NCBI RefSeq assembly: GCF_023347295.1
Contig: NZ_CP094469.1
Span: 248,001 to 312,000, forward strand
Reading direction: 5' to 3'
DNA: 64,000 nucleotides
From: Faecalibacterium sp. I3-3-33
GTDB taxonomy: Bacteria > Bacillota > Clostridia > Oscillospirales > Ruminococcaceae
Part shown: one piece after another, positions 1 through 64,000 of the stretch
Position numbering within the stretch: the first letter of the stretch is position 1
Layout of the letters: every line of letters starts with the position of its first letter
Position numbers and translations under genes: made by a program
The notes under the pieces: generated by a model
Seen by the model: only the letters and a program-made list of their open reading frames with translations
Databases searched by the model: none
Told to the model about the DNA's origin: nothing

Positions 1-2
1 AC

Positions 3-272
3 ATCTCCGACCGTATCGGTGTGCTGCATCTGGGCCACCTGCTGGAGACCGGCACCACCGAGGAGATCTTCGAGCACCCCATCCACCCCTACACCCGGAG
101 CCTGCTGTCGGCCATCCCTCTGCCGAACCCGGTGGTGGAAAAGCGCCGCGTGGCTGAGACTTATGACTATGCCACTTCCGGCATCGACTATTCCAAGGGC
201 ACCAGCCACCATTTGGAGGGCAGCCACTACGTCAAGTGCACGGATGAAGAATTTGCCAAGTGGTGTAAATAA
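3..272 (+). CDS. Oligopeptide/dipeptide ABC transporter ATP-binding protein, C-terminal part
   Basis: The window opens inside this gene; 89 codons to a TAA remain. The fragment begins ISDRIGVLHLGHLLE, which matches the end of the ABC ATPase domain of OppF/DppF-type proteins (the strand following the H-loop). The segment EHPIHPYTRSLLSAIPLPNP is the oligopeptide-transporter C-terminal (oligo_HPY) signature. In the family this subunit hydrolyses ATP at the inner face of the membrane to drive peptide import. Walker motifs lie outside the window, so activity cannot be judged. It appears to be the last gene of its operon, because a strong hairpin terminator follows about 60 bases later. OppF rather than OppD is favoured by the short tail after the HPY motif, but substrate cannot be told from this piece. 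Confidence 0.9.
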   Translation: MSDRIGVLHLGHLLETGTTEEIFEHPIHPYTRSLLSAIPLPNPVVEKRRVAETYDYATSGIDYSKGTSHHLEGSHYVKCTDEEFAKWCK

Positions 273-330
273 GGCTGGATAAAAAACGGAACTGCGCGTT
301 TTTAGCGCAAATGACGGTTTGCCTTATAGA

Positions 331-374
331 AAAAGCCCGCCCACCTGTGGAAAACCACGGTGGGCGGGCTTTTT
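331..374. terminator. Bidirectional rho-independent terminator
   Basis: Inverted repeat with arms AAAAGCCCGCCCA and TGGGCGGGCTTTT, extended inside by CCTGTGG/CCACGG. A-run on the left and T-run on the right let it serve both the Opp gene (plus) and the secreted repeat protein (minus). Confidence 0.9.
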
Positions 375-406
375 GTGGTTTATCGTTCGTGCCGCTGTAA
401 AAGCGT

Positions 407-2077
407 TCAGAGGGCGGCGGTCTGGGGTACCAGCCGGAAGAGCATTACGGGCAGCTCGCTGTTTGCAAAATCCAGCGTATAGATGAGCTTTCCGTGCTCT
501 GTTTCAAACGGCAGCTCGGTCTGCGTGCCGTCCGGGGCAATGCGCACAAGCGTTTTGCCTTCCAGCAGTCCGGCGGGCAGCGCAAGCCTTACCCGACCGG
601 TGGGCTGCGTCAGACTGCCTGCGGTTTCAAATGCCACACTCAGGTATTCCCCGTTCGTCCGTGCGGTCACATCCTCCGCAGAAAGGCTGCCGCTGGCAGC
701 CCACGCCGTTGCCGCTTCGATCTTTTCCAGCTGCGCAGCGTTTTCTGCCTGCCCGCACACGGGGCAGAAGGTCAGCGTTTCGCCTTCCGCAGTGCGGAAA
801 GTAAACTTCCGGCAATCGGTGCTGCCAGTGTGCGCACAGCCCTGCCGCAGACAATCGGCGCTCTGAGAGCCGGTTCCGTTCGGGGACCATGCACCGAACT
901 GGTGTCCCAGCTTATCGGTCGGGTCTGCGGTGTAGCTGTCTTTGCAGCGGGAGCAAGTAAAGATGGTATAGCCGTCTGTTTCACAGGTAGGCTCTACGGT
1001 AACAGCCTGATAATCATGGTTCAGTGCGGGCAGCTCCGCATAGGTGGTATAGTCGCAGCGGGAGCAGGTATCGTAAGCCCAGCCCTTTTCTGTGCAGGTG
1101 GGGGCTTGCGCTACGTGACGCACCAAATCATGGTTCAGTGCGGGCAGCTCTTTGCGGGTGGTATAGCCGCAGCGGACGCAGAGGTCGTAAGCGTCCCAGC
1201 CGATTTCCGTACAGGTGGGGGCTTTTGCAGAGGGATGCACCAGAGCATGGTTATTTGGGTCTTTTTCGCCGTATTCCCCACCACACGCCTCACAGACCGC
1301 TTTGGCGGTGCAGGTCGCTGTGCCACCGGTACAGCTTGCAGTATCAACTTTGTAGCAGTTCTTGCAGTTGCGGATGTGCGTGCCGTTGCCGGCGGATGAC
1401 CACTCGCCCCAGTCGTGACCGCCGTAGTAACTCCCTCCGCAAGTGGCGCACACTCCCGGACTGGTGCAGGTCGCGCCGCCGCTGCAGCTTTCGGTCTCCT
1501 CTTTGTCGCAGCGCGTGCATCTGCGGGTGTGCGTGCCGTGCGTGCCGTCGCCGTCAGACGTCCACGCGCCCCAGTCGTGACCAAGAATGCCGTATTCCGC
1601 GCCGCATTTTTCACAGGTTTTGCCTGTGGTGCAGGTGAACGTTCCGGTGCCGCCGCTGCAGCTTTCATTCTCAACTGCGTCGCAGTTGCTGCGCTTGCAT
1701 CTGCGGGTGTGCGTGCCGTCGCCGTTAGACGTCCACGCGTCCCAGTCGTGACCGAGAATGCCATATTCCGACCAGCATAAGCGACAGATTTTGCCTGTGG
1801 TGCAGGTGGGGGTTTCGGTGCCGCCGGTATGATACGAAAACGGTTTATAAATGATCTCGTTCTCCGTGCGGCAGGTCCTGCATTTTATACGGATCTTATG
1901 ATAGATTGAATCAGCATTTGATTGCCATACGTATCCGAGGATATCACAGGTTTTATCAGCCTTACATTGGATGCAGTACGTGAAGGCATTAGCTACTGCT
2001 TTAGCGTTTAACGCGATCCCCGGTATCAGGCACACCATTGCCAGCACCGTCAAACACCGGATCAGCCATTTTTTCAT
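407..2077 (-). CDS. Secreted Cys/His-rich repeat protein
   Basis: Protein of 556 aa starting at an ATG preceded by AAGGAGGG. Residues 1-30 form a Sec signal peptide (MKKW, hydrophobic core, then ALNAKA). Residues about 90-420 hold seven or so imperfect modules of about 40-45 aa, each with paired CxxC motifs and a GHDWGAWTS or NHDLV segment; this pattern resembles zinc-ribbon-like repeats seen in large Firmicute surface proteins. The last 130 residues are repeat-free, with an FCPVCG motif and then a beta-rich tail (GRVRLALPAGLLEGKTLVRI) resembling bacterial surface Ig-like or cell-surface modules. I see no LPxTG or membrane anchor, so it is probably released or held non-covalently. A 9-bp tandem duplication near 1531-1548 adds three residues to one module. 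Function unknown. Confidence 0.75.
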   Translation of the reverse strand: MKKWLIRCLTVLAMVCLIPGIALNAKAVANAFTYCIQCKADKTCDILGYVWQSNADSIYHKIRIKCRTCRTENEIIYKPFSYHTGGTETPTCTTGKICRLCWSEYGILGHDWDAWTSNGDGTHTRRCKRSNCDAVENESCSGGTGTFTCTTGKTCEKCGAEYGILGHDWGAWTSDGDGTHGTHTRRCTRCDKEETESCSGGATCTSPGVCATCGGSYYGGHDWGEWSSAGNGTHIRNCKNCYKVDTASCTGGTATCTAKAVCEACGGEYGEKDPNNHALVHPSAKAPTCTEIGWDAYDLCVRCGYTTRKELPALNHDLVRHVAQAPTCTEKGWAYDTCSRCDYTTYAELPALNHDYQAVTVEPTCETDGYTIFTCSRCKDSYTADPTDKLGHQFGAWSPNGTGSQSADCLRQGCAHTGSTDCRKFTFRTAEGETLTFCPVCGQAENAAQLEKIEAATAWAASGSLSAEDVTARTNGEYLSVAFETAGSLTQPTGRVRLALPAGLLEGKTLVRIAPDGTQTELPFETEHGKLIYTLDFANSELPVMLFRLVPQTAAL

Positions 2078-2105
2078 GTTACTCCCTCCTTGTCATCAAG
2101 CCTTG

Positions 2106-2786
2106 TTATCCTTTCAGATCAAACTGCACGGACAGCGATGCAAGCACGGCATCTACCACCTTCCGCGCCTGGGCAAGCATATCGATCTCCGCCACAAAAG
2201 CGATGACCTGCTCGCGCTCCTGTGCGGGGACCTGCAGCGCACTCAGGCTCATACTCAGATAGCGCCGTATTTTGCGCTCCAGCGTAAAGTAGGGGTCGCA
2301 CCGCCGTGCCATGTAGCCGCGCATCATGCCAGCCGTGCCCAGCTCCATCTCGTAGAAGTCGCACTCGGCGCACCCGGGCAGATACGCGCTGAACGCCGCC
2401 TGCAGCTCGGCCGTGGTGCTGCGGTGGATGATCTCCGCCGTGGCGGGGAAGGTGTACGCCTCCACATAGATATCCCGCAGATTCTCGCTCAACTCGGTCA
2501 GCGCCAGCTGCAAAGCCGTTTCTACCGCGTAGAGGTACACCGGCGAGGGGGCGTTTGCCGCCAGCGGCCTTACCGCGCCGAACTGCCTGCTGAACATCAT
2601 GCCGATCAGTTCGGTCAGCACGCCGTCCTTGGTGCGGAAAATATTCTGGAACGACCCGGCGGAAACATCTGCTTCCTTTAAAATTTCTGCCACCTTGGTG
2701 TTCGTGTAGCCTTTTTCCAGAAAAAGCCGGACACAGACGGTCAGTATCCGCCGTTTTGCTTCTTTGCTGTCGTATCTGCGCGCCAT
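2106..2786 (-). CDS. TetR/AcrR family transcriptional regulator
   Basis: Protein of 226 aa. The N-terminal 55 residues are a typical TetR helix-turn-helix (RRILTVCVRLFLEKGYTNTKVAEILKEA, then VSAGSFQNIFRTKDGVLTEL); the remainder is an all-helical ligand/dimer domain I cannot assign to a ligand. It is transcribed from a near-consensus promoter at 2824-2852 overlapped by a perfect palindrome (see separate entry), so it very likely represses itself. The secreted repeat protein follows on the same strand after 28 bases and may be co-transcribed, making it the most obvious second target. No divergent efflux pump, the usual TetR partner, is adjacent. Confidence 0.9.
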   Translation of the reverse strand: MARRYDSKEAKRRILTVCVRLFLEKGYTNTKVAEILKEADVSAGSFQNIFRTKDGVLTELIGMMFSRQFGAVRPLAANAPSPVYLYAVETALQLALTELSENLRDIYVEAYTFPATAEIIHRSTTAELQAAFSAYLPGCAECDFYEMELGTAGMMRGYMARRCDPYFTLERKIRRYLSMSLSALQVPAQEREQVIAFVAEIDMLAQARKVVDAVLASLSVQFDLKG

Positions 2787-2803
2787 TGGGAATCATCCTT
2801 TTC

Positions 2804-2852
2804 TATAATTGGTTTCTGACCCAATTATATATTGATTTGAAAATTGCGTCAA
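2804..2852 (-). promoter_or_regulatory. Promoter and palindromic operator of the TetR gene
   Basis: On the minus strand TTGACG (2847-2852) and TATAAT (2824-2829) are 17 bp apart. A perfect inverted repeat with 9-bp arms (TATAATTGG / CCAATTATA) and an 8-bp spacer covers 2804-2829, so it includes the -10 hexamer. A dimeric TetR bound there would block its own promoter. Confidence 0.8.
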
Positions 2853-2960
2853 GTAAACTTTTAAGGGCGTATTTTGGGCAGTTTGACGGTTTTCAAAAAC
2901 TTGAAACATCTCATCGGGATGCGTGACTGCAAGAGGAAGTCGGAAATATGGGAAAAAGAA

Positions 2961-2997
2961 TGCCCACTCGTCTGAGAAGTTCTCAGGGGAGTGGGCA
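2961..2997 (-). terminator. Terminator of the two-component operon
   Basis: Inverted repeat TGCCCACTC ... GAGTGGGCA with an inner TGAGAA/TTCTCA stem. On the minus strand it is followed by TTCTTTTTCC, fitting termination of the histidine kinase message that ends at 3109. The 3000-3108 stretch between holds no gene; it contains three 20-21 bp-phased repeats described among the findings. Confidence 0.7.
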
Positions 2998-3108
2998 GTT
3001 CTGTATAATGGCGTTTTCTATATGTCACTTGCCACTTTTAGCATGGAGGTTGCCATTTGGGGAATGAAGTTTCCACTTTTTATATGGCAAGTTTCTGCGC
3101 TTTCCGCA

Positions 3109-4488
3109 TTACTTTCCACACTTTCCGTACAACTCCGTGGTGCTGTCCGCGGTCTCTGGCGGCTGCTTTTCTCCACAAAGCATGACCTTGGCAGAGAAAA
3201 CGCCATTCTGATGGGTAAATGTGCTTGCACCGCCGGTCTTTTCTGCAATATGCTGGACAGACTGGATGCCGATCCCGTTTTCCTTTCGCTTGGACGAGCG
3301 GAAGAGCCCGCTTTTTTCGTTGACTTCACCGTCAAATGCGTTTTCCACTTCGACCAAAAGAAGCCGCTCGGCATGGACATACGCGGTGACCTCGATCTTG
3401 CGCCGGGCGGGTGCGGTGCGCAGGCTGGCTTCGAATGCGTTTTCCAGAAGATTAGACAGCACCAGACACAGATCGATCTCGTCCACAGGAAGCACCTGTG
3501 GTAAGTCGAGTTTGGCACAAAAGGGAACACCCTCACGCTTTGCAAGGGCACAATAATAGCCGACAACACTGTCCGCTGCACGGTTTTCGCAGAAATTCAT
3601 ATCCAGATCCGGGATCCGGGAGACCGTTTTTGCAAGGTAAGCCTTCAGGTTATCCAGATCTCCTGCCTCGGCCAGTGCGGAGATCTGATTCAGCTGATGG
3701 CGCATATCGTGCCGCGCCTGCCGGGCTTCATCAATGGCGGTTTTCAGGCTTTCATAGCGCTGCTGCTGCATGGAAAGAAACTGGTTTTCCTGCTGCAATC
3801 TCGCATTCCGGTTAAGGCTGTTTGCCATCAGCAGAAAGATCGCATTGAACATGAACATCAGAAACAAAAGCGCGATGCTCATAACGATGTAGACCTGCAA
3901 GACCCGCCCTGTCCGGAGCGTTATCTGGTAGCGCGGGGTTATAAAAAGATTCAGCAGGATGAACACCATCGGAAGCACCCAGAACACATACCACGTCTGC
4001 GCAAAATTGTCATCCTCCACCATTGCGCGCACTGCGTGGGTGGCGGGATAATAGGCTGCAGCAGCGGTCAGCCAGCAGATCACGTTATAAAAAATGCAGG
4101 CGCTAAAACAGAACCACGGCTTGTCCGGCGGCAGCTGCAGCCGGATCGTGATCGCTGTACCAACGGCGCGGGACAAGCTATTCAGGCACGCAAATACCGC
4201 GCAGACCGCCAGCGCGATGGTCCCGGATTTCCAGAGAGAGAGCCGCAGCGTTTTGAGATACAGGAAAATTGTCACAATCGTTATGAGCAGCAAGGGGAAT
4301 GCGGTCGAGAGACCGAAATGATAGCAAAACAGCCCGCCGCCAAGGCAAAGCCCGAACAGCAGCGGCACCTCCCATACCGCAAGCTTTGCGGAAGACTGCT
4401 TCAGATAGGAGCGCACCGGAAAATACGCGAGCAACAGGCCGGGAAACACAACGGTAAGCTCCAGGATCGGGCGCAGAACATCCTTCAA
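3109..4488 (-). CDS. AgrC/GHKL-type sensor histidine kinase
   Basis: 459 aa if started at the TTG at 4488, which overlaps the response regulator stop (TTGA) and has AAAGGGGG 8 bases upstream; the open frame extends further upstream but only through the regulator gene. The N-terminal 225 residues contain six to seven hydrophobic segments, then a coiled linker rich in Gln/Arg. The phosphoacceptor box is RHDMRHQLNQI (His about 260), as in AgrC/CitA-like GHKL kinases. The N-box is LSNLLENAFEAS and the G-box is KENGIGIQSVQHI. Such kinases sense peptides or membrane signals and phosphorylate a LytTR regulator; here that is the overlapping upstream gene. No AgrD/AgrB pair is present, so the signal is unknown. 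Confidence 0.88.
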   Translation of the reverse strand: MKDVLRPILELTVVFPGLLLAYFPVRSYLKQSSAKLAVWEVPLLFGLCLGGGLFCYHFGLSTAFPLLLITIVTIFLYLKTLRLSLWKSGTIALAVCAVFACLNSLSRAVGTAITIRLQLPPDKPWFCFSACIFYNVICWLTAAAAYYPATHAVRAMVEDDNFAQTWYVFWVLPMVFILLNLFITPRYQITLRTGRVLQVYIVMSIALLFLMFMFNAIFLLMANSLNRNARLQQENQFLSMQQQRYESLKTAIDEARQARHDMRHQLNQISALAEAGDLDNLKAYLAKTVSRIPDLDMNFCENRAADSVVGYYCALAKREGVPFCAKLDLPQVLPVDEIDLCLVLSNLLENAFEASLRTAPARRKIEVTAYVHAERLLLVEVENAFDGEVNEKSGLFRSSKRKENGIGIQSVQHIAEKTGGASTFTHQNGVFSAKVMLCGEKQPPETADSTTELYGKCGK

Positions 4489-5207
4489 CCCACACGCCCC
4501 CTTTGCAGCAGAAATTCCATAAACGCCTGTCGGGCGGCTTTCAAAAGCTCCTGACTGACATAGACCTGGCTGCCGTCCGTCATACAGAAGGCGGCATCCT
4601 GAAAATCGGCAGCATTCTCCATATTGATGATCGTACCGCGGCCACAAACAAAAAAGCGCGGGTCCTTTTTGAGCGGCTCTGTGAACGCCTTGAAACTCTG
4701 GCGCATGGCAAGCGTTTTGCCGGCAGTGGTGCGGATATTGATGATGTGGGCGAAATGCTCGGCGGATATGATATCACGATAGCGCAAATGGATGTCGCTG
4801 CCATCCACCTTCACCGTCAAAACCGGCTCCGGGCGGGGGAGTTTTGCGAGCATTTCATCCAACAGACCGGACAACTCGGCCTCTGAAAAGGGTTTGACCA
4901 AATAATGAAATGCCCGTACCTGAAACCCCTCGAGTGCATGGTCTGTCGAGGTGGTGGTAAAAACCAGAAGGCAGTCTGCGTCTGTTTTCCGAAGTTCCTT
5001 TGCCGCGTCCATGCCGCTTAAACCATCCATGTAAATATCCAAAAATGCGGCGGTAAAGCGCTGCGCTTCTTCTGCCGCCAGAAAAGCTTCTCCGCTGTCA
5101 AATTCTAAAAGCTCTGCTTCTGTACCGCGCTGGCGCAGCTGCCGTGCCAAGCGCTCCTTCAGCAGCGTGCGCTCCGTACCAAGGTCATCGACGATCGCAA
5201 ATCTCAT
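4485..5207 (-). CDS. LytTR-family response regulator (AgrA-like)
   Basis: 240 aa when begun at the ATG at 5207, where receiver homology starts (MRFAIVDD). Receiver residues are intact: D8/D9, phosphoacceptor D57 in FLDIYMDG, T84-T86, K105 in LVKPF. Residues about 130-235 are a LytTR DNA-binding domain (SAEHFAHIINIRTTAG, then RGTIINMENAADF). The only strong ribosome site, AAAGGAGG, lies about 33 bases before this ATG and directly abuts an in-frame TTG at 5240, so an 11-residue longer form or an ATA start cannot be excluded. It is the first gene of the operon with the kinase. Probable targets are the direct repeats at 5274-5336. Confidence 0.88.
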   Translation of the reverse strand: MRFAIVDDLGTERTLLKERLARQLRQRGTEAELLEFDSGEAFLAAEEAQRFTAAFLDIYMDGLSGMDAAKELRKTDADCLLVFTTTSTDHALEGFQVRAFHYLVKPFSEAELSGLLDEMLAKLPRPEPVLTVKVDGSDIHLRYRDIISAEHFAHIINIRTTAGKTLAMRQSFKAFTEPLKKDPRFFVCGRGTIINMENAADFQDAAFCMTDGSQVYVSQELLKAARQAFMEFLLQRGRVG

Positions 5208-5266
5208 GCTGTACCAAGAAGCTATTGTTATAGCTTCCAACCTCCTTTATAAACTCTTTCATCCTG

Positions 5267-5272
5267 ATTATA
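5267..5272 (-). promoter_or_regulatory. -10 element of the two-component operon
   Basis: TATAAT on the minus strand, 60 bases before the regulator ATG. The upstream -35 region (GCGACA) is poor, and one LytTR-like box (5274-5289) lies in the spacer, suggesting autoregulation. Confidence 0.55.
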
Positions 5273-5273
5273 G

Positions 5274-5336
5274 CACAGTTGCCCGGTTCTGTCGCAGCAG
5301 AAACCGGGATTTCGTGACGGAAACCGGGCTTTCGTG
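5274..5336. promoter_or_regulatory. Three LytTR-like boxes between divergent operons
   Basis: Two nearly identical plus-strand repeats, AAACCGGGATTTCGTG (5301-5316) and AAACCGGGCTTTCGTG (5321-5336), have a 20-bp period. A third, GAACCGGGCAACTGTG, is on the minus strand at 5274-5289. LytTR proteins bind direct repeats about two helical turns apart, and the pair ends nine bases before the -35 of the downstream promoter, a class II activator position. Confidence 0.7.
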
Positions 5337-5345
5337 CCAAACAGC

Positions 5346-5373
5346 TTGAAACAGCCGTATCCGCCCGTATACT
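5346..5373 (+). promoter_or_regulatory. Promoter of the pseudo-receiver/lipoprotein operon
   Basis: TTGAAA (5346-5351), 16-bp spacer, TATACT (5368-5373). The short spacer and adjacent repeats suggest activator dependence. Confidence 0.7.
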
Positions 5374-5417
5374 AGAGACAGAGAACCTCAACAACGGCAG
5401 AAGGAAGGAGGGTCGCT

Positions 5418-5840
5418 GTGTATCGAATCGCCGTGCTGACAAACAGCAGGGCGCAGGAAGCTTTTTGGGCAGAGCAGATCTTGCAGTTCTGCGCCGAGCA
5501 TTGTTTATTTCCCCAAATGGACTGTTACCACGATCAGGAAAGCTTTTTTGAAGCCGCGCGCTGCGAGCCGCTGACAAATGCCGTGATCGCCCTGCCGGGG
5601 GTGGATGGATTGAATGCAGTAGAGCATCTGCGCGCGCTTTGTCCCCAAACACGCGTTATCTGGTGCAGCGATCTGAATTTTTCGCTCCATGCCTTCCGGC
5701 TGCGTGCAGACTACTTTCTGCTGGAGCCAGTGACCGAAGCCGCTTTGCGGCAGGGTTTTTGCATCTGGCTGGATCAAAAAAATCCGGCAGAGCAGCGCCG
5801 ACCTGACCGCAACGAACACAACAAGGAGAACGACTTATGA
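5418..5840 (+). CDS. Stand-alone degenerate response-regulator receiver domain
   Basis: 140 aa, GTG start with AAGGAGGG seven bases upstream. The fold signature of a LytTR-type receiver is visible: MYRIAVLTNS, then LPGVDGLNAVEHLR, VIWCSDL and ADYFLLEPV. The acidic pair after beta-1 is missing, the position of the phosphoacceptor Asp reads NAVIA, and the conserved Lys before Pro is Glu (LLEP). It therefore cannot be phosphorylated in the usual way. No DNA-binding domain follows; the tail is a short charged stretch. Its stop overlaps the start of the lipoprotein gene (ATGA), so the two are translationally coupled. It may be a protein-protein regulator of the adjacent two-component system. Confidence 0.7.
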   Translation: MYRIAVLTNSRAQEAFWAEQILQFCAEHCLFPQMDCYHDQESFFEAARCEPLTNAVIALPGVDGLNAVEHLRALCPQTRVIWCSDLNFSLHAFRLRADYFLLEPVTEAALRQGFCIWLDQKNPAEQRRPDRNEHNKENDL

Positions 5841-7939
5841 AAAAGAGAAAGATCATCCACTCTGCGTTGAGCTTGTCGCTGACCGCAGCATTGTGCCTTT
5901 CCATGGCCGCCTGCGGCGGTACACAGACGCCCGCAGACAGTGTCGCCGCTTCTCAGCCCTCTGCACCGTCCGCCGTGGTGCAGCCCTCTGCTGCGGAGAC
6001 GACCTCTGCGGCACTGCCTGTGAAGGCCTTGAACCCCAAGCAGGTAGAGGAAAACCCCTACATGGCCAAGAGCGATGCAAACATTCATCACGACGGCTAC
6101 AACACAGATTCAACGGATGAGATCCTGCCGCTTGCGATCTATCCCGAGATCAACGTTTCCTATGAGACAACGAATGCAAATGCTTCTCCCGCTATCTATT
6201 TTGACAGCTACGGCCATGCCGTTGTGCCGCTGCTGGGCGGCATCGCCATCCGCGACCTGAACGCCGAAGAAACAAAAACGCTCGGCTATTTCTCGCCAAA
6301 GAAGCATGACGGCGGCGGTTACGTTATCCAGAGCTCCTATACCTTCATGGACGCGTCCAACCGCATCGTCTGCCCCACGAGCAACAACCATGTGCTGATG
6401 CTCCGTGCAACAGATGAAAACGGCAATGTGCTGCCCGAATTTGAGAAGGTGCTGGACATTGATATCAAGGCTGCCGCCGAAGCCGCGCTTGGAAAAGAGC
6501 TGACGCAGAATCTTTTGTCCGTGGTCTTTGATTATGACGGAAACCTCTGGTTTGCAACGGGTGGCTTCCGCATTTATCCGCAGCGCCAGCAGCAGGGCGT
6601 CATCGGCTATATTGCCCGTTCTGCCATTGATGCGATCCTGAACGGCGAGCAGACTGACCTTTCAAAGGCTGTCTTTGTCTACGAGCTGACCCCCGGCGAG
6701 GGTGCCGAGAACGGCATCGCCGCCTCCAAGGACGGTGCGGTGATCCTCACCAACCAGAACTGCTATCTTCTGCGTGCAGAAGAAGGCGTAGACGTTGTGT
6801 GGTGCACGCCCTATGAGAGCGCGGGTGCAAAGGTGAGCGGCGAAGGCGATAAGACCACCGGCGGCGGTCTTGCATGGGGCGGCGGCTGCTCGCCCACGCT
6901 GACACCGAACCTTGTGCTGTTCACCGACAATCAGGATATCGTAAACCTTCTTGCGCTCGATATGAAGACCGGCGAGGTCGTGGCAAGCGCCCCGGTGCTG
7001 GATGATCTGCCCGAGGGCTATCAGGTAGCCGTTGAGAACTCTGCCATCGTCTATGACGACGGCAATGGCACCGTCAGCACCATCGTCTGCAACTGGTTTG
7101 GCGCGGGCAATGCAGGTCTGGCGGACCCCAACAACGACTCTTCCATCCAGAGCTACGCCAATATTTACGACCAGAACTGGCTCATGAAGGGCAACGTTAT
7201 GATCGCCCCCGGCATCGAGCGCATGGACACCGTAAAGACCGCAAACGGCTACGAGATGAAGAGCATCTGGAGCCGGAACGACCTGAGCGACACCTCCATC
7301 CTGAAGCTTTCCACCGCAACGGGCTATATCTACGGCTATGTGCAGGATGTGACCACCGGGATGTGGCAGTACATCATTCTGGATTTTGAAACTGGCGAGA
7401 CTGTTTTCACGATGGATGTTTCCAACAAGTACGGCTATAACAACATGGCCATTGGAATGTATGCCGGCAACAGCGGCAATGCGCTCTACTGCCCGACAGG
7501 CTATCTGGAACTGCTTCGTTTGCAGGACCGTTTCGTTTATCTGCCCGAAATGCCCTACCGCAAGGTCGATCTTGATCAGGCAGCAAGAAATGTCCTCTCG
7601 CAGGAACAGTTTGCGCAGGACGGCGGCGAAGGCACCGTTGCAAGCTGGCGCAACACTGTGACCGTCCGCAACGTACATCCCAACACCACGGTAGCTTTCC
7701 GCATGAATAACCTGTCCGGCAGCACCTCCGGTCTGACCCTCTACGCCTATGGCGTGGACGGCAAGCTAGCAAAGGTCGATCCTGCACTGTGGTCGATCAC
7801 AGACGAGGACGGCAAGGCTGTAACGGAACTTACCGCCGGTACGCTCTATGAGCTGCACGTGACCGTCGCCGATGGCGGCGCTCTTGACCTGAGCGAGACG
7901 GAAAAGGAAATCAGGCTCTCCGTTGTACTCGGAAAATAA
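5837..7939 (+). CDS. Large lipoprotein, probable beta-propeller fold
   Basis: 700 aa with a lipoprotein signal peptide: KKRK, hydrophobic core, lipobox SMAAC at about residues 22-26, then a Ser/Ala/Pro-rich linker to about residue 60. The rest is rich in beta-repeat motifs such as DYDGNLWFATGGFRI, AASKDGAVILTNQNCYLL and DMKTGEVV, typical of PQQ/WD-like propellers that read as stepwise blades. No catalytic signature was recognised. It probably sits on the outer face of the cytoplasmic membrane as a binding or scaffold protein. It is coupled to the degenerate receiver gene and should be induced by the neighbouring kinase-regulator pair through the upstream repeats. Function otherwise unknown. 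Confidence 0.7.
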   Translation: MKKRKIIHSALSLSLTAALCLSMAACGGTQTPADSVAASQPSAPSAVVQPSAAETTSAALPVKALNPKQVEENPYMAKSDANIHHDGYNTDSTDEILPLAIYPEINVSYETTNANASPAIYFDSYGHAVVPLLGGIAIRDLNAEETKTLGYFSPKKHDGGGYVIQSSYTFMDASNRIVCPTSNNHVLMLRATDENGNVLPEFEKVLDIDIKAAAEAALGKELTQNLLSVVFDYDGNLWFATGGFRIYPQRQQQGVIGYIARSAIDAILNGEQTDLSKAVFVYELTPGEGAENGIAASKDGAVILTNQNCYLLRAEEGVDVVWCTPYESAGAKVSGEGDKTTGGGLAWGGGCSPTLTPNLVLFTDNQDIVNLLALDMKTGEVVASAPVLDDLPEGYQVAVENSAIVYDDGNGTVSTIVCNWFGAGNAGLADPNNDSSIQSYANIYDQNWLMKGNVMIAPGIERMDTVKTANGYEMKSIWSRNDLSDTSILKLSTATGYIYGYVQDVTTGMWQYIILDFETGETVFTMDVSNKYGYNNMAIGMYAGNSGNALYCPTGYLELLRLQDRFVYLPEMPYRKVDLDQAARNVLSQEQFAQDGGEGTVASWRNTVTVRNVHPNTTVAFRMNNLSGSTSGLTLYAYGVDGKLAKVDPALWSITDEDGKAVTELTAGTLYELHVTVADGGALDLSETEKEIRLSVVLGK

Positions 7940-7945
7940 ACATAA

Positions 7946-7989
7946 AACGCCCGCCCACCGTGTCCAAATCTCCACGGTGAGCGGGCGTT
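7946..7989 (+). terminator. Terminator after the lipoprotein gene
   Basis: AACGCCCGC..ACCGTG stem pairing with CCACGGT..GCGGGCGTT, followed by a weakly T-rich tail. Confidence 0.75.
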
Positions 7990-8028
7990 CCGCTTCCTTT
8001 TGAAGGCAGACCGCAAAGCCGATCAAGA

Positions 8029-8285
8029 TCAGAGGATGGCGTCATCTGCCGTATAAAGTCCCAAGACCTGCGCCGGGAAGCCCCCTGCCGTCAGCAGAAA
8101 CAGTGCTGCCAACACACCCCCGCAGACAAGGCTTACATCCAAACTGCGCCACGCCTCGGTGTGCTCCTCCGCGCCCAGAAACTGTGCGATCAGAATACCG
8201 GCAACCGTGCCGACTGCGCCGGACATCACGGAGAAAATAAGAGTGAAGTTACTGCACAGTCCCACGGCTGCAATACCGGCTTGCC
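8029..8285 (-). pseudogene. MATE efflux protein fragment
   Basis: About 85 residues (AGIAAVGLCSNFTLIFSVMS ... FLGAEEHTEAWRSLDVSLV ... FPAQVLGLYTADDAIL) match transmembrane segments 1-3 of MATE-family drug/sodium antiporters, including the GAVGTVAGILIAQFLGA stretch. It starts abruptly where the LacI remnant ends and stops after YTADD, so more than 80 percent of a normal 450-aa protein is missing. It is not a functional transporter. Confidence 0.75.
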
Positions 8286-8535
8286 AGTGTATCATCAAAG
8301 CCAATGATCTGCACATCCTCCGGGACGCGGATGCCCTGTCCCTGCAAAAATCGCATAAATTCCAGCGCATAGTGGTCGGACACCGCAAATACCGCCGTGA
8401 CTTTTTCAAAAAAAGGCGGGGAAGGTTCTCACTGTAAAACGCCATTCTCTCCCTTGCCGCAGCAGGGACCTGCCAGAACAAAGTCTCCCCCGATGCAAAG
8501 GCGCTGCGGAAACCGTCTATCCGCTCCTTGTCCAT
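8286..8535 (-). pseudogene. LacI-family regulator C-terminal remnant, frameshifted
   Basis: The first part reads DKERIDGFRSAF in one frame. After a homopolymer run (A7 on the plus strand near 8408) the sense continues in another frame as KVTAVFAVSDHYALEFMRF and IRVPEDVQIIGFDDT, the hallmark end of a LacI/PurR ligand domain. The DNA-binding half is absent and the 3' side is joined to the MATE fragment. A deletion between two formerly neighbouring genes is the simplest explanation. Confidence 0.75.
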
Positions 8536-8567
8536 TATACCGTTTTTTATCAGTACATTCTACCACT

Positions 8568-11500
8568 TTATGCAGTTACATGGGTGGCATTCTCTTTCAC
8601 CGAATTGATCGTATCCATCAGTTCACTGCCTGTTTTGCCATCAAACAGGTGGGTAAACAGAATGGGCTGGTCAAAGGGTGGTTTCATCAGAACCGCTTTG
8701 CTTTCCACATAACCGTTCTGCTCGATGTAATGAATGACCTTCTGCACGAACGCGATCTGCTTTGCATTCAGCGATTCGTCGTTGATGAACTTGGAAAATG
8801 CCTGCATGGCAGCACCGTGGTCCAGCTTTGCCACTTTACGCACCAGTAGACCAAAGGGTGTATCCCGAAACTCCCGTGCATAGTCCTCTTTGCTGCCCAG
8901 CTCACAGGTAAAGATATGTTCCAGCTCGGTATAGTCACCCCGGGAAAGCGGAATGTTCTGGGTCAGCTTGTGGATGGCCAGCGTATCGCTGCGGTGCTCC
9001 ATGATGTAGCGGTTCACACGTTCCCGGTACTCGCCGAAATCGTAGCCGGAATCCAGCGTTTTGCCCTCGGTCTGTTCCAGTACCGGGTCGGCAAGGGCCG
9101 TGTAGACAGGCTTTTGCCCTTCTACACCGTCTACCAGAAACTTGATGAGTTCCCGCAGCTCCTGCCGCATTTCCTCAAAGCGGAGCAGATCATGCGAGGT
9201 CAAAAATTCGTCTGTCTGCACCTCCCGGATGAGGGGCAGCTTTGCCTGCACCTGCGGGATGGTAGCCTTTCCTTCCAGCAATGCCGCTGTGCTGCGCAGC
9301 TGTTTCTGGGCGCGGCCCAGCCCCGGCAGACCTTCCAGCTCACAGAGCAGCAAGCCATACACAAAGTTATCGAACCGCTTGGCGGCTTCATCTTTGTCGT
9401 CCAGCGAGATGAGCGGTGCCACCTCTTTCATCAGAGTACCCTTGTCCGTTTCGGTCAGGCTGACAAAGGCTCCCGGCTTTTGATAGTGTTCCACGGCCTG
9501 TCGGTGCAGCCGCACGGATACCAGCTCCGGGTTCAACGCTCCCACTTCGGCACGGCAGGTCTCTGTTAAGATCTTGCGCCAGTTCTGGTATTTTTCGTCC
9601 GCATAGGCTCCATCCTGCAGCGCGGCGGCGATCCGCACCTGCTTGCAGAAAATGCTTTCGGACAGGCTTTTGGTGTCCGCACTCTCGTAGCCGTTGGGTT
9701 TCTGACGGAAAAATTCAAAGTTGTCGCAGTAGTCGAAAATCAGAAACCGCCGTTTGCCCGTATATTCGCCGTCGATGGCATCCACGCAGGCAAGGGACGG
9801 GCAGAGCCGTGTACCACGGCCGATCATCTGCCAGAACTTCGTTTTGCTGCGCACTTTTTTGAAGAACACCAGATTCACACACTCCGGCACATCAATGCCC
9901 GTGTCCATCATATCCACCGAGACCGCAATAAAAGGCGGCTTGTCCGGCTGTTTGAAGTCGTCAATGATGGACTGTGCATAGGCGTCATCGCAGACCACCC
10001 GCTGGATGAATCCCGGGTACTGGGTCTCCAGCTGCGGGTAGAGCTTGCCAAAGCGCTCCCGGATAAACTCCGCGTGGCGCTTGTTCTGGGCAAAGATGAT
10101 GGTCTTGCCGATGCGGTCGCCGCCTGCCGTCTGGATGCCCCGTTCCATCAGGTCTTGCAGCACCGTGTCCACGGTGTTGGCGTTGAAGATGAACTTATTC
10201 AGCTTTTCGGATGGGATGAAGCTTGGCAGGGTGTCGTCCTCGGCAAAATCGTCCTCGTAGCGAGCCTTGTCCTCCGGTGAAAGCTGGTCGTAGTGGATGC
10301 CCTCTTCTGTGAATTTCGTCTTGACCTCGTAGTTGTAGTAAGGCACCAGCACATGGTCGGTGTAGACCGCCGTATCGTAATCGTAGGCGTAGGTGGGGAT
10401 GCCGTGCTCCATCTCGAAAAAGTCGTAGGTGTTGCGGTCTACATCGGTTTTCGGGGTGGCGGTCAGACCCACCAGAATCGCATCGAAATAATCAAAAATG
10501 GCGCGGTATTTCTTGAAAATGCTGCGGTGGCTCTCGTCCACGATGATAAGGTCAAAATGCGCAGGCGAAAACAGCGGCACGCCGTCCTTGGTCTTGGCGT
10601 TGTCGATGGCGTTGAGCATGGTGGGATAGGTGGAAAACACGATGCGCGCGGCCTTATCGTCCTTGGAGGAGCACAGGTTGCACAGCGACTGGTCGGGCAG
10701 ATACTTTTTGAAGTCGTCCTTTGCCTGCTTGACCAGCGCGGTGCGGTCGGCCAGAAAGAGCATGTTGGTCACATGACCGCCCCGGCTCAGCACATCGGTC
10801 AGGCTGGATGCGGTGCGGGTCTTGCCCGTGCCAGTAGCCATGACCAGCAGATTGCGCCGGAAGCCCTGCGCGATGTGGGCGCACACCGCCCGGATGGCGT
10901 TTTTCTGGTAGTAGCGGTCGGTGATCTTATCGTCGATTTCAATGGTGTCCAGCGGCTTTTTCTCGGTGCGGCGGTTCATCAGCTTCTGCAAGTCGTCCTT
11001 GCAGAACACCCCGCTCACGGCACGCTGCGGGCCGCTCTGCTCATCCCAGAAATAGGTGGTGTAGCCGTTGGTGGTAAACAGCATCGGACGGCGGCCAAAC
11101 TTCTGCGCCAGACAGTCCGCATAAAGCTGAGCCTGCTTGCGCCCGATGTTGGGGTCTTTGGTGCTGCGCTTGGCTTCAATGACCGCCAGCGGCAAGCCGT
11201 CCTTGCCCATCAGCACATAGTCTGCATAACCCTTCTGCCCCAGCACGCCGTTCATGTTGTCCACTTCGTACTCGGTGCGTACATCGGTGTCCGCCCCGGT
11301 AAACTTCCAGCCCATGGCCTTGAGGTCGATGTCGATGATCTTCCGCCGCGTCTCGGCCTCGGTCAGGTCGGCGGCGGTGAAGCTGCGACTCTGCTGGTTC
11401 TGCTGTTTGCTGGCTGTGTACGCCGTCGAAAGGCTCTCCACCTGCTTGCGCAAGGCTTCCAGTTCGGCATCCTTTTGGGACAGTAAACTTTCCTGTTCCC

Positions 11501-11954
11501 GGATCTTCTTTTCGTCCAGCGTTACCTTTTCGCCGGGGATGGCTGTTTCTTCAAAGGAGCGCTCCACATAGTCCGTGCCGTAGCAGTAATCCACCCACTG
11601 GATGAAGTCGAACAGCCCCCGCAGGCTGAACACTGCATCCGCCGCCGACACACTATGCCCCGTATGTACTGCCAGATTGCCCGCCTTCACGATGCTGGGC
11701 AGCACGCTCCACACATTGCGGTCCACCGCGAACCGGAAACTCGGCTCATGCAGGAGGGATTGCAGGTTGTCCTTGTAGGGCATCGTGATGGTCTTGTCTG
11801 CCGCATACACCCACTTCACCGCCAGCTCCAACGCCTTCCGGCATCCCACCGCGCACATCGCCGGGGAGGTGGAGAACACTTTCTCGGCCTCGATGGCAGA
11901 ATTGGCGAAGAGGGAATATTCGGGGTGGGTGGCTAAAAAGGCAAAGTTTGACAT
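8568..11954 (-). CDS. hsdR: Type I restriction enzyme, R subunit
   Basis: 1128 aa. Residues 1-130 resemble a DUF4145-type helical domain found on some HsdR proteins; a coiled coil follows at about 145-185. The nuclease domain shows the PD-(D/E)xK pattern: D245 in YADYVLMG and E260-A-K262 in AVIEAKRS. The SF2 translocase has Walker A ATGTGKT (373-379), DEAH-like VDESHRS, motif III GLTATP and motif VI QMIGRGTRL. It cleaves DNA lacking the host methylation after ATP-driven translocation, in complex with HsdM and HsdS encoded upstream in the same operon. AAGGAG lies 10 bases before the ATG. All key residues appear intact, so the system should be active. Confidence 0.95.
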   Translation of the reverse strand: MSNFAFLATHPEYSLFANSAIEAEKVFSTSPAMCAVGCRKALELAVKWVYAADKTITMPYKDNLQSLLHEPSFRFAVDRNVWSVLPSIVKAGNLAVHTGHSVSAADAVFSLRGLFDFIQWVDYCYGTDYVERSFEETAIPGEKVTLDEKKIREQESLLSQKDAELEALRKQVESLSTAYTASKQQNQQSRSFTAADLTEAETRRKIIDIDLKAMGWKFTGADTDVRTEYEVDNMNGVLGQKGYADYVLMGKDGLPLAVIEAKRSTKDPNIGRKQAQLYADCLAQKFGRRPMLFTTNGYTTYFWDEQSGPQRAVSGVFCKDDLQKLMNRRTEKKPLDTIEIDDKITDRYYQKNAIRAVCAHIAQGFRRNLLVMATGTGKTRTASSLTDVLSRGGHVTNMLFLADRTALVKQAKDDFKKYLPDQSLCNLCSSKDDKAARIVFSTYPTMLNAIDNAKTKDGVPLFSPAHFDLIIVDESHRSIFKKYRAIFDYFDAILVGLTATPKTDVDRNTYDFFEMEHGIPTYAYDYDTAVYTDHVLVPYYNYEVKTKFTEEGIHYDQLSPEDKARYEDDFAEDDTLPSFIPSEKLNKFIFNANTVDTVLQDLMERGIQTAGGDRIGKTIIFAQNKRHAEFIRERFGKLYPQLETQYPGFIQRVVCDDAYAQSIIDDFKQPDKPPFIAVSVDMMDTGIDVPECVNLVFFKKVRSKTKFWQMIGRGTRLCPSLACVDAIDGEYTGKRRFLIFDYCDNFEFFRQKPNGYESADTKSLSESIFCKQVRIAAALQDGAYADEKYQNWRKILTETCRAEVGALNPELVSVRLHRQAVEHYQKPGAFVSLTETDKGTLMKEVAPLISLDDKDEAAKRFDNFVYGLLLCELEGLPGLGRAQKQLRSTAALLEGKATIPQVQAKLPLIREVQTDEFLTSHDLLRFEEMRQELRELIKFLVDGVEGQKPVYTALADPVLEQTEGKTLDSGYDFGEYRERVNRYIMEHRSDTLAIHKLTQNIPLSRGDYTELEHIFTCELGSKEDYAREFRDTPFGLLVRKVAKLDHGAAMQAFSKFINDESLNAKQIAFVQKVIHYIEQNGYVESKAVLMKPPFDQPILFTHLFDGKTGSELMDTINSVKENATHVTA

Positions 11955-11974
11955 GGGGAAGGGCTCCTTTCAAA

Positions 11975-12898
11975 TTAAATAGCGGCCTTATTTTCAATTT
12001 GCTTTTTCACATGACAATGTGATTGTTTGTATATGAAATGACCATAATGATGGTCTTCGCTATATTTTTCATATTCTTCCTTTGAAAGCACTTTGAAATT
12101 ATACTTTTCTGCGATTTCACGGCAATTCAAGTTTAATTCTGCCACTTCTGGATTTCCAAGTCCTTCATCAAACGAACTTTTTTCGCTTTCAAATAAACAT
12201 TCCCACCTTGTATCATCTGTTTCGCGCGTCAATTGTAATTCCCGAATGACTTCTTTTGCGCGAATCTTTTCACTAGACATTGCTGTATGCCATGCACGAG
12301 CCGTCGCCTCGTCCTCTTCTGACAACATAAGTATAAATGTTTTCTCGCAAAGAAAACATCCGCCACACGCATTTTTATATGTGGCCATCACCGTAATCTG
12401 TGGAAGATATTTAGTTGAATTTTCTCTGAGTGCTTCATATAAAAGATGAATTGAATCCCCAGAAAATATAATTTCAACTGCGGCTTTTTCATCATTTCCC
12501 GAAATCGCCGATATTCTGCGGGTAATTGTTTTTAAAGCTTTTCTGTCATTGTCTCTAAAAACATATAATATTGCTGTCACATCAATACAGATAGCCGGAA
12601 CCTGAGATATGTTTTTCAGCTCCGTTTTAAAACGATATCTCGACAAAAAATCGTATTCATCCTCTGGAGGTGAATAGAAAAAACGCGGACGATCCAAACA
12701 GAATTCCGCATTCTGAAATTCAAGAAGCGGTTGAATGGACAAGCGGTATTCTTCCTGCATCTCCTTTAATTGCAGCGAATTGTTTTCAATCATTTTCTTA
12801 TTCTGCTTCAATGTTATGATAACCGTCACAACAGAAATTGCAGCCAACAAAAAAGAGAGAATGCTTAAAACAATATCAACAATCTCACCGACACTCAT
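11975..12898 (-). CDS. Single-pass membrane protein in the RM operon
   Basis: 307 aa from the ATG at 12898, which has GGGGGAGG 12 bases upstream; an upstream in-frame TTG overlaps the previous gene. Residues 7-30 form one transmembrane helix (VDIVLSILSFLLAAISVVTV), followed by a basic/coiled linker (KQNKKMIENNSLQLKEMQEEY) and about 250 cytosolic residues with no motif I know. Two CxxC-like cysteines occur in NACGGCFLCEKTF. Codon use is A/T-richer than the hsd genes, as in the preceding TIR gene. It sits between that TIR gene and hsdR with 20-25 base gaps, so all are one message. A membrane-localised effector or regulator for the TIR protein is an inference from context only. Confidence 0.65.
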   Translation of the reverse strand: MSVGEIVDIVLSILSFLLAAISVVTVIITLKQNKKMIENNSLQLKEMQEEYRLSIQPLLEFQNAEFCLDRPRFFYSPPEDEYDFLSRYRFKTELKNISQVPAICIDVTAILYVFRDNDRKALKTITRRISAISGNDEKAAVEIIFSGDSIHLLYEALRENSTKYLPQITVMATYKNACGGCFLCEKTFILMLSEEDEATARAWHTAMSSEKIRAKEVIRELQLTRETDDTRWECLFESEKSSFDEGLGNPEVAELNLNCREIAEKYNFKVLSKEEYEKYSEDHHYGHFIYKQSHCHVKKQIENKAAI

Positions 12899-12923
12899 TT
12901 TATTAAATTTCCTCCCCCATTTT

Positions 12924-13766
12924 TCAAGCAAAAAGTTTGTTAAAATCTACATTGTACCCGATTGCTTTTAATTCTCGCAAAACATCCGTTTGCCACATAT
13001 CCTTATTCGTATATACCACACCTTGCAAATCAGACGGAATTTCAATATCAGGACTTGCGATTAAAATAACATTCCCGCGTCCTAACTTTCCCATAAAATA
13101 TCCCGCTTCAAACACAACATTCTGTCGCGCTCGTAAATTTTCACTGGTTGCATCTTTTGCCTTGCCATAGTCATCACCAGTAAACAAGCAAATAGCAGCA
13201 CCAACATCTGAATGCTCTTCAAATTTCTCGATAATAGTTTTGCCTCTGTTAGCTTGTTCACTTAAAATGATCGCTTCAAGACCTTGTTTTTCAACCATAC
13301 GGGCCACTTCTTGTTTTAGTGCATTATCGTGACCGTGAACAATAAACACTTTTTTATATTCTTTCGTTTTTGCCATTGAGGTCCTTTGAGATATATTCGC
13401 TAATAGCATATCTTCATGCTGCCATTGCCGCATTTCTTTGAGCTTCTGTTGCATTGATTTTTCTGCCTTGTCTAACATATCTGTACTAATATCATCTAAA
13501 TAGGTTTCAAATACACGCTTTGTTGCTTCAAGCCCTTTTTTGCAGCACTCTATACACTTGCTCTCATCATCATAATCAAAAATAGGATGAAACTGTGTTT
13601 TTCTAAATTGTTCCATTTCAATGCTTTGCATTCCAAAATAATGTGAAAGGAACCGCGCTGCTTTTAATTTCCAGTCTTGAAATTCTTGTGTGGCTGTAGT
13701 TGCATTCATTTCAATTAGCCGATCGATTTCTTTGTAAATGATTTCCAATTTTCCGTAGTCATTCAT
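12924..13766 (-). CDS. TIR-like nucleotide-binding protein (CAP12/PycTIR-type)
   Basis: 280 aa from ATG 13766 (an overlapping TTG at 13778 would add four residues). The N-terminal half is helical with no recognised domain. Residues 139-275 match the predicted nucleotide-binding TIR-like family (Pfam CAP12/Pycsar TIR): KKVFIVHGHD, EQANRGKTIIEKFEEHSDVG, AICLFTGDDYG and RARQNVVFEAGYFMGKLGR. E220 in FEAGYF occupies the place of the NADase glutamate of TIR enzymes. Relatives deplete NAD+ during phage infection when activated by a signal. No cyclase is nearby. It is embedded between hsdS and the membrane protein, with A/T-richer codons than hsdM or hsdR, suggesting acquisition of the pair as cargo. 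Confidence 0.82.
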   Translation of the reverse strand: MNDYGKLEIIYKEIDRLIEMNATTATQEFQDWKLKAARFLSHYFGMQSIEMEQFRKTQFHPIFDYDDESKCIECCKKGLEATKRVFETYLDDISTDMLDKAEKSMQQKLKEMRQWQHEDMLLANISQRTSMAKTKEYKKVFIVHGHDNALKQEVARMVEKQGLEAIILSEQANRGKTIIEKFEEHSDVGAAICLFTGDDYGKAKDATSENLRARQNVVFEAGYFMGKLGRGNVILIASPDIEIPSDLQGVVYTNKDMWQTDVLRELKAIGYNVDFNKLFA

Positions 13767-13770
13767 TTGA

Positions 13771-14885
13771 TCACCCAAAATACTCCTGCATCAGCGCCTT
13801 TTTCATCAGTTCCAGCTTTTCAAGGCTCTGCTGTACGGTCTGCTTCTGCTGGTCTACACGCTCCACAAAGGCGGCAAACTGATTTTGAAGGGAAAGTGGC
13901 GGAAATGGAAATTTAATTGAAGAGAGCTGACTTTTGCTCAAGATGCCCTTAAGCGCCATATTGATAGTTCTATGAATAGTAGGTTTTGATAAAATCATAA
14001 GCCAATAAAGATATAGAACATTATCATGAGTTGGGGTAATCGCATTGATTTGTTGATTAAATGCAACTCTTCGATTCGCTACCGCAACATTCCCAATGCA
14101 GTTAAGACTTCCTGCAATGCATGTCATTAACAAGCTTCCCGATTCAACAAAGCGACATTTTTGAAAGCCAATTTCTGATAAACGCTCTTGAGCCTCGGTA
14201 AGAAATGTTGAAGGAGTGTTGATGTTATCAGATTTTATCCATTCAATAAATGTTCCATAATTTTCTGGTTCTGCGCGAGATGGAGTATTTCCAGTTATTA
14301 TTTCACATCGTTTTCCAAGCTCAGCAGTTGGCCAATTAAGAGGATTGCTTACAGGGTCCCCAAACATCTCTGCAAACCGTGCCTTTACCAGCTCGTCCAG
14401 TTTAGCAAGCTGCTGCTTGCGGAGAGAAATCAAACTCGTTACTTTATCAAGGACTTCTGCAATTTCGCACTGCTTTTCATACGGTGGCAAGTAAAATGGC
14501 AACGCGTCAAAAACGGGCTTGGTCAAATGCTTCATTGTTGCGCCATGTGCATCGGATGCCGCGTTTTCCAGAATCAAACCTACCTGATGTACGAAAAAAT
14601 CTTTTGAGATTCTTTCTTTATCAAAAACGACCTTGAAAATATGCTGATTTAATACTGCCTTTTCTCCATGCCAAATGTATACGCCAAGACTGGCAGACCA
14701 TGAAATCAAAACATCTCCATCGTTTACTTCATATTTGGATGCGTATTCACCATTATAACGGTTTGCCTGATACGAATTTCCGGTCAAGTCCTGAATCCGA
14801 ATAATTGGAATACCTTCGTCTGACCAATCTTGTGGTTTGAAGGCATATCCATTTATGTATGTTGCAATATCTCCCAACTTCGCCA

Positions 14886-14886
<1 letters not shown>
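13771..14886 (-). CDS. hsdS: Type I restriction-modification specificity subunit
   Basis: 371 aa from the ATG at 14886, which overlaps the hsdM stop (TGATG). Two target-recognition domains are visible: TRD1 about residues 1-150 (KLGDIATYINGYAF ... FYLPPYEKQCEIAEVL) and TRD2 about 185-345 (LGKRCEIITGNTPSR ... FPFPPLSLQNQFAAFVERV), each followed by a conserved helix (LDKVTSLISLRKQQLAKLDEL and QQKQTVQQSLEKLELMKKAL). The family selects the bipartite DNA site methylated and restricted by the complex. TRD sequences diverge quickly and are A/T-richer than hsdM, as usual. The site cannot be predicted. No second hsdS or recombinase for phase variation is seen nearby. Confidence 0.93.
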
Positions 14887-16490
<1,604 letters not shown>

Positions 16491-16562
16491 GCGTTCCTCC
16501 TGAATGTTTGCCAATCGCAAACGCTTTGCATCTTGAATTTTTGGTGATAATACCACAATTTT

Positions 16563-16591
16563 ATTATAGCAGTGTATGATTGCATTTTCAA
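16563..16591 (-). promoter_or_regulatory. Promoter of the hsdM-hsdS-TIR-TM-hsdR operon
   Basis: On the minus strand TTGAAA (16586-16591), 17-bp spacer, TATAAT (16563-16568), about 73 bases before the hsdM ATG. No terminator is visible between the five genes. Confidence 0.8.
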
Positions 16592-16880
16592 CGTAGAGTG
16601 TTTAGCAGAAGTGCTTTCTTGATCGCAAGGCAAGAAAGCAGTGAAACGTTAAAACAGCAATTTGCAGAGCAAAGTTCGCGTTTGCGCAGTGGAGCGGAGC
16701 AATGAAAGCCCCGGTGGAGCTTTTAAGTGACAGAACGGTCTTGCGCCAGCAAGATGGAGGGGCTTTGCCCCGACAAGCTCGGCTCACGATGCACAGAATG
16801 CAGACAATGCAAGGAAAAACACGGCTTTCCCGCCGGTGTGCAAAAAGTGTGCAAAAGTGTGCAGAGCCCCAGAAAATGGA

Positions 16881-16918
16881 AAATCCCACGAGGAATCTTG
16901 CGATTCTTCGTGGGATTT
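16881..16918 (-). terminator. Terminator of the tRNA-Lys transcript
   Basis: AAAATCCCACGA..GAATC pairing with GATTC..TCGTGGGATTTT begins right after the CCA end of the tRNA on the minus strand. The 16600-16880 stretch beside it carries no gene that I can support. Confidence 0.75.
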
Positions 16919-16994
16919 TGGTGCGCTCGAGGGAACTCGAATCCCTGGCCCTCTGATTAAAAGTCAGATGCTCTACCGGCTGAGCTACGAGCGC
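16919..16994 (-). tRNA. tRNA-Lys (anticodon TTT)
   Basis: Read on the minus strand: acceptor arms GCGCTCG/CGAGCGC, D-arm GCTC..GAGC, anticodon stem-loop CTGACTTTTAATCAG with TTT, T-arm with GGTTCGA-like GGATTCGAGTTCC, discriminator A and encoded CCA. 76 nt including CCA. All four stems pair. Confidence 0.95.
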
Positions 16995-17099
16995 ATATTC
17001 TGCGGCAAAACAATACCGCCGAATAATATTACCACAATTGGCTGCAAAATGCAAGAGCAGCGCTCAAAAAAGCGGAAATTTCGGTTTTATACAGAAAAA

Positions 17100-17726
17100 T
17101 CACTCAAAAAACCTTTGCGCCCGGCGCTGCAGCAGCTCCACCAGCAGTCCGGTATAGATGCTGACCATCGAGGGCGTCTCGCCCAGATCCATCGCCTTGC
17201 GCTGGGGCAGGTCGGCTAAGCGCCCCTTGTACAGGCACTTCAGCTGGGGCAGCAGGGTATAGTCGTTGGGGTGCATCAGGGTGCTGTCCTTGGGCAGCGC
17301 CAGCGCACCGCTTTGTTCCAGCACTTCGCTGACGAACTGGGAGCAGAAATAATGGTGGCGGCGCTGCCAGCGGATATGCAGCCCGCACAAGATCAGCCCC
17401 AGCGTGTTGAAGCTGTACTCCTCGCTGTGACGCATGAACTCCTCGGCGCGGCACAGTGCGTGGGAATAGGCCTCATCGGACACCTCCAGCGCGTACAGCG
17501 CACAGGGGGCGTCGTCCCGCAGACGGAAAACGCCTTTGTTCAGGTATTCTTTGCTGGGGCCCGCCGGGAACATGGTGTAGCCGTTTTTGCGGGTGGAGCT
17601 GTACAGGCAACTCAGATCTGCATCAAAGGCCATGGAGGCGTGGGTATAGCTGGAACCGGTGGCGGCATAGACCAGTTTGGACAGCAGCGTGCCGGAGCGG
17701 GTGAGCAGGATGTAGATGGTTTTCAT
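17100..17726 (-). CDS. YiiX/permuted NlpC-P60-like papain-fold hydrolase
   Basis: 208 aa. The order of catalytic residues is permuted as in the YiiX/YebB/LRAT-like group: His in SSYTHASMAFD (about residue 28) comes before Cys in HHYFCSQFVSEVLEQSG (about 128). The family includes lipid- or peptide-cleaving cysteine hydrolases; a substrate cannot be deduced. No signal peptide or membrane segment is evident, so it is likely cytosolic. It is monocistronic, lying between the tRNA-Lys gene and the long pckA leader. A TATACT element about 55 bases upstream on the minus strand is a plausible -10. The length is normal for single-domain members. Confidence 0.75.
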   Translation of the reverse strand: MKTIYILLTRSGTLLSKLVYAATGSSYTHASMAFDADLSCLYSSTRKNGYTMFPAGPSKEYLNKGVFRLRDDAPCALYALEVSDEAYSHALCRAEEFMRHSEEYSFNTLGLILCGLHIRWQRRHHYFCSQFVSEVLEQSGALALPKDSTLMHPNDYTLLPQLKCLYKGRLADLPQRKAMDLGETPSMVSIYTGLLVELLQRRAQRFFE

Positions 17727-18056
17727 GGCAGTTCCTTTATATGTAGGCCGCCGCAGCGGGCAGAAAAGTGTTTCTATTTAAAATAAGTATAGCACAAGTA
17801 AAGTCCTTTTGCCAGAAAAACGTTTGAACCAACGCAAAAATTGCACATTGGAACAAAGTGGACGGCAAATCGGGGCAAAAACTGACCTGTTTTCCATGTA
17901 TCCCTGCTCGTCAAACTTTTATCAAAATGTCGGTTTTTCCCCGTCCCGCCTTATTTTTCACAGTCTGCATCCCTGCCGGGCTTCGTGAAATTACTTAATG
18001 TGGGAAAGCCTGTTTATGAAATTTGTTTCTTTTTTGCAAACAGAACCTTCCATTTA

Positions 18057-18084
18057 TTGCTTTTGGAAAGCTTTTGTGTATAAT
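18057..18084 (+). promoter_or_regulatory. Promoter of pckA
   Basis: TTGCTT (18057-18062), 16-bp spacer, TATAAT (18079-18084). It leaves a leader of about 120 nt before the ATG. The rest of the 17727-18214 gap is A/T-rich and shows no gene; no known riboswitch was recognised. Confidence 0.7.
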
Positions 18085-18214
18085 GATAAACAGGAGAATT
18101 TGCACTGCATTGTTCTGTGCTGTCTCCCCCTTATGCGGTGTCCGTACCATAAATGGCGCTGCATCTCCTACACAGAGTTATGTAAGGATCAAACGAAAGT
18201 AGAGGTACGCAAAT

Positions 18215-19819
18215 ATGGCAAAGTTGGATCTTACCAAGTATGGCATCACCGGCACGACTGAAGTCGTGCACAACCCCTCCTACGAGCAGCTGTTCGCCGA
18301 GGAGACCAAGCCCGAGCTGGAAGGCTACGAGAAGGGTCATGTCAGCGAGCTGGGTGCTGTGAACGTGATGACCGGTATCTACACCGGCCGTTCTCCCAAG
18401 GACAAGTTCATCGTGATGGACGAGAACTCCAAGGACACCGTGTGGTGGACCAGCGATGAGTACAAGAACGACAACCACCCCGCTTCTCAGGAGGCTTGGA
18501 AGGCTGTCAAGGAGATCGCTCAGAAGGAGCTGTCCAACAAGCGCCTGTACGTCGTGGATGCTTTCTGCGGCGCCAACAAGGATACCCGCATGGCAGTGCG
18601 TTTCATCGTGGAAGTGGCCTGGCAGGCACACTTCGTTACCAATATGTTCATCCGTCCCACCGCTGAGGAGCTGGAGAACTTCGAGCCTGATTTCGTTGTT
18701 TACAACGCTTCCAAGGCTAAGGTCGAGAACTACAAGGAGCTGGGCCTGAATTCCGAGACTGCTGTGCTGTTCAACATCACCAGCAAGGAGCAGGTCATCG
18801 TCAACACCTGGTACGGCGGCGAGATGAAGAAGGGTATGTTCTCCATGATGAACTACTTCCTGCCGCTGAAGGGCATTGCTTCCATGCACTGCTCTGCCAA
18901 CACCGACAAGAACGGCGAGAACACCGCCATCTTCTTCGGTCTGTCCGGCACCGGCAAGACCACCCTGTCCACCGATCCCAAGCGTCTGCTGATCGGCGAT
19001 GACGAGCACGGCTGGGACGACAACGGCGTGTTCAACTTCGAGGGCGGCTGCTACGCTAAGGTCATCAACCTGGATAAGGAGTCCGAGCCCGATATCTACA
19101 ACGCCATCAAGCGCAACGCTCTGCTGGAGAACGTCACTCTGGATGCCGAGGGTCACATCGACTTCGCTGACAAGTCTGTCACCGAGAACACCCGTGTGTC
19201 CTACCCCATCAACCACATCCAGAACATCGTGCGTCCCGTTTCTTCCGCTCCCGCAGCAAAGAACGTGATCTTCCTGTCTGCTGACGCCTTCGGCGTTCTG
19301 CCCCCGGTCTCCATCCTGACCCCGGAGCAGACCCAGTACTACTTCCTGTCCGGCTTTACCGCAAAGCTGGCAGGCACCGAGCGCGGCATCACCGAGCCCA
19401 CCCCCACCTTCTCCGCTTGCTTCGGTCAGGCTTTCCTGGAGCTGCACCCCACCAAGTACGCTGAGGAGCTGGTCAAGAAGATGAAGGCCAGCGGCGCAAA
19501 GGCTTATCTGGTCAACACCGGCTGGAACGGCACCGGCAAGCGCATCTCCATCAAGGATACCCGCGGCATCATCGACGCTATCCTGAGCGGTGCTATCAAC
19601 GAGGCTCCCACCAAGAAGATCCCCTACTTCGACTTTGAGGTCCCCACCGCTCTGCCCGGTGTCGACCCCGCCATCCTCGATCCCCGCGACACCTACGCAG
19701 ATGCCGCTCAGTGGGAAGAGAAGGCAAAGGATCTGGCCGGCCGCTTCGTGAAGAACTTCGCTAAGTACGAGGGCAACGAGCACGGCAAGGCTCTGGTCTC
19801 CGCAGGCCCCCAGCTGTAA
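18215..19819 (+). CDS. pckA: Phosphoenolpyruvate carboxykinase (ATP)
   Basis: 534 aa, the usual family length. It interconverts oxaloacetate + ATP and PEP + CO2 + ADP in the cytosol; in anaerobes it often runs toward oxaloacetate for succinate formation or anaplerosis. Family signatures: [11 protein letters not shown] (residues 57-67), kinase-1a P-loop [12 protein letters not shown] (241-252), metal-binding [11 protein letters not shown]-binding [10 protein letters not shown] region and the NTGWNG segment near residue 427. Codon use is strongly biased to preferred codons, indicating high expression. A consensus-like promoter precedes it and a strong terminator follows, so it is monocistronic. 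The 599-codon antisense open frame is a codon-bias shadow. Confidence 0.97.
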
Positions 19820-19860
19820 GTGCTGACCTAAGCATTTTTCTTCTGAACTCCATATAAAAT

Positions 19861-19906
19861 AAGCGCCCGCCCCGTGGTTCTGCTCGAACCATAGGGCGGG
19901 CGCTTT
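19861..19906 (+). terminator. Terminator of pckA
   Basis: AAGCGCCCGCCC..GGTT pairing with AACC..GGGCGGGCGCTTT. Confidence 0.85.
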
Positions 19907-20011
19907 GCTGTTTGCATTCAAGCTATCCAAACACTTTTTGTCCGGGTAAACAGAGCGTCGATTGCCTTTTGCACTGCCTTATGCTATGCTTTTTCCAAGG
20001 GAGTTGATAAA

Positions 20012-20674
20012 ATGGACGCCAGAACTTTTGGAAATTATCTGAGCCGGATGCGCAAAGCGCAGGGGCTGACACAGGCAGAACTGGCGGAACAGCTACACGT
20101 TACTGACAAGGCTGTCAGCCGCTGGGAACGGGGCATCGGTCTGCCGGATATCAACACACTGGAACCGCTGGCAGATGCTCTGGGGCTGACCCTTGCCGAC
20201 CTTATGCACTGCCGCGCCCCGGAAGAAGCCGATACCGTACCGACCATCCAGCTGGAAGATTTCTTTACCATGCTGCGCCGACAGCACACCGTAGATTGGC
20301 ATTCTGTGCGCACCGCCCTGCTTGGACTGAGCATTGCGCTTGCCTTATGGGGCGTTTTGGCTTGCCCCGGCACTATTGCTGTGCACTGGTATGGTCTTGG
20401 CGATGGTTCTTTTCGGGCAGACGGCTGGATGCATTCTCTCGTCATTTTCCCGTTGTGTGCGGGCATTGAATTTTTATCGTTGGAGATCTGGAACAGTTTT
20501 GAACAGACCGGCTATTATCGCCGCTGTGGCGAGATCAATCTTTTCATCATCCATGCCATGTCTTTCGGCACACGCTCTGCCAGATGGATGAAGGTCGTGC
20601 TGGATCTTCTGTTTTTCTTTTGCTTTGGTTTTGTGATTCCATTTGTAGAAGCGTGGATGATTTTTTTGAATTGA
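20012..20674 (+). CDS. XRE-family HTH protein with C-terminal membrane domain
   Basis: 220 aa. Residues 8-62 are an XRE helix-turn-helix (LSRMRKAQGLTQAELAEQL, then VTDKAVSRWERGIGLPDI). After a linker, three hydrophobic segments follow (about 92-112, 128-150 and 192-215), so the DNA-binding domain would be tethered to the membrane. This architecture is common in Clostridia and often sits beside envelope or transport genes, but here both neighbours are unrelated, so targets are unknown. The ATG follows AGGGAG with normal spacing. It lies downstream of the pckA terminator and is probably expressed alone. Confidence 0.82.
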   Translation: MDARTFGNYLSRMRKAQGLTQAELAEQLHVTDKAVSRWERGIGLPDINTLEPLADALGLTLADLMHCRAPEEADTVPTIQLEDFFTMLRRQHTVDWHSVRTALLGLSIALALWGVLACPGTIAVHWYGLGDGSFRADGWMHSLVIFPLCAGIEFLSLEIWNSFEQTGYYRRCGEINLFIIHAMSFGTRSARWMKVVLDLLFFFCFGFVIPFVEAWMIFLN

Positions 20675-20699
20675 TGCCAACCATTTCCGTAAAAAAGAG

Positions 20700-20729
20700 A
20701 CAGCGGAACGCCCGCAGGCGTTCCGCTGT
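20700..20729 (-). terminator. Terminator of trxA
   Basis: ACAGCGGAACGCC / GGCGTTCCGCTGT with CGCA loop; on the minus strand followed by TCTCTTTTTT. Confidence 0.85.
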
Positions 20730-20749
20730 ACCACATTCAAAACAATAAT

Positions 20750-21058
20750 TTAGCCCAGCAGTTCCAGCACACCGGCCTTGGGGCGGGCACCCACGGCCTG
20801 ACGCACCAGCTTGCCCTGCTCGAACACCAGCAGGGTGGGGATGCTCATCACCCCAAACTGTGCCGCCAAGTCCGGCTGTTCGTCCACGTTCACCTTGCCC
20901 ACCTTCACATCGGTGCGCTCCTCGGCGACCTCGTCCACCACAGGGCTCAGCATCCGGCAGGGGCCGCACCAGCTGGCCCAGAAGTCCAGCAGTACGGGCT
21001 TTTCGCTGTGGAGCACTTCCTGTGCAAAGTTTTCCTTGGTAATGTTGATGACTGCCAT
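20750..21058 (-). CDS. trxA: Thioredoxin
   Basis: 102 aa, full length for a classical thioredoxin. The active site WCGPC lies at residues 30-34, with the conserved FWASW before it and cis-Pro in SIPTLLVFEQG. It reduces cytosolic disulfides and receives electrons from thioredoxin reductase, which is not encoded in this window. AGGAGGG precedes the ATG by seven bases. It stands alone between two terminators. Confidence 0.96.
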   Translation of the reverse strand: MAVINITKENFAQEVLHSEKPVLLDFWASWCGPCRMLSPVVDEVAEERTDVKVGKVNVDEQPDLAAQFGVMSIPTLLVFEQGKLVRQAVGARPKAGVLELLG

Positions 21059-21152
21059 ATTTTTTCCCTCCTGAATGGGTGTTGTGTTTTACTGACACCA
21101 TCAGTATACCCCATACGCCGCCCGCTTTTCCGTGACCGGGTCACGCAGACAC

Positions 21153-21193
21153 AAAAAACAGCCGCTCCGGGCGCACCCGGAGCGGCTGTTTTT
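21153..21193. terminator. Terminator of the dehydratase-permease operon
   Basis: AAAAACAGCCGCTCCGGG and its exact complement around a CGCA loop, with A and T runs on both sides; it ends the minus-strand gntP message. Confidence 0.9.
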
Positions 21194-21265
21194 GAAGGAG
21201 GTAATGAGGTAAATGAATAAGGATCTCCCAACGCTTATCCCGGGGTGCAGGCCCCGGACAGGCGC

Positions 21266-22621
21266 TCAGGCAAAGAAGGAAATAACCAGTGCCACGAGGA
21301 AGCCCACGCCGCCCACCAGCGTTTCCATGATGGTCCAGGTCTTGAGGGTGGTCTTTTCGTCCATGCCCACAAGGCTCTTCACCAGCCAGAAGCCGGAGTC
21401 GTTGAAGTGGGAGCAGACGGTGGAGCCGCCTGCAATGGCAGCGGTGACACAGGCGAGGTACAGCGGGCTCAGCGCGCTGATGCCGGGCATGGCGGAGATG
21501 ATGCCTGCTGCCATGGTCATAGCCACGGTAGAGGAACCCACCGAGATACGCACCAGAGCAGCCACGATGAAGGCTACCAGCACCAGCGGCAGGCTTGCGT
21601 TTGCCACGGCGTTGCCGATGACATCGCCCAGCCCGGAGTTCTGCAGCATGTAGCGCAGCACGCCGCCGCAGGCAGTGACCAGCAGGATCATGCCGGTGGG
21701 CTCCAGAGACTTGGTCATGATCTTTTCCAGCTGAGCGTTGTTATAGCCGTGGCGGGTGCCCAGCAGGTACATCGCAGCGATGGTAGCCAGCAGCAGCGCC
21801 ATGAAGGGCTCGCCGAGGAAGGCCAGAACAGGCTGGATGCCGGCCAGTGCGGGCACCACCTTTGCCACGGAGTTTGCGATGATGAGCAGCAGCGGGATCA
21901 TGATGATGCCCACGATGGTGCCGAACTTGGGCAGCTTGCTCTCGTCAATGTCTGCCTGCTGTGCCACGTGCTCGGGGACTTCGATCATGTACTTTTTGCC
22001 GCAGATGCCGCCCCAGATGGGACCGGCGGCGATCATGGCAAAGATGCCGCAGAAGATGCCGATGAGGATGACCCAGCCAAGGTCAACGCCCAGCATGGTA
22101 GCCACCAGCACGGGACCCGGCGTGGGAGGGATGAAGGCGTGGCCGACCGCCAGACCGGCCAGCAGGGGAATGACGTAGTACAGCACAGAGCGCTTGGTGC
22201 GCTTTGCCAGAGAGAAAGCCAGCGGGATGAGGATGATAAGTCCTGCGTCAAAGAACACCGGCATGGCCACCACCAGACCCGTGATGCCCAGTGCCCACGC
22301 GGCCTTTTCGTCACCGAACTTCCGCACCATGGTCACGGCCAGCGTCTGCGCGCCGCCGGATTCCTCCAGAATGGCGCCGAACATGGAGCCCAGACCCACC
22401 AGAAGGGCGATGCCCTTTAAGGTGTTGCCGATGCCCTCGTTCACCGAGCCGATGATGTCGGACAGGGGCATACCGGCCATCAGGCCGATGCCAACCGCAC
22501 CGATCAGGATGGAGATCATGGCGTGTACCTTGAACTTGATAATGAGAATGAGCAATAGGATCAGGCCTGCCACGGCAGCAAAAACCAGCCGTGCCGCATC
22601 GGGCGTTGCAACTGCTGTCAT
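21266..22621 (-). CDS. GntP-family gluconate/sugar-acid:H+ symporter
   Basis: 451 aa with about twelve hydrophobic segments across the whole length. Family hallmarks include the N-terminal LLLILIIKFKVHAMISILIGA, GLGSMFGAILEESGGAQTLA and the PPTPGPVLVATMLGVDLGWV segment. It takes up gluconate or a related aldonate with protons. GGAGGAA lies before the ATG. It is the second gene after an IlvD/Edd-type dehydratase (about 100 bases apart, same strand) and near a FadR-type regulator, so uptake and first catabolic step of one sugar acid are probably coupled. Whether the substrate is gluconate, xylonate or a hexonate cannot be told. Confidence 0.92.
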   Translation of the reverse strand: MTAVATPDAARLVFAAVAGLILLLILIIKFKVHAMISILIGAVGIGLMAGMPLSDIIGSVNEGIGNTLKGIALLVGLGSMFGAILEESGGAQTLAVTMVRKFGDEKAAWALGITGLVVAMPVFFDAGLIILIPLAFSLAKRTKRSVLYYVIPLLAGLAVGHAFIPPTPGPVLVATMLGVDLGWVILIGIFCGIFAMIAAGPIWGGICGKKYMIEVPEHVAQQADIDESKLPKFGTIVGIIMIPLLLIIANSVAKVVPALAGIQPVLAFLGEPFMALLLATIAAMYLLGTRHGYNNAQLEKIMTKSLEPTGMILLVTACGGVLRYMLQNSGLGDVIGNAVANASLPLVLVAFIVAALVRISVGSSTVAMTMAAGIISAMPGISALSPLYLACVTAAIAGGSTVCSHFNDSGFWLVKSLVGMDEKTTLKTWTIMETLVGGVGFLVALVISFFA

Positions 22622-22719
22622 AGAAAATTCCTCCGTTTCGTGATTTTTGGTTGCACTTATCCAAGCCGTCCGGAAAAACGCACCGGACAGTTTACTTTTT
22701 GTTATTTATGTGGAGTGGT

Positions 22720-24507
22720 TTACTCCATGTATGCGCCCTTCATGGGGCTGACGGCGTGCTGAGAGTAGAGCTTCAGCAGACCCTTGGTGTACTTGGGAGC
22801 CTTGGGCTTCCAGTTGGTGCGGCGCTCGGCGAGGATGGCGTCCATTTCTTCGGGGGTCTTGGGCTCGCCCTTCACGCCCACGATGGCCAGCTTGCGGTTA
22901 TGGACGTCGATCTGAATCAGGTCATCCTGCTCCACCAGTGCGATGGGGCCGCCCACCGCAGCCTCCGGGCTGACATGGCCGATGACCGGGCCGCGGCTTG
23001 CGCCGGAGAAGCGTCCGTCCGTGATGAGCGCTACGCTGGAAGCCAGCTTCGGGTCGGCGCAGATGGCCTCGCCGGTGTAGAACATCTCGGGCATACCGCT
23101 GCCGCGCGGGCCCTCGTAGCGGATAAAGATGGCGTCACCGGGCTTCACCTCGCCGTGCAGCACAGCGGAGATGCACTCCTCCTCGCTGTCGTAGGGCTTG
23201 GCGCGCAGGGTGGCTTCGAACATATTCTTGGGGCAGGCGGTGTGCTTGATGACGCATCCCTCCGGGGCAAGATTGCCCTTCAGGATAGCGATGCTGCCGT
23301 CGGTACCCTTGGCGTTGTCAAAGCTGTGGATGATGTCCTCGCGGCTGACCGGGCGGGCAAAACCGGCGGTCTTTTCTGCCAGAATGGCATCGCAGTGCTG
23401 GTAGAAGCCGTTCTTCTTCAGCTCCTCCAGATTCTCGCCCAGGGTCTTGCCGGTGACGGTCAGCACGTCCAGATGCAGCATGGACTTGATCTCCTCCATC
23501 ACGCGGGGCACGCCGCCTGCATAGTAGAAGTACTGTGCGGGCCAGTCGCCGGAGGGGCGGATGTTCAGCAAATAGTGTGCGCCCCGGTGCATCCGGTCAA
23601 AGGTGTCGGCGTCGATCTCGATGCCGAACTCGTGGGCGATGGCGGGCAGGTGCATGGTGGCGTTGGTGGAGCCGGAGATGGCGGCGTGCACCATGATGGC
23701 GTTCTCAAAGCTCTTCTTTGTCACGATATCCTTGGCGGTGATGCCCTTCTTGACCAGCTCCATCAGCTGCTTGCCGGCATCGTAGGCGGCCTGTTTCAGC
23801 TCCGGGGCGGTGGCGGGCATCAGGGCGGTGCCCGGCAGCATCAAGCCCAGTGCTTCGGCCATGATCTGCATGGTGGAGGCAGTGCCCATAAAGGAGCAGG
23901 CACCGCAGCTGGGGCAGGCGTTGTGCTTGTAGTAGTCCAGCTGGCTGTTGGGGATGACGCCGGTCTTTTCCCATGCGTCAAACTTGCCGATCTGCTCCAG
24001 CGTTAGCAGCTCGTTGATGGCGCAGGCAGGGTCGCTGACCACATATTCTTTCGGCAGGGTGTGGGCTTCCATCACGCCGCCGGTGACCACGATGGCGCTC
24101 ATCTCCTTCAAGCGGCCGATGCTCATCAGCATGGCGGGCACGGACTTGTCGCAGCTGGCGATGAACACGCCGCCGTCGTAGACGCTGGCGTTGGCCTGTG
24201 CTTCCACCAGATTCACGATGGCGTCACGGTGGGGCAGAGAGTAGTTGATGCCGTCATGGCCCTGTGCGATGCCGTCGCACATATCGGTGGCAAAATAGCG
24301 GGCAGCCTTGCCGCCGTTATCGTTGACCGCCTGCACGGCCTCCTTGACGAACTGATCCAGATGGGCGCTGCCGGGGTGGCTGTCGCCAAAGGTGCTTTCC
24401 ACCATGATCTGGGGCTTGGAAAGATCCTCGACCTTCCAGCCCATACCCATCTTCAGCGGGTCGTTCTCGGGTGCTAACGTGCGAACGTTCTGTGAACGCA
24501 ACTCCAT
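22720..24507 (-). CDS. IlvD/Edd-family dehydratase, probably for a sugar acid
   Basis: 595 aa from the second ATG (24507), which is seven bases after GGAGG; the first ATG is only one base away from it. Cluster-ligand motifs are present: CDGIAQGH, SCDKSVPAML and CPSCGACSFMGTASTM, with GRFSGASRGP near the C-terminus. The family removes water from dihydroxy acids (IlvD), phosphogluconate (Edd) or aldonates. Association with GntP and a FadR-type regulator, and absence of other ilv genes, favours an aldonate dehydratase that yields a 2-keto-3-deoxy acid. The matching aldolase or kinase is not in this window. Confidence 0.88.
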   Translation of the reverse strand: MELRSQNVRTLAPENDPLKMGMGWKVEDLSKPQIMVESTFGDSHPGSAHLDQFVKEAVQAVNDNGGKAARYFATDMCDGIAQGHDGINYSLPHRDAIVNLVEAQANASVYDGGVFIASCDKSVPAMLMSIGRLKEMSAIVVTGGVMEAHTLPKEYVVSDPACAINELLTLEQIGKFDAWEKTGVIPNSQLDYYKHNACPSCGACSFMGTASTMQIMAEALGLMLPGTALMPATAPELKQAAYDAGKQLMELVKKGITAKDIVTKKSFENAIMVHAAISGSTNATMHLPAIAHEFGIEIDADTFDRMHRGAHYLLNIRPSGDWPAQYFYYAGGVPRVMEEIKSMLHLDVLTVTGKTLGENLEELKKNGFYQHCDAILAEKTAGFARPVSREDIIHSFDNAKGTDGSIAILKGNLAPEGCVIKHTACPKNMFEATLRAKPYDSEEECISAVLHGEVKPGDAIFIRYEGPRGSGMPEMFYTGEAICADPKLASSVALITDGRFSGASRGPVIGHVSPEAAVGGPIALVEQDDLIQIDVHNRKLAIVGVKGEPKTPEEMDAILAERRTNWKPKAPKYTKGLLKLYSQHAVSPMKGAYME

Positions 24508-24567
24508 ATCCATGCCTCCAAATATTGCTTGCTTTCGTCCTTTTTTTGCGGAACCTTTTGTGATTTA

Positions 24568-24596
24568 ATTGTAAAACCGCAGACGTCTTTTTGCAA
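24568..24596 (-). promoter_or_regulatory. Promoter of the dehydratase-gntP operon
   Basis: TTGCAA (24591-24596), 17-bp spacer, TACAAT (24568-24573) on the minus strand. An 8-bp palindrome AGACGTCT (24581-24588) lies in the spacer and could be a regulator site. Confidence 0.65.
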
Positions 24597-24744
24597 GTTG
24601 TCACGGGTATGTCCTACTATTTGTGCAAAAACTCTGGGATACATCATGCACACTGCCCAAATCCGGGCGAATTTTGCCCAAAATCAGCCGTAAAAGCGGC
24701 TTTTGAGAAAAAAGCAGAGAAAAAGTCATCTGATGACTTTGAGG

Positions 24745-25066
24745 AGAGCCCCCTCAGTCGCGCCTTGCGGCGCGACAGCTCCCCCAAGGGGACGCCCTCT
24801 CAGGCGCTCCCGCGCCAGCTCTCCCGAAGGGAGAGCCAAGCCGTAAAGTTTGGTACTAAAGTATTAGGTACAACGAGGAAGCTTCTGGGCGTGCTCTTGG
24901 CTCTCCCTTTGGGAGAGCTGGCAAAGCCGTAGGCTTTGACTGAGAGGGCGCACGCCGTTAGCCCTGTCACTAATGTATCAAAGGTAACGAGAAACTTTCC
25001 CGGCATCACCAAAAGCCGTCCCCTTGGGGAAGGTGGCTGCGAACGAAGTGAGCAGACGGAAGGGGT
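24745..25066. repeat. Cluster of dispersed palindromic repeats (family A)
   Basis: Four related units at about 24745-24792, 24793-24868, 24897-24990 and 25017-25066. A unit has a hairpin of type GGCTCTCCCTTCGGGAGAGCT, then a second stem (GGCGCGGGAGCGCC or GGCAAAGCCG/GGCTTTG) and ends TGAGAGGG. The longer unit also carries a flank CCTAATACTTTAGTACC (minus strand). Near-identical copies lie at 61533-61607 and 46664-46706. The surrounding 24600-25120 gap holds no gene. Confidence 0.8.
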
Positions 25067-25123
25067 GAACTGCCGCTAGCTTTCCCCATCAAAAGTATTC
25101 TTTCCTTTGATCATAACGAAAAA

Positions 25124-25145
25124 AGCTCCCCCTTTCGGGGGAGCT
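25124..25145 (-). terminator. Terminator of the FadR-type regulator
   Basis: AGCTCCCCC/GGGGGAGCT hairpin, followed on the minus strand by TTTTTTCG. Confidence 0.85.
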
Positions 25146-25154
25146 GGAGAGGAT

Positions 25155-25910
25155 TCAGTCCTCTTTTTTATCCATGATATACGCCGCCATGCCGATGGTG
25201 CCGTCATCCGGGTCCTCGCCATCGTAGACCTTTTTGATGTAGCTGCGGTTGAAGTTCAGGTGCATCACCATGGCAGCCTTTGCGCCGAGGGGGTCGTGGT
25301 TGGCAATGGCTTCTGTGATCATGCGGTGGGTCATGATGGTCTCATCAATGAGCTTTTTGTGGGTGACGTTCACGAACATCATCACCGCCGTGTCGATGAC
25401 CGGGATCAGCTGCCCCACCACCAGATTTTTACTGCTCTCGGCAATGCAGGTGTGAAAGGCAATGTCGTCCTCAATGTAACGCTCGCCGCTATGGATCTTG
25501 CTCTCCACCCGCTCGCAGAGCCGCCGCAGCCGCTCGATATCCTCCGGGGTGGCGTTCTGCGCCGCCATTTCCGCAATGCCCGGCTCCAGCAGCAGACGGA
25601 CGTTCACCAGATCAAAGGCCAGTGCGTTCTTGTCCTGCACGCTGCGCAGATTCAGCGGGTCGGAAAGGCCCTTGACCGTGGTCACCACATAGGTGCCGGA
25701 GCCTTGCCGTACCTCCACGATGCCCTTGCTGGACAGCAGCTTTACCGCCTCGCGGATGGTGCTGCGCCCCACCCGGAACTTTTCACCCAGCGCAAACTCG
25801 TTGGGCAGTTTTGCGCCCGGCTCCAGCGCTTCGTCCAGAATATAATGGTAGATCTGGTCCTCCACCTGCTCGGCCAGCAGCTTGTTTTTCAGATGTGAAA
25901 ATTCACTCAT
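25155..25910 (-). CDS. GntR/FadR-family transcriptional regulator
   Basis: 251 aa from ATG 25910, preceded by GGAGGAAGC; the longer open frame upstream runs through the GNAT gene. Residues 10-80 are the winged helix (QIYHYILDEALEPGAKLPNE, then FRVGRSTIREAVKLLSSKGIV and RQGSGTYVV). Residues 95-230 are an FCD domain with the metal/ligand-binding pattern D..H...A (DDIAFHTCIAESS) and HRMITEAI. Such proteins sense sugar acids or their breakdown products and usually repress the neighbouring catabolic operon, here probably the dehydratase-GntP pair about 640 bases away. Confidence 0.9.
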   Translation of the reverse strand: MSEFSHLKNKLLAEQVEDQIYHYILDEALEPGAKLPNEFALGEKFRVGRSTIREAVKLLSSKGIVEVRQGSGTYVVTTVKGLSDPLNLRSVQDKNALAFDLVNVRLLLEPGIAEMAAQNATPEDIERLRRLCERVESKIHSGERYIEDDIAFHTCIAESSKNLVVGQLIPVIDTAVMMFVNVTHKKLIDETIMTHRMITEAIANHDPLGAKAAMVMHLNFNRSYIKKVYDGEDPDDGTIGMAAYIMDKKED

Positions 25911-25948
25911 GGAAGCTTCCTCCGCGCCCTGCGCATTTGATGGTTTTG

Positions 25949-26551
25949 TTACCCGCACACACTGCCGTCCGGGGCAAAGAACTGAACGTGCTTTTGCCAC
26001 TGGGTCGGGCTGATGGTGCGGCGGTAGCAGTCGGCCAGCGCCTCCACCACGGCCTCCGGGGCAAGGGGGGTGCAGCCCGGGCAGTCCAGCACCAGAATGC
26101 GGAACCATGCGTCAAAAAGATGCTCGGTGTAGTGGGTGTCCCACGCGCCACAGCGGGCGTAAAAGCCCAGCCGCCGCACCGCCATGGCGGCGTCCTCGGC
26201 CTTTTCCGGCATCTCGGCCTCGATGAGGATGGCTTCGGCGTCGCCCTCTTGGGCGGGCAGCTGCGCCAGCAGCTGCGCCCCGATGCCGTGGGCGCGGTAG
26301 GCGGGCACCACAGCAAAATAATCCAGCTGGCTCACCCGGCAGCCCTCCGGCCGCACCATCAAAAGATAAGCCGCCAGCGTGTCGCCGTCAAACACGCCCC
26401 ATGTGTGGGCGGTGCCCTCCGCTTCGCTGGTCAGGATCATGCTCAGGGGCTTCAGCTCCCCGGCGGGAAAGTCCCGGCGCATCTCGTTCAGATACACTCT
26501 GGTCAGCTCAGGGCCGGTGAGCAGCCGCCATGTGAAGGTTTTGGTACACAT
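25949..26551 (-). CDS. GNAT-family N-acetyltransferase
   Basis: 200 aa from ATG 26551. An upstream in-frame ATG at 26593 is unlikely because a TATACT -10 element (26603-26608) would leave it almost leaderless. The acetyl-CoA binding signature reads LDYFAVVPAYRAHGIGAQLLAQL (motif A, with the R-x-x-G-I/x-G/A pattern as RAHGIGA), and the motif B region reads RRLGFYARCG. It transfers an acetyl group to an unknown amine. The gene lies 38 bases upstream of the FadR-type regulator on the same strand, so the two may be co-transcribed. Confidence 0.8.
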   Translation of the reverse strand: MCTKTFTWRLLTGPELTRVYLNEMRRDFPAGELKPLSMILTSEAEGTAHTWGVFDGDTLAAYLLMVRPEGCRVSQLDYFAVVPAYRAHGIGAQLLAQLPAQEGDAEAILIEAEMPEKAEDAAMAVRRLGFYARCGAWDTHYTEHLFDAWFRILVLDCPGCTPLAPEAVVEALADCYRRTISPTQWQKHVQFFAPDGSVCG

Positions 26552-26776
26552 ACGATAAAGAACCCTTTCCGATGCCGCTTTGCGCAGCATCACGTTTTTT
26601 CCAGTATAGCATAACGGATGTTTTGCCGAAAGTCAATCTGTGCACCCTTTCGGGCGGCAGAACGGCCGCCGGTTTTGCTGGGGGGCTTGCATCCTGGCGC
26701 AGAATCGGGTACTATACAGGTAACAGAATTTTTCCCTCCGGCGCTGCCGGAAGGGCTAAGGTGTATCTGAAAACAA

Positions 26777-26902
26777 AGAAAACGACGAATATTTCGCAAG
26801 CACAAGCGGGATTTAAGGCAAATAGCCGCAGGAATCCTTTGTGGATTTCAAGGCTGTTTAACGCAAAATCCGGCTGTGCTTGTAGAAATAGACTAGATTT
26901 TC
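26777..26902 (+). repeat. Long imperfect inverted repeat upstream of prmA
   Basis: Outer arms GAAAA...TATTTC and GAAATA...TTTTC enclose CAAGCACA (26797-26804) / TGTGCTTG (26875-26882), then GCGGGATTT / AAATCCGGC, AAATAGCC / GGCTGTTT and GGAATCC / GGATTTC around a TTTGT loop. As RNA it would be one long bulged hairpin in the leader of prmA; as DNA it resembles a MITE. The rest of the 26610-26945 gap shows only a possible -10 (TACTAT, about 26711). Confidence 0.65.
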
Positions 26903-26945
26903 GACTTTTCAGATGCACCCCAGGATAAAAAAGGAGACTTGTACT

Positions 26946-27860
26946 ATGGAATGGACCGATATCCGCCTGACCGTGGCCAAGGCTGATGCCGAAAACGCCG
27001 AAGCCGTTGCCACCCTGATCGCCGAGGGCGGCATCTACATCGAGGATTACAGCGACATCGAGCAGCAGGTTGCTGAGATCGCTCATGTGGACCTGATCGA
27101 GCAGGAGCTGCTGGACAAGCCCCGGGATACCGTGATCATCCACCTGTATCTGGAGCCGGGCGCTTCTCAGGTGGAAACGCTGGCGCTCATCGCCGCCCGC
27201 ATGGAGGCCGCCGGCATCCCCTACACCGTGGAGACTGAGGGTGTGGAGCAGGAGGACTGGCAGAACGGCTGGCGCAAATACTACCACCCCATGGAGATCG
27301 GCAGCCGTCTGGCTGTGGTGCCCTCGTGGCAGCAGTACGACACCGACCGGGTCAAGCTGATCCTTGACCCCGGCCTTGCCTTCGGCACCGGCGGTCACGA
27401 GACCACCAGCCTTTGCCTTGAAGCGCTGGACGAGCAGGTGCGCGGCGGCGAGCGGGTGTTGGATATCGGCACCGGCAGCGGCATCCTTGCCATTGCCGCC
27501 CTCAAGCTGGGCACTGCCAGCGCCGAGGGTGTGGACATCGACCCCGTGGCGGTGCGTACCGCCGGGGAGAACGCCGCCCTGAACGGCGTGCAGGATAAGC
27601 TCACCGTGCTGGTGGGCGACCTGTCCGACAAGGCCAGCGGCACCTATGATATCATCACCGCCAACATCGTGGCAAACGCTATCCTCAGCCTTGCCCCCGC
27701 CGTACCCGGCCTGATGGCCGAGGGTGCAACCTTTATTGCCAGCGGCATCATCGACAGCCGCAAGGACGAGGTGATCGCTGGGCTGGAAAAAGCCGGTCTG
27801 TTCGTCGTGGAAGTCAAGGAAAAGCGCGGCTGGGAGTGCATCATCTGCAAAAAGGCCTGA
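26946..27860 (+). CDS. prmA: Ribosomal protein L11 methyltransferase
   Basis: 304 aa from ATG 26946 with AAGGAG nine bases upstream; an earlier in-frame ATG at 26913 lacks a ribosome site. The N-terminal 100 residues form the L11-recognition domain; the Rossmann methyltransferase domain has the glycine-rich SAM motif DIGTGSGILAIAALKLG and the catalytic-loop motif TANIVANAI. The LDPGLAFGTGGHETT segment is typical of PrmA. It trimethylates ribosomal protein L11. It is followed 31 bases later by rsmE, a pairing common in Firmicutes (often next to dnaJ). Confidence 0.95.
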   Translation: MEWTDIRLTVAKADAENAEAVATLIAEGGIYIEDYSDIEQQVAEIAHVDLIEQELLDKPRDTVIIHLYLEPGASQVETLALIAARMEAAGIPYTVETEGVEQEDWQNGWRKYYHPMEIGSRLAVVPSWQQYDTDRVKLILDPGLAFGTGGHETTSLCLEALDEQVRGGERVLDIGTGSGILAIAALKLGTASAEGVDIDPVAVRTAGENAALNGVQDKLTVLVGDLSDKASGTYDIITANIVANAILSLAPAVPGLMAEGATFIASGIIDSRKDEVIAGLEKAGLFVVEVKEKRGWECIICKKA

Positions 27861-27891
27861 GATTCAAATATTATAAGAAGGAGCGCACAGT

Positions 27892-28635
27892 ATGCCGCAC
27901 CGCTACTTTACCACTGAAATTGCCGACGGTACCGCCACCCTGCGGGGTGCGGACGCCCATCACCTTGCCCGGGTGATGCGGGCAAAGCCGGGAGATACCG
28001 TCATCCTCTGCGACGGCAACGCCGTGGAGTACACCGCCACCATTACCGGCTTTGGGGAGGACAGGGTAGACTTTGCCGTAGAACCGGGCTATCCCAGCGC
28101 CGCCGAGCCCACCGTGGAGGTGACGCTGCTGGCGGGCTACCCCAAGCAGGACAAGCTGGAACAGATCATCAAGCACGGGGTCGAGCTGGGCGCGGCCCAC
28201 ATCGTGCCCTTCTTCAGCCGCTACTGCGTGGCCGCACCCAAAAAGGAGGAGCAGAAGAACGAGCGCTACAACCGCATTGCGCTGGAAGCCGCCAAGCAGT
28301 GCGGCCGGGGCGTTCTGCCGGACGTAGCCCTGCCGCTGCCGAACTTTGGGGCGGTGTGCCGCAGCTTTGACCAGTACGATCTGGTGCTGTTCTGCTACGA
28401 GTGCGGCGGCGCACCCCTGCGTCAGCTGCTGGCGGAGGCAAAGCCCGCCGACGGGCAGAAGCTGCGCCTTGCCATCGTGACCGGCGCCGAGGGCGGCTTT
28501 GCCGCCGAGGAGGCCGGAATGGCCGCCAAGGCCGGGGCGAAAACGGTAGGTCTTGGCCCCCGCATCCTCCGGTGCGAGACCGCCCCGCTGGCGGTGCTCT
28601 CCGCCGTCATGACCCTGACGGGGAATCTGGAGTAA
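27892..28635 (+). CDS. rsmE: 16S rRNA (uracil-1498-N3)-methyltransferase
   Basis: 247 aa. N-terminal PUA-like domain (MPHRYFTTEIA, then GADAHHLARVMRAKPGD) and C-terminal SPOUT trefoil-knot domain with VTLLAGYPKQDKLEQIIKHGVELG, ITER-like NERYNRIALEAAKQCGRG and the SAM-binding knot VTGAEGGFAAEEA ... GLGPRILRCETAP. It methylates U1498 in the decoding region of 16S rRNA. Read from the prmA message; a terminator follows directly. Confidence 0.95.
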   Translation: MPHRYFTTEIADGTATLRGADAHHLARVMRAKPGDTVILCDGNAVEYTATITGFGEDRVDFAVEPGYPSAAEPTVEVTLLAGYPKQDKLEQIIKHGVELGAAHIVPFFSRYCVAAPKKEEQKNERYNRIALEAAKQCGRGVLPDVALPLPNFGAVCRSFDQYDLVLFCYECGGAPLRQLLAEAKPADGQKLRLAIVTGAEGGFAAEEAGMAAKAGAKTVGLGPRILRCETAPLAVLSAVMTLTGNLE

Positions 28636-28644
28636 TAAACATTG

Positions 28645-28682
28645 AAAGGCTGCTGCACAGGGGGTTGTGCAGCAGCCTTTTA
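28645..28682. terminator. Terminator after rsmE and ptsI
   Basis: AAAGGCTGCTGCACA / TGTGCAGCAGCCTTT hairpin, T-run on the plus side; it may also stop the minus-strand ptsI message. Confidence 0.85.
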
Positions 28683-28717
28683 TTACTTTATGTTATATTA
28701 CGTTTTGTAAAGCATTT

Positions 28718-30349
28718 TCAGGCATTTTTCCCTGCATCCGGGTGGGCATCGGTGTCCAGCAGAGCTCGCTTTACCTTGAGCAGATTCTGCGGGCTTACCG
28801 AGAAGCTGCGCAGACCAAGGTGCAGGTACTGCGCCGTGTTGGCGGGGTTGCCCACGGCAAGGCCGCAGATGGTCACCGGGACGTGGTGCGCGCTGGCGAC
28901 ATCCATCACCATGGTGATCAGCTTTTTCATGGCCGGGCTGGCGGGGCGGTAGTAGTGCTCCGCGCTGGCAAGCTCGCGGTCGGCGGCGTGGGTGTACTGG
29001 GTCAGGTCGTTGGTGCCGATGACCAGAAAATCGCAGCCGTGGGCTACAAAGTCCTCCACGGTCAGGCAGGCGGCGGGGATGCTCAGCATCACGCCGAACG
29101 GGGTATTTTCGTTAAAGGGCACGCCCCGCTCCCGCAGGCTCTGGCGGCAGTGCTCCACAAGGTTCATGGCGGCGTCCCAGTCCTCTACATCGGTCACCAT
29201 GGGGAACATCACCCGCAGCGGCCCCCGGGCGGCTGCGCGCAGCAGGGCGCAGATCTGGGTCTGGAACTGCTGGGGCTGGCGCAGGCTGTTGCGGATGCCG
29301 CGCAGGCCGAGCTTGGAGGACTGCGGGCCCTGATTGGCATCGGCCACGGTGCGGTCGGAGCCAAAGTCGAAGGTGCGCACGGTCACCGGGCAGCCGTTTG
29401 CGGCTGCCAGACAGGAGCAATAGAAGAAATACTGCTCCTGCTCGTCCAGAATGCGCCCGGGCAGCATCATGTAGCCGCTGCGCAGCAGCCCAACGCCCTT
29501 TGCACCGGACTGCATGGCGGTGTCGATATCCTCCGGGCCGAAGCAGTTGGCCAGCAGTTCAAAGGGTACGCCGTCCCGCGTTTCGTCCGGCAGGCTGTGC
29601 AGCTGCTTCATCTCCGCGTCCTCGCGCTGGAGCTGGCAGATGCTGGCTTCTGCCTGCTGGCGGGCTGTGGCGTCCGGGTCAAGGATGCAGTTGCCGTTGG
29701 TTGCGTCCAGAATGACGGTGCGTCCGTCGCAGTCGTCCAGAAAATCCTTGCCCACCTGCACGATGCCCGGGATGTTCATTGCCCGGGCAATGATGGCGGC
29801 ATGGCTCTGGCCGCTGCCCTCGGCGGTGATGACGCCCAAGATCATGCCGGAGGGCACGCTGAACAGGTCGGTGGGCATCAGCCGGTCGGCGGCAAGGATC
29901 ACCGGATGATCCAGTGCCAGCCACACCCGGGGGCGGTTGGTCAGGATGTTGATCACCCGGCGGGTGGCGTCCAGAATATCCACGCTGCGCAGCTGCATAT
30001 AGGGGTTGTCCTTCATATTGGCCAGCTGGTCGGCGTAGCGCTGCCCCACCTGATGCATCGCCGCCGAAGCGCTGATGCCCGCATTGATGCAAAAGCGCAC
30101 CTCGTTCATCATGCCCTCGTCGTCCAGCATCATGCTCTGGAACAAAAAGATGGCCTGCTCGGTGGGGGCGGCGCGCTCCGCCATGGAGTCCAGCTCGTTC
30201 TGCGCCGTGTGCACGGCGTTTGCCAGCAGCCGCAGCTCCCGCTCCGGGTTGAAAGGGCCGTGGCTGAAGGTCTCCACATGATGTTCCAGTCGGCTCACCT
30301 GTCCCAGCACCAGCCCGGGGGAAGCGGATACGCCTTTATAAACCTTCAT
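28718..30349 (-). CDS. ptsI: Phosphoenolpyruvate-protein phosphotransferase (PTS enzyme I)
   Basis: 543 aa, slightly shorter than the usual 570. The phosphohistidine is H183 in GSGQSHAAIIARAMNIP. The PEP-binding TIM barrel includes VRTFDFGSD, MLSIPAACL and VIGTNDLTQY. The catalytic Cys is about residue 495 in VTICGLAVGN, where most enzymes read CGEMAGD. It passes phosphate from PEP to HPr to start sugar uptake. The neighbouring genes are not ptsH or sugar permeases; instead its start overlaps the end of the patatin gene by 14 bases. The N-terminal HPr-binding helices look conventional, so I call it a bona fide enzyme I. Confidence 0.92.
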   Translation of the reverse strand: MKVYKGVSASPGLVLGQVSRLEHHVETFSHGPFNPERELRLLANAVHTAQNELDSMAERAAPTEQAIFLFQSMMLDDEGMMNEVRFCINAGISASAAMHQVGQRYADQLANMKDNPYMQLRSVDILDATRRVINILTNRPRVWLALDHPVILAADRLMPTDLFSVPSGMILGVITAEGSGQSHAAIIARAMNIPGIVQVGKDFLDDCDGRTVILDATNGNCILDPDATARQQAEASICQLQREDAEMKQLHSLPDETRDGVPFELLANCFGPEDIDTAMQSGAKGVGLLRSGYMMLPGRILDEQEQYFFYCSCLAAANGCPVTVRTFDFGSDRTVADANQGPQSSKLGLRGIRNSLRQPQQFQTQICALLRAAARGPLRVMFPMVTDVEDWDAAMNLVEHCRQSLRERGVPFNENTPFGVMLSIPAACLTVEDFVAHGCDFLVIGTNDLTQYTHAADRELASAEHYYRPASPAMKKLITMVMDVASAHHVPVTICGLAVGNPANTAQYLHLGLRSFSVSPQNLLKVKRALLDTDAHPDAGKNA

Positions 30350-31517
30350 CTTTTGTCACCTCCGGCAAAGCCGATGCGGTCAAAGTGCGCCACACCAGCG
30401 CCTGTAAGAATGTATTGGGCAGCAAAGCGGCCAGCGCCGCCTGTCCGGCGGTGCTGCTGCCCGTAAACAGCGGAGCAAAGCTTTCCATACGCTCTTTGTC
30501 GCACGCCGCCAGAAACGCCTCGGCCAGCGTCCGGGTGGTATAAAAGTGGGTGGGGTCTACCCCGGCGTCCTCGGCGGCGGCTTCCAGCGGGGCAAGCTGG
30601 GCGTCCTTCATCCGTGCCAGCAGTAAAGCGGCATCGGCGGTAAGGGTGACAGGGTACTTCTCCCGTACCTCCTTCTGCACGGCGTCAAAGGCTGCGCGGA
30701 AGGCTTCGGCATCGGCGCTGCTGTCCGTGCCGCTGTCCACCGCGTAGGCACAGCCCCGGATACGTCCAAAGGCGCGCAGGGTGTCGTAATAGCCCAGCTC
30801 CATGTTGCGCTTGGCGGTGTCGGGGTCGAAGTGGAGGATATCGCCCAACTCCCAGTAGCTACGGATCATGGTGGTGGGCAGGCCGGTCAGGTTGGGGCGG
30901 GTAATGCCCACGCCCTCCAGATCTACACAGACCAGCTCCTCTGCGCCCATGGTCTTGGCAAGGCCGGTGGGCATATTATCGCTGTACCCGCCGTCCAGAA
31001 ACTTGACCCCGTCGATCTGCCGCGCCCGCAATGCGGGGAAGCAAGCCGCCGAAGCCATCAGGTAGTCCCGCACCTGCCCGGCGGGGATATCCTCCAACGT
31101 CAGCTCCCGGGGACGCAGTCCGCGCTGCTCCACCGTCACGATACCGAACCGGATGGGCGCTGCCCGCAGCGCGTCCTCGTCCAGCACCCGCTCCACGATC
31201 TCCTCCAGCGGGGTCACGTCCATGCCGCCTTCCTTTACCACCCGGCGCAGAAACTGATGCAGTGCGGAAAAGTCGGCGTTTTCCTCCGGCAGCTCCATCA
31301 CATCCCGGCTGCGGATGGTCAGCCACATATCCCGGGCAGTCTCGTACAGGTCCAGCACGAACATGGCACCGTTCAGCCCGCCCACGCTTGTACCGGTAAT
31401 GATCTGCGGGTGCCAGTCCAGCTCCATCAAAGCCCGCCAGACGCCCACCTGATAGCTGCCGCGCGCACCGCCGCCTGCCAGCACCAGCGCCTTTTGCGTG
31501 GGTTCTCTGCGTTCCAT
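30336..31517 (-). CDS. Patatin-like phospholipase
   Basis: 393 aa. The catalytic dyad and oxyanion loop are complete: GGGARGSYQ (15-23), nucleophile S44 in GTSVGG and D175 in LDGGYSDN. The remaining 200 residues form a C-terminal extension without a known domain, including a second half rich in Ala and acidic residues. Members hydrolyse phospholipids or other acyl esters, and resemble the RssA/YlbK group of bacterial patatins. It is first in a two-gene operon and overlaps ptsI by 14 bases, so translation is probably coupled. A TATAAT at about 31561-31566 (minus strand) is its likely -10. Confidence 0.88.
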   Translation of the reverse strand: MERREPTQKALVLAGGGARGSYQVGVWRALMELDWHPQIITGTSVGGLNGAMFVLDLYETARDMWLTIRSRDVMELPEENADFSALHQFLRRVVKEGGMDVTPLEEIVERVLDEDALRAAPIRFGIVTVEQRGLRPRELTLEDIPAGQVRDYLMASAACFPALRARQIDGVKFLDGGYSDNMPTGLAKTMGAEELVCVDLEGVGITRPNLTGLPTTMIRSYWELGDILHFDPDTAKRNMELGYYDTLRAFGRIRGCAYAVDSGTDSSADAEAFRAAFDAVQKEVREKYPVTLTADAALLLARMKDAQLAPLEAAAEDAGVDPTHFYTTRTLAEAFLAACDKERMESFAPLFTGSSTAGQAALAALLPNTFLQALVWRTLTASALPEVTKDEGL

Positions 31518-31697
31518 ATCAAGCCCTCCCGTGCACGTTCCCGGTATTTTCCAAGATTGTTATAATTATACCATACTTTTAAGGAAAATTCTCCCGAATT
31601 TTCGGAGATCATGCCTTTTTCCTGTGAAAGTTTCGTGCTATACTAGCCGGAGATAAGTATAGATGCAGCCCGGAGGGGCGCACAACAGGAGGAAAGT

Positions 31698-32348
31698 ATG
31701 CACTGCAAACAATGGATCTTTGATATGGACGGCACCCTGACCGACAGCATGGTGGTGGTGTGGGAGGGTGCCCCGGAGGCACTGCTGGCGCGCTTTGGCC
31801 GCACCCCGAAGGCAGACCTGCACGAGACCCTGCTGACCATGGGCATGGAGGACGGCGCACAGTACCTCATCCGGGAATATGCGCTGCCGCTGGACAGAAA
31901 CGGCTATCTGGACGTGATGCGCGAGGTGATCGCCCAGTTGTACGAGAAGGTGGAGCTGAAGCCCGGTGTGCGGGACACCCTTGCCCGGCTGCGGGCCGAG
32001 GGCGCGCGGATGTGCGTGTGCTCCAACACATGGAGCAGCCAGTGCCGCACCGTGCTGACCCGCCTTGGGGTGGATGAATACTTTGATTTTTACATCGAGG
32101 CGCGGGGCACCATGAGCAAAAGCAGTCCCGCCCCCTTTATGGAGGCGCTGCACCGCCTTGGCGGCACAGACCCCGCCGGGTGCGCTGTGTGCGAGGATGC
32201 CCTTTACGCCGCCCAGACCGCCCACGATGCCGGCTTCTATCTGGTGGGCATTCAGGACACCACCAGCGCCGCAGATGCTCCCGCCCTGCGCCGGGTATGC
32301 GATCAGTTCTTGCCGGACTGGAACGCGCTGGACTGGGCGCAAGTATAA
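31698..32348 (+). CDS. HAD-superfamily phosphatase (PGP/beta-PGM-like)
   Basis: 216 aa. HAD motif I is FDMDGTLTDS (residues 8-17), motif II is CSNTWSS (Ser as phosphate ligand), motif III Lys is probably in TMSKSSP, and motif IV is VCEDALYAAQTAHDAG (ED in place of the usual GD). A four-helix cap lies between motifs I and II. It dephosphorylates a small metabolite such as a sugar phosphate; substrate unknown. It is divergent from the patatin operon, with AGGAGGAAAGT before the ATG. Confidence 0.88.
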   Translation: MHCKQWIFDMDGTLTDSMVVVWEGAPEALLARFGRTPKADLHETLLTMGMEDGAQYLIREYALPLDRNGYLDVMREVIAQLYEKVELKPGVRDTLARLRAEGARMCVCSNTWSSQCRTVLTRLGVDEYFDFYIEARGTMSKSSPAPFMEALHRLGGTDPAGCAVCEDALYAAQTAHDAGFYLVGIQDTTSAADAPALRRVCDQFLPDWNALDWAQV

Positions 32349-32499
32349 ACTATCTGCGCCCGGATGGATAAAACGCCCATCCTCTTGCATTTTGCGTGCC
32401 ACAGGAGTATGATAATATAAATAATTACGTCTTTTTTACAAAGATGTGCTTTGGTGAAGCGAAAAAACCAAACCTTATCGTCAAAAGGAGATCCCTGTC

Positions 32500-33543
32500 A
32501 TGACAAACCCGCTCGTCAGCATTATCGTGCCTGTGTATAATGCGCAGAATAGTGTTGCCCGCTGTCTGGAAAGTATTTGCGGCCAGACCTATCAGGAGCT
32601 GGAGATCATCGTGCTGAACGATGGCTCTACGGATGACAGCCTTACGATCTGCAATCAGTTTTGTGCAAAAGACCCCCGTGTGACGGTGGTGGACAAGGAA
32701 AACGAGGGCCTTTCCATCACCCGCAATGTGGGAATGCGGCTGGCACAGGGCAAATATTTGCAGTTCGTGGACAGCGATGACCACCTTGCCCCGGATTTCA
32801 CCCAGCGTATGGTGACTGCCGCCGAGCAGTATGATGCCACATTGGTCATCTCGCCCTACTGGATGGAGATCCCCCGGGATACCCAGAAGGAGCAGCAGCG
32901 GGAAAAGGCCAAGGCAAGCAACCCGGAGGACATCGCCAAAAAGAAGCTGCGCCGGAAAAAGCCGGAGGTGGAGTACCGGGAGTATGGTTTTCTGCCCGCC
33001 GGTGTCTACGACCAGAAAAGCTACGCGCTGCACCTGATGGAAAAGCCCGTGACCTTTTTCTATAATGTGGTGTGGAACAAGCTCTACCGCCGGGACGTAT
33101 TGAACGCCCACGGGCTGGAGTTTACCAACGAGCTGATCCACGCCGAGGATCAGCAGTTCAATATCCTGTATCTGGAGTTTGTGGAGCGGGTGGTCTCGCT
33201 GGAAGAGCCGGGCTATTACTATGTCCAGAACCCCCAGAGCATCTGCCACACCCAGATCAATCTTTCTACCATCATGCAGAACCGTCTGCAAATGATAGAT
33301 TACTATAAGGATCTCTACACGAAACTCGGCCTTTACGAGGAGGTGCAGACCCAGCTGCACGCCTCGCTGCTGGGGCTGGCGGAAAGCGTAAGCCCCACCC
33401 TCAGCATCCAGAAAGCATTGAGCGACGCGGCAGAGTACTGGTATGCCTTTTTTGCCGGCAGCGACGAGGAAGCGGAGCTTGCCGCCGAGCGCAGCGGACG
33501 AAAAGCTGCCGCCAAGAAAAAGCAGAAGCTCGGAACGGAGTAA
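32500..33543 (+). CDS. Family 2 glycosyltransferase (copy 1)
   Basis: 347 aa. GT-A fold signatures: VSIIVPVYNAQNSVARCLES (residues 5-24), LNDGSTDDS, and the metal-binding VDSDD near residues 91-95. A C-terminal segment of about 150 residues includes NVVWNKLYRRD and HAEDQQFNILYL, typical of enzymes that add sugars to surface polysaccharide or teichoic-type polymers. The last 40 residues are Lys-rich. No membrane helix is seen, so it likely works at the inner membrane face. It is followed 20 bases later by a paralogue, pointing to tandem duplication. A/T-rich sequence (32400-32450) upstream may hold its promoter. Confidence 0.9.
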   Translation: MTNPLVSIIVPVYNAQNSVARCLESICGQTYQELEIIVLNDGSTDDSLTICNQFCAKDPRVTVVDKENEGLSITRNVGMRLAQGKYLQFVDSDDHLAPDFTQRMVTAAEQYDATLVISPYWMEIPRDTQKEQQREKAKASNPEDIAKKKLRRKKPEVEYREYGFLPAGVYDQKSYALHLMEKPVTFFYNVVWNKLYRRDVLNAHGLEFTNELIHAEDQQFNILYLEFVERVVSLEEPGYYYVQNPQSICHTQINLSTIMQNRLQMIDYYKDLYTKLGLYEEVQTQLHASLLGLAESVSPTLSIQKALSDAAEYWYAFFAGSDEEAELAAERSGRKAAAKKKQKLGTE

Positions 33544-33563
33544 GCCTGTGAAGGAGGAACCCC

Positions 33564-34487
33564 ATGAACACCCCGCTCGTCAGCGTGATCGTGCCCGTTT
33601 ACAACGTGGAAAAGACCCTTGCCCGCTGTCTGGAAAGCATCTGCGGCCAGAGCTACCAGAACCTTGAGATCATCGTGGTGAACGATGGCTCCCCGGACGG
33701 CAGCCTTGCCATCTGTGAGCAGTTCCGGGCAAAAGACCCCCGCGTGGTGGTCATCAGCAAGGAGAACGAGGGGATCCCCCTCACCCGCAATGCCGGAATG
33801 CGCGCTGCCCACGGCAAGTATTTGCAGTTCGTGGACAGCGATGATTATATTGAACCCACCTTTACCGCCCGCATGGTGGAAGCTGCCGAGAAGAACTATG
33901 CCGATCTGGTCATTGCACCCTATTGGATGGTGATCCCACCGGATTCCAGCAAAAGCGGCCAGCGCACCGAAAAGCTGCTGATGCAGCTGGGCGTACAGAC
34001 CGACACCGCCGAGCCGGAGGTGAACGTTTACAGCTTTCTGCCCGCCGGGAACTATGGCCAGAAAGAGTTTGTGCAGGAATACATGAAAAAGCCCTCCTCC
34101 TTCTATTTCAACGTGCTGTGGAACAAGCTGTACCGCCGCAGCCTTTTGATGAACGCGGGGCTCTGGTTCACCCGCGAGATCTACAACGAGGATCAGCTGT
34201 TCAACGTGCGGTATTTCCGGCTGGCAAAGGCCTATACCGCCCTTGCCGACCCGGGTTATTACTACATCCAGAACCCCCAAAGCCTGCTGCACACCAATGT
34301 GGATCTTGGCAAGATCGTGAACAGCCGCTTGCAGATGTTCCCCCATTACAAGCAGATGCTGACCGAACTGGGGATCGCCCGTGGCAATCAGCTGCGGCTG
34401 TACCACACCCTCATTGCCCAGTCGGAGCGTTTCACGCCCGCAGGCCCTGTCCAGACCCTGCTGAAACGCAAAAACCAGCCCAAGTGA
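33564..34487 (+). CDS. Family 2 glycosyltransferase (copy 2)
   Basis: 307 aa and clearly paralogous to the preceding gene: VSVIVPVYNVEKTLARCLES, VNDGSPDGS, ENEGIPLTRNAGMR, YLQFVDSDDYI, then NVLWNKLYRRSLL and NEDQLFNVRYF. It lacks the Lys-rich tail of copy 1. The two probably add different or successive sugars to the same surface glycan; no polymer-export or other glycan genes are in this window. GGAGG precedes the ATG. A terminator follows. Confidence 0.9.
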   Translation: MNTPLVSVIVPVYNVEKTLARCLESICGQSYQNLEIIVVNDGSPDGSLAICEQFRAKDPRVVVISKENEGIPLTRNAGMRAAHGKYLQFVDSDDYIEPTFTARMVEAAEKNYADLVIAPYWMVIPPDSSKSGQRTEKLLMQLGVQTDTAEPEVNVYSFLPAGNYGQKEFVQEYMKKPSSFYFNVLWNKLYRRSLLMNAGLWFTREIYNEDQLFNVRYFRLAKAYTALADPGYYYIQNPQSLLHTNVDLGKIVNSRLQMFPHYKQMLTELGIARGNQLRLYHTLIAQSERFTPAGPVQTLLKRKNQPK

Positions 34488-34503
34488 TAATTTTCCGTAA
34501 AAC

Positions 34504-34536
34504 AAAAGCCGCTGCACGAATGTGCAGCGGCTTTTT
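34504..34536. terminator. Bidirectional terminator
   Basis: AAAAGCCGCTGCAC / GTGCAGCGGCTTTT with GAAT loop, between the convergent glycosyltransferase and LytTR genes. Confidence 0.88.
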
Positions 34537-34541
34537 ACTTT

Positions 34542-35261
34542 TTACCCCAATCGGGCGCAGAAAGCCTCCCGGACGGCGGTCTCCCGCCCGCGGGGGATGG
34601 GGATGCGTGCCCCGCTGCGCATCCGTACCTCGCCGGGTGTCAGCAGCTGCACTGCTTCCAGATTGACCACATAGGAGCGGTGCGGCTGCACAAAGCGTCC
34701 GTCCGCCAATAGCGGCTGTGCCACGGCGGAAAAAGGCACCCGCAGCGAGAGGGAGGCCACATCCTCCCCGGTGGTCAGGTGGAAGTGCACGATATGATGG
34801 GTGCATTCCAGATATTCGATCTCTGCATAGGCCAGCGCCCGCACGCCGTCGGCGGTGGTCACGGTAAGGGTAGGGCCGTATTCCGGCTCCACCGCTCGCT
34901 TGAGCAGGGCAGAGACTTCCGTCTGGTGCACCGGCTGCAGCAGGTACTGCATGGCATCCACCCGATAGGCGCTGTATGCGTGGGCCGGGGTGCGCGCCAC
35001 AAAGGCCAGCGGCGCGCGGCGGCCCCGGCGGCGCAGCTCTGCCGCCGCCGCAAGGCCTTCGGGCCGGGCCACCGCCGCGAGTTCAATGAGGTACAACTCA
35101 TACCGCAGCCCGGCGGCATCCTGCTGCAAAAGCGCCTCCGGGCTTTGCAGCTGCTCCACGATGCAGGCGTCCTCCCGCCGGGCGAAGAACTCCATGCACT
35201 GGTGTTCCAGCCTGCTGCGCAGCGCCCCGTCCGGGCTGCAGATCGCAATGTGAAAGATCAT
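34542..35261 (-). CDS. LytTR-family protein with degenerate receiver
   Basis: 239 aa from ATG 35261 (AAAGGA ten bases upstream; the frame opens 15 codons earlier without a site). Residues 1-120 have a receiver-like pattern, but the phosphoacceptor is Glu (E60 in LYLIEL) and the conserved Lys is Gln (LLQPV), with only one acidic residue after beta-1 (ICSPDG). Residues 130-238 form a LytTR domain (EIEYLECTHHIVHFHLTTGE, then VQPHRSYVVNLEAVQLL). It therefore binds DNA but probably is not switched by phosphorylation; Glu can mimic the phosphorylated state. No kinase is adjacent. Targets unknown. Confidence 0.85.
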   Translation of the reverse strand: MIFHIAICSPDGALRSRLEHQCMEFFARREDACIVEQLQSPEALLQQDAAGLRYELYLIELAAVARPEGLAAAAELRRRGRRAPLAFVARTPAHAYSAYRVDAMQYLLQPVHQTEVSALLKRAVEPEYGPTLTVTTADGVRALAYAEIEYLECTHHIVHFHLTTGEDVASLSLRVPFSAVAQPLLADGRFVQPHRSYVVNLEAVQLLTPGEVRMRSGARIPIPRGRETAVREAFCARLG

Positions 35262-35338
35262 GGCTTGGTTTCCTTTGCAGGGTAGACGAGCTACCGCAAT
35301 TTTCAAAAAATGCTGTCAAAACGGAACGTGTCCGCAGC

Positions 35339-35629
35339 TCAGTGGGTGCCTGTGGCAGGCTTGAACTCAACCTGAAGGATCATTCCCATGCCTGCCGCCA
35401 GACGCTGCAAGGTCTTGATGGAAGGATTGCCGCCGCCTGTTTCGAATTTGCTGATGTCGGATTGAGAGATGCCGGTTTTTTCTGCCAGCTGCTGCTGCGT
35501 CAGGCCGGTGCGCTTGCGTGCATCGATCATGGCCTGAACCAGTGCGCGTTCCGGCTGCAAAGCATCCCATTCAGCCTTGAGCTCCGGGTCCTCAAGCTGT
35601 TCATCAAGGAATTTTCTAAAGTCACTCAT
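35339..35629 (-). CDS. higA: HigA-type antitoxin, XRE family
   Basis: 96 aa. The helix-turn-helix is in residues 35-90: RKRTGLTQQQLAEKTGISQSD and ISKFETGGGNPSIKTLQRLA. It is the second gene of a toxin-antitoxin pair, overlapping the toxin stop by four bases (ATGA), the order typical of higBA. It should neutralise the toxin and repress the shared promoter at the palindrome at 36022-36041. Confidence 0.88.
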   Translation of the reverse strand: MSDFRKFLDEQLEDPELKAEWDALQPERALVQAMIDARKRTGLTQQQLAEKTGISQSDISKFETGGGNPSIKTLQRLAAGMGMILQVEFKPATGTH

Positions 35630-35985
35630 GAGAGATTCTCCTTTCGCTCTATGTATTCCGCGCGGTATTTTTTCGCGGCCGCTATCTCAGCGCGGGGTGT
35701 TTTCTGGGTTTTCTTTGTGAATCCGTTTGTAAGGACGATCTTCTTTCCTACAAAAAAGAAGTACAGCACGCGTGTGATGTCCGACCCCTGCTTCGCCCGG
35801 AGCTCAAAGATCCCGTCCTCAAGATGCTTTGAATAGGGCTCTCTGAGCTGGGGACCGTTTTCTTCCAGCAGGTCGAGTTCTACCAAAAGCTTTGCCCGCA
35901 TCTTCTTGTCAAGGGAGAGCAAAAACTCTTTTACCGGACAATCGCCATTTTCCTTTATGAAGAAGTCAACATCGTATTCCCGCAT
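35626..35985 (-). CDS. higB: HigB/RelE-type toxin (phage Gp49-like)
   Basis: 119 aa. The protein matches the phage-derived Gp49-like/HigB branch of the RelE superfamily: FFIKENGDCPVKEFLLSLDKKMRAKL, GIFELRAKQGSDITRVLYFF, and KKIVLTNGFTKKTQKTP. Such toxins cleave mRNA on the ribosome and are held inactive by the partner antitoxin. The basic and aromatic residues of the active surface (R in ELR, K in FTKK) are present, so it appears intact. The promoter lies immediately upstream. Confidence 0.88.
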   Translation of the reverse strand: MREYDVDFFIKENGDCPVKEFLLSLDKKMRAKLLVELDLLEENGPQLREPYSKHLEDGIFELRAKQGSDITRVLYFFFVGKKIVLTNGFTKKTQKTPRAEIAAAKKYRAEYIERKENLS

Positions 35986-36018
35986 TTTTACATCCTCACA
36001 TCGAAGCTTTCTATCTAT

Positions 36019-36047
36019 ATTTTATCGGATAAAACCGATAATGTCAA
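36019..36047 (-). promoter_or_regulatory. Promoter and operator of higBA
   Basis: Minus strand: TTGACA (36042-36047), 17-bp spacer, TAAAAT (36019-36024). The spacer is almost filled by a perfect palindrome TTATCGG-N6-CCGATAA (36022-36041), the expected HigA site. Confidence 0.85.
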
Positions 36048-36078
36048 GGAGCGTCCTGCCGTAAAGAGATATTTTACA

Positions 36079-36121
36079 AAAAACGGCCTGAACCCTGTAC
36101 CATACAGGCTCCAGACCGTTT
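36079..36121 (-). terminator. Terminator of the Xaa-Pro aminopeptidase gene
   Basis: AAACGG..CCTGTA pairing with TACAGG..CCGTTT; on the minus strand followed by TTTTTTG. Confidence 0.8.
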
Positions 36122-36167
36122 GGTTTTTATAATAGTTTACGCCTTAACGTACAAGCGCAGCTACTTT

Positions 36168-37967
36168 TCAGCACCCGATGGCGGCGCACTTCTCAGCCAG
36201 CCATGCGCGCTCGTCCTCGGTCAGGCGGGGTGCCAGCTGCTCGAACACCTTGCGGTGATAGTCATTCAGCCAGGCGACCTGCTCCTTGTCCAGCACGCCG
36301 GGCACGATGGGAGAGGTGGCAATGGGCACAAAGGTGATGGGACGGAAGGCAAGGAAGGTGCCGTACTGGTTGTCGGCCTTATGGTAGCACTCGATCTCGT
36401 TCTCGATGCGGATGCCCACCTCTCCGGCCTCGTACACGCCGGGCTCGTCGGTGACGATCATGCCCGGGCGCATCAGGGTGGTGTTGCGGCCGTTCAGAGC
36501 GTGGGGGCCCTCATGGACGTTGCCCACAAAGCTGACGCTGTGGCCGGTGCCGCAGCGGTAGTTGATGAGGTGACGCCACAGCGGCTCGCGGGCGATGGTG
36601 TCCAGCATGTGGCAGTCGCAGTAATCCAGCCAGACCGCCTTGGCAATGTCGATGTGGCACTGCAAGGTCCAGGTGTAGAACAGCCGCTCGTCCTCGGTCA
36701 GCTCGCCCAGCGGGTAGGTGCGGGTGATGTCGGTGGTGCCGTCCATGTAGGTAGCACCGCTGTCCACCAGCAAAAAGCCCTTGCGCTGCAAGGTGGCGTG
36801 ATCCTCCGGGGTGGCGTGGTAGTGCATCATGGCTGCGTTGCCGCCGTAGGCTGCAATGGTGCCAAAGCTTTCCACAAGGAACTTCTCGTCCGCGCTGCGG
36901 TACTTGTGCAGGATCTCGTCCACGGTCAGCTCGGTCAGCTGTTCGCCGGAAGCCAGACGGTTCTCCAGTTCGATCTGGAACCGCACCATGGCAACGGCGT
37001 CCCGCAGATGGGTCTCGCGCAGGTGTGCCAGCTCCACCTCGTTCTTTACGCCCTTCATGGCCAGCAACGGGTCGGCGGCGTCCTTCACGGTCAGGGCGGG
37101 GTTGTTTTCCAGCACCTGATACACGGCGTAGTTCACGGTAGCGCTCTCCGCCAGCACGGTCTGGGGCTCGGTCTCGGCAGCCATCACGTCCAGAATGCTG
37201 TCGTAGTCGGCCAGCGTCACGCCGTTGGCTTCCAGCTCTGCCTTGGCCTCCGGGGTGACCCGTGCCTGATTGATGAACAGCACGGCGCGGCTCGGGGTAA
37301 CGTAGCAGTAGGCCATGGCATAGGGGGTGCACTCGATATCCATGGCGCGCAGGTTCAAAAGCCAAGCCAGATTATCCAGCTTGCCCACCAGCTGGGCGGT
37401 GCAGCCCAGCTCCTTCAGCTTGCCGCGCAGCTGCTCCAGCTTTTCTGCCGGGGAGAAGCCAGCGTACTCCTTGGGCAGGATCCATGCCGGGGTAGCCGGG
37501 CGGGCAGGGCGGCCCTCCACCCACAGCTCGTCCTCCAAGAACAGGGTCTTGATGCTGCCGTGCTTTGCTTCCAGCGCCTTTTTCAGGTTGTTGACCAGTG
37601 CACAGTTGGCGGTCAGGCCGCACAGACCCAGCGTGCCGCCCTCGGGCAGCACCTTGCCGCAGTATTCCTCGGCGGTGGGCACGCCCGGCTCGCCCATGCG
37701 CATCAGCTGGATCTCGGTACCGGCGATCTCTTTCTCTGCCTGCACAAAGTACCGGCCGTCTGCCCAGACGGCGCTCTCGGTCATGGTGACCACAAAGTTG
37801 GAGTTCTCACCGTGGAAGCCGGAGAAGTAGGTCAGGGAGGTGTAGTGGTCGGGCAGATACTCGCTGGAATGCGGGTCGCCCACCGGGATCAGATAGACGT
37901 CCACGCCGTTTGCCTGCATAGCGGCACGCAGCGCGGCCAGACGCTTGGGAACCGTGTTCATACTCAT
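36168..37967 (-). CDS. Xaa-Pro aminopeptidase (M24B family)
   Basis: 599 aa: two creatinase-like N-terminal domains (residues 1-300) and a C-terminal pita-bread metalloprotease domain, as in the long aminopeptidase P form. Metal ligands are visible in LLVDSGATYMDGTTDITRTYPLG (two Asp), GTGHSVSFVGNVHEGP (His) and IVTDEPGVYEAGEVGIRIENE (two Glu). It removes the first residue when Pro is second, a cytosolic peptide-recycling role. The start is either ATG 37967 or the in-frame ATG six bases on. Monocistronic, with its own terminator. The 667-codon frame on the opposite strand is a shadow. Confidence 0.95.
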   Translation of the reverse strand: MSMNTVPKRLAALRAAMQANGVDVYLIPVGDPHSSEYLPDHYTSLTYFSGFHGENSNFVVTMTESAVWADGRYFVQAEKEIAGTEIQLMRMGEPGVPTAEEYCGKVLPEGGTLGLCGLTANCALVNNLKKALEAKHGSIKTLFLEDELWVEGRPARPATPAWILPKEYAGFSPAEKLEQLRGKLKELGCTAQLVGKLDNLAWLLNLRAMDIECTPYAMAYCYVTPSRAVLFINQARVTPEAKAELEANGVTLADYDSILDVMAAETEPQTVLAESATVNYAVYQVLENNPALTVKDAADPLLAMKGVKNEVELAHLRETHLRDAVAMVRFQIELENRLASGEQLTELTVDEILHKYRSADEKFLVESFGTIAAYGGNAAMMHYHATPEDHATLQRKGFLLVDSGATYMDGTTDITRTYPLGELTEDERLFYTWTLQCHIDIAKAVWLDYCDCHMLDTIAREPLWRHLINYRCGTGHSVSFVGNVHEGPHALNGRNTTLMRPGMIVTDEPGVYEAGEVGIRIENEIECYHKADNQYGTFLAFRPITFVPIATSPIVPGVLDKEQVAWLNDYHRKVFEQLAPRLTEDERAWLAEKCAAIGC

Positions 37968-38151
37968 AACAAAAGCCCTCTTTCTGTTGTTTGCCGGAAA
38001 AACGTCCGGCGGCGATGGTTTGCTGCTGCTATTGTATCATTCTGCGGGGAAGAATGCAATGCGGGGGCAAAACTCCCCCCAAAACGCCGTCAATTTGCAA
38101 AAAAAGTTACAAATTTTTCTTGAAAAAGGCCGGTTTCCCATTGACAGCCTT

Positions 38152-38228
38152 GTTATAATAGAAATGTAGTATTTTTATGGGTCAGCACTCTGCGGCCCTT
38201 TGCGCTAACAATTGCGAATATTGCGATA
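38152..38228 (+). promoter_or_regulatory. Promoter and possible operator of the G3E operon
   Basis: TATAAT at 38152-38157 is the likely -10. Forty to seventy bases later, three TTGCG repeats occur within about 30 bases (38199-38226, including ATTGCGAATATTGCGAT). They could be a metal-regulator site; no classic Zur palindrome is seen. Confidence 0.4.
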
Positions 38229-38250
38229 AAAAGAAAGAGGCATTTGGAAC

Positions 38251-39540
38251 ATGACTAAAATCGATATCTTCTCCGGCTTCCTTGGCGCCGGTAAAACGAC
38301 CCTGATCAAAAAGCTGATCACCGAGGCCTTTGCGGGCCAGCAGGTGGTGCTGATCGAGAACGAGTTCGGCGAGATCGGCATTGACGGCGGCTTTCTGAAG
38401 GAAAGCGGCATTCAGATCAACGAGCTGAACGCAGGCTGCATCTGCTGCTCTCTGGTGGGCGATTTCCGCACCGCTCTGCAGCAGGTGGTGGAGCAGTACC
38501 ACCCCGACCGCATCGTCATCGAGCCGTCCGGCGTGGGCAAGCTGAGCGATGTGACCCGCGCCGTGGAGGGCGTGGCCGAGCATCTGGACGTGCAGCTGAA
38601 CAGCTTTGTCACTGTGGCCGATGTGAACAAGGTCAAGATGTATATGAAGAACTTCGGCGAGTTCTACGATGACCAGATCAGCCACGCAAGCTGCATCCTG
38701 CTCAGCCGCACCCAGACCGCCAGCGAGGAAAAGATCGCCGCTGCCGTGGCAATGCTGCGCGAAAAGAACCCCACCGCTACCATCGTGACCACCGCATGGG
38801 ATCACCTGACCGGTGAGCAGATCCTGAAGGCCATGTCCACCAAGGATGACTTCAAGGCTGAGCTGATCGCCATGGCTGCCAAGGCAAACGAAGAGCACGC
38901 CCACGAGGACGAGGACGAGGAGCACGAGCATCACCATCATCACTACGATGAGAACGGTGTGTGCAGCTGCGGCCATCATCACGACCATGACGATGATGAC
39001 GACGATGATGATGAGCACGAGCATCATCACCACGACCACGACGAGCATGACCACGATGACCATTGCTGCTGCGGCCACCACCACGATCATGATGAAGATG
39101 ATGACGAGCACGAGCATGAGCATCATCACCATGACCATGACGAGCATGACCACGACCATGACGACCACTGCGGCTGCGGTCATGACCATGACCACGAGGA
39201 GCACGAGCATCACCACGACCATGACGGTCATTGCTGCTGCGGTCATCATCATCACGACCACCACGCCGATGAAGTGTTCACCAGCTGGGGCGTGGAGACG
39301 GCCCGCAAGTTCACCAAGGCTGAGGTGGAGCACGCCCTCACCGAGCTGGATACCGGCAATTACGGCATGATCCTGCGCAGCAAGGGCATCGTGGACGGCG
39401 GCGCAGACGGCTGGCTGGAGTTCGACTATGTGCCCGGCGAGTGGGAAGTGCGCAGCCGCAGCGCAGACGTGGGCGGCAAGCTGGTGGTCATCGGCTCCAA
39501 GCTGAACGAGACCGCCATCGCCCAGCTGTTCGGCTGCTGA
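38251..39540 (+). CDS. COG0523 G3E GTPase, putative zinc metallochaperone with His-rich tract
   Basis: 429 aa. GTPase motifs: P-loop GFLGAGKTT (9-17), metal-binding CICC (63-66) and the G3E Glu motif in EPSGVGK. Residues about 211-340 form an extraordinary tract of His, Asp and Glu with four Cys cassettes (CSCGHHH, CCCGHHH, CGCGHDH, CCCGHHHH). The C-terminal CobW_C domain resumes at VFTSWGVETARKF. COG0523 proteins deliver zinc (or other metals) to client enzymes under starvation; the tract should store or chelate many ions. It heads a cluster with a second G3E-like protein 48 bases downstream. The tract is normal codon usage, so not an assembly artefact. Confidence 0.92.
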   Translation: MTKIDIFSGFLGAGKTTLIKKLITEAFAGQQVVLIENEFGEIGIDGGFLKESGIQINELNAGCICCSLVGDFRTALQQVVEQYHPDRIVIEPSGVGKLSDVTRAVEGVAEHLDVQLNSFVTVADVNKVKMYMKNFGEFYDDQISHASCILLSRTQTASEEKIAAAVAMLREKNPTATIVTTAWDHLTGEQILKAMSTKDDFKAELIAMAAKANEEHAHEDEDEEHEHHHHHYDENGVCSCGHHHDHDDDDDDDDEHEHHHHDHDEHDHDDHCCCGHHHDHDEDDDEHEHEHHHHDHDEHDHDHDDHCGCGHDHDHEEHEHHHDHDGHCCCGHHHHDHHADEVFTSWGVETARKFTKAEVEHALTELDTGNYGMILRSKGIVDGGADGWLEFDYVPGEWEVRSRSADVGGKLVVIGSKLNETAIAQLFGC

Positions 39541-39587
39541 GAACCCCTTCCGGCAGAAATCATTGAGAGAAGGAGCAACCATTTATT

Positions 39588-40550
39588 ATGGCAAAAGAGA
39601 TCCCGGTCTACCTGTTTGTGGGCTTTCTGGAAAGCGGCAAGACCAAGTTTATTCAGGAGACCTTTGAAGACCCCAATTTCGACTCCGGCGACAAGACCCT
39701 GCTGCTGATCTGCGAGGAGGGCGAAGAGGAGTATAACGAGAAGAAGTTCGCCTTCCCCGGCGTGACCGTGAAGGTGCTGGAGGATAAGTCCGAGCTGAAC
39801 CCCCAGAACCTTGCAAAGCTGGGTAAGGAAGCAGACGCAGGCCGCGTGGTCATCGAGTACAACGGAATGTGGCTGCTGCAGGATTTAGCGGATGCCCTGC
39901 CCGAGAACTGGCTGGTGTACCAGTGCATTGCCACTGCCGACGGCACCACCGCCCTGACCTACGCCCGCGACAACTCCATGCGCAGCCTGATGCTGGACAA
40001 GATCGCCCGCAGCGAGCTGATCGTGTTCAACCGCGCCGAAGCCGTGAACAACGATGACGCCCGGCAGGAACTGCACAAGCTGGTGCGGCAGGCTTCCCGC
40101 AAGTGCGATATCGCCTACGAGTTCAAGGACGGCAGTGTAGCCTACGACGATATCCCCGACCCGCTGCCCTTTGATATCAACGCCGACCCCATCGACATCC
40201 CGGATGACGATTTCGGCATCTGGTACATGGACTGTCAGGACGAGCCCCAGAAGTACACCGGCAAGACAGTGCGTTTTCTGGCACAGGTCTGCCAGACCAA
40301 CCGCGCCGGTAAAAACAGCTTTGTGCCCGGCCGCTTTGCCATGACCTGCTGCGTGCAGGATATCCAGTTTGTGGGCTTCCCCTGCAGCTACGATGGCTAC
40401 AAGGCGCTGGAGCAGCGCGCATGGGTGCGGGTGACCGCCAAGGTGGGCTATAAGTTCCACAACATCTACCGGGGCAAGGGCCCGGTGCTGACCGCTGTGT
40501 CGGTAGAGCCCGCCGAAAAGCCCTTAGAAGAGGTCGTAACGTTCTCTTAA
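39588..40550 (+). CDS. G3E-like P-loop protein fused to a YcgQ/DUF1980-like domain
   Basis: 320 aa. The N-terminal 190 residues resemble a reduced COG0523 GTPase: P-loop GFLESGKT (12-19), but no CxCC motif and a modified Glu motif (VIEYNGMWLLQDL). After an acidic linker, residues about 220-310 resemble the C-terminal OB-like part of the YcgQ/TIGR03943 (DUF1980) proteins: KYTGKTVRFLAQV, VPGRFAMTCCVQDIQFVGFPC, RAWVRVTAKV. YcgQ with the YcgR permease is zinc-responsive in Bacillus, so a role in metal homeostasis with the upstream GTPase is likely. The fusion itself is an inference from these signatures. Confidence 0.75.
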   Translation: MAKEIPVYLFVGFLESGKTKFIQETFEDPNFDSGDKTLLLICEEGEEEYNEKKFAFPGVTVKVLEDKSELNPQNLAKLGKEADAGRVVIEYNGMWLLQDLADALPENWLVYQCIATADGTTALTYARDNSMRSLMLDKIARSELIVFNRAEAVNNDDARQELHKLVRQASRKCDIAYEFKDGSVAYDDIPDPLPFDINADPIDIPDDDFGIWYMDCQDEPQKYTGKTVRFLAQVCQTNRAGKNSFVPGRFAMTCCVQDIQFVGFPCSYDGYKALEQRAWVRVTAKVGYKFHNIYRGKGPVLTAVSVEPAEKPLEEVVTFS

Positions 40551-40578
40551 CGTTTATTTATCACAAGGAGGTTCTGGT

Positions 40579-41040
40579 ATGAAAACTCTGTTCCGTATTC
40601 TTGGCACGGCTGCTGCCGTGGCCGTCACCGGCGCTGCCATCGTGGTGCTGGACAAGATCCTGAACCAGAAAGACCCGCTCCATGTGGAGGAGGTCGAGTT
40701 CCCGGAGGAAGCCGAAAAGGACGCCGAGGAGGCCGAAAAGACCGCCGAGGCTTACGAAGAGGCCGAGGCCAAGGAAGAGGCCAAGGCTGCCGATGCCGCC
40801 GCAGAAGCTGCTGCTGAGGAAGCCGCACCGGAAGCACCCGCCCCTGCTGAGAACGCACCCCAGACCCAGCCGGAGACCGCCGCCCAGCGCCCGGTGTACG
40901 ACCCCGAAGCCCCGAACGCCAACCCCGTGGAGGCCGGCCCCGCCGTTGCCCCCAAGGACGAGAGCGGCAAGTTCGATGCCACCAAGATCGCCGATGCCAA
41001 GGATTTCGGCGACTGGGAAGAGCAGGGCTGCAAGGGCTGA
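40579..41040 (+). CDS. Membrane-anchored Ala/Glu-rich protein
   Basis: 153 aa with one N-terminal hydrophobic helix (residues 6-25, RILGTAAAVAVTGAAIVVLD) and then a low-complexity tail: residues 35-90 are almost only Glu, Ala and Lys (likely helical), 90-130 Pro/Ala-rich, and the end reads DAKDFGDWEEQGCKG. No enzymatic motif. It follows the G3E pair after 28 bases, with a good AAGGAGG site, so it shares the operon. The tail faces the cytosol or exterior depending on signal orientation, which I cannot decide. Function unknown. Confidence 0.7.
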   Translation: MKTLFRILGTAAAVAVTGAAIVVLDKILNQKDPLHVEEVEFPEEAEKDAEEAEKTAEAYEEAEAKEEAKAADAAAEAAAEEAAPEAPAPAENAPQTQPETAAQRPVYDPEAPNANPVEAGPAVAPKDESGKFDATKIADAKDFGDWEEQGCKG

Positions 41041-41062
41041 GAAAACAGCGCAGAACCCATCC

Positions 41063-41089
41063 GGCTCCCCCGAAAGGGGGAGCTTTTTT
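41063..41089 (+). terminator. Terminator of the G3E operon
   Basis: GGCTCCCCC / GGGGGAGC hairpin followed by TTTTTT. Confidence 0.85.
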
Positions 41090-41153
41090 ATGCTTGCAAA
41101 ATGCCGCGCAGTTCACTATACTGGAAGAAAAAACACCGATGGAGGGCAGCACC

Positions 41154-43205
41154 ATGGCATATACCGATGATTGGGAAAGCTTGATGAACGGCGTGTTCGG
41201 CGCGGGCGGCAAACTGAAGTTCGGCGGCGCGCAGCCGCAGCCGGAAAAGCCGCAGCCCGAAAAACCGGCGGGCAACGGCTTGCCAGATTTGAACGCGGCG
41301 CTGCTGGAACAGCAAAAGCAGCTGGACGCCTTACTCAAACAGCAGAACGCCCGGCTGAAAGCGCAGGATGCCGGGGTGCAGACGGCGCTGGAGGACAGCC
41401 GTCAGATGCTGCGGGATATGGAAGCAGACGGCCTGCTGGCAAAGGGCACGGCAGACACAAAGCCGGAGCAGCTGGGCAGCTTTGAAGGCCTTGCCGCCGA
41501 GGTGAAAAAGACCGTCCTCGGGCAGGATGCCTTTGTAGACAGCGTGGTGCGGGCCATGCGCCGCCCCTTTGTGCTGGGCACAGAGGGCGCAGCCGCCCGC
41601 AACGTGATCCTGCTGTGGGGTGCACCGGGCACGGGACGGCACTTTGCACTGGCCGAGACCGCCCGCATCATGGCGGCGCGGGGGCTTTTGCAGAGCGACC
41701 GGATGGCGGTGATGGATCTTGCGCTCTACCCCGACCCCGGCGCGGAAAAGCTGTTTTTGCAGGACCTTTACGCCGCCCTGCACGCCCCGGGCGAGATCGT
41801 GGTGTTTGAGCACTACGAGAGCTGCCACCCCGGCTTTTTGCGCATCCTCTCCGACCTCGCGGTCAAGGGCAGTGCGCCTTTGTCCAGCCGGTATCTGGTG
41901 AACAAAGAGGGCATTCTGGTGGAAGCCGGTACGGCGCTTGCCCCCGGCGCGGTCAGCCGCATCGACCCCTGCGGCAAGTACCTGATCTTCTTCTCCCGCA
42001 AGGGGCGGGAGGCGCTGGCGGATAAGTTCGGCGCGCCCTTTGTGGCAGCGGTAGGGGATGTGTGCCAGACCGTCTCCTTCACCCCGGAGGCATTGGCGGC
42101 GCTGGCGGCGCAGCAGCTGAACGCGCTGGCGCAGCGGGTGAACAGCCGTCTGGGGCTGACCCTCGCCGCCGGGGCGGAGGTGCGGGACTATGTGGCGGCG
42201 CAGTGCTCTAAGGAAAAAGGCGCAGAGGGGCTGGCAGACTGCTGCGAGCGCATCTTCCGCGCCCTGAGCGAGTACTGCTTGCAGACCGATGCAAAGCTGT
42301 CCGGCACGGTGGCGCTGACCGCCGCGCCCGAGGGGCTGCAATTTGCGCTGAACGGTGCCGCCCCGGCAGACCTGTTCAGCCTGCTGCCGGTGGCCTGCAC
42401 CGGCGCAGTGGAGCAGATCCGCGCCGAGCTGGATGCGCTGGTGGGGCTTGCCCCGGTCAAGGAGTATGTGTTCGGTCTGGCAGACAATTTACAGGTGCAG
42501 CAGCGCCGCGCGGCGGCGGGCTTCAAGACCGCAAGCCTGTCCATGCACATGATCTTTACCGGCAACCCCGGCACCGGCAAGACCACCATTGCCCGGCTGG
42601 TGGCAAAGTACCTCAAGGCCATCGGCGCACTCAAGGGCGGGCAGCTGGTGGAGGTGACCCGCGCCGACCTTGTGGGGCGCTACACCGGCCACACCGCCCC
42701 GCTGACCAACAGCGTCATCGAGAGCGCACTGGGGGGCGTTTTGTTCATTGACGAGGCGTACAGCCTGTACCGCGGCCAGCAGGACAGCTTCGGACTGGAA
42801 GCCATCGACACCCTTGTAAAGGGCATGGAGGATCACCGGGACGAGCTGGTGGTCATCCTTGCGGGCTACACCAAGGAAATGGAAGTGTTCCTCACCGCCA
42901 ACAGCGGCCTTGCCAGCCGCTTCCCCAACAAGATCGAATTCCCGGACTACACCGCAGACGAGCTGCTGGACATCACCACCGTGCTGGCAAAGGGCAAGGG
43001 CTACCGCCTTGCCGAGGGCTGCACCTTCCCGCTGCTGGGCTACTATAAGCGCCGTCAGGCGCTGGACAGCCGCACCGCCGGCAATGGCCGTCTGGCGCGC
43101 AACACGCTGGAAAAGGCCATCTTCAACCAGAGCCGCCGCCTTATCGCCGAGCCCGCCGCTCCCCTTGACCTCATCCAGCCCAGCGATCTGGAATTTGAGG
43201 AATAA
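41154..43205 (+). CDS. Tandem AAA ATPase: degenerate ClpB-like domain plus CbbX/SpoVK-like domain
   Basis: 683 aa from ATG 41154 (GGAGGG upstream). Residues 1-60 are flexible with PQPEKP repeats, followed by a coiled coil. The first AAA module (about 120-320) resembles ClpB/ClpA D2 but its Walker A is GAPGTGRH (Lys changed to Arg, Thr to His) and Walker B is VVFEHYES, so it should not hydrolyse ATP. The second (about 430-680) is intact: GNPGTGKTT, VLFIDEAYSL, LAGYTKEME and the SRFPNKIEF arginine-finger region, as in CbbX/SpoVK ATPases that remodel partner proteins. The substrate is unknown. Monocistronic. Confidence 0.82.
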   Translation: MAYTDDWESLMNGVFGAGGKLKFGGAQPQPEKPQPEKPAGNGLPDLNAALLEQQKQLDALLKQQNARLKAQDAGVQTALEDSRQMLRDMEADGLLAKGTADTKPEQLGSFEGLAAEVKKTVLGQDAFVDSVVRAMRRPFVLGTEGAAARNVILLWGAPGTGRHFALAETARIMAARGLLQSDRMAVMDLALYPDPGAEKLFLQDLYAALHAPGEIVVFEHYESCHPGFLRILSDLAVKGSAPLSSRYLVNKEGILVEAGTALAPGAVSRIDPCGKYLIFFSRKGREALADKFGAPFVAAVGDVCQTVSFTPEALAALAAQQLNALAQRVNSRLGLTLAAGAEVRDYVAAQCSKEKGAEGLADCCERIFRALSEYCLQTDAKLSGTVALTAAPEGLQFALNGAAPADLFSLLPVACTGAVEQIRAELDALVGLAPVKEYVFGLADNLQVQQRRAAAGFKTASLSMHMIFTGNPGTGKTTIARLVAKYLKAIGALKGGQLVEVTRADLVGRYTGHTAPLTNSVIESALGGVLFIDEAYSLYRGQQDSFGLEAIDTLVKGMEDHRDELVVILAGYTKEMEVFLTANSGLASRFPNKIEFPDYTADELLDITTVLAKGKGYRLAEGCTFPLLGYYKRRQALDSRTAGNGRLARNTLEKAIFNQSRRLIAEPAAPLDLIQPSDLEFEE

Positions 43206-43223
43206 GGAAAAATTATTAGGAAA

Positions 43224-43265
43224 AAAGGGTTCCGGAAACGCCCGCGGGCGTTTCCGGAACCCTTT
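43224..43265. terminator. Bidirectional terminator
   Basis: Near-perfect palindrome AAAGGGTTCCGGAAACGCC / GGCGTTTCCGGAACCCTTT around CGCG, between the AAA gene and the convergent WYL gene. Confidence 0.9.
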
Positions 43266-43269
43266 CTAT

Positions 43270-44226
43270 TTATTCATGCTGCTCCGCCAGCCCCTGCACC
43301 ATCTCGTGCAGCTGGGCGCGGACGGCGGCGGGGGCGGTGACCTCTACCTTGCCGCCAAAGCCGCACACCCAGCCGAAAAACTGCTGGCTGACACAGATGG
43401 GCACGTCAAAGTGGAAGTGGCCGTCCTCCTCCGGGCAGAACACCGGCTCGCGGCCAAAGCGCTCCCGCATGATCGGCTCAAGGTCGGCAGCGCACCGCAG
43501 GGTGACCCGGTACTCGGTGCCGCCGAACATATTGAAGTGCTTGCGCAGATAGGCGGGCAGATCAAAGGTGCGGAAGAACTCCTTGCCCCGGCGCGGCTCG
43601 TCCAGCACCAGCACCCCGGCCATCCGGTCCACCCGGTAGTGGCGCACCGGGGGCGCTTTTTCGTCCTGATAGGCGATGAGGTAATAGCAGCCGTTTTCCC
43701 ACGCCAGCTGCCACGGGCTTACGGTGCGCACGGCGCTGCTGCCCTTGTAGCGGAACTGCACCAGACACCCCCGGTTGATGGCGGTGTGCAGGGCGTCGAT
43801 GCTGTACAAAAGGGTCTGGCTGTCGGTCTTGGGGCGTCCGTCCACATACACCTGACGCTGCAGCTGGGTGCCCTCGTAGTCGGAGCAGAGGGCCTCCAGC
43901 TTGTGGATGATGCGCTTGCTGGTGCGCGCGGAGATGACGCTGCTGGACTGTACCGCATCCACCAGCAGTTTCAGCTCCGAAAGCTCGAATGCACGGCTGG
44001 CCATCCAGTACCCGCCGCCGCGCCCGCGCTGCAGCTGGATGTCGTAGCCCAGACTGCGCAGGGTGTCGATATCGCTGTAAATGCTCTTGCGCTCGGCCAG
44101 AATGCCCTGATTTTCCAGCAGCTGCACCAGCTGGGGCACGTTCAGGCGGTGGTTCTCGTCGGTGCGCTGCTCAAGGATGCGCAGCAGCGTTACCAGCTTG
44201 GATTTCTGTCCTTCCTGCTTGGGCAT
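43270..44226 (-). CDS. WYL-domain transcriptional regulator (YafY type)
   Basis: 318 aa. Residues 8-75 are a winged helix (LVTLLRILEQRTDENHRLNV, then ERKSIYSDIDTLRSLGYDI and RGGGYWM). Residues 140-215 form the WYL domain with SPWQLAWENGCYYLIAYQDE and HYRVDRM, followed by a WCX-type C-terminal region. WYL proteins bind nucleic-acid or nucleotide ligands and control transcription. It lies last on the aromatic locus strand, 22 bases after tyrA, and shares the message unless an internal promoter exists. Its link to aromatic metabolism is unclear. Confidence 0.9.
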   Translation of the reverse strand: MPKQEGQKSKLVTLLRILEQRTDENHRLNVPQLVQLLENQGILAERKSIYSDIDTLRSLGYDIQLQRGRGGGYWMASRAFELSELKLLVDAVQSSSVISARTSKRIIHKLEALCSDYEGTQLQRQVYVDGRPKTDSQTLLYSIDALHTAINRGCLVQFRYKGSSAVRTVSPWQLAWENGCYYLIAYQDEKAPPVRHYRVDRMAGVLVLDEPRRGKEFFRTFDLPAYLRKHFNMFGGTEYRVTLRCAADLEPIMRERFGREPVFCPEEDGHFHFDVPICVSQQFFGWVCGFGGKVEVTAPAAVRAQLHEMVQGLAEQHE

Positions 44227-44248
44227 GGGGCAATACCTCCGTCACGGT

Positions 44249-45112
44249 TTATTCCGGCAGCTTTTTGTCAAAGGCGGCGCGGCGCTGGGTGGAAAGGCGG
44301 AACATCTGTTCCAGCTTGTCCCGGTCGTCCGCCACAAGGGCGGCGCGCATCTCCTGCAAAGCGGAATCGAACTGGTCGATCTCGCTGATCAGGTTCTGCT
44401 TGTTCCACAAAAACAGCTCTGCCCACATTTTGTCGTTGATGCGTGCAATGCGGGTCAGGTCGCGGAAGGAGTCGCCGGTGTACTCGCACAGCGAGGAGTT
44501 GTCGTTGGCGCACATCAGGCTTACGGCAATGGCGTGGCACAGCTGGCTGACATAGCCGATCATCCGGTCGTGCTCCTGCACAGTCAGGGTGCAGATATGC
44601 TTGAAGCCCAGCACCTCGGCAAGCTCCCCTGCCCACTGGATGCCCGCCGGGGTGTTCTTCTCGGTGGGGGTAATGATGAAGTTTGCCGGGGCAAAATTCA
44701 CCTCGGCGGCGTGCTCTACGCTGGAGGTCTCGCGGCCTGCCATGGGGTGGCTGGCAATGAACTCCACCCCTGCCGGGCACAGTGCCTGCACCGGCTCCAC
44801 AAGGCCGGTCTTGACGCCGGAAACATCCGTAAAGATGCACCCGGGCTTGAGCAGGTGGCCGTAGGTACCAAACCAGTCCAGCAGCGCGGTGGGGTACAGG
44901 CCAAAGATGATATGGTCGGCCTGCCGGACAAGGTCCTCAAAATCGTGGGTCTTGCCGCCGGCGATATAGCCGTGCTCCAGCGCGTACTGCAAATGGCCCT
45001 CGCTGCGGTTGATGCCGTCCACATGGAAGCCGGCGCGGGTCAGCTCCAGCGCGTACTTGCCGCCCAGCAGACCCAGACCCACTACGAGATAACGTTTTGT
45101 TTTATCAAGCAT
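44249..45112 (-). CDS. tyrA: Prephenate dehydrogenase
   Basis: 287 aa, monofunctional. NAD-binding motif VVGLGLLGGKYALEL (residues 10-24), catalytic His region FIASHPMAGRE, and the helical C-terminal domain with QLCHAIAVSL and GDSFRDLTRIA. It oxidatively decarboxylates prephenate to 4-hydroxyphenylpyruvate, the tyrosine branch. No ACT domain or chorismate mutase is attached; the latter is supplied by PheA. TGGAGG precedes the ATG. Last biosynthetic gene of the locus; the 224-base gap to aroA contains a repeat and a strong hairpin, so its level may be lower than upstream genes unless it has its own promoter. Confidence 0.94.
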   Translation of the reverse strand: MLDKTKRYLVVGLGLLGGKYALELTRAGFHVDGINRSEGHLQYALEHGYIAGGKTHDFEDLVRQADHIIFGLYPTALLDWFGTYGHLLKPGCIFTDVSGVKTGLVEPVQALCPAGVEFIASHPMAGRETSSVEHAAEVNFAPANFIITPTEKNTPAGIQWAGELAEVLGFKHICTLTVQEHDRMIGYVSQLCHAIAVSLMCANDNSSLCEYTGDSFRDLTRIARINDKMWAELFLWNKQNLISEIDQFDSALQEMRAALVADDRDKLEQMFRLSTQRRAAFDKKLPE

Positions 45113-45189
45113 CTTCTACCTCCACGCATGGAAATCGTGATTTTGTTTAAAGCTGCTGCGCAGGGCTTTGTGCAGCGGCTTTTGGGTGG

Positions 45190-45296
45190 ACGATTTGGAA
45201 TGGCCTCCGCGATGCTCTGGCCATATTCAGCGGAAAATGATTTATATTATTTCGCTTTTGTCGCGGCCTGCGGGCCGCGACAAAAGCATTTTCACA
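45190..45296 (+). repeat. Dispersed hairpin repeat, family B copy 1
   Basis: Shares its flanks with 61393-61498: CGATTTG-AATGGCC-CCGCG ... TGGCCAT ... ATTCA-GGAA ... TTATTTCG, then a perfect hairpin of different sequence (here GCTTTTGTCGCGGCC/GGCCGCGACAAAAGC, 45254-45287), then TTTTCACAA. A second hairpin precedes it at about 45150-45176. It sits between aroA and tyrA and may attenuate the message. Confidence 0.7.
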
Positions 45297-45336
45297 AGAG
45301 GGGCCGCAGCGGGAAGCGGCAGCTGTAATGGTAGCT

Positions 45337-46620
45337 TTAATCGGAAGTTTCTTTCTGAACCTCCACGCCAAGCGGCGCTGCATCTGCAAAAAAGCCGGGC
45401 CAGCTCTTCTGGATGGCTTCGGCATCGTCTACGGTCAGGGGCAGCCCGGCGGCGGCAGCCAGCACCGCAAGGCTCATGACAACCCGGTGATCGTTGTGGC
45501 CGTGCAGGGGCGCGGCAGGGGCGTGCAGACGCTCCGCACAGCCGTGCACCGTGATGGTGCCGCCGTCGCTTTCCAGTACGCCGCCGCAGGCGCGCAGCTC
45601 AGCCTCCATAGCCGCGATGCGGTCGCTCTCCTTCAGGCGCAGCCGCTCGGCGTTGCGGATGACGGTGGTGCCCTTGCACAGCAGTCCCAGCACCATCAGC
45701 ACGGGGCCAAGGTCGGGGCAATCCGCAAGGTCGATGTCCACCCCGTGCAGGGGTGCTTTTGCAAAGGTGACGCTGTCGCCTTTGCGGGTGAACACCGCGC
45801 CGCACCGGCGCAGGATGTCCAGAATGGCAGCATCGCCCTGCAGGGTGTCCGGCGCAAGGCCGGTGATGGTCACCCCGCCGCACACTGCACCCAGCACCGC
45901 CGGGAAAGCAGCCTGACTGTAATCGCCCTCCACGTTGTAGTCGCAGGGGTGGTACTGCTGCCCGCCGGGCAGCAGCAGGGTGGTTTCGTCCAGCCAGCGG
46001 CTGTGCACCCCAAAGGCGGCCTGCACGGCGCGGGTCATGTCGATGTAGCTGCGGCTCTCCACCGGGGGAATAAGGTGCAGGGTGCTATCCCCGGGCAGCA
46101 GCGGCAGCGCGAACAGCAGCCCGCTGATGAACTGGCTGGACACGTTGCCCGCCAGCCGATAGTCCCCGGGGGTCAGTGCGCCCTCCACGGTCAGCCCGGC
46201 GGGGAATTGCTCAAATCGTAGATTCTGCTCACGATATAACATTTCGTATATGGATTGCGGGCGCTCCATCAGCCGCCCACGCCCGGTAAAGGTGACCGGC
46301 TGGCCGGTCAGGCTGGCAATGGGAATCAAAAACCGCAGGGTGCTGCCGCTTTCGCAGCAGTCCACCGGGGCGGTCAGGGGCAGAAAATGTCCAAGCCCTT
46401 GCACAGTGGCATCGTCTGCGCCGGTGTCCACGGCGGCGCACAGCTGCGCGGCAGCGGACAGGGTGGCAGAGATGTCCTTGCTGAATTCCAGATGGGTGAT
46501 ATGGGAGCGCCCCACGGCCAGCGCGGCACACAGCACGGCGCGGTGCGCCATGCTTTTGCTGGGCGGTGCGGCGATCACACCCCCGATGCCGCCGGGGGCA
46601 GGTCTGATGGTTACTAGCAT
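45337..46620 (-). CDS. aroA: 3-phosphoshikimate 1-carboxyvinyltransferase (EPSP synthase)
   Basis: 427 aa, normal length. Signatures: APPSKSMAHRAVLCAALA (shikimate-3-phosphate site), ESGSTLRFLIPIA (corresponds to the usual GNAGTAMR-type loop in class II enzymes), RLRLKESDRIAAMEAEL and the C-terminal NDHRVVMSLAV. The SGSTxR loop points to the class II (glyphosate-tolerant-like) group. It joins shikimate-3-phosphate with PEP to give EPSP, step six of the pathway. Separated from aroF by 93 bases containing a family A repeat. Confidence 0.96.
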   Translation of the reverse strand: MLVTIRPAPGGIGGVIAAPPSKSMAHRAVLCAALAVGRSHITHLEFSKDISATLSAAAQLCAAVDTGADDATVQGLGHFLPLTAPVDCCESGSTLRFLIPIASLTGQPVTFTGRGRLMERPQSIYEMLYREQNLRFEQFPAGLTVEGALTPGDYRLAGNVSSQFISGLLFALPLLPGDSTLHLIPPVESRSYIDMTRAVQAAFGVHSRWLDETTLLLPGGQQYHPCDYNVEGDYSQAAFPAVLGAVCGGVTITGLAPDTLQGDAAILDILRRCGAVFTRKGDSVTFAKAPLHGVDIDLADCPDLGPVLMVLGLLCKGTTVIRNAERLRLKESDRIAAMEAELRACGGVLESDGGTITVHGCAERLHAPAAPLHGHNDHRVVMSLAVLAAAAGLPLTVDDAEAIQKSWPGFFADAAPLGVEVQKETSD

Positions 46621-46663
46621 AGCGGTGTTATCCTTTTGAAGATTTCCCCCGGGCAGCGCTTCA

Positions 46664-46706
46664 GGCGCCCCCTTGGGGGAGCTGGCGCGTCAGCGCCTGA
46701 GGGGGT
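46664..46706 (+). repeat. Dispersed palindromic repeat, family A
   Basis: GCGCCCCCTTGGGGGAGCTGG, then a second stem GGCGCG-TCA-GCGCC and TGAGGGGG: the same layout as copies at 24745-25066 and 61533-61607. It lies between aroF and aroA. Confidence 0.75.
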
Positions 46707-46713
46707 AAACGGT

Positions 46714-47730
46714 TTACATCTCCCGGCCGATAGCCCAAGCCACCTGACGGCACTTTGCCATAGCCTGTGCAAAGGCGTCCGGGGTCAGGCACTGTGCGCC
46801 ATCGCTCCATGCGTGCTGGGGGTCGTAGTGTACCTCTACCTCCAGACCGTCCGCACCGGCGGCCACGGCGGCGATCATCATCGGCTCCACCAGATTGGCC
46901 TTGCCGGTGGCGTGGCTGGGGTCTACCACGATGGGTAGATGGGTCTTTTCGTGGATGATGGGCACGGCGGAAAGATCCAGCGTGTTGCGGGTGTATTTTT
47001 CAAAGGTGCGGATGCCGCGCTCACAGAAGATGACCTGCTCGTTGCCGCCGGCCATAATGTACTCGGCGCTCATGATCCACTCCTCGATGGTGTTGCACAG
47101 GCCGCGCTTGAGCAGCACAGGCTTGTGCATTTTGCCCACGGCCTTGAGCAGCTGGAAGTTCTGCATATTGCGTGCGCCGATCTGCACCACGTCCACATAC
47201 TCCTCAAACTCCGGGATGCGGTCCTCGCTCATCAGCTCGGAAACGATGGGCAGGCCGGTGGCTTCGCGGGCCTTTACCATATCTAAGATGCCCTCGGTCT
47301 CAAGACCCTGAAAGGCGTAGGGAGAGGTGCGGGGCTTGTAGGCACCGCCGCGGAACAGTGCCGCGCCGCCCGCCTTGACCCCCTGCGCGATGCGCAGAGC
47401 CTGCTCGGCGTTCTCGATGCTGCAGGGGCCCGCCATAACGGCGATCTTTTCCTTGCTGCCGATCTTTACGCCGCCGCAGTCGATGACCGAGTCTGCGGGG
47501 TGGAACAGGCGGTTGGCGCGCTTATAGGGCGCAGACACGCGGGTAACGTTATCGATCCACGGGTTTGCCAGCACGTCCCGCTCGTCGATCTTGGTGGTAT
47601 CGCCCACCAGACCGAACACGTTGTAGTCCTTGCCGGTGATCAGGGTCACGTCCAGACCCTGTTTTTCGAATTTATCAACGATCTTTTCCAGCTCCTCTTT
47701 GGGAGTACCTTTTTTGGTGGAGATGATCAT
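46714..47730 (-). CDS. aroF: 3-deoxy-7-phosphoheptulonate (DAHP) synthase
   Basis: 338 aa. The N-terminal 70 residues form a small ferredoxin-like regulatory domain (MIISTKKGTPKEELEKIVDK), as in the Bacillus/Thermotoga type I-beta enzymes, where it mediates feedback inhibition. The barrel contains VMAGPCSIEN, FRGGAYKPRTSPYAFQG, VLLKRGLCNTIEEW and VDPSHATGKANLV. It condenses PEP and erythrose-4-phosphate, the first committed step. It lies 26 bases after aroQ on the message. Confidence 0.96.
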   Translation of the reverse strand: MIISTKKGTPKEELEKIVDKFEKQGLDVTLITGKDYNVFGLVGDTTKIDERDVLANPWIDNVTRVSAPYKRANRLFHPADSVIDCGGVKIGSKEKIAVMAGPCSIENAEQALRIAQGVKAGGAALFRGGAYKPRTSPYAFQGLETEGILDMVKAREATGLPIVSELMSEDRIPEFEEYVDVVQIGARNMQNFQLLKAVGKMHKPVLLKRGLCNTIEEWIMSAEYIMAGGNEQVIFCERGIRTFEKYTRNTLDLSAVPIIHEKTHLPIVVDPSHATGKANLVEPMMIAAVAAGADGLEVEVHYDPQHAWSDGAQCLTPDAFAQAMAKCRQVAWAIGREM

Positions 47731-47756
47731 GGGAGGTCGTTCCTTTCCTGTTTATT

Positions 47757-48221
47757 TTACATCACGATATGCGCCTTAGAGGAGCCGTCGGTGCGCAGCA
47801 GCTGCGCCAGCCAGATGCAGGCGTGCAGGTAGCCCTGCGGGCCTTCGCCGATAAAATGTCCCTGACAGCCAAAGGACACCACGTCTGTTTTGCGGAAGGG
47901 CTCGCGCTCGTCCGGGGCGTCCAGCATCACCTCTACGGCGGGCACGCTGCACAGCCGCAGCGCGTCCAGAATAGCCACGCTGTAATGGGCGTAGCCGCCC
48001 GGGTTCAGCACGATGCCGTCCACCCGCCCGGGGGCAGACTGGATCTCGTCGATGAGGTCGCCCTCGTGGTTGGACTGGCAGATGTCGGTCTCGATGCCAA
48101 GCTGGTCGCAGCCCGCCTGCACATAGTCCATCAGGCCGGTGTAGTCCACCTCGCCCGGCACGCCGGGCTCAGACCAGCGCGCCAGATTGATGTTTGGCCC
48201 GTTAAGAATCAAAAATTTCAT
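47757..48221 (-). CDS. aroQ: 3-dehydroquinate dehydratase, type II
   Basis: 154 aa. Motifs LILNGPNINL, CQSNHEGDLIDEI and VLNPGGYAHYSVAILDAL define the type II family. Some usual residues vary (the common NPGAYTHTS is NPGGYAHYS; the catalytic Tyr/Arg lid region is shortened, VDYTG), but the His of HYS and Glu of SNHEG remain. It dehydrates 3-dehydroquinate. The start overlaps the end of the aroEK gene by 20 bases, indicating coupled translation. Confidence 0.92.
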   Translation of the reverse strand: MKFLILNGPNINLARWSEPGVPGEVDYTGLMDYVQAGCDQLGIETDICQSNHEGDLIDEIQSAPGRVDGIVLNPGGYAHYSVAILDALRLCSVPAVEVMLDAPDEREPFRKTDVVSFGCQGHFIGEGPQGYLHACIWLAQLLRTDGSSKAHIVM

Positions 48222-49464
48222 CCAGTGCCTCCTGTGCAGCTGCCAGCGTCTGGGCCAGCGTGCCGGTGTTAGAAATCACCGCATCTGCGGCGGCAAGGTA
48301 CAGCGGGCGGCGCTGAGCCTCCATGGTGCGCAGCGCCTCGGCGCTGGAAGAAAGCGGACGGTTGCCGCCCACAGCCAGCGCTTCCACCGGCCGGTCAATG
48401 AACAGCACCACGCCGTTCTGGCGCAGAGCGCGGACGTTCTCTGCCCGCTTCACCGCGCCGCCGCCGCAGGAGAGCACAAGCCCCTTTTCCTTGCCGAATC
48501 GGGCAATCTGCGCGGCTTCCTTTGCCCGGAAGCCCGCTTCGCCCTCGGCGGCAAAGATATCCGGGATGCTGCGCCCGTCTGCCTTGACGATCTCCTCGTC
48601 CAGATCCACAAGGGGTCTGCCCAGCTGCTTTGCCAGCAGACGGCCAAGGGTGGATTTGCCGCAGGAGGGCATGCCCACAAGGGCGATGTTCAGCGTCTCG
48701 CGGCGCAGCGCGGCCGTGATGCGCCGCACCTCGCCCGGGACGTCCTCGAACTTGCGGCCAAGGAAGTATTCGGCGGCATACACCGCCTGTGCCACCAGCA
48801 TCTCCAGCCCGCCTACGGCTACCGGCACACCGGCTTCCTCGGCGCGGAGAATGAGTTCCGTCTTGTTGGGGTTATAGACCACGTCCACCACGGCTTCCAG
48901 CCCGGGCATGGCGGCTACGTCCAGACTGCACACGCCCACATTGGGGTACATCCCGGCGGGGGTGGTGTTGAACACCACCTGTGCGCCGCTGCACACGGCT
49001 TCGGCGTAGCTCAGCTCGCCCTTTTCCGGGTCGGGGGTGCGGCTGACCGTCAGCACCTTGGCAGCGCCCTTGTCCAGCGCCACCGCGCGGGTGGTATTGT
49101 GGGTGCCGCCGGTGCCTAAAATGAGCACGGTCTTGCCTGCAAGTTCCACGCCGTGGGCTTCGCACAGGTGGGCAAAGCCCAGATAATCCGTGTTGTAGCC
49201 GTAGAGCAGGCCGTTTTTATTCACCACCGTGTTCACCGCGCCGATGGCGCGGGCGCGGGGGTCGATGAAGGAGCAGTATTCCATCACCAGCTTTTTATAG
49301 GGGATGGTCACATTGATGGCCTTGAACTGCCGCCGCTGCAAAAAGGCGCGGGCGTCTGCTTCGGTGGGCAGGGGGCACAGCTCGTAGCTGTACCCGCAGA
49401 GCAGCTCATGGATGGTCTTGGAGTAGGAGTGTCCCAGCTTGCCGCCGATGAGTCCGTATTCCAT
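48202..49464 (-). CDS. Fused shikimate dehydrogenase-shikimate kinase
   Basis: 420 aa. Residues 1-255 are AroE: GGKLGHSYSKTIH, catalytic Lys in NVTIPYK (57), YNTDYLGF, nucleotide-binding LGTGGTHNTTRA and the C-terminal GGLEMLVAQAVYA. Residues 257-420 are AroK: P-loop VGMPSCGKST (263-272), LDEEIVKADGRSIPDIF, and CGGGAV. One polypeptide thus reduces 3-dehydroshikimate and phosphorylates shikimate. The junction is direct, without a long linker. Such AroE-AroK fusions are known in some Clostridia. It stops one base before aroC begins downstream of... the order on the message is aroC, aroEK, aroQ, with a one-base gap to aroC. Confidence 0.93.
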   Translation of the reverse strand: MEYGLIGGKLGHSYSKTIHELLCGYSYELCPLPTEADARAFLQRRQFKAINVTIPYKKLVMEYCSFIDPRARAIGAVNTVVNKNGLLYGYNTDYLGFAHLCEAHGVELAGKTVLILGTGGTHNTTRAVALDKGAAKVLTVSRTPDPEKGELSYAEAVCSGAQVVFNTTPAGMYPNVGVCSLDVAAMPGLEAVVDVVYNPNKTELILRAEEAGVPVAVGGLEMLVAQAVYAAEYFLGRKFEDVPGEVRRITAALRRETLNIALVGMPSCGKSTLGRLLAKQLGRPLVDLDEEIVKADGRSIPDIFAAEGEAGFRAKEAAQIARFGKEKGLVLSCGGGAVKRAENVRALRQNGVVLFIDRPVEALAVGGNRPLSSSAEALRTMEAQRRPLYLAAADAVISNTGTLAQTLAAAQEALDEIFDS

Positions 49465-49465
49465 C

Positions 49466-50608
49466 TCAGTCCTCCTTCCGGTAGCCGGTGGGGTCGGTCA
49501 TCCACCGTGTACCGTACCGGGCGGTGAGCAGATCGCCCACCGCAAGGGCGGCGGCGCAGCTCTGTACAATGGCGGCCCGGGGCACGATGCACGGGTCGTG
49601 CCGCCCCTGAATGGACAGCTGTGCGTCCTTTTTTGCGATGTAGTCCACCGTATTCTGCTGTTTGTAGATGCTGGGGGTGGGCTTGACAGCGGTGCGGAAC
49701 ACCACCGGCATCCCGTTGGCGATGCCGCCGTTGATGCCCGCGTTGTGGTTGGTGGCGGTGACCACCGCACCCTCTGCCGTCATGCGGAAGGCGTCGTTTG
49801 CCTCGGAGCCGCGCAGCCCGGCAAAGCCGAAGCCGGTGCCGAACTCGATGCCCTTGACCGCCGGGATGGAAAAGGCAAGGTGGGCGATCTCGCTCTCCAC
49901 GCTGTCAAAATAGGGTTCGCCGATCCCGGCGGGCAGACCGAGGATGGCAGTTTCCAGCACGCCGCCCACGCTGTCGCCCTCGGCACCGGCGGCGCGGATG
50001 GCGGCTTTCATGGGCTCCTCCACGGCGGCGTCCAGCACCGCAAAGCCCTCGGCTTTGCTGGCAAGCGTCCCCACCTGTGCCGCAAGGGCGGCGGGGTCGT
50101 CCAGCGCAAAGGGGGTATCGGCAATATCCGCGCACCGGGCGATGTGGGTGGTGATATCAATGCCCGCCCGCTGCAGTGCGGCCAGCACGATGCTGCCGCC
50201 TGCCACAAGGGCTGCGGTCACCCGGCCGGAAAAGTGCCCGCCGCCCCGGGCGTCCTGAAAGCCGTGGTACTTGGCATAGGCGGTAAAGTCCGCATGGCCG
50301 GGGCGCAGAAGGTCGGCGGTCTTGGCGTAGTCGCCGCTGCGGGTGTTCTGGTTTTCGATCATCAGGGCGATGGCGGTGCCGGTGGTGTGGCCGTTCACCA
50401 CACCGGACAGCAGCTGCACCGCATCCGCCTCCACACGGGGGGTGGAAAGGCCGTCGCCCCGGGCGCGGCGCTTGTCCATGCAGGCGGCGAGAAAGCCCTC
50501 ATCTACCGGCACACCGGCGGCCATGCCGTCCAGCACCGCACCCACGGCGCGGCCATGGCTCTCGCCGAAGATGGTCAGCGAAAGGTCGCTGCCAAAGGTA
50601 TTTTTCAT
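49466..50608 (-). CDS. aroC: Chorismate synthase
   Basis: 380 aa. FMN-binding and signature motifs: GESHGRAVGAVLDGMAAG, GHADFTAYAKYHGFQDARGGG (written in two parts, RPGHADFTAYAKYH and FQDARGGGHFSGRVTA), ATNHNAGINGGIANGMPV and the C-terminal RHDPCIVPRA. It converts EPSP to chorismate with reduced FMN. It follows aroB after three bases. The reduced-flavin supply is not encoded nearby. Confidence 0.96.
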   Translation of the reverse strand: MKNTFGSDLSLTIFGESHGRAVGAVLDGMAAGVPVDEGFLAACMDKRRARGDGLSTPRVEADAVQLLSGVVNGHTTGTAIALMIENQNTRSGDYAKTADLLRPGHADFTAYAKYHGFQDARGGGHFSGRVTAALVAGGSIVLAALQRAGIDITTHIARCADIADTPFALDDPAALAAQVGTLASKAEGFAVLDAAVEEPMKAAIRAAGAEGDSVGGVLETAILGLPAGIGEPYFDSVESEIAHLAFSIPAVKGIEFGTGFGFAGLRGSEANDAFRMTAEGAVVTATNHNAGINGGIANGMPVVFRTAVKPTPSIYKQQNTVDYIAKKDAQLSIQGRHDPCIVPRAAIVQSCAAALAVGDLLTARYGTRWMTDPTGYRKED

Positions 50609-50611
50609 GGG

Positions 50612-51655
50612 TCAGTCCTCCATGCCCAGCAGCGGGCGCAGCCCCTCCACAGGGATGGTCTCGGCGCGCCAGCAGCCAAGGCCGGGCACTTTGATGATGG
50701 TGATCTGCCCGCCCTGCGCTTTTTTGTCGTGCAGCATCTCAGCCAGCACCTTTTCCTTATCGTAGGCGGTGCGGGTGGGCAGGCCTAAGCGGCGGTACAC
50801 GGCGCGCACCCGCTTTTGTAAAGCCTTGGATTCGATCATGGGCAGCATGCCCAGCGCCACGCACTCGCCGTGGAACAGGCCGGTGGTGCGGCGTCCCTTG
50901 ATGCCCTTCACGGCCTCGATGCCGTGGCCGATGGTGTGGCCGAAGTTCAGCGCCTTGCGCATACCCTGCTCGGTCTCGTCCTGCTCCACGATGCTCTTTT
51001 TAAAGCGCAGGCTGCGGCAGATGATATCACCGATGCGGTCGTCCACGTCCTCTTTTTCAAAGATGGAGAACAGCTCCGGGTCGGCCAGAAGCCCGGCCTT
51101 GACCGCCTCGGCCAGACCGTTGATGAAGTGGCGGCGGGGCAGGGTGGACAGGGTGTCCGGGTCCACGATGACCAGCTTGGGCTGCCAGAAGGCACCCACG
51201 ATGTTTTTGGTGTCGCCCAGATCCACGGCGGTCTTGCCGCCAATGGAGGAATCGATCATGGAAAGGGTGGTGGTGGGGCAGTTGATAAAGTCGATGCCGC
51301 GCATATAGATGGAAGCGGCAAAACCGGCAAGGTCACCCACCACGCCGCCGCCCACGGCCACCACAAGGTCGCCCCGCCCCATGCCGAAGTCCAGCATCTG
51401 CCGCAGCACGGTCTCCAGAATTTTAAAGCTCTTGCTGGCCTCGCCCTGCGGCACGGTGATGATGGTGGCGTCCTTGCACTGGTCGGCTACCATCTGTGCG
51501 TACTGTGCGGGCACACCGCTGTCGGTGACCACCGCCACCCGGCGGTCCAGCCGGGCGAACTGATACAGGTTTTCCAGCGAGCCGCGCTTAACGATGATGT
51601 CGTAGCTGCGCTCACCCAGATTCATGGTCAGCTTGGTTCCGATAAAATCACTCAT
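50612..51655 (-). CDS. aroB: 3-dehydroquinate synthase
   Basis: 347 aa. NAD-binding GGGVVGDLAGFAASIYMRG and STIGGKT-like SSIGGKTAVDLGDTKN, metal ligands in NFGHTIGHGIEAV and FHGECVALGM. It cyclises DAHP to 3-dehydroquinate. Its start overlaps the end of pheA by four bases (ATGA), so it is translationally coupled to the first gene of the operon. Confidence 0.96.
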   Translation of the reverse strand: MSDFIGTKLTMNLGERSYDIIVKRGSLENLYQFARLDRRVAVVTDSGVPAQYAQMVADQCKDATIITVPQGEASKSFKILETVLRQMLDFGMGRGDLVVAVGGGVVGDLAGFAASIYMRGIDFINCPTTTLSMIDSSIGGKTAVDLGDTKNIVGAFWQPKLVIVDPDTLSTLPRRHFINGLAEAVKAGLLADPELFSIFEKEDVDDRIGDIICRSLRFKKSIVEQDETEQGMRKALNFGHTIGHGIEAVKGIKGRRTTGLFHGECVALGMLPMIESKALQKRVRAVYRRLGLPTRTAYDKEKVLAEMLHDKKAQGGQITIIKVPGLGCWRAETIPVEGLRPLLGMED

Positions 51656-52731
51656 TTTGTATACACTCCTAACAGCCGCACCGTCCGGCAGGTGCGGTCA
51701 AGCTCGCGCAGCAGCGCGGCGGTCTCGCCGGCGGCGGCATCGCCCACCAGCTCTACATAAAAATAATATTCAAAGGGGACGTGCGGCATGGGGCGGCTCT
51801 TGATGGACTCCATATTGAAACCGCTTGCACCGATGACCTGAATGACCTCCGCCAGCTTGCCGGGTTTGTTGTCCACCGTGAACAGCAGGGAGAACCGGTT
51901 GCCCGCCGTGGGCTTATCGCGGCTGAGCACGATGAACCGGGTGGTGTTGTCGCCGTCGGTGTTGATGTTGGACACCAGAATTTCCAGCCCGTACAGGGCG
52001 GCAGTCTCGGCGCTGGCAATGGCGGCCTTTGTCGGGTCTTTGCTTTCTGCCACGAACTTTGCAGCCATGGCGGTGTTTGTCATGGCGGTGGCGGGCAGAC
52101 GGAACTGCTTTAAAAAGGTCTCGCTCTGGGCAATGGCCTGCTGATGGCTGTACACGGTGCGCAGCTGGGAAAGCTGGGTGCCCGGCAGCACCAGAAGGTT
52201 CTGGGAGATGGGCAGGTCGTACACATCCACCACCCACAGCTCCGGGTGGTTATAGCACAGGTCCAGCACGGCGGAAACATCCCCGGCGTGGCTGTTTTCA
52301 AAGGGCACTACGCCGTGGGCGGCTTCGCCCGAGGCCACGGCCTCGAACACCTCGTCCCATGTGGCGTAACTCACAGCCTCGGCGTGGGGAAACAGCGCCT
52401 TGAGGGCGATGTGGGCAAACGCCCCTTCCACCCCCTGATAGGCGGCGCGGTTGCGCCCCAGCACAGCGGCCTCGTATTGCTTGGCGATGTCCATCATGTG
52501 CTGGACATGGTCTTTATAGTAAGGGCGCAGCGCAGGCTGCTGGATGCGGGCTGCGGCCTTTTCCAGCACGGCGGCCTCCCGGGCGGCATCGTAGATGGGC
52601 AGGCCGTGCGCCCGCTTATATTCGGCCACCTGCAAAACAGCAGCCATCCGGCGCTCGAACAGCGCAGCCAGCTGCGCATCCACCGTGTCGATCTCGGCAC
52701 GGGCTTGTTCCAGTGCGTCCATGGGGGTCAC
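51652..52731 (-). CDS. pheA: Bifunctional chorismate mutase-prephenate dehydratase (P-protein)
   Basis: 359 aa. Residues 5-88 are an AroQ-class chorismate mutase (ALEQARAEIDTVDAQLAALFERR). Residues 95-270 are prephenate dehydratase (GVEGAFAHIALKALF, VPFENSHAGDVSAVLDL and NTTRFIVLS with the catalytic Thr-Arg). Residues 280-358 are an ACT domain (LLFTVDNKPGKLAEVIQVI ... NMESIKSRP) for phenylalanine feedback. It makes phenylpyruvate and also supplies prephenate for TyrA. First gene of the aromatic operon; no T-box or attenuator peptide is visible in the short leader. Confidence 0.96.
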   Translation of the reverse strand: MTPMDALEQARAEIDTVDAQLAALFERRMAAVLQVAEYKRAHGLPIYDAAREAAVLEKAAARIQQPALRPYYKDHVQHMMDIAKQYEAAVLGRNRAAYQGVEGAFAHIALKALFPHAEAVSYATWDEVFEAVASGEAAHGVVPFENSHAGDVSAVLDLCYNHPELWVVDVYDLPISQNLLVLPGTQLSQLRTVYSHQQAIAQSETFLKQFRLPATAMTNTAMAAKFVAESKDPTKAAIASAETAALYGLEILVSNINTDGDNTTRFIVLSRDKPTAGNRFSLLFTVDNKPGKLAEVIQVIGASGFNMESIKSRPMPHVPFEYYFYVELVGDAAAGETAALLRELDRTCRTVRLLGVYTK

Positions 52732-52767
52732 ATCCTTTTTGGTCGGTTTTTGCGGGGATACCTAGTA

Positions 52768-52796
52768 AGTATACCATAACCGGGACAGAGAAACAA
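52768..52796 (-). promoter_or_regulatory. Promoter of the aromatic amino-acid operon
   Basis: Minus strand TTGTTT (52791-52796), 17-bp spacer, TATACT (52768-52773), giving a leader of about 30 nt. A small hairpin CCACCCTC/GAGGGCGG lies just upstream (52802-52822). Confidence 0.75.
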
Positions 52797-52868
52797 CAAA
52801 CCGCCCTCCATTTGAGGGTGGAGAAAATTTCAAATCAGCTATGGGTAAAAAGACGAAAATAGAAAACA

Positions 52869-52912
52869 GAGGCTCTCTGGTCATCGCCTGCGGCGACGAC
52901 CAGAGAGCCTCT
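52869..52912 (-). terminator. Terminator of the 59-aa/membrane protein operon
   Basis: GAGGCTCTCTGGTC..CGCC pairing with GGCG..GACCAGAGAGCCTC, followed on the minus strand by TGTTTTCTATTTT. It begins within the stop codon of the 59-aa gene. Confidence 0.75.
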
Positions 52913-53091
52913 CAATCACTGTTTTTATTCTTCAAAATATCCTCCCAGCTGCGGGCCTTGCCGTAATAGCGCCCGTAGGGGTTATCAAGGTCTGCGGCGC
53001 GGAGGACAGGCGGCGCGGGCGGCTGGGGCTTTGGGGTGCGGTCAAAGGTAAACCGTGCGGCGGGGCCGCCGGCTTTGATGCGGAAGCGCAT
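52912..53091 (-). CDS. Small conserved-looking protein, 59 aa
   Basis: ATG at 53091 lies one base after the stop of the membrane protein gene, inside a good ribosome site (GGGGAGGGG). The 59-residue product begins MRFRIKAGGPAARFTFDR, has a Pro-rich middle (PKPQPPAPP) and ends in NPYGRYYGKARSWEDILKNK. No signal or membrane segment. The tight spacing, preferred codons and immediate terminator support a real gene. I do not recognise the family; a cytosolic partner of the upstream membrane protein is an inference. Confidence 0.65.
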   Translation of the reverse strand: MRFRIKAGGPAARFTFDRTPKPQPPAPPVLRAADLDNPYGRYYGKARSWEDILKNKNSD

Positions 53092-53092
53092 C

Positions 53093-53845
53093 TTACTGCC
53101 CCTCCCCGGCGGTGGAGACAGCTCCGGCGGTCAGGTTTGCCCAAAGGGGCTCGCTGTTTTCCAGCAGGGAAGCGGATTCCTTCAGCCATGCGCCCCGGAT
53201 GCCGATATAGTAATCTGCCAGCAGCTGCTGGCTGTCGCCGCTGGCGCTCTGCACCGCGTCCGAGGTGTAGCTGCCCAGCTCCATCCCGGTCAGCACCGGG
53301 CAGTCCGTCCAGCGGTAGACCATGTTCCACCAGTCGCTGTCGGCATCGGACTTGGGCAGATGGCCGTCCAGATACCGCAACGTGCCGGTGGTCTGCTGGA
53401 AGCCTGCGGGGTCATAGAGGATAAAGATGGAGCTGAGGGAACTTTGGATATCGGTGGAAAGCTTGGTGGTGCCCGCCATATCCAGATAAGCGTCCGAATC
53501 CTCACTGTTGAAGGCCATGGTGTACTGGTTCAGCTTTACCACCACCTTGCCGTCGCCGTTGCAGTCCTCGCCATAGGCGGCAAGCTGCTCTTGCAAGGCG
53601 GTGACGGTGGCCTCGGGCAGGTAGTAGGGGCTTACCACCGCAATGTTGTAGTCCGGGTGGGTGGTCAGGAAATACTGCCCGATAAAGCAGTACGCCACGA
53701 ACGCACCGGCAATGCCGAAGATCAGCACCCATTTCAGGTTGTAGTCCCACCAGTTTGCCCAGCGCTCCCTGCGGCTGTACTGCCGCTGTTTGCGGGGCTT
53801 GAGATCCTTGGGGTCAATGTCGCGTTCGTAACGGTAGCTTGCCAT
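53093..53845 (-). CDS. Membrane protein with one helix and extracytoplasmic domain
   Basis: 250 aa. A basic N-terminal segment (KPRKQRQYSRRERWANWW) is followed by one transmembrane helix (residues 39-60, WVLIFGIAGAFVAYCFIGQYFL). The remaining 190 residues lie outside by the positive-inside rule and contain NGDGKVVVKLNQYTMAF and a Trp-rich VYRWTDCPV. It resembles conserved uncharacterised Oscillospiraceae proteins; I see no enzyme motif. First gene of a two-gene operon with the 59-aa protein; plsC lies 41 bases upstream on the same strand and may be co-transcribed. Confidence 0.7.
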   Translation of the reverse strand: MASYRYERDIDPKDLKPRKQRQYSRRERWANWWDYNLKWVLIFGIAGAFVAYCFIGQYFLTTHPDYNIAVVSPYYLPEATVTALQEQLAAYGEDCNGDGKVVVKLNQYTMAFNSEDSDAYLDMAGTTKLSTDIQSSLSSIFILYDPAGFQQTTGTLRYLDGHLPKSDADSDWWNMVYRWTDCPVLTGMELGSYTSDAVQSASGDSQQLLADYYIGIRGAWLKESASLLENSEPLWANLTAGAVSTAGEGQ

Positions 53846-53886
53846 AAAATAGTTCTCCTGTGTGATGAAACGGGCGGGAAAGGCTG

Positions 53887-54615
53887 TTACTTCAGCGCAG
53901 CCAGAATGCTCTGGCGCACGGCATCGGGCAGCTGCTTCTGCTCGGCCTTGCTCATGCCGGCGGTCTGGATGGGGGGCATGATCTTGATACGCACGCTGCC
54001 CGGGCGGCAGCGGTTGCCATTGCTCTCGAACAGGGCGCGGGCACCGGTCACAGCCACAGGCACCACCGGGGCGCCGGTCTTGACGGCAATACGGAAAGCA
54101 CCGGCCTTGAACTCGCCTGCGCCGCCCTCTTCGCCCTTGTAGCGGGTGCCCTCGGGGAAGATGACAAAGCTGCGGCCGCCCTCTACGATGGCGGTGGCAT
54201 CGTTCAGTGCCCGCACCGAGGCGCGTACATCGTCACGCTGCACGAACACGCAGCCCAGCAGCTTCATCCAGCGGTTGAGCAGGGGAATCTTTTCCAGCTC
54301 TTCCTTGGCAAGGATGCCGTGGGGCTTTTCCAGCCCGGCCAGCAGCAAGGGGATGTCGTAGTAGCTGCGATGGTTCGCCACAAACACGCAGGGGCGGTCT
54401 TTGGGGATGTTCTCCAGCCCTTCCACCGACAGGGAAACACCGGTCACCTTTAAGATGCCCCGGCTCCAGCGGGGGATATGCTGGTTCACGATCTGCTCCA
54501 CGGTGGCGGTATCTCCGGCGGCTGCGGCGCGCTCGGCGCGGCGCAGGATGCCGTAATGCAGGATCATGTATCCGAACAGATAAATGAACATCGCAATGGT
54601 GCGAAAAATGCTCAT
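53887..54615 (-). CDS. plsC: 1-acyl-sn-glycerol-3-phosphate acyltransferase
   Basis: 242 aa. Acyltransferase motifs in order: NHRSYYDIPLL (HX4D), a VFVQRDDVRAS segment, FPEGTRYKGEEGG (motif III) and VPVAVTGA (motif IV). An N-terminal hydrophobic stretch anchors it to the membrane. It adds the second acyl chain to make phosphatidic acid in phospholipid synthesis. AGGAGG precedes the ATG. It heads the minus-strand cluster. Confidence 0.93.
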   Translation of the reverse strand: MSIFRTIAMFIYLFGYMILHYGILRRAERAAAAGDTATVEQIVNQHIPRWSRGILKVTGVSLSVEGLENIPKDRPCVFVANHRSYYDIPLLLAGLEKPHGILAKEELEKIPLLNRWMKLLGCVFVQRDDVRASVRALNDATAIVEGGRSFVIFPEGTRYKGEEGGAGEFKAGAFRIAVKTGAPVVPVAVTGARALFESNGNRCRPGSVRIKIMPPIQTAGMSKAEQKQLPDAVRQSILAALK

Positions 54616-54718
54616 GATAGTTTCCTCCTATTTGCAAAATCTGCCATTGTCATTGTAGCACACTTTCTACAAAAAAGGGAGAGATAAAAGTTTTTTTACA
54701 ATTCGACCGAGTTGTGTC

Positions 54719-54755
54719 TTGCAAAATTGACAAAATACGGGTATATTTATATCTG
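54719..54755 (+). promoter_or_regulatory. Promoter(s) of the 54.8-57.7 kb genes
   Basis: Two overlapping candidates: TTGCAA (54719)-17 bp-TATATT (54742), and TTGACA (54727)-17 bp-TATCTG (54750). Confidence 0.6.
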
Positions 54756-54834
54756 TAAAGCCAGCACAATGGCACTTTCCAGACAAAACGCCTGCGGTGC
54801 CGGTTAAAAACGTAAGAGAGGTACCGCAGTTACT

Positions 54835-55674
54835 ATGGGTCTTTTTCCTTCTGCCAATGATTTCAAGGCCGGTAAGGGCGTCGAAAAGGACGCCCCCCGC
54901 AAGACCGGCGTCGGCCGCTTTTTTGAGCTTGTAGGCCGTGATATGAACGGCATGTTCCTTGCAAATCTGCTGACCTGCATCGGGTTTGCACCGGTCATCT
55001 GTCTGGTGTACATCGGCTTTTTGCAGAACAGCCTGCCGGTGATGCTGGGCAGCGCTGCCGTGGGCGGTCTGCTGGCCGGGCCCGCACTGGCCGGCATGTA
55101 CGATACCGTCCTGCGCGCGCTGCGCGACGAGGCGGGCTACTGGTGGGTGACCTACCGCAAGGCCTTCAAGCGCAACTTCAAGGCCAGCCTTGTGCCCGGT
55201 GTGCTGTACACCGTGGTGGTCACGCTGCAAATTTTCCTCGTCTATTTCTGCTTCAATATGCTGTACCACGGTACCAACGTGGGTGTTCCGCTGTGGGTGG
55301 CTACGGTGCTCAATCTGGTGCTGTTCCAGATGCTGTTTGCCTATATGTGGCCGCAGGTGGTGCTGCTGGAGCAGCCTTTGAGCCTGACTTTGAAAAACAG
55401 CATCAACTGCATGATCGCCTTTCTGCCCCACGCACTGGCTGCCGCCATCGTGCAGGTGCTGTTCTGGGGCGTGGTGATCTTGTGCATGCCGCTGGGGCTT
55501 TTCCTGATGCTGATCTTCGGTTTCTGGTTCGTCACCGAGGTGTCCTGCCAGATCGTGTACGGCGATATTGACCGGGTGTTCCACATTGAGGAGAACATCC
55601 GCAAAATGAAGGACGCCGAGTTGGAAGCCGCCCTGAAAGAGGACTACGCCGACGACGACACCCCGGAGGAATAA
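54835..55674 (+). CDS. DUF624-like (YesL-type) integral membrane protein
   Basis: 279 aa with five to six membrane helices (about 40-60, 68-92, 120-145, 155-180, 195-220 and 222-240). The pattern GRFFELVGRDMNGMFLANLL, then DTVLRALRDE and YRKAFKRNFKASL recalls YesL/DUF624 proteins, which in other Firmicutes accompany ABC sugar transporters; none is adjacent here. The acidic C-terminus (EDYADDDTPEE) faces the cytosol. Function unknown. Confidence 0.7.
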   Translation: MGLFPSANDFKAGKGVEKDAPRKTGVGRFFELVGRDMNGMFLANLLTCIGFAPVICLVYIGFLQNSLPVMLGSAAVGGLLAGPALAGMYDTVLRALRDEAGYWWVTYRKAFKRNFKASLVPGVLYTVVVTLQIFLVYFCFNMLYHGTNVGVPLWVATVLNLVLFQMLFAYMWPQVVLLEQPLSLTLKNSINCMIAFLPHALAAAIVQVLFWGVVILCMPLGLFLMLIFGFWFVTEVSCQIVYGDIDRVFHIEENIRKMKDAELEAALKEDYADDDTPEE

Positions 55675-55705
55675 GTGCTGACACTGCGGAAAGGAGCGAT
55701 GTCCC

Positions 55706-57085
55706 ATGGAACAACGGAATAATCTTGTGCTGCAGGGGACAGAGACCTTTTCCCGCGGGCAGCTGGACAACCTTGCGCTGGAAAACGGCGCACTGGTGCT
55801 GGACAGTGTGGCCGGGCGCAGCCTTTTGTACGGCAGCTACACCACCCCGGAGTTTGCCATGCCGGCCTTCTGCAACCTGAACGTCAGCTGGAACGCCCAC
55901 GCACCCCGGGACACCATGGTGGAGGTGCGCTGCCGGGTGTACGCAGCAGGGGCGTGGACAAGCTGGATGAGCTTTGGCAAGTGGGCACCGGATTACCCCC
56001 GGTGCAGCGTGTCCAGCCAGAGCGAGGACGGCATGATCTTTTTGATGGGCGATACCGTCACGGTAGCCGCCCCGGGCGGCGGCACCGGCGTGCAGCTGCA
56101 GGTGAACCTTTCCACCAACAACGATAAAGTCACCCCGGCGGTGCGTCTGCTGGCAGCGGCGGTGCGTCCCCTTGCGTGGGAAAAGCACAACGGCCACCCG
56201 CTGAACCGGCGGCTCTATCTGCCGGAATACTGCCTTTCCGCCCACGACCCCAGCTTTGGGCGGGAGATGGACCTGCCGCTGGTCATGGCGGCGCTGATGA
56301 ACCGCTGGGGCGAGGATATCCTGCCGGAAGAAGTGGCCTACGCCATGGAGGACGGCAGCACCCGCTCTACCGGCAATACCGCCTTTGCGGCAGCCGCCGC
56401 AGGCTGCTGCGGCTACCCCTGCTGGCAGGCGTGGATGGATCTTGCCGACCTGCGGGAGCAGATCCACGACGGCTGCTCGGTGGCAGTGCAGGTGGAGCGG
56501 CGGGTGCGCGGTCAGCGCGACCCGGTGCGGCTGTGGATGGGGCTGCACGGTTTCGGTCACAATGACGCCGTAATGGCAGACTTCGTGCTGCTGAACGACC
56601 CTACCGCCGATACCAACGGCGCAGTGAACTGCACCATGGCGCTGGTGGATTTTATGCGCTACTTTACCGGCAAGGCCATTGCCCTGCGGCCAAAGCAGCG
56701 GGAGGCCGAGGCCGACCGTCCCCGGCGGCTGCGCTGCGACCTGCGCGCCGGCACAGAGCCGGGCGTTTACTACTTTGAGCGGCGGGGAGAACCCGCAGAC
56801 CTGCCGGAGGATTTTTCCGGCTGGATCGCCTGCGCGCCCCACGATGGCGTGGCGCACGCCACCACCGCCCACCGCACCTTTTTGCGCTGTACCCGCACCG
56901 AGGATGGCGGGGTACAGTTCCCGCCGGAGCTGCTGGCCGCAGGCGGGCGCTGCAGTGTGTATGCAGTGGACCAGACCGGCACCATGCGGGTAGCAGAGGT
57001 ACGGCTGCCGAAGCCGAAGCCTGCGCCCGCCAGCACAGAACCCAAAGCCAATGGCCAGACCGGGGACGCCCCGGCACAGCCGTAA
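55706..57085 (+). CDS. Peptidase C39-like fold protein, probably catalytically impaired
   Basis: 459 aa. Residues 1-150 form a beta-rich N-terminal domain (FNLNVSWNAHAPRDTMVEVRC-type strands, AWTSWMSFGKWAP). Residues 165-330 have the outline of C39-like papain folds used in Actinobacteria and Firmicutes (RRLYLPEYCLSAHD ... LPLVMAALMNRWGEDILPEEVAY ... HGFGHNDAVMADFVLLNDPTA). The usual ICSPTS segment with the nucleophilic Cys reads HDPSFGREMDLPLVMAA, and the catalytic His segment appears as GHNDAVM. A further beta domain follows. No signal peptide. It is probably a non-catalytic or altered-specificity member. Confidence 0.6.
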   Translation: MEQRNNLVLQGTETFSRGQLDNLALENGALVLDSVAGRSLLYGSYTTPEFAMPAFCNLNVSWNAHAPRDTMVEVRCRVYAAGAWTSWMSFGKWAPDYPRCSVSSQSEDGMIFLMGDTVTVAAPGGGTGVQLQVNLSTNNDKVTPAVRLLAAAVRPLAWEKHNGHPLNRRLYLPEYCLSAHDPSFGREMDLPLVMAALMNRWGEDILPEEVAYAMEDGSTRSTGNTAFAAAAAGCCGYPCWQAWMDLADLREQIHDGCSVAVQVERRVRGQRDPVRLWMGLHGFGHNDAVMADFVLLNDPTADTNGAVNCTMALVDFMRYFTGKAIALRPKQREAEADRPRRLRCDLRAGTEPGVYYFERRGEPADLPEDFSGWIACAPHDGVAHATTAHRTFLRCTRTEDGGVQFPPELLAAGGRCSVYAVDQTGTMRVAEVRLPKPKPAPASTEPKANGQTGDAPAQP

Positions 57086-57123
57086 GCTTTTTCAGGGCAT
57101 ATATGAAACAGGAGGAACACATT

Positions 57124-57726
57124 ATGGCAAAGACGATCATCACTTTGGGCCGTGAGTACTGCACCGGCGGACGCTACATCGCAGAGGACGTGGCAAATGC
57201 GCTGGGCATCAAGCTTTACGACAAGGAGCTGATCACCATGGCAGCAAAGAACTCCGGCTTGTCGGAGGAGGCTGTTGCCGCCAGCGAGAAACGGCACACC
57301 CACAGCCTGCTGTACAGCCTGTACACCATGGGTAACGAGCTGCCGCTGGGCGATCAGGTGTTCATTCTGCAGAGCCGTATCATCAAGCAGCTGGCCGAGG
57401 AAGGCCCCTGCGTGATCCTTGGCCGCTGCGGTGACTACGTTCTGCGGGAGCGCAAGGACGTGCTGCGGGTGTTCGTGTATGCACCCAAGGAGTGGCGCTT
57501 GCAGTACGCCAAGACGAACCCTCTGGTAAAAGCCAAGGACGAAAAGGGCATCAAGGAAGAGGTGGAAAAGACCGACCGCAACCGCTCGGCCTACTACAAC
57601 TACTACACCCAGAACCGCTGGGGCGATGCCCATAACTACGATCTGGCCATCAACGCCGCCCTTGGCCGCGAGACCTGCGTAAAGATGATCTTAGACGCAG
57701 CCGCCGCCAAGGAAAAGACGCTGTGA
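57124..57726 (+). CDS. Cytidylate kinase-like family protein
   Basis: 200 aa from ATG 57124 with AGGAGG upstream. The N-terminal TIITLGREYCTGGRYIAEDVANALGI is the P-loop region of the AAA_26/cytidylate kinase-like family, in which the Walker A is atypical (GREYCTGG instead of GxxxxGK[ST]). ILGRCGDYVL and DRNRSAYYNYYTQNRWGD are further family signatures. The cellular substrate is not established for this group. It is common in Clostridia as a small stand-alone gene. It follows the C39-like gene after 38 bases. Confidence 0.85.
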   Translation: MAKTIITLGREYCTGGRYIAEDVANALGIKLYDKELITMAAKNSGLSEEAVAASEKRHTHSLLYSLYTMGNELPLGDQVFILQSRIIKQLAEEGPCVILGRCGDYVLRERKDVLRVFVYAPKEWRLQYAKTNPLVKAKDEKGIKEEVEKTDRNRSAYYNYYTQNRWGDAHNYDLAINAALGRETCVKMILDAAAAKEKTL

Positions 57727-57809
57727 CCCCCAGCAAGACCCAATAAACAACGACAGAACGTGGGCAGGGCGCTTCTGTGCCCTGCCCACATTTCCGGCAA
57801 GGAGAAATC

Positions 57810-59195
57810 GTGAAAGCAAATCAATCGCAGACCGCACCCGCCGAGGTGCGGGAAAATATCATGGGCACCATGGAGATCAATCCCCTTTTGCTGAAACTCA
57901 GCATCCCGATGATGATCTCCATGCTGGTGCAGGCGCTGTACAACGTGGTGGACTCGGTGTTCGTGTCCCATGTCAGCGAGAGCGCCCTTACCGCCGTATC
58001 GCTGGCCTTTTCATTGCAGAATGTCATGATCGCCGTAGGCGTGGGCACCGGCGTGGGCGTGAACGCCCTGCTGAGCAAGAGCCTTGGCGAGAAGAACCAG
58101 GGCCGCGCCAACACCACCGCAGAAAACGGCATCTTCCTTTCCCTGTGCAGCTTTGCGGTGTTTTTTGTCATCGGCCTTACCTGCATGAAGCCCTACTTCT
58201 ACGCCCAGACCAGTGACCCCGTCATCGCGCAGCAGGGCATTCAGTATCTGTCGGTTTGCTGCATCTTCAGTCTGGGCATTTTCACCCAGACCATGGGCGA
58301 AAAGCTGCTGGCCGCCACCGGCCGCACCCATCTGAGTATGATCAGCCAGCTGGTGGGTGCCGTGGTGAACATCATTCTGGACCCCATCTTCATCTTCGGC
58401 TACTGCGGCGAGGCACTGTCCGGCACCACCGGCGCGGCGGTGGCTACGGTCATCGGCCAGTTCTGCGGTGCAGGCATGACCTTGTACTTCAACACCCGCA
58501 AAAACCCAGATATCCAGATCAGCTTCAAAGGCTTCCGTCCCAGCGCCAAGGCCATTGGCCGCATCTACACCGTGGGTCTGCCCAGCATCGCCATGCAGTG
58601 CGTGGGCAGCCTGATGACCTTCGGCATGAACCTGATCCTGATGGCCTTCTCGGCTACGGCGGTGGCGGTGTTCGGCGTCTACTTCAAGCTGCAAAGTTTC
58701 GTGTTCATGCCCATTTTCGGCCTGAACAACGGCATGGTGCCCATCATCGGCTACAACTACGGTGCCCGCAGGCCGGACCGCGTGAAAAAGACCATCAAGC
58801 TGTCGGTGTGCTACGCCGAAGGCATCATGCTGGCGGGCTTCTGCGTGTTCCAGTTCGCGCCCGGGCTGGTGCTGAGCATCTTTGCCGCCAGTGATGCCAT
58901 GCTGGCCATCGGCATCCCGGCCATGCGCATCATCTGCCTGCATTTCCTGCTGGCAGGCGTCAGCATCGTGCTCAGCTCGGTGTTTCAGGCGCTGGGCAAC
59001 GGCGTTTTCAGCCTGATCGTTTCGGTCTGCCGTCAGCTGTTCGTGCTGCTGCCGGCGGCGTGGCTGCTGGCACAGACCGGCAATGTCAACAATGTCTGGT
59101 GGGCCTTCCTCATTGCGGAAGTCGTCAGCATCCTGATGAGTCTGGCCTTCTATGCCCGTATCAACAAGACCACCATCGCACCCCTGTACCACTGA
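57810..59195 (+). CDS. MATE-family efflux transporter
   Basis: 461 aa from GTG 57810, five bases after AAGGAG. Twelve membrane helices with two-fold MATE repeats; family motifs include PMMISMLVQALYNVVDSVFVSH and SLGEKNQGRANTTAENG in the N-lobe and FGLNNGMVPIIGYNYGARRPD in the C-lobe. These exporters use sodium or proton gradients to extrude drugs or metabolites. Complete, unlike the fragment at 8.0 kb. The downstream DUF308 gene begins 46 bases later. Confidence 0.93.
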   Translation: MKANQSQTAPAEVRENIMGTMEINPLLLKLSIPMMISMLVQALYNVVDSVFVSHVSESALTAVSLAFSLQNVMIAVGVGTGVGVNALLSKSLGEKNQGRANTTAENGIFLSLCSFAVFFVIGLTCMKPYFYAQTSDPVIAQQGIQYLSVCCIFSLGIFTQTMGEKLLAATGRTHLSMISQLVGAVVNIILDPIFIFGYCGEALSGTTGAAVATVIGQFCGAGMTLYFNTRKNPDIQISFKGFRPSAKAIGRIYTVGLPSIAMQCVGSLMTFGMNLILMAFSATAVAVFGVYFKLQSFVFMPIFGLNNGMVPIIGYNYGARRPDRVKKTIKLSVCYAEGIMLAGFCVFQFAPGLVLSIFAASDAMLAIGIPAMRIICLHFLLAGVSIVLSSVFQALGNGVFSLIVSVCRQLFVLLPAAWLLAQTGNVNNVWWAFLIAEVVSILMSLAFYARINKTTIAPLYH

Positions 59196-59241
59196 CCCGG
59201 GTGCGGGCAGCGGCCCTGCAAACGAAAGGAACGTGATCTCT

Positions 59242-59946
59242 ATGGTAAAAAAGCTGAAGTGGAACCTGATCTTCATGAGCCTGCTGTACGTCGGGCTGGG
59301 CATTTTTCTGGTCATGAAGCCCGGCACGGCGCTGAACATCGTCTGCTACGCGCTGGGCGGCGTGGTGCTGGCCTGCGCAGCGGTGCAGCTGATCCGCTAC
59401 TTTGTGGTGGAGCGCGGGGTGTTCCAGAGCCAGCTTACCCTGATCTCCGGCCTTGTCTGCCTTGCACTGGGTGTTTTTCTGCTGCTGCGCAGCGATATCG
59501 TGGTAAGCATCCTGCCCATCGTGTTCGGCCTGTTCGTCATCTTTGACGCCATTGGCCGGGTGCAGAACGCCTTGGACCTGCGCCGCTGCGGCTACGACAG
59601 CTGGAAGGGCTTTCTGCTGCTGCCGGTGCTCAGCGTGGTGCTGGGCGTGGTGCTGATCGCAAACCCCTTCGGCGCCATGGAAACGCTGGTGATGGCCATC
59701 GGCGTTATCCTGATCGTGGAAGGTGCCATCAACCTGCTCAGCGCCCTGTACACCATCCTTGCGGTGCGCCGCTTTGCCAAGCTGCACCCGGAGACCCAGT
59801 CCGTGCTGGAATCCATCACCGGTGAGGACCTGAACGGCGATGGCGTTGTTGCCCCGGACGTGACCCGCACCGATGCAGAGGCTACCGCCGTAGAGCTGGA
59901 CCATGTGGACGAGAGCGCCACCGTGGAGCAGGAGGAGCGAAAGTAA
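59242..59946 (+). CDS. HdeD/DUF308-family membrane protein
   Basis: 234 aa from ATG 59242. Six membrane helices in the first 180 residues, in three pairs with the repeated GLGIFLVMKPGTALNI, LALGVFLLLRSDIVVSI and VLGVVLIANPFGAME elements typical of DUF308. The 55-residue C-terminal tail is acidic and soluble (ESITGEDLNGDGVVAPD). Physiological role unknown. It lies between the MATE and FAD genes on the same strand and may be co-transcribed. Confidence 0.85.
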   Translation: MVKKLKWNLIFMSLLYVGLGIFLVMKPGTALNIVCYALGGVVLACAAVQLIRYFVVERGVFQSQLTLISGLVCLALGVFLLLRSDIVVSILPIVFGLFVIFDAIGRVQNALDLRRCGYDSWKGFLLLPVLSVVLGVVLIANPFGAMETLVMAIGVILIVEGAINLLSALYTILAVRRFAKLHPETQSVLESITGEDLNGDGVVAPDVTRTDAEATAVELDHVDESATVEQEERK

Positions 59947-59983
59947 GCCCCTGTCAAAATAGAAAGGAAAAAGGAACAATATC

Positions 59984-61390
59984 ATGGAAAAGTACGATCT
60001 GATCATCGTGGGTGCGGGCCCTGCCGGCATCTTTACCGCTGTGGAGCTGCTGCGCCACGGCAGCAAAAAGAAGATGCTGCTGGTGGAAAAGGGCAAGCCG
60101 GTGGAAAAGCGCCACTGCCCCAAGGCAGAGGTAGGCCACTGCGTCAACTGCCGCCCCACCTGCGCCATCACCACCGGCTTTTCCGGTGCGGGCGCGTTCT
60201 CGGACGGCAAGCTGAGCCTGTCCTATGAGGTAGGCGGCGACCTGCCCACCCTCATCGGGGAGGAGTTTGCGCAGGAGCTCATCGACTACACCGATAAAAT
60301 TTATCTGGAGTTCGGCGCAGACCCCCATGTGGAGGGCATCTACACCGGTGAGGACATCAAGGAAATCCGCAAAAACGCCATCCACGCGGGTCTGAAGCTG
60401 GTGGATTGCCCCATCCGCCATCTGGGCACCGAGAAGGCACAGGAGCTGTATCTGGCTATCCAGAACTATCTGGCAGACAACGGCGTGGAGATGCGCTTCA
60501 ATACCGAGTGCGAGAATATCATTCTGGAAGAGGAAGGCTGCAAGGGCGTGCTGCTGAAGGACGGCGACAGCCTGCTGCCCGTGTATGCGGACGAGGTGGT
60601 CATCGGCACCGGACGGCGCGGCGCAGACTGGCTGGAAAAACTCTGCGCAGAGCACCACATCGCCCACAAGCCCGGCACCGTGGACATCGGCGTGCGCGTG
60701 GAGTGCCGCAACGAGGTGATGGAAAAGGTGAACAAGGTGCTGTATGAGTCCAAGCTCATCGGCTACCCGAAGCCGTGGAAGAACAAGGTGCGCACCTTCT
60801 GCCAGAACCCCGGCGGCTTTGTGGCGCAGGAGAACTACGACAACGACCTTGCGGTGGTCAACGGCCACAGCTTTAAGGAAAAGAAGAGCCCGAACACCAA
60901 CCTTGCCATTCTGGTGTCCCACAACTTTACCGAGCCCTTCAACCAGCCCATCGCCTACGCCCAGAAGGTGGGTGAGCTGACCAATATGCTGGGCGCAGGC
61001 CACATCATGGTGCAGCGCTACGGCGATATTCTGGACGGCAAGCGCACATGGCAGAAGGAACTGGCACAGTCCAACGTGAAGCCCACGTTGAAGGACGCCG
61101 TGGCCGGTGATATCACCGCCGCCATGCCCTACCGCGCCATGACCAATATCATTGAGTTCATCAAGATGCTGGATATGGTCGTGCCCGGCTTTGCCGCCAA
61201 CGAGACCCTGCTGTACAGCCCGGAGCTGAAGTTCTACTCCAACAAGGTGAAGATGGACGAGAACCTTGATACCAACATTCAGGGCCTGCACTGCTTGGGC
61301 GACTCCTCCGGCTGGACGCGCGGGCTGATGATGGCCTCGGTCATGGGCGTGCTCATGGGCCGCAAGCTGGCTGAAAAGGAAGGCTGCTGA
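59984..61390 (+). CDS. FAD-dependent oxidoreductase, COG2509 type
   Basis: 468 aa. The FAD-binding Rossmann motif IIVGAGPAGIFTAVELL is at residues 7-23; the HCVNCRPTCAITTGFSGAGAFSDGKL segment (given in parts HCVNCRPTC and FSGAGAFSDGK) carries conserved cysteines of the family; GLHCLGDSSGWTRGLMMAS near residue 430 closes the FAD site. COG2509 proteins are predicted dehydrogenases with no established substrate. Normal length and all motifs intact. GGAAAAAGGA precedes the ATG. Confidence 0.9.
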   Translation: MEKYDLIIVGAGPAGIFTAVELLRHGSKKKMLLVEKGKPVEKRHCPKAEVGHCVNCRPTCAITTGFSGAGAFSDGKLSLSYEVGGDLPTLIGEEFAQELIDYTDKIYLEFGADPHVEGIYTGEDIKEIRKNAIHAGLKLVDCPIRHLGTEKAQELYLAIQNYLADNGVEMRFNTECENIILEEEGCKGVLLKDGDSLLPVYADEVVIGTGRRGADWLEKLCAEHHIAHKPGTVDIGVRVECRNEVMEKVNKVLYESKLIGYPKPWKNKVRTFCQNPGGFVAQENYDNDLAVVNGHSFKEKKSPNTNLAILVSHNFTEPFNQPIAYAQKVGELTNMLGAGHIMVQRYGDILDGKRTWQKELAQSNVKPTLKDAVAGDITAAMPYRAMTNIIEFIKMLDMVVPGFAANETLLYSPELKFYSNKVKMDENLDTNIQGLHCLGDSSGWTRGLMMASVMGVLMGRKLAEKEGC

Positions 61391-61392
61391 AA

Positions 61393-61498
61393 ACGATTTG
61401 AAATGGCCGCCGCGTGCGCTTTGGCCATGATTCAAGGAATTTGATTTTTATTTCGGGATCCCGGAGCGTCTGCGGACGCTCCGGGATCCCCTTTTCAC
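61393..61498 (+). repeat. Dispersed hairpin repeat, family B copy 2
   Basis: Same conserved flanks as the copy at 45190-45296 but with a different hairpin, GGGATCCCGGAGCGTC / GACGCTCCGGGATCCC (61455-61490), then TTTTCACAA. It may also terminate the FAD gene. Confidence 0.7.
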
Positions 61499-61532
61499 AA
61501 AGAAGGACGCAATGAGAAACGGCCTCTTTTGT

Positions 61533-61607
61533 CCTAACACTTTAGTGCTGGACTTTATGACTTGGCTCCCCCTTCGGGGGAGCTGGCGCGGGAGCGCCTG
61601 AGAGGGT
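61533..61607 (+). repeat. Dispersed palindromic repeat, family A (full-length copy)
   Basis: Begins CCTAACACTTTAGTGC, then GACTTTATGACTTGGC, the hairpin GCTCCCCCTTCGGGGGAGC, second stem GGCGCGGGAGCGCC and end TGAGAGGG. It matches the minus strand of 24793-24868 over about 75 bases. Confidence 0.8.
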
Positions 61608-61610
61608 TAA

Positions 61611-61647
61611 AAAATAGCGGAACACCCGCAGGGTGTTCCGCTATTTT
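61611..61647 (-). terminator. Terminator of the cyclophilin gene
   Basis: AAAATAGCGGAACACCC / GGGTGTTCCGCTATTTT with GCA loop; T-run on the minus strand side. Confidence 0.88.
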
Positions 61648-61657
61648 GCATTTAAAA

Positions 61658-62134
61658 TTAGCCCTCGATGAGCTCCACGGTCTTCATCTTGACCGGGGTG
61701 GTGGGCTTGTCGTTCCAGTCGGTGCGGACAGCAGCGATCTTATCCACAACGTCCATGCCGGCAACCACCTTGCCGAAGGCGGCGTACTGGCCGTCCAGAT
61801 GGGGTGCATCCTGATGCATGATGAAGAACTGGCTGCCTGCGCTGTTGGGGTTCATGCTGCGGGCCATGCTGATCACACCCCGGGTGTGCTTGAGGGGGTT
61901 GTTGACGCCGTTAGCGGCAAACTCGCCCTTGATGTTCCAGCCCGGGCCGCCGGTGCCGGTGCCCAGCGGGCAGCCGCCCTGGATCATAAAGCCGGGGATG
62001 ACACGGTGGAAGGTCAGGCCGTTGTAAAAGCCTTCCTTGACCAGCTTTTTAAAATTCTCACAGGTGATGGGGGCAACATCTTCGTTCAGCTCGATGTCGA
62101 TGATGCCGCCGTCTTCCATAGTAATGCGAACCAT
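61658..62134 (-). CDS. Peptidyl-prolyl cis-trans isomerase, cyclophilin type
   Basis: 158 aa. Active-site residues are intact: FHRVIPGFMIQGG (Arg, Phe, Gln), MARSMNPNSAGSQFFIM, and LDGQYAAFGKVVAGMDVVD. It accelerates prolyl isomerisation during protein folding. No signal peptide or lipobox, so cytosolic. Promoter on the minus strand: TTGCAA (62236-62241), 16-bp spacer, TATACT (62214-62219). Confidence 0.95.
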   Translation of the reverse strand: MVRITMEDGGIIDIELNEDVAPITCENFKKLVKEGFYNGLTFHRVIPGFMIQGGCPLGTGTGGPGWNIKGEFAANGVNNPLKHTRGVISMARSMNPNSAGSQFFIMHQDAPHLDGQYAAFGKVVAGMDVVDKIAAVRTDWNDKPTTPVKMKTVELIEG

Positions 62135-62300
62135 AACGCTACAATACTCCTTTTGTGTTGACCCCGCAGCGGGGGTGTTGGGGGGCAGAAATGCCTGCCC
62201 GGATATCCCTTATAGTATACCATAGGTTTTGCCCGTTGCAACGATGCAGATGCAACGTTTTTGTGAATTATCTATCAGAATAGGCTAAAAATACGCGCCG

Positions 62301-62354
62301 CAACCGGAGTTTGCGCTCTGGTTGGTGGACGCAACCGGGCTTTTGTGCTAAAAT
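62301..62354 (+). promoter_or_regulatory. LytTR-like direct repeats and -10 before the truncated XRE gene
   Basis: CAACCGGAGTTTGCG (62301-62315) and CAACCGGGCTTTTGTG (62332-62347) resemble the boxes at 5301-5336; their 31-bp period is three helical turns. TAAAAT (62349-62354) directly follows as a possible -10 without a good -35. Confidence 0.55.
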
Positions 62355-62401
62355 CGTGCCACAGAAAATCCAACCGGAAAATGCCAAAGGAGGAACCCGC
62401 T

Positions 62402-62785
62402 ATGATGAACCTGCTGAACCGAACTGCTGTTGCCCTGCTTAAGGTCATAGAAGTAGAAACGCAGGAAGCGACTAAGGAACAGGCGGATGCCTGGCTTCGC
62501 AGAGTTTTGCTGCTGGAAAAGTTCTACCGCTATACCAATATCCTGTTCCGGATCCTGATCCCGGTCGCCATCGTGGCGGCAATCTATCTGCTCTGGCGCA
62601 TCGCCCGCAATCTGGAAAAGCCGCCGAAGCTCACGGAGGAAGTCAAAATCGTGCGCAAGTCACTTTCCGAGATGCTCAAGGAGAACCGCACCCGCTGCAA
62701 GATGACACAGGAGTTCGTGGCCGAGAGCATCGGCGTAAGCCGTCAGGCAGTGTCCAAGTGGGAAAACGGAGTTTCCCATAGTTAA
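62402..62785 (+). pseudogene. Membrane/XRE regulator truncated in its HTH domain
   Basis: 127 aa from the ATG pair at 62402, with GGAGG upstream. A short amphipathic N-terminus precedes one membrane helix (about 43-65, ILFRILIPVAIVAAIYLLW), then a linker and an XRE helix-turn-helix (MLKENRTRCKMTQEFVAES, then SRQAVSKWENG). Intact relatives continue with DPSTSNL and a fourth and fifth helix; here the frame ends VSHS and a stop, so the domain is cut short. The break coincides with a shift to A/T-rich sequence, suggesting that an insertion removed the 3' part. Whether the stub still binds DNA is doubtful. Confidence 0.6.
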
Positions 62786-62844
62786 AGATACCACACCAAA
62801 TATGATGAACCCACGCTTATACACTACCAGCTATAATAAACCGC

Positions 62845-62876
62845 AAGGACAGCAATTTGATGATACTGCTGTCCTT
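62845..62876 (+). terminator. Terminator in the junction region
   Basis: AAGGACAGCA / TGCTGTCCTT, 12-base loop, followed by TCTTTT. It belongs to no intact gene; together with the A/T-rich 62786-62990 stretch it looks like the border of an inserted segment. Confidence 0.65.
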
Positions 62877-62962
62877 TCTTTTATAAAATTGCAGTACACA
62901 TAAAAAAGCTGTAAAATGATAAATATATTTGTCCTTGTAACAATTCTCGGACATTTGCCTGT

Positions 62963-62968
62963 TATACT
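62963..62968 (+). promoter_or_regulatory. -10 of the OmpR-type two-component genes
   Basis: TATACT with a poor -35. Upstream, TTGTAACAA is palindromic and TGTCC/GGACA flank it (about 62931-62955), a possible activator site. Confidence 0.45.
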
Positions 62969-62996
62969 ATCTGCAAAAAGCAAAGGAAGTGAGGAT

Positions 62997-63689
62997 ATGA
63001 AGCAGATTTTAATTGTCGAGGACGACAGTTTTTTGAATAAGATGTTAGACTATAACCTGACCGCAGACGGCTACGGCGTGACTTCTGCCCTAAATGCCAG
63101 AACCGCAGCCGCCGCCATCCGCCAGCGGGAATTTGATTTAGTGCTGCTGGACATCAACCTGCCGGATGGAAATGGTTTTGAGCTGTGCAAGCTGATAAAG
63201 CCCCAACACCCGGACACCATCGTGATTTTCCTAACCGCCAACGATCAGGAGAGCGACCAGATACGGGGCTATGAGGTGGGCGCGGTGGACTACATCACAA
63301 AGCCCTTTGTGATCGGGGCCTTGCAGCGGAAAATCAAAGCCATGTTTGCCATGCTGGAACACCACAAACCGGCCAAGGACATTTACGACGACGGGCGGCT
63401 GTTTCTGGACTTCTCGGAGCAGACGGCTTCCCTAAATGGCAAGCCCCTGACCCTATCCCCGATGGAGTACAAAATGCTGAACCTGTTCCGTAAAAATCCC
63501 CGGCAAGTGCTGACCCGTGGGCAGCTTTTGGAAAAGCTGTGGGATATAGACGAAAGGTTTGTGGACGAACACACCCTGACAACCTCCATCAGCCGGATTC
63601 GCAGCAAGATTGAAGCCGACGGCGGCGCACCCTACATCAAGACCGTTTACGGCATGGGCTATCAATGGACGGGAGGCGAGGCAAAATGA
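62997..63689 (+). CDS. OmpR/PhoB-family response regulator
   Basis: 230 aa from ATG 62997 (AGGAAGTGAGG upstream; the longer frame begins without a site). The receiver has D9/D10, phosphoacceptor D52 in LVLLDINLPDGNG, T in FLTAND and K in ITKPF. Residues 130-228 form the winged helix (LTLSPMEYKMLNLFRKNPRQ, then SISRIRSKIEADGG and IKTVYGMGYQW). The adjacent kinase overlaps by four bases. Similar pairs accompany bacitracin/lantibiotic-type ABC transporters or sit on conjugative elements; the target operon is beyond the window. Confidence 0.93.
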   Translation: MKQILIVEDDSFLNKMLDYNLTADGYGVTSALNARTAAAAIRQREFDLVLLDINLPDGNGFELCKLIKPQHPDTIVIFLTANDQESDQIRGYEVGAVDYITKPFVIGALQRKIKAMFAMLEHHKPAKDIYDDGRLFLDFSEQTASLNGKPLTLSPMEYKMLNLFRKNPRQVLTRGQLLEKLWDIDERFVDEHTLTTSISRIRSKIEADGGAPYIKTVYGMGYQWTGGEAK

Positions 63690-64000
63690 AGTTTCAAAAC
63701 CTCTCGGTAAAGCGGCTGTTTGGCCGGGTGGCAATAGGGCTTGCCCTCTCCATGTCCGGGATCACCATAGCCCTGTTTTTTGTGACAAAACAGACGGCGG
63801 TGCTGCTGACGGGCGGGGTGCTGCTGCTGTGCGCCCTTGTGGGGATTTTTGTACTGACGCAGGCGTTTGGAACGCGGCTGTCGCAGTTTACCGCTGACCT
63901 GTGCCAGACTTTAGACCACATGATCGCCGGGAATGAAGCGCCCCAGCGCCCGGAGGACAGCGAAACCCAGCTTGCCAGAATCGGACACCGGCTGGCAAGG
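63686..64000 (+). CDS. Sensor histidine kinase, N-terminal part
   Basis: Starts at ATG 63686, overlapping the regulator stop (ATGA), and runs open to the window edge (105 codons). Two membrane helices are visible (about residues 15-33, AIGLALSMSGITIALFF, and 38-61, AVLLTGGVLLLCALVGIFVL) with only a few residues between them, so it has almost no external sensor loop, as in intramembrane-sensing kinases. The part after the second helix (TADLCQTLDHMIAGNEA) looks like a HAMP/linker leading to the H-box, which lies outside. Partner of the preceding regulator. Confidence 0.85.
   Translation, partial: MKFQNLSVKRLFGRVAIGLALSMSGITIALFFVTKQTAVLLTGGVLLLCALVGIFVLTQAFGTRLSQFTADLCQTLDHMIAGNEAPQRPEDSETQLARIGHRLAR

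Follow-up and report, generated by a model that had tools for sequence, protein, structure and literature searches.

A cargo slot between hsdS and hsdR in a type I restriction-modification lineage, occupied in a Faecalibacterium genome by a putative TIR NADase and an unnamed membrane protein

A five-gene operon with two inserts

The window, by which we mean the whole 64,000-nucleotide stretch of Faecalibacterium sp. I3-3-33 DNA that was analysed, contains a type I restriction-modification (RM) operon in the order hsdM–hsdS–TIR gene–membrane-protein gene–hsdR, with all five genes on the minus strand (Table 1). The hsdM and hsdS genes overlap, and the gaps that follow measure 4 bases (hsdS to TIR gene), 25 bases (TIR gene to membrane-protein gene) and 20 bases (membrane-protein gene to hsdR). 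An earlier, sequence-only reading of this DNA had described the same order, common direction and spacing of 4–25 bases, and the coordinates of the open reading frames (ORFs) together with Pfam matches bear it out. The start codon of hsdM is ATG, with a possible alternative GTG start at 16556. Among NCBIfam models HsdR is nearest to EcoAI, with a score below that model's cut-off. Directly 3′ of hsdR, an ORF at 8029-8535 (minus strand) resembles, by eye, a piece of a MATE-type transporter.

Table 1. Features of the operon, in window coordinates
Feature	Position	Strand	Basis
Promoter-like site 5′ of hsdM, TTGAAA-17-TATAAT	16563..16591	-	consensus match only
hsdM, type I methyltransferase	14886..16490	-	PF02384 (N6_Mtase) 215 bits, PF12161 (HsdM_N) 49.3 bits
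hsdS, specificity subunit	13771..14889	-	PF01420 (Methylase_S) 146.6 bits
TIR protein, 280 aa	12924..13766	-	PF10137 130.6 bits; PDC-S35 304.7 bits; model m9f687bb46810
N-terminal helical domain of TIR protein, residues 1-110, proposed sensor/adaptor	13437..13766	-	
TIR domain, residues 139-254	13005..13352	-	
E220 codon, presumed catalytic Glu	13107..13109	-	alignment to CAP12 sequences
Single-pass membrane protein, 307 aa, no named family	11975..12898	-	model m8c1fc379cfe9
N-terminal transmembrane segment, residues ~5-30 (bounds by eye)	12809..12886	-	hydropathy; helix 3-54 in model
hsdR, restriction subunit, EcoAI/EcoEI-like	8568..11954	-	PF04851 (ResIII), PF08463 (EcoEI_R_C), PF04313 (HSDR_N)

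Both inserts have a GC content of 36.6%, against 55.4% for hsdM and 56.7% for hsdR, which agrees with the earlier description of them as A/T-richer than these two genes; hsdS is A/T-rich as well (41.0%), a point that was absent from it. That description also gave the operon one promoter. The site 5′ of hsdM is indeed the top promoter-like match in the scanned stretch (11/12, with TG preceding the second hexamer), but promoter-like matches overall are little above background (13 observed versus 8.1 in shuffled sequence, sd 2.8). A single promoter for the whole operon is plausible.

The TIR protein falls in the CAP12-PCTIR_TIR family of Pfam, far above the cut-off of 24.7 bits. Its best match to PDC-S35 of PADLOC spans residues 99-278 and a second PDC-S35 model scores 240.5 bits over residues 49-278, both scores coming without any cut-off. 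The structure model has a TIR fold, and its nearest solved sequences and folds are those of Cap12/PycTIR. E220 lies within an NVVFE motif, is invariant in all 19 aligned sequences (the window's counted) and has its equivalent at the aligned Glu in two solved CAP12 sequences; the TIR core, too, is largely invariant among aligned relatives. Fold and motif Glu together suggest that the protein is a TIR NADase, in keeping with the initial view that the type I RM operon has an embedded effector of TIR NADase type. That view also held that no cyclase is present, and Pfam finds none among the operon's five genes, while the genome as a whole gives no match to SMODS or Guanylate_cyc, the two cyclase families searched.

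Three known identities were considered for the inserts and rejected. A CBASS or Pycsar effector (Cap12/PycTIR) is disfavoured by the lack of SMODS and Guanylate_cyc matches and by an NCBIfam Cap12 score of 42.7 against a cut-off of 450; PrrC, by Pfam, which finds an ABC-ATPase anticodon-nuclease domain in neither insert; and Swarozyc, as an identity for the TIR protein, by the absence of a DUF4062 domain in the same scan.

The description of the second insert as an unrecognised membrane-anchored protein holds, in that it matches no Pfam or NCBIfam family above cut-off and no PADLOC model. Its structure model (pLDDT 82.5) predicts one 52-residue helix, comprising membrane segment and stalk, followed by an Ig-like beta-sandwich and a helical region, and a fold search with this model returned only common beta-sandwich matches. 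In Thoeris, the partner effector has a cADPR-type sensor, SLOG or Macro. Because Lys residues directly follow the membrane segment, the positive-inside rule would place the head in the cytoplasm.

The hsdS–hsdR gap in related loci

We searched 396 genomes of the window's own family with its HsdR and found matches at E 1e-100 or better in 34 genomes, at 36 places. Of the 35 places outside the window, 26 were fetched, the remaining 9 being partial or at contig edges. These 26, the window and L006, a locus chosen for its membrane protein, make 28 loci, from which four (L072, L073, L079 and L092) were dropped for having no hsdS ORF >650 bases in the stretch. In the remaining set of 24, the cargo of L085 is the same as that of L086, and the L093 operon has an internal stop in hsdR and a short hsdS located at a contig edge.

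At least one co-directional ORF of at least 70 amino acids lies between hsdS and hsdR in 21 of the 24 loci (19 of 22 when the window and L006 are left out); L074, L078 and L082 have no such cargo. The hsdS–hsdR gap exceeds 150 bases in 22/24 loci, whereas the hsdM–hsdS gap does so in 3 of the 20 loci in which hsdM was seen. Cargo has a lower GC content than hsdR in all 21 loci, with a mean difference of 14.7 points. The same is true of hsdS in 24/24 loci, and of hsdM in 3/20.

A Pfam scan took in 32 cargo proteins, part of the whole set, of which 20 score above the gathering cut-off and 12 match nothing above it. The families found are HAD, DCD-like, DUF4238, DUF6602, SLFN_AlbA_2, AbiH, Abi_alpha, AAA_21 (two), phage integrase, DUF2971, FRG, DUF2806 (two), DUF4276, AbiU2, DUF3800, DUF4869, DUF4062 and DUF559. 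Three of these (AbiH, Abi_alpha and AbiU2) take their names from abortive infection, and the AAA_21 description reads putative AbiEii toxin. Defence-type genes thus stand co-directionally between hsdS and hsdR, with cargo that varies between conserved flanking hsd genes: the junction is a cargo slot in the type I RM lineage of the window. Embedded defence cargo is of an ordinary kind, and the evidence for the slot is strong.

Several occupants of the slot deserve mention in their own right. A phage-type integrase and partial hsdS copies lie between hsdS and hsdR at L054:9318-10774 and L076:7467-9090, and what fills the L076 slot is in part an hsdS-integrase module and not cargo of the ordinary sort; phase-variable type I systems carry an integrase with partial hsdS copies. 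A protein of ~391-398 amino acids is encoded directly 5′ of hsdR at L068:7813-8988, L071:4096-5292 and L079:3444-4640, the first copy being HAD by Pfam and the other two alike by eye. A dCTP-deaminase-like protein with a C-terminal transmembrane (TM) segment occurs at L068:6785-7702 (by Pfam) and L089:4242-5189 (by eye). Tiny one-TM ORFs are found 5′ of hsdR beside an Abi_alpha protein (L072:4231-4473, the neighbour at 3466-4227) and beside a weakly PDC-S47-like protein (L090:7984-8202, the neighbour at 8199-9005), and each is perhaps a two-gene system with its neighbour.

Two sibling species allow a closer comparison. Among 31 genomes of the window's own genus, two other species (L110 and L111, additional to the 24 slot loci) have the same operon, with HsdR 98% identical in protein. 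In aligned DNA, hsdM is 94.5% and 94.0% identical to that of the window and hsdR 96.3% and 96.1%, and the downstream flank of L110 is 98.8% identical. The sibling hsdS genes keep the central and C-terminal repeats and differ from the window in their recognition domains; between the two siblings the first recognition domain is common and the second different. The entire hsdS–hsdR gap differs from the window in both siblings, with L110 carrying DUF559, a 78-aa ORF and DUF4062 (106.9 bits) and L111 carrying DUF2806. Passages of one paper describe DUF4062 proteins as TIR-like NADases, one of which, KpSwz, assembles with the phage portal and aborts infection (PMC13174449). Since the slot of L110 holds DUF4062, a single operon has alternative PF10137 TIR and DUF4062 TIR-like alleles.

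Traces of recombination were sought in 24 loci, a set slightly different from that of the slot count (the siblings were included, L082 and L086 were not). Five of them contain duplicated stretches of 57-77 bases from the hsdS tail or the hsdR head (L110, L111, L076, L081 and L085). Copies of the hsdS 3′ end (~60 bases) lie inside the gap twice in L110 (95%) and once in L111 (90%), L076 has a 70-base hsdS-tail copy that is part of a partial hsdS, and copies of the hsdR 5′ end lie inside the gap in L081 (77 bases, 78%) and L085 (57 bases, 82%). No flank copy of at least 50 bases was found in the other 19 loci, among them the window, whose longest is 20 bases. In a control made for the hsdS tail only, other 150-base pieces of hsdS matched the gap only in L076. 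Because hsdS tails and hsdR heads are duplicated, cargo may be stacked and replaced by recombination in the conserved hsd flanks. By eye, the hsdS stop is followed in L110 (8378-8770) and L111 (9795-9980) by palindromic repeats that look MITE-like, together with the hsdS-tail copies. Between cargo genes of L079 there is an ORF part of which resembles hsdR (78 aa aligned, 77%).

Function of the two inserts

On balance, we consider it probable that the slot holds exchangeable cargo and that the window's two inserts are independent cargo genes, the TIR protein being a self-sensing abortive NADase and the membrane protein an accessory. The comparison of loci shows that the slot gains, stacks and replaces cargo, often of phage-defence type, along with exchange of hsdS specificity, and the two genes of the window allele would have arrived independently or been stacked. 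The N-terminal helical domain of the TIR protein may sense a phage product, as do TIR systems that sense the phage portal or, reportedly, the capsid; TIR domains would then assemble, NAD+ would be destroyed and infection would abort. The protein would need no cyclic nucleotide and probably no RM protein, and is probably a second, abortive line of defence behind RM. For the membrane protein, the predicted architecture is a single membrane pass followed by a helical stalk and an Ig-like head on the cytoplasmic side; it probably acts at the inner membrane face as a separate accessory or defence protein, which is the weakest step of this scheme.

The role of the N-terminal domain is proposed from domain exchange as well as from analogy. 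Relatives of the TIR protein include mosaics of N-domain and TIR domain, and the N-domain is exchanged between effectors. At L063:3195-3977, in a type I RM operon, a relative of the N-domain is fused to a DpnII-MboI-type nuclease beside an nSTAND-type NTPase.

A closer tie between the TIR protein and restriction is conceivable. As in a PrrC-like guard, HsdMSR could hold the TIR protein latent until a phage anti-restriction factor disables the RM enzyme; according to passages of two papers, E. coli prrC occupies the identical slot, is silenced by EcoprrI and is released by T4 Stp (PMC3014915, PMC2610378). The sequence-only reading had asked whether TIR genes occur near hsd genes more often than chance, and they do: hsdS lies within 5 kb of a TIR-family gene in 4 of 11 genomes, against 0.09 expected, which leaves room for a functional RM tie. 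Nonetheless, full-length relatives of the TIR protein stand alone on plasmids with no hsd genes annotated nearby in an incomplete gene table, and at 4 of 11 confident TIR loci, one of them at a contig edge, comparison or scanning of the neighbours revealed no recognisable RM gene. Moreover, the slot's cargo is of many unrelated kinds, all of which would need one shared latch. We therefore regard a guard of this type as unlikely. The sibling alleles offer a natural experiment on whether cargo is coupled to restriction, as for PrrC, or merely carried along, with near-identical hsdR and hsdM, different cargo, and TIR-type proteins of different families in two of the three alleles.

It is equally possible to ask whether the membrane protein, rather than the TIR protein, belongs to the restriction system, tethering or regulating either HsdR or the RM complex at the membrane, the place of DNA entry. 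Its gene stands directly 5′ of hsdR in both full-length loci that could be read, by 20 bases in the window and by 28 bases in L006, a sheep omasum metagenome-assembled genome that is the sole other full-length locus read; there the homologue lies between hsdS and hsdR with no TIR gene, and two further genes, one matching PDC-S13, lie between hsdM and hsdS. The membrane-protein profile found at least 65 proteins among 8000 candidates, six of which (P0013-P0018) match through the anchor only, and one of the 65 bears the name Pseudomonas sp. Leaf434. A 177-aa protein shares the first 40 residues but has a different head; it is encoded 5′ of a type II methyltransferase and a NotI-like restriction enzyme (L067:7943-8476 and L096:8253-8786). 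In L080, a protein of 192 aa encoded 5′ of hsdR is related to the head of these short proteins (30% identity, E 6e-22). The membrane protein represents an unnamed single-pass family whose anchor also bears another head beside type II RM genes. A single N-terminal TM segment is over-represented among proteins of the slot (11/37 cargo proteins versus 12/141 ORFs of the own genome, p 0.0017, by a criterion picked after looking), but proteins with any TM segment are not (13/37 versus 41/141, p 0.55); cargo of 70-410 aa, with L076 and L086 omitted, was compared with ORFs in 200 kb of the own genome. Since the membrane protein is also absent from 22 of the 24 slot loci, a role as RM tether seems improbable to us.

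Some further relatives of this family were seen. The L067/L096 type II stretch also has recombinase- and mobilisation-like genes (by eye), and it looks mobile because it is present in genomes of two families. A one-TM cargo protein in L084 gives a weak match to anchor and stalk (16.7 bits), and P0010, a relative whose alignment covers 73% of the query, has a precomputed PF05635 domain, possibly another tail swap.

A joint reading is rather more doubtful: a so far undescribed RM-dedicated module, consisting of a conserved TM-stalk anchor with exchangeable cytoplasmic heads, and the slot as an interchangeable holder of second-line effectors. If it were true, the anchor would have been inserted repeatedly beside type I and type II RM genes, placing restriction or cargo at the membrane, the site of phage DNA entry. 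The slot would then swap combinations of sensor and effector, such as one N-domain with a TIR or a DpnII/MboI-type nuclease, or a PF10137 TIR for DUF4062, and would couple these swaps to switching of hsdS specificity.

The pairing that the sequence-only reading had put forward, in which the inserts form an obligate two-gene system of membrane sensor and NADase, or of NADase and inhibitor, fares worse, and we judge it very unlikely. The two genes are adjacent, 25 bases apart and of the same GC content, which would also fit joint arrival. The reading was to fail if homologues of the membrane protein rarely neighboured TIR genes and, as far as this can be tested, they do: L006, the only other full-length locus, has the membrane protein between hsdS and hsdR and no TIR gene. 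Conversely, the profile search, over 3.6-17 kb per locus, found the membrane protein at none of the other 10 confident TIR loci, and the TIR search returned at least 7639 relatives among 8000 candidates, far more than did the membrane-protein profile. As one other full-length locus was read, a conditional link of the membrane protein to TIR genes has some room. That both inserts are passengers without current function is barely credible: cargo differs wholly between sibling species with near-identical hsdR, but both frames are open and operon-spaced, aligned relatives all keep the motif Glu and much of the TIR core, and a membrane-protein homologue and TIR-family proteins are found in other RM operons.

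Overall, the hsdS–hsdR site looks like an exchangeable holder of immune genes, not a new paired system. A single odd operon thereby becomes a testable rule for the hsdS–hsdR gap of this RM lineage. Because 21 of 24 loci have extra genes there, many of defence-type families, unrecognised genes in the slot make good candidates for defence functions; the membrane family, the HAD-like protein of 391 aa and the membrane protein resembling dCTP deaminase are examples.

Comparison with known systems

The closest precedent in layout is the E. coli prr locus (hsdM-hsdS-prrC-hsdR), where, according to passages of PMC3014915, the gene of an abortive-type effector is likewise set between the hsdS and hsdR genes of a type I system. 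The effector there, PrrC, is an ABC-ATPase tRNA anticodon nuclease associated with its RM enzyme, whereas the window has a TIR NADase-type protein, and EcoprrI is of type IC, whereas HMM matches make the window's enzyme EcoAI/EcoEI-like. 'Restriction linked' ORFs are mentioned as inserts in Campylobacter type I loci in parts of PMC2610378. The RptR-DarTG2 island of EPEC also has defence genes between hsdS and hsdR, at a site that its authors call a potential recombination hotspot in passages of PMC12255303; as described there, its cargo is the DarTG2 toxin-antitoxin, unlike that of the window, and a dedicated repressor gene comes first in the operon.

Among catalogued candidates, PDC-S35 is the nearest, in that the TIR protein matches its PADLOC models and the membrane protein matches none. 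PDC entries are candidate defences chosen by 'guilt-by-embedding' in known systems, in passages of PMC12988326 that do not name S35. In a literature search outside which most subscription journals and most preprints lay, PDC-S35 was not named, and no paper among the matches listed described a TIR gene in the hsdS–hsdR slot.

The window's TIR protein shares its PF10137 domain family with Cap12/PycTIR of CBASS, but its N-terminal part is a helical domain instead of a recognised cyclic-nucleotide sensor, and no cyclase was found with it. Swarozyc, as presented in passages of PMC13174449, similarly joins a TIR-like NADase to an auxiliary domain, and a DUF4062 protein occupies the same slot in sibling L110; its TIR-like family is one other than PF10137, and portal sensing is a feature of KpSwz. 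Against this background, the new elements are an unnamed family of membrane proteins and the exchange of one TIR-type family for another between sibling alleles of one operon.
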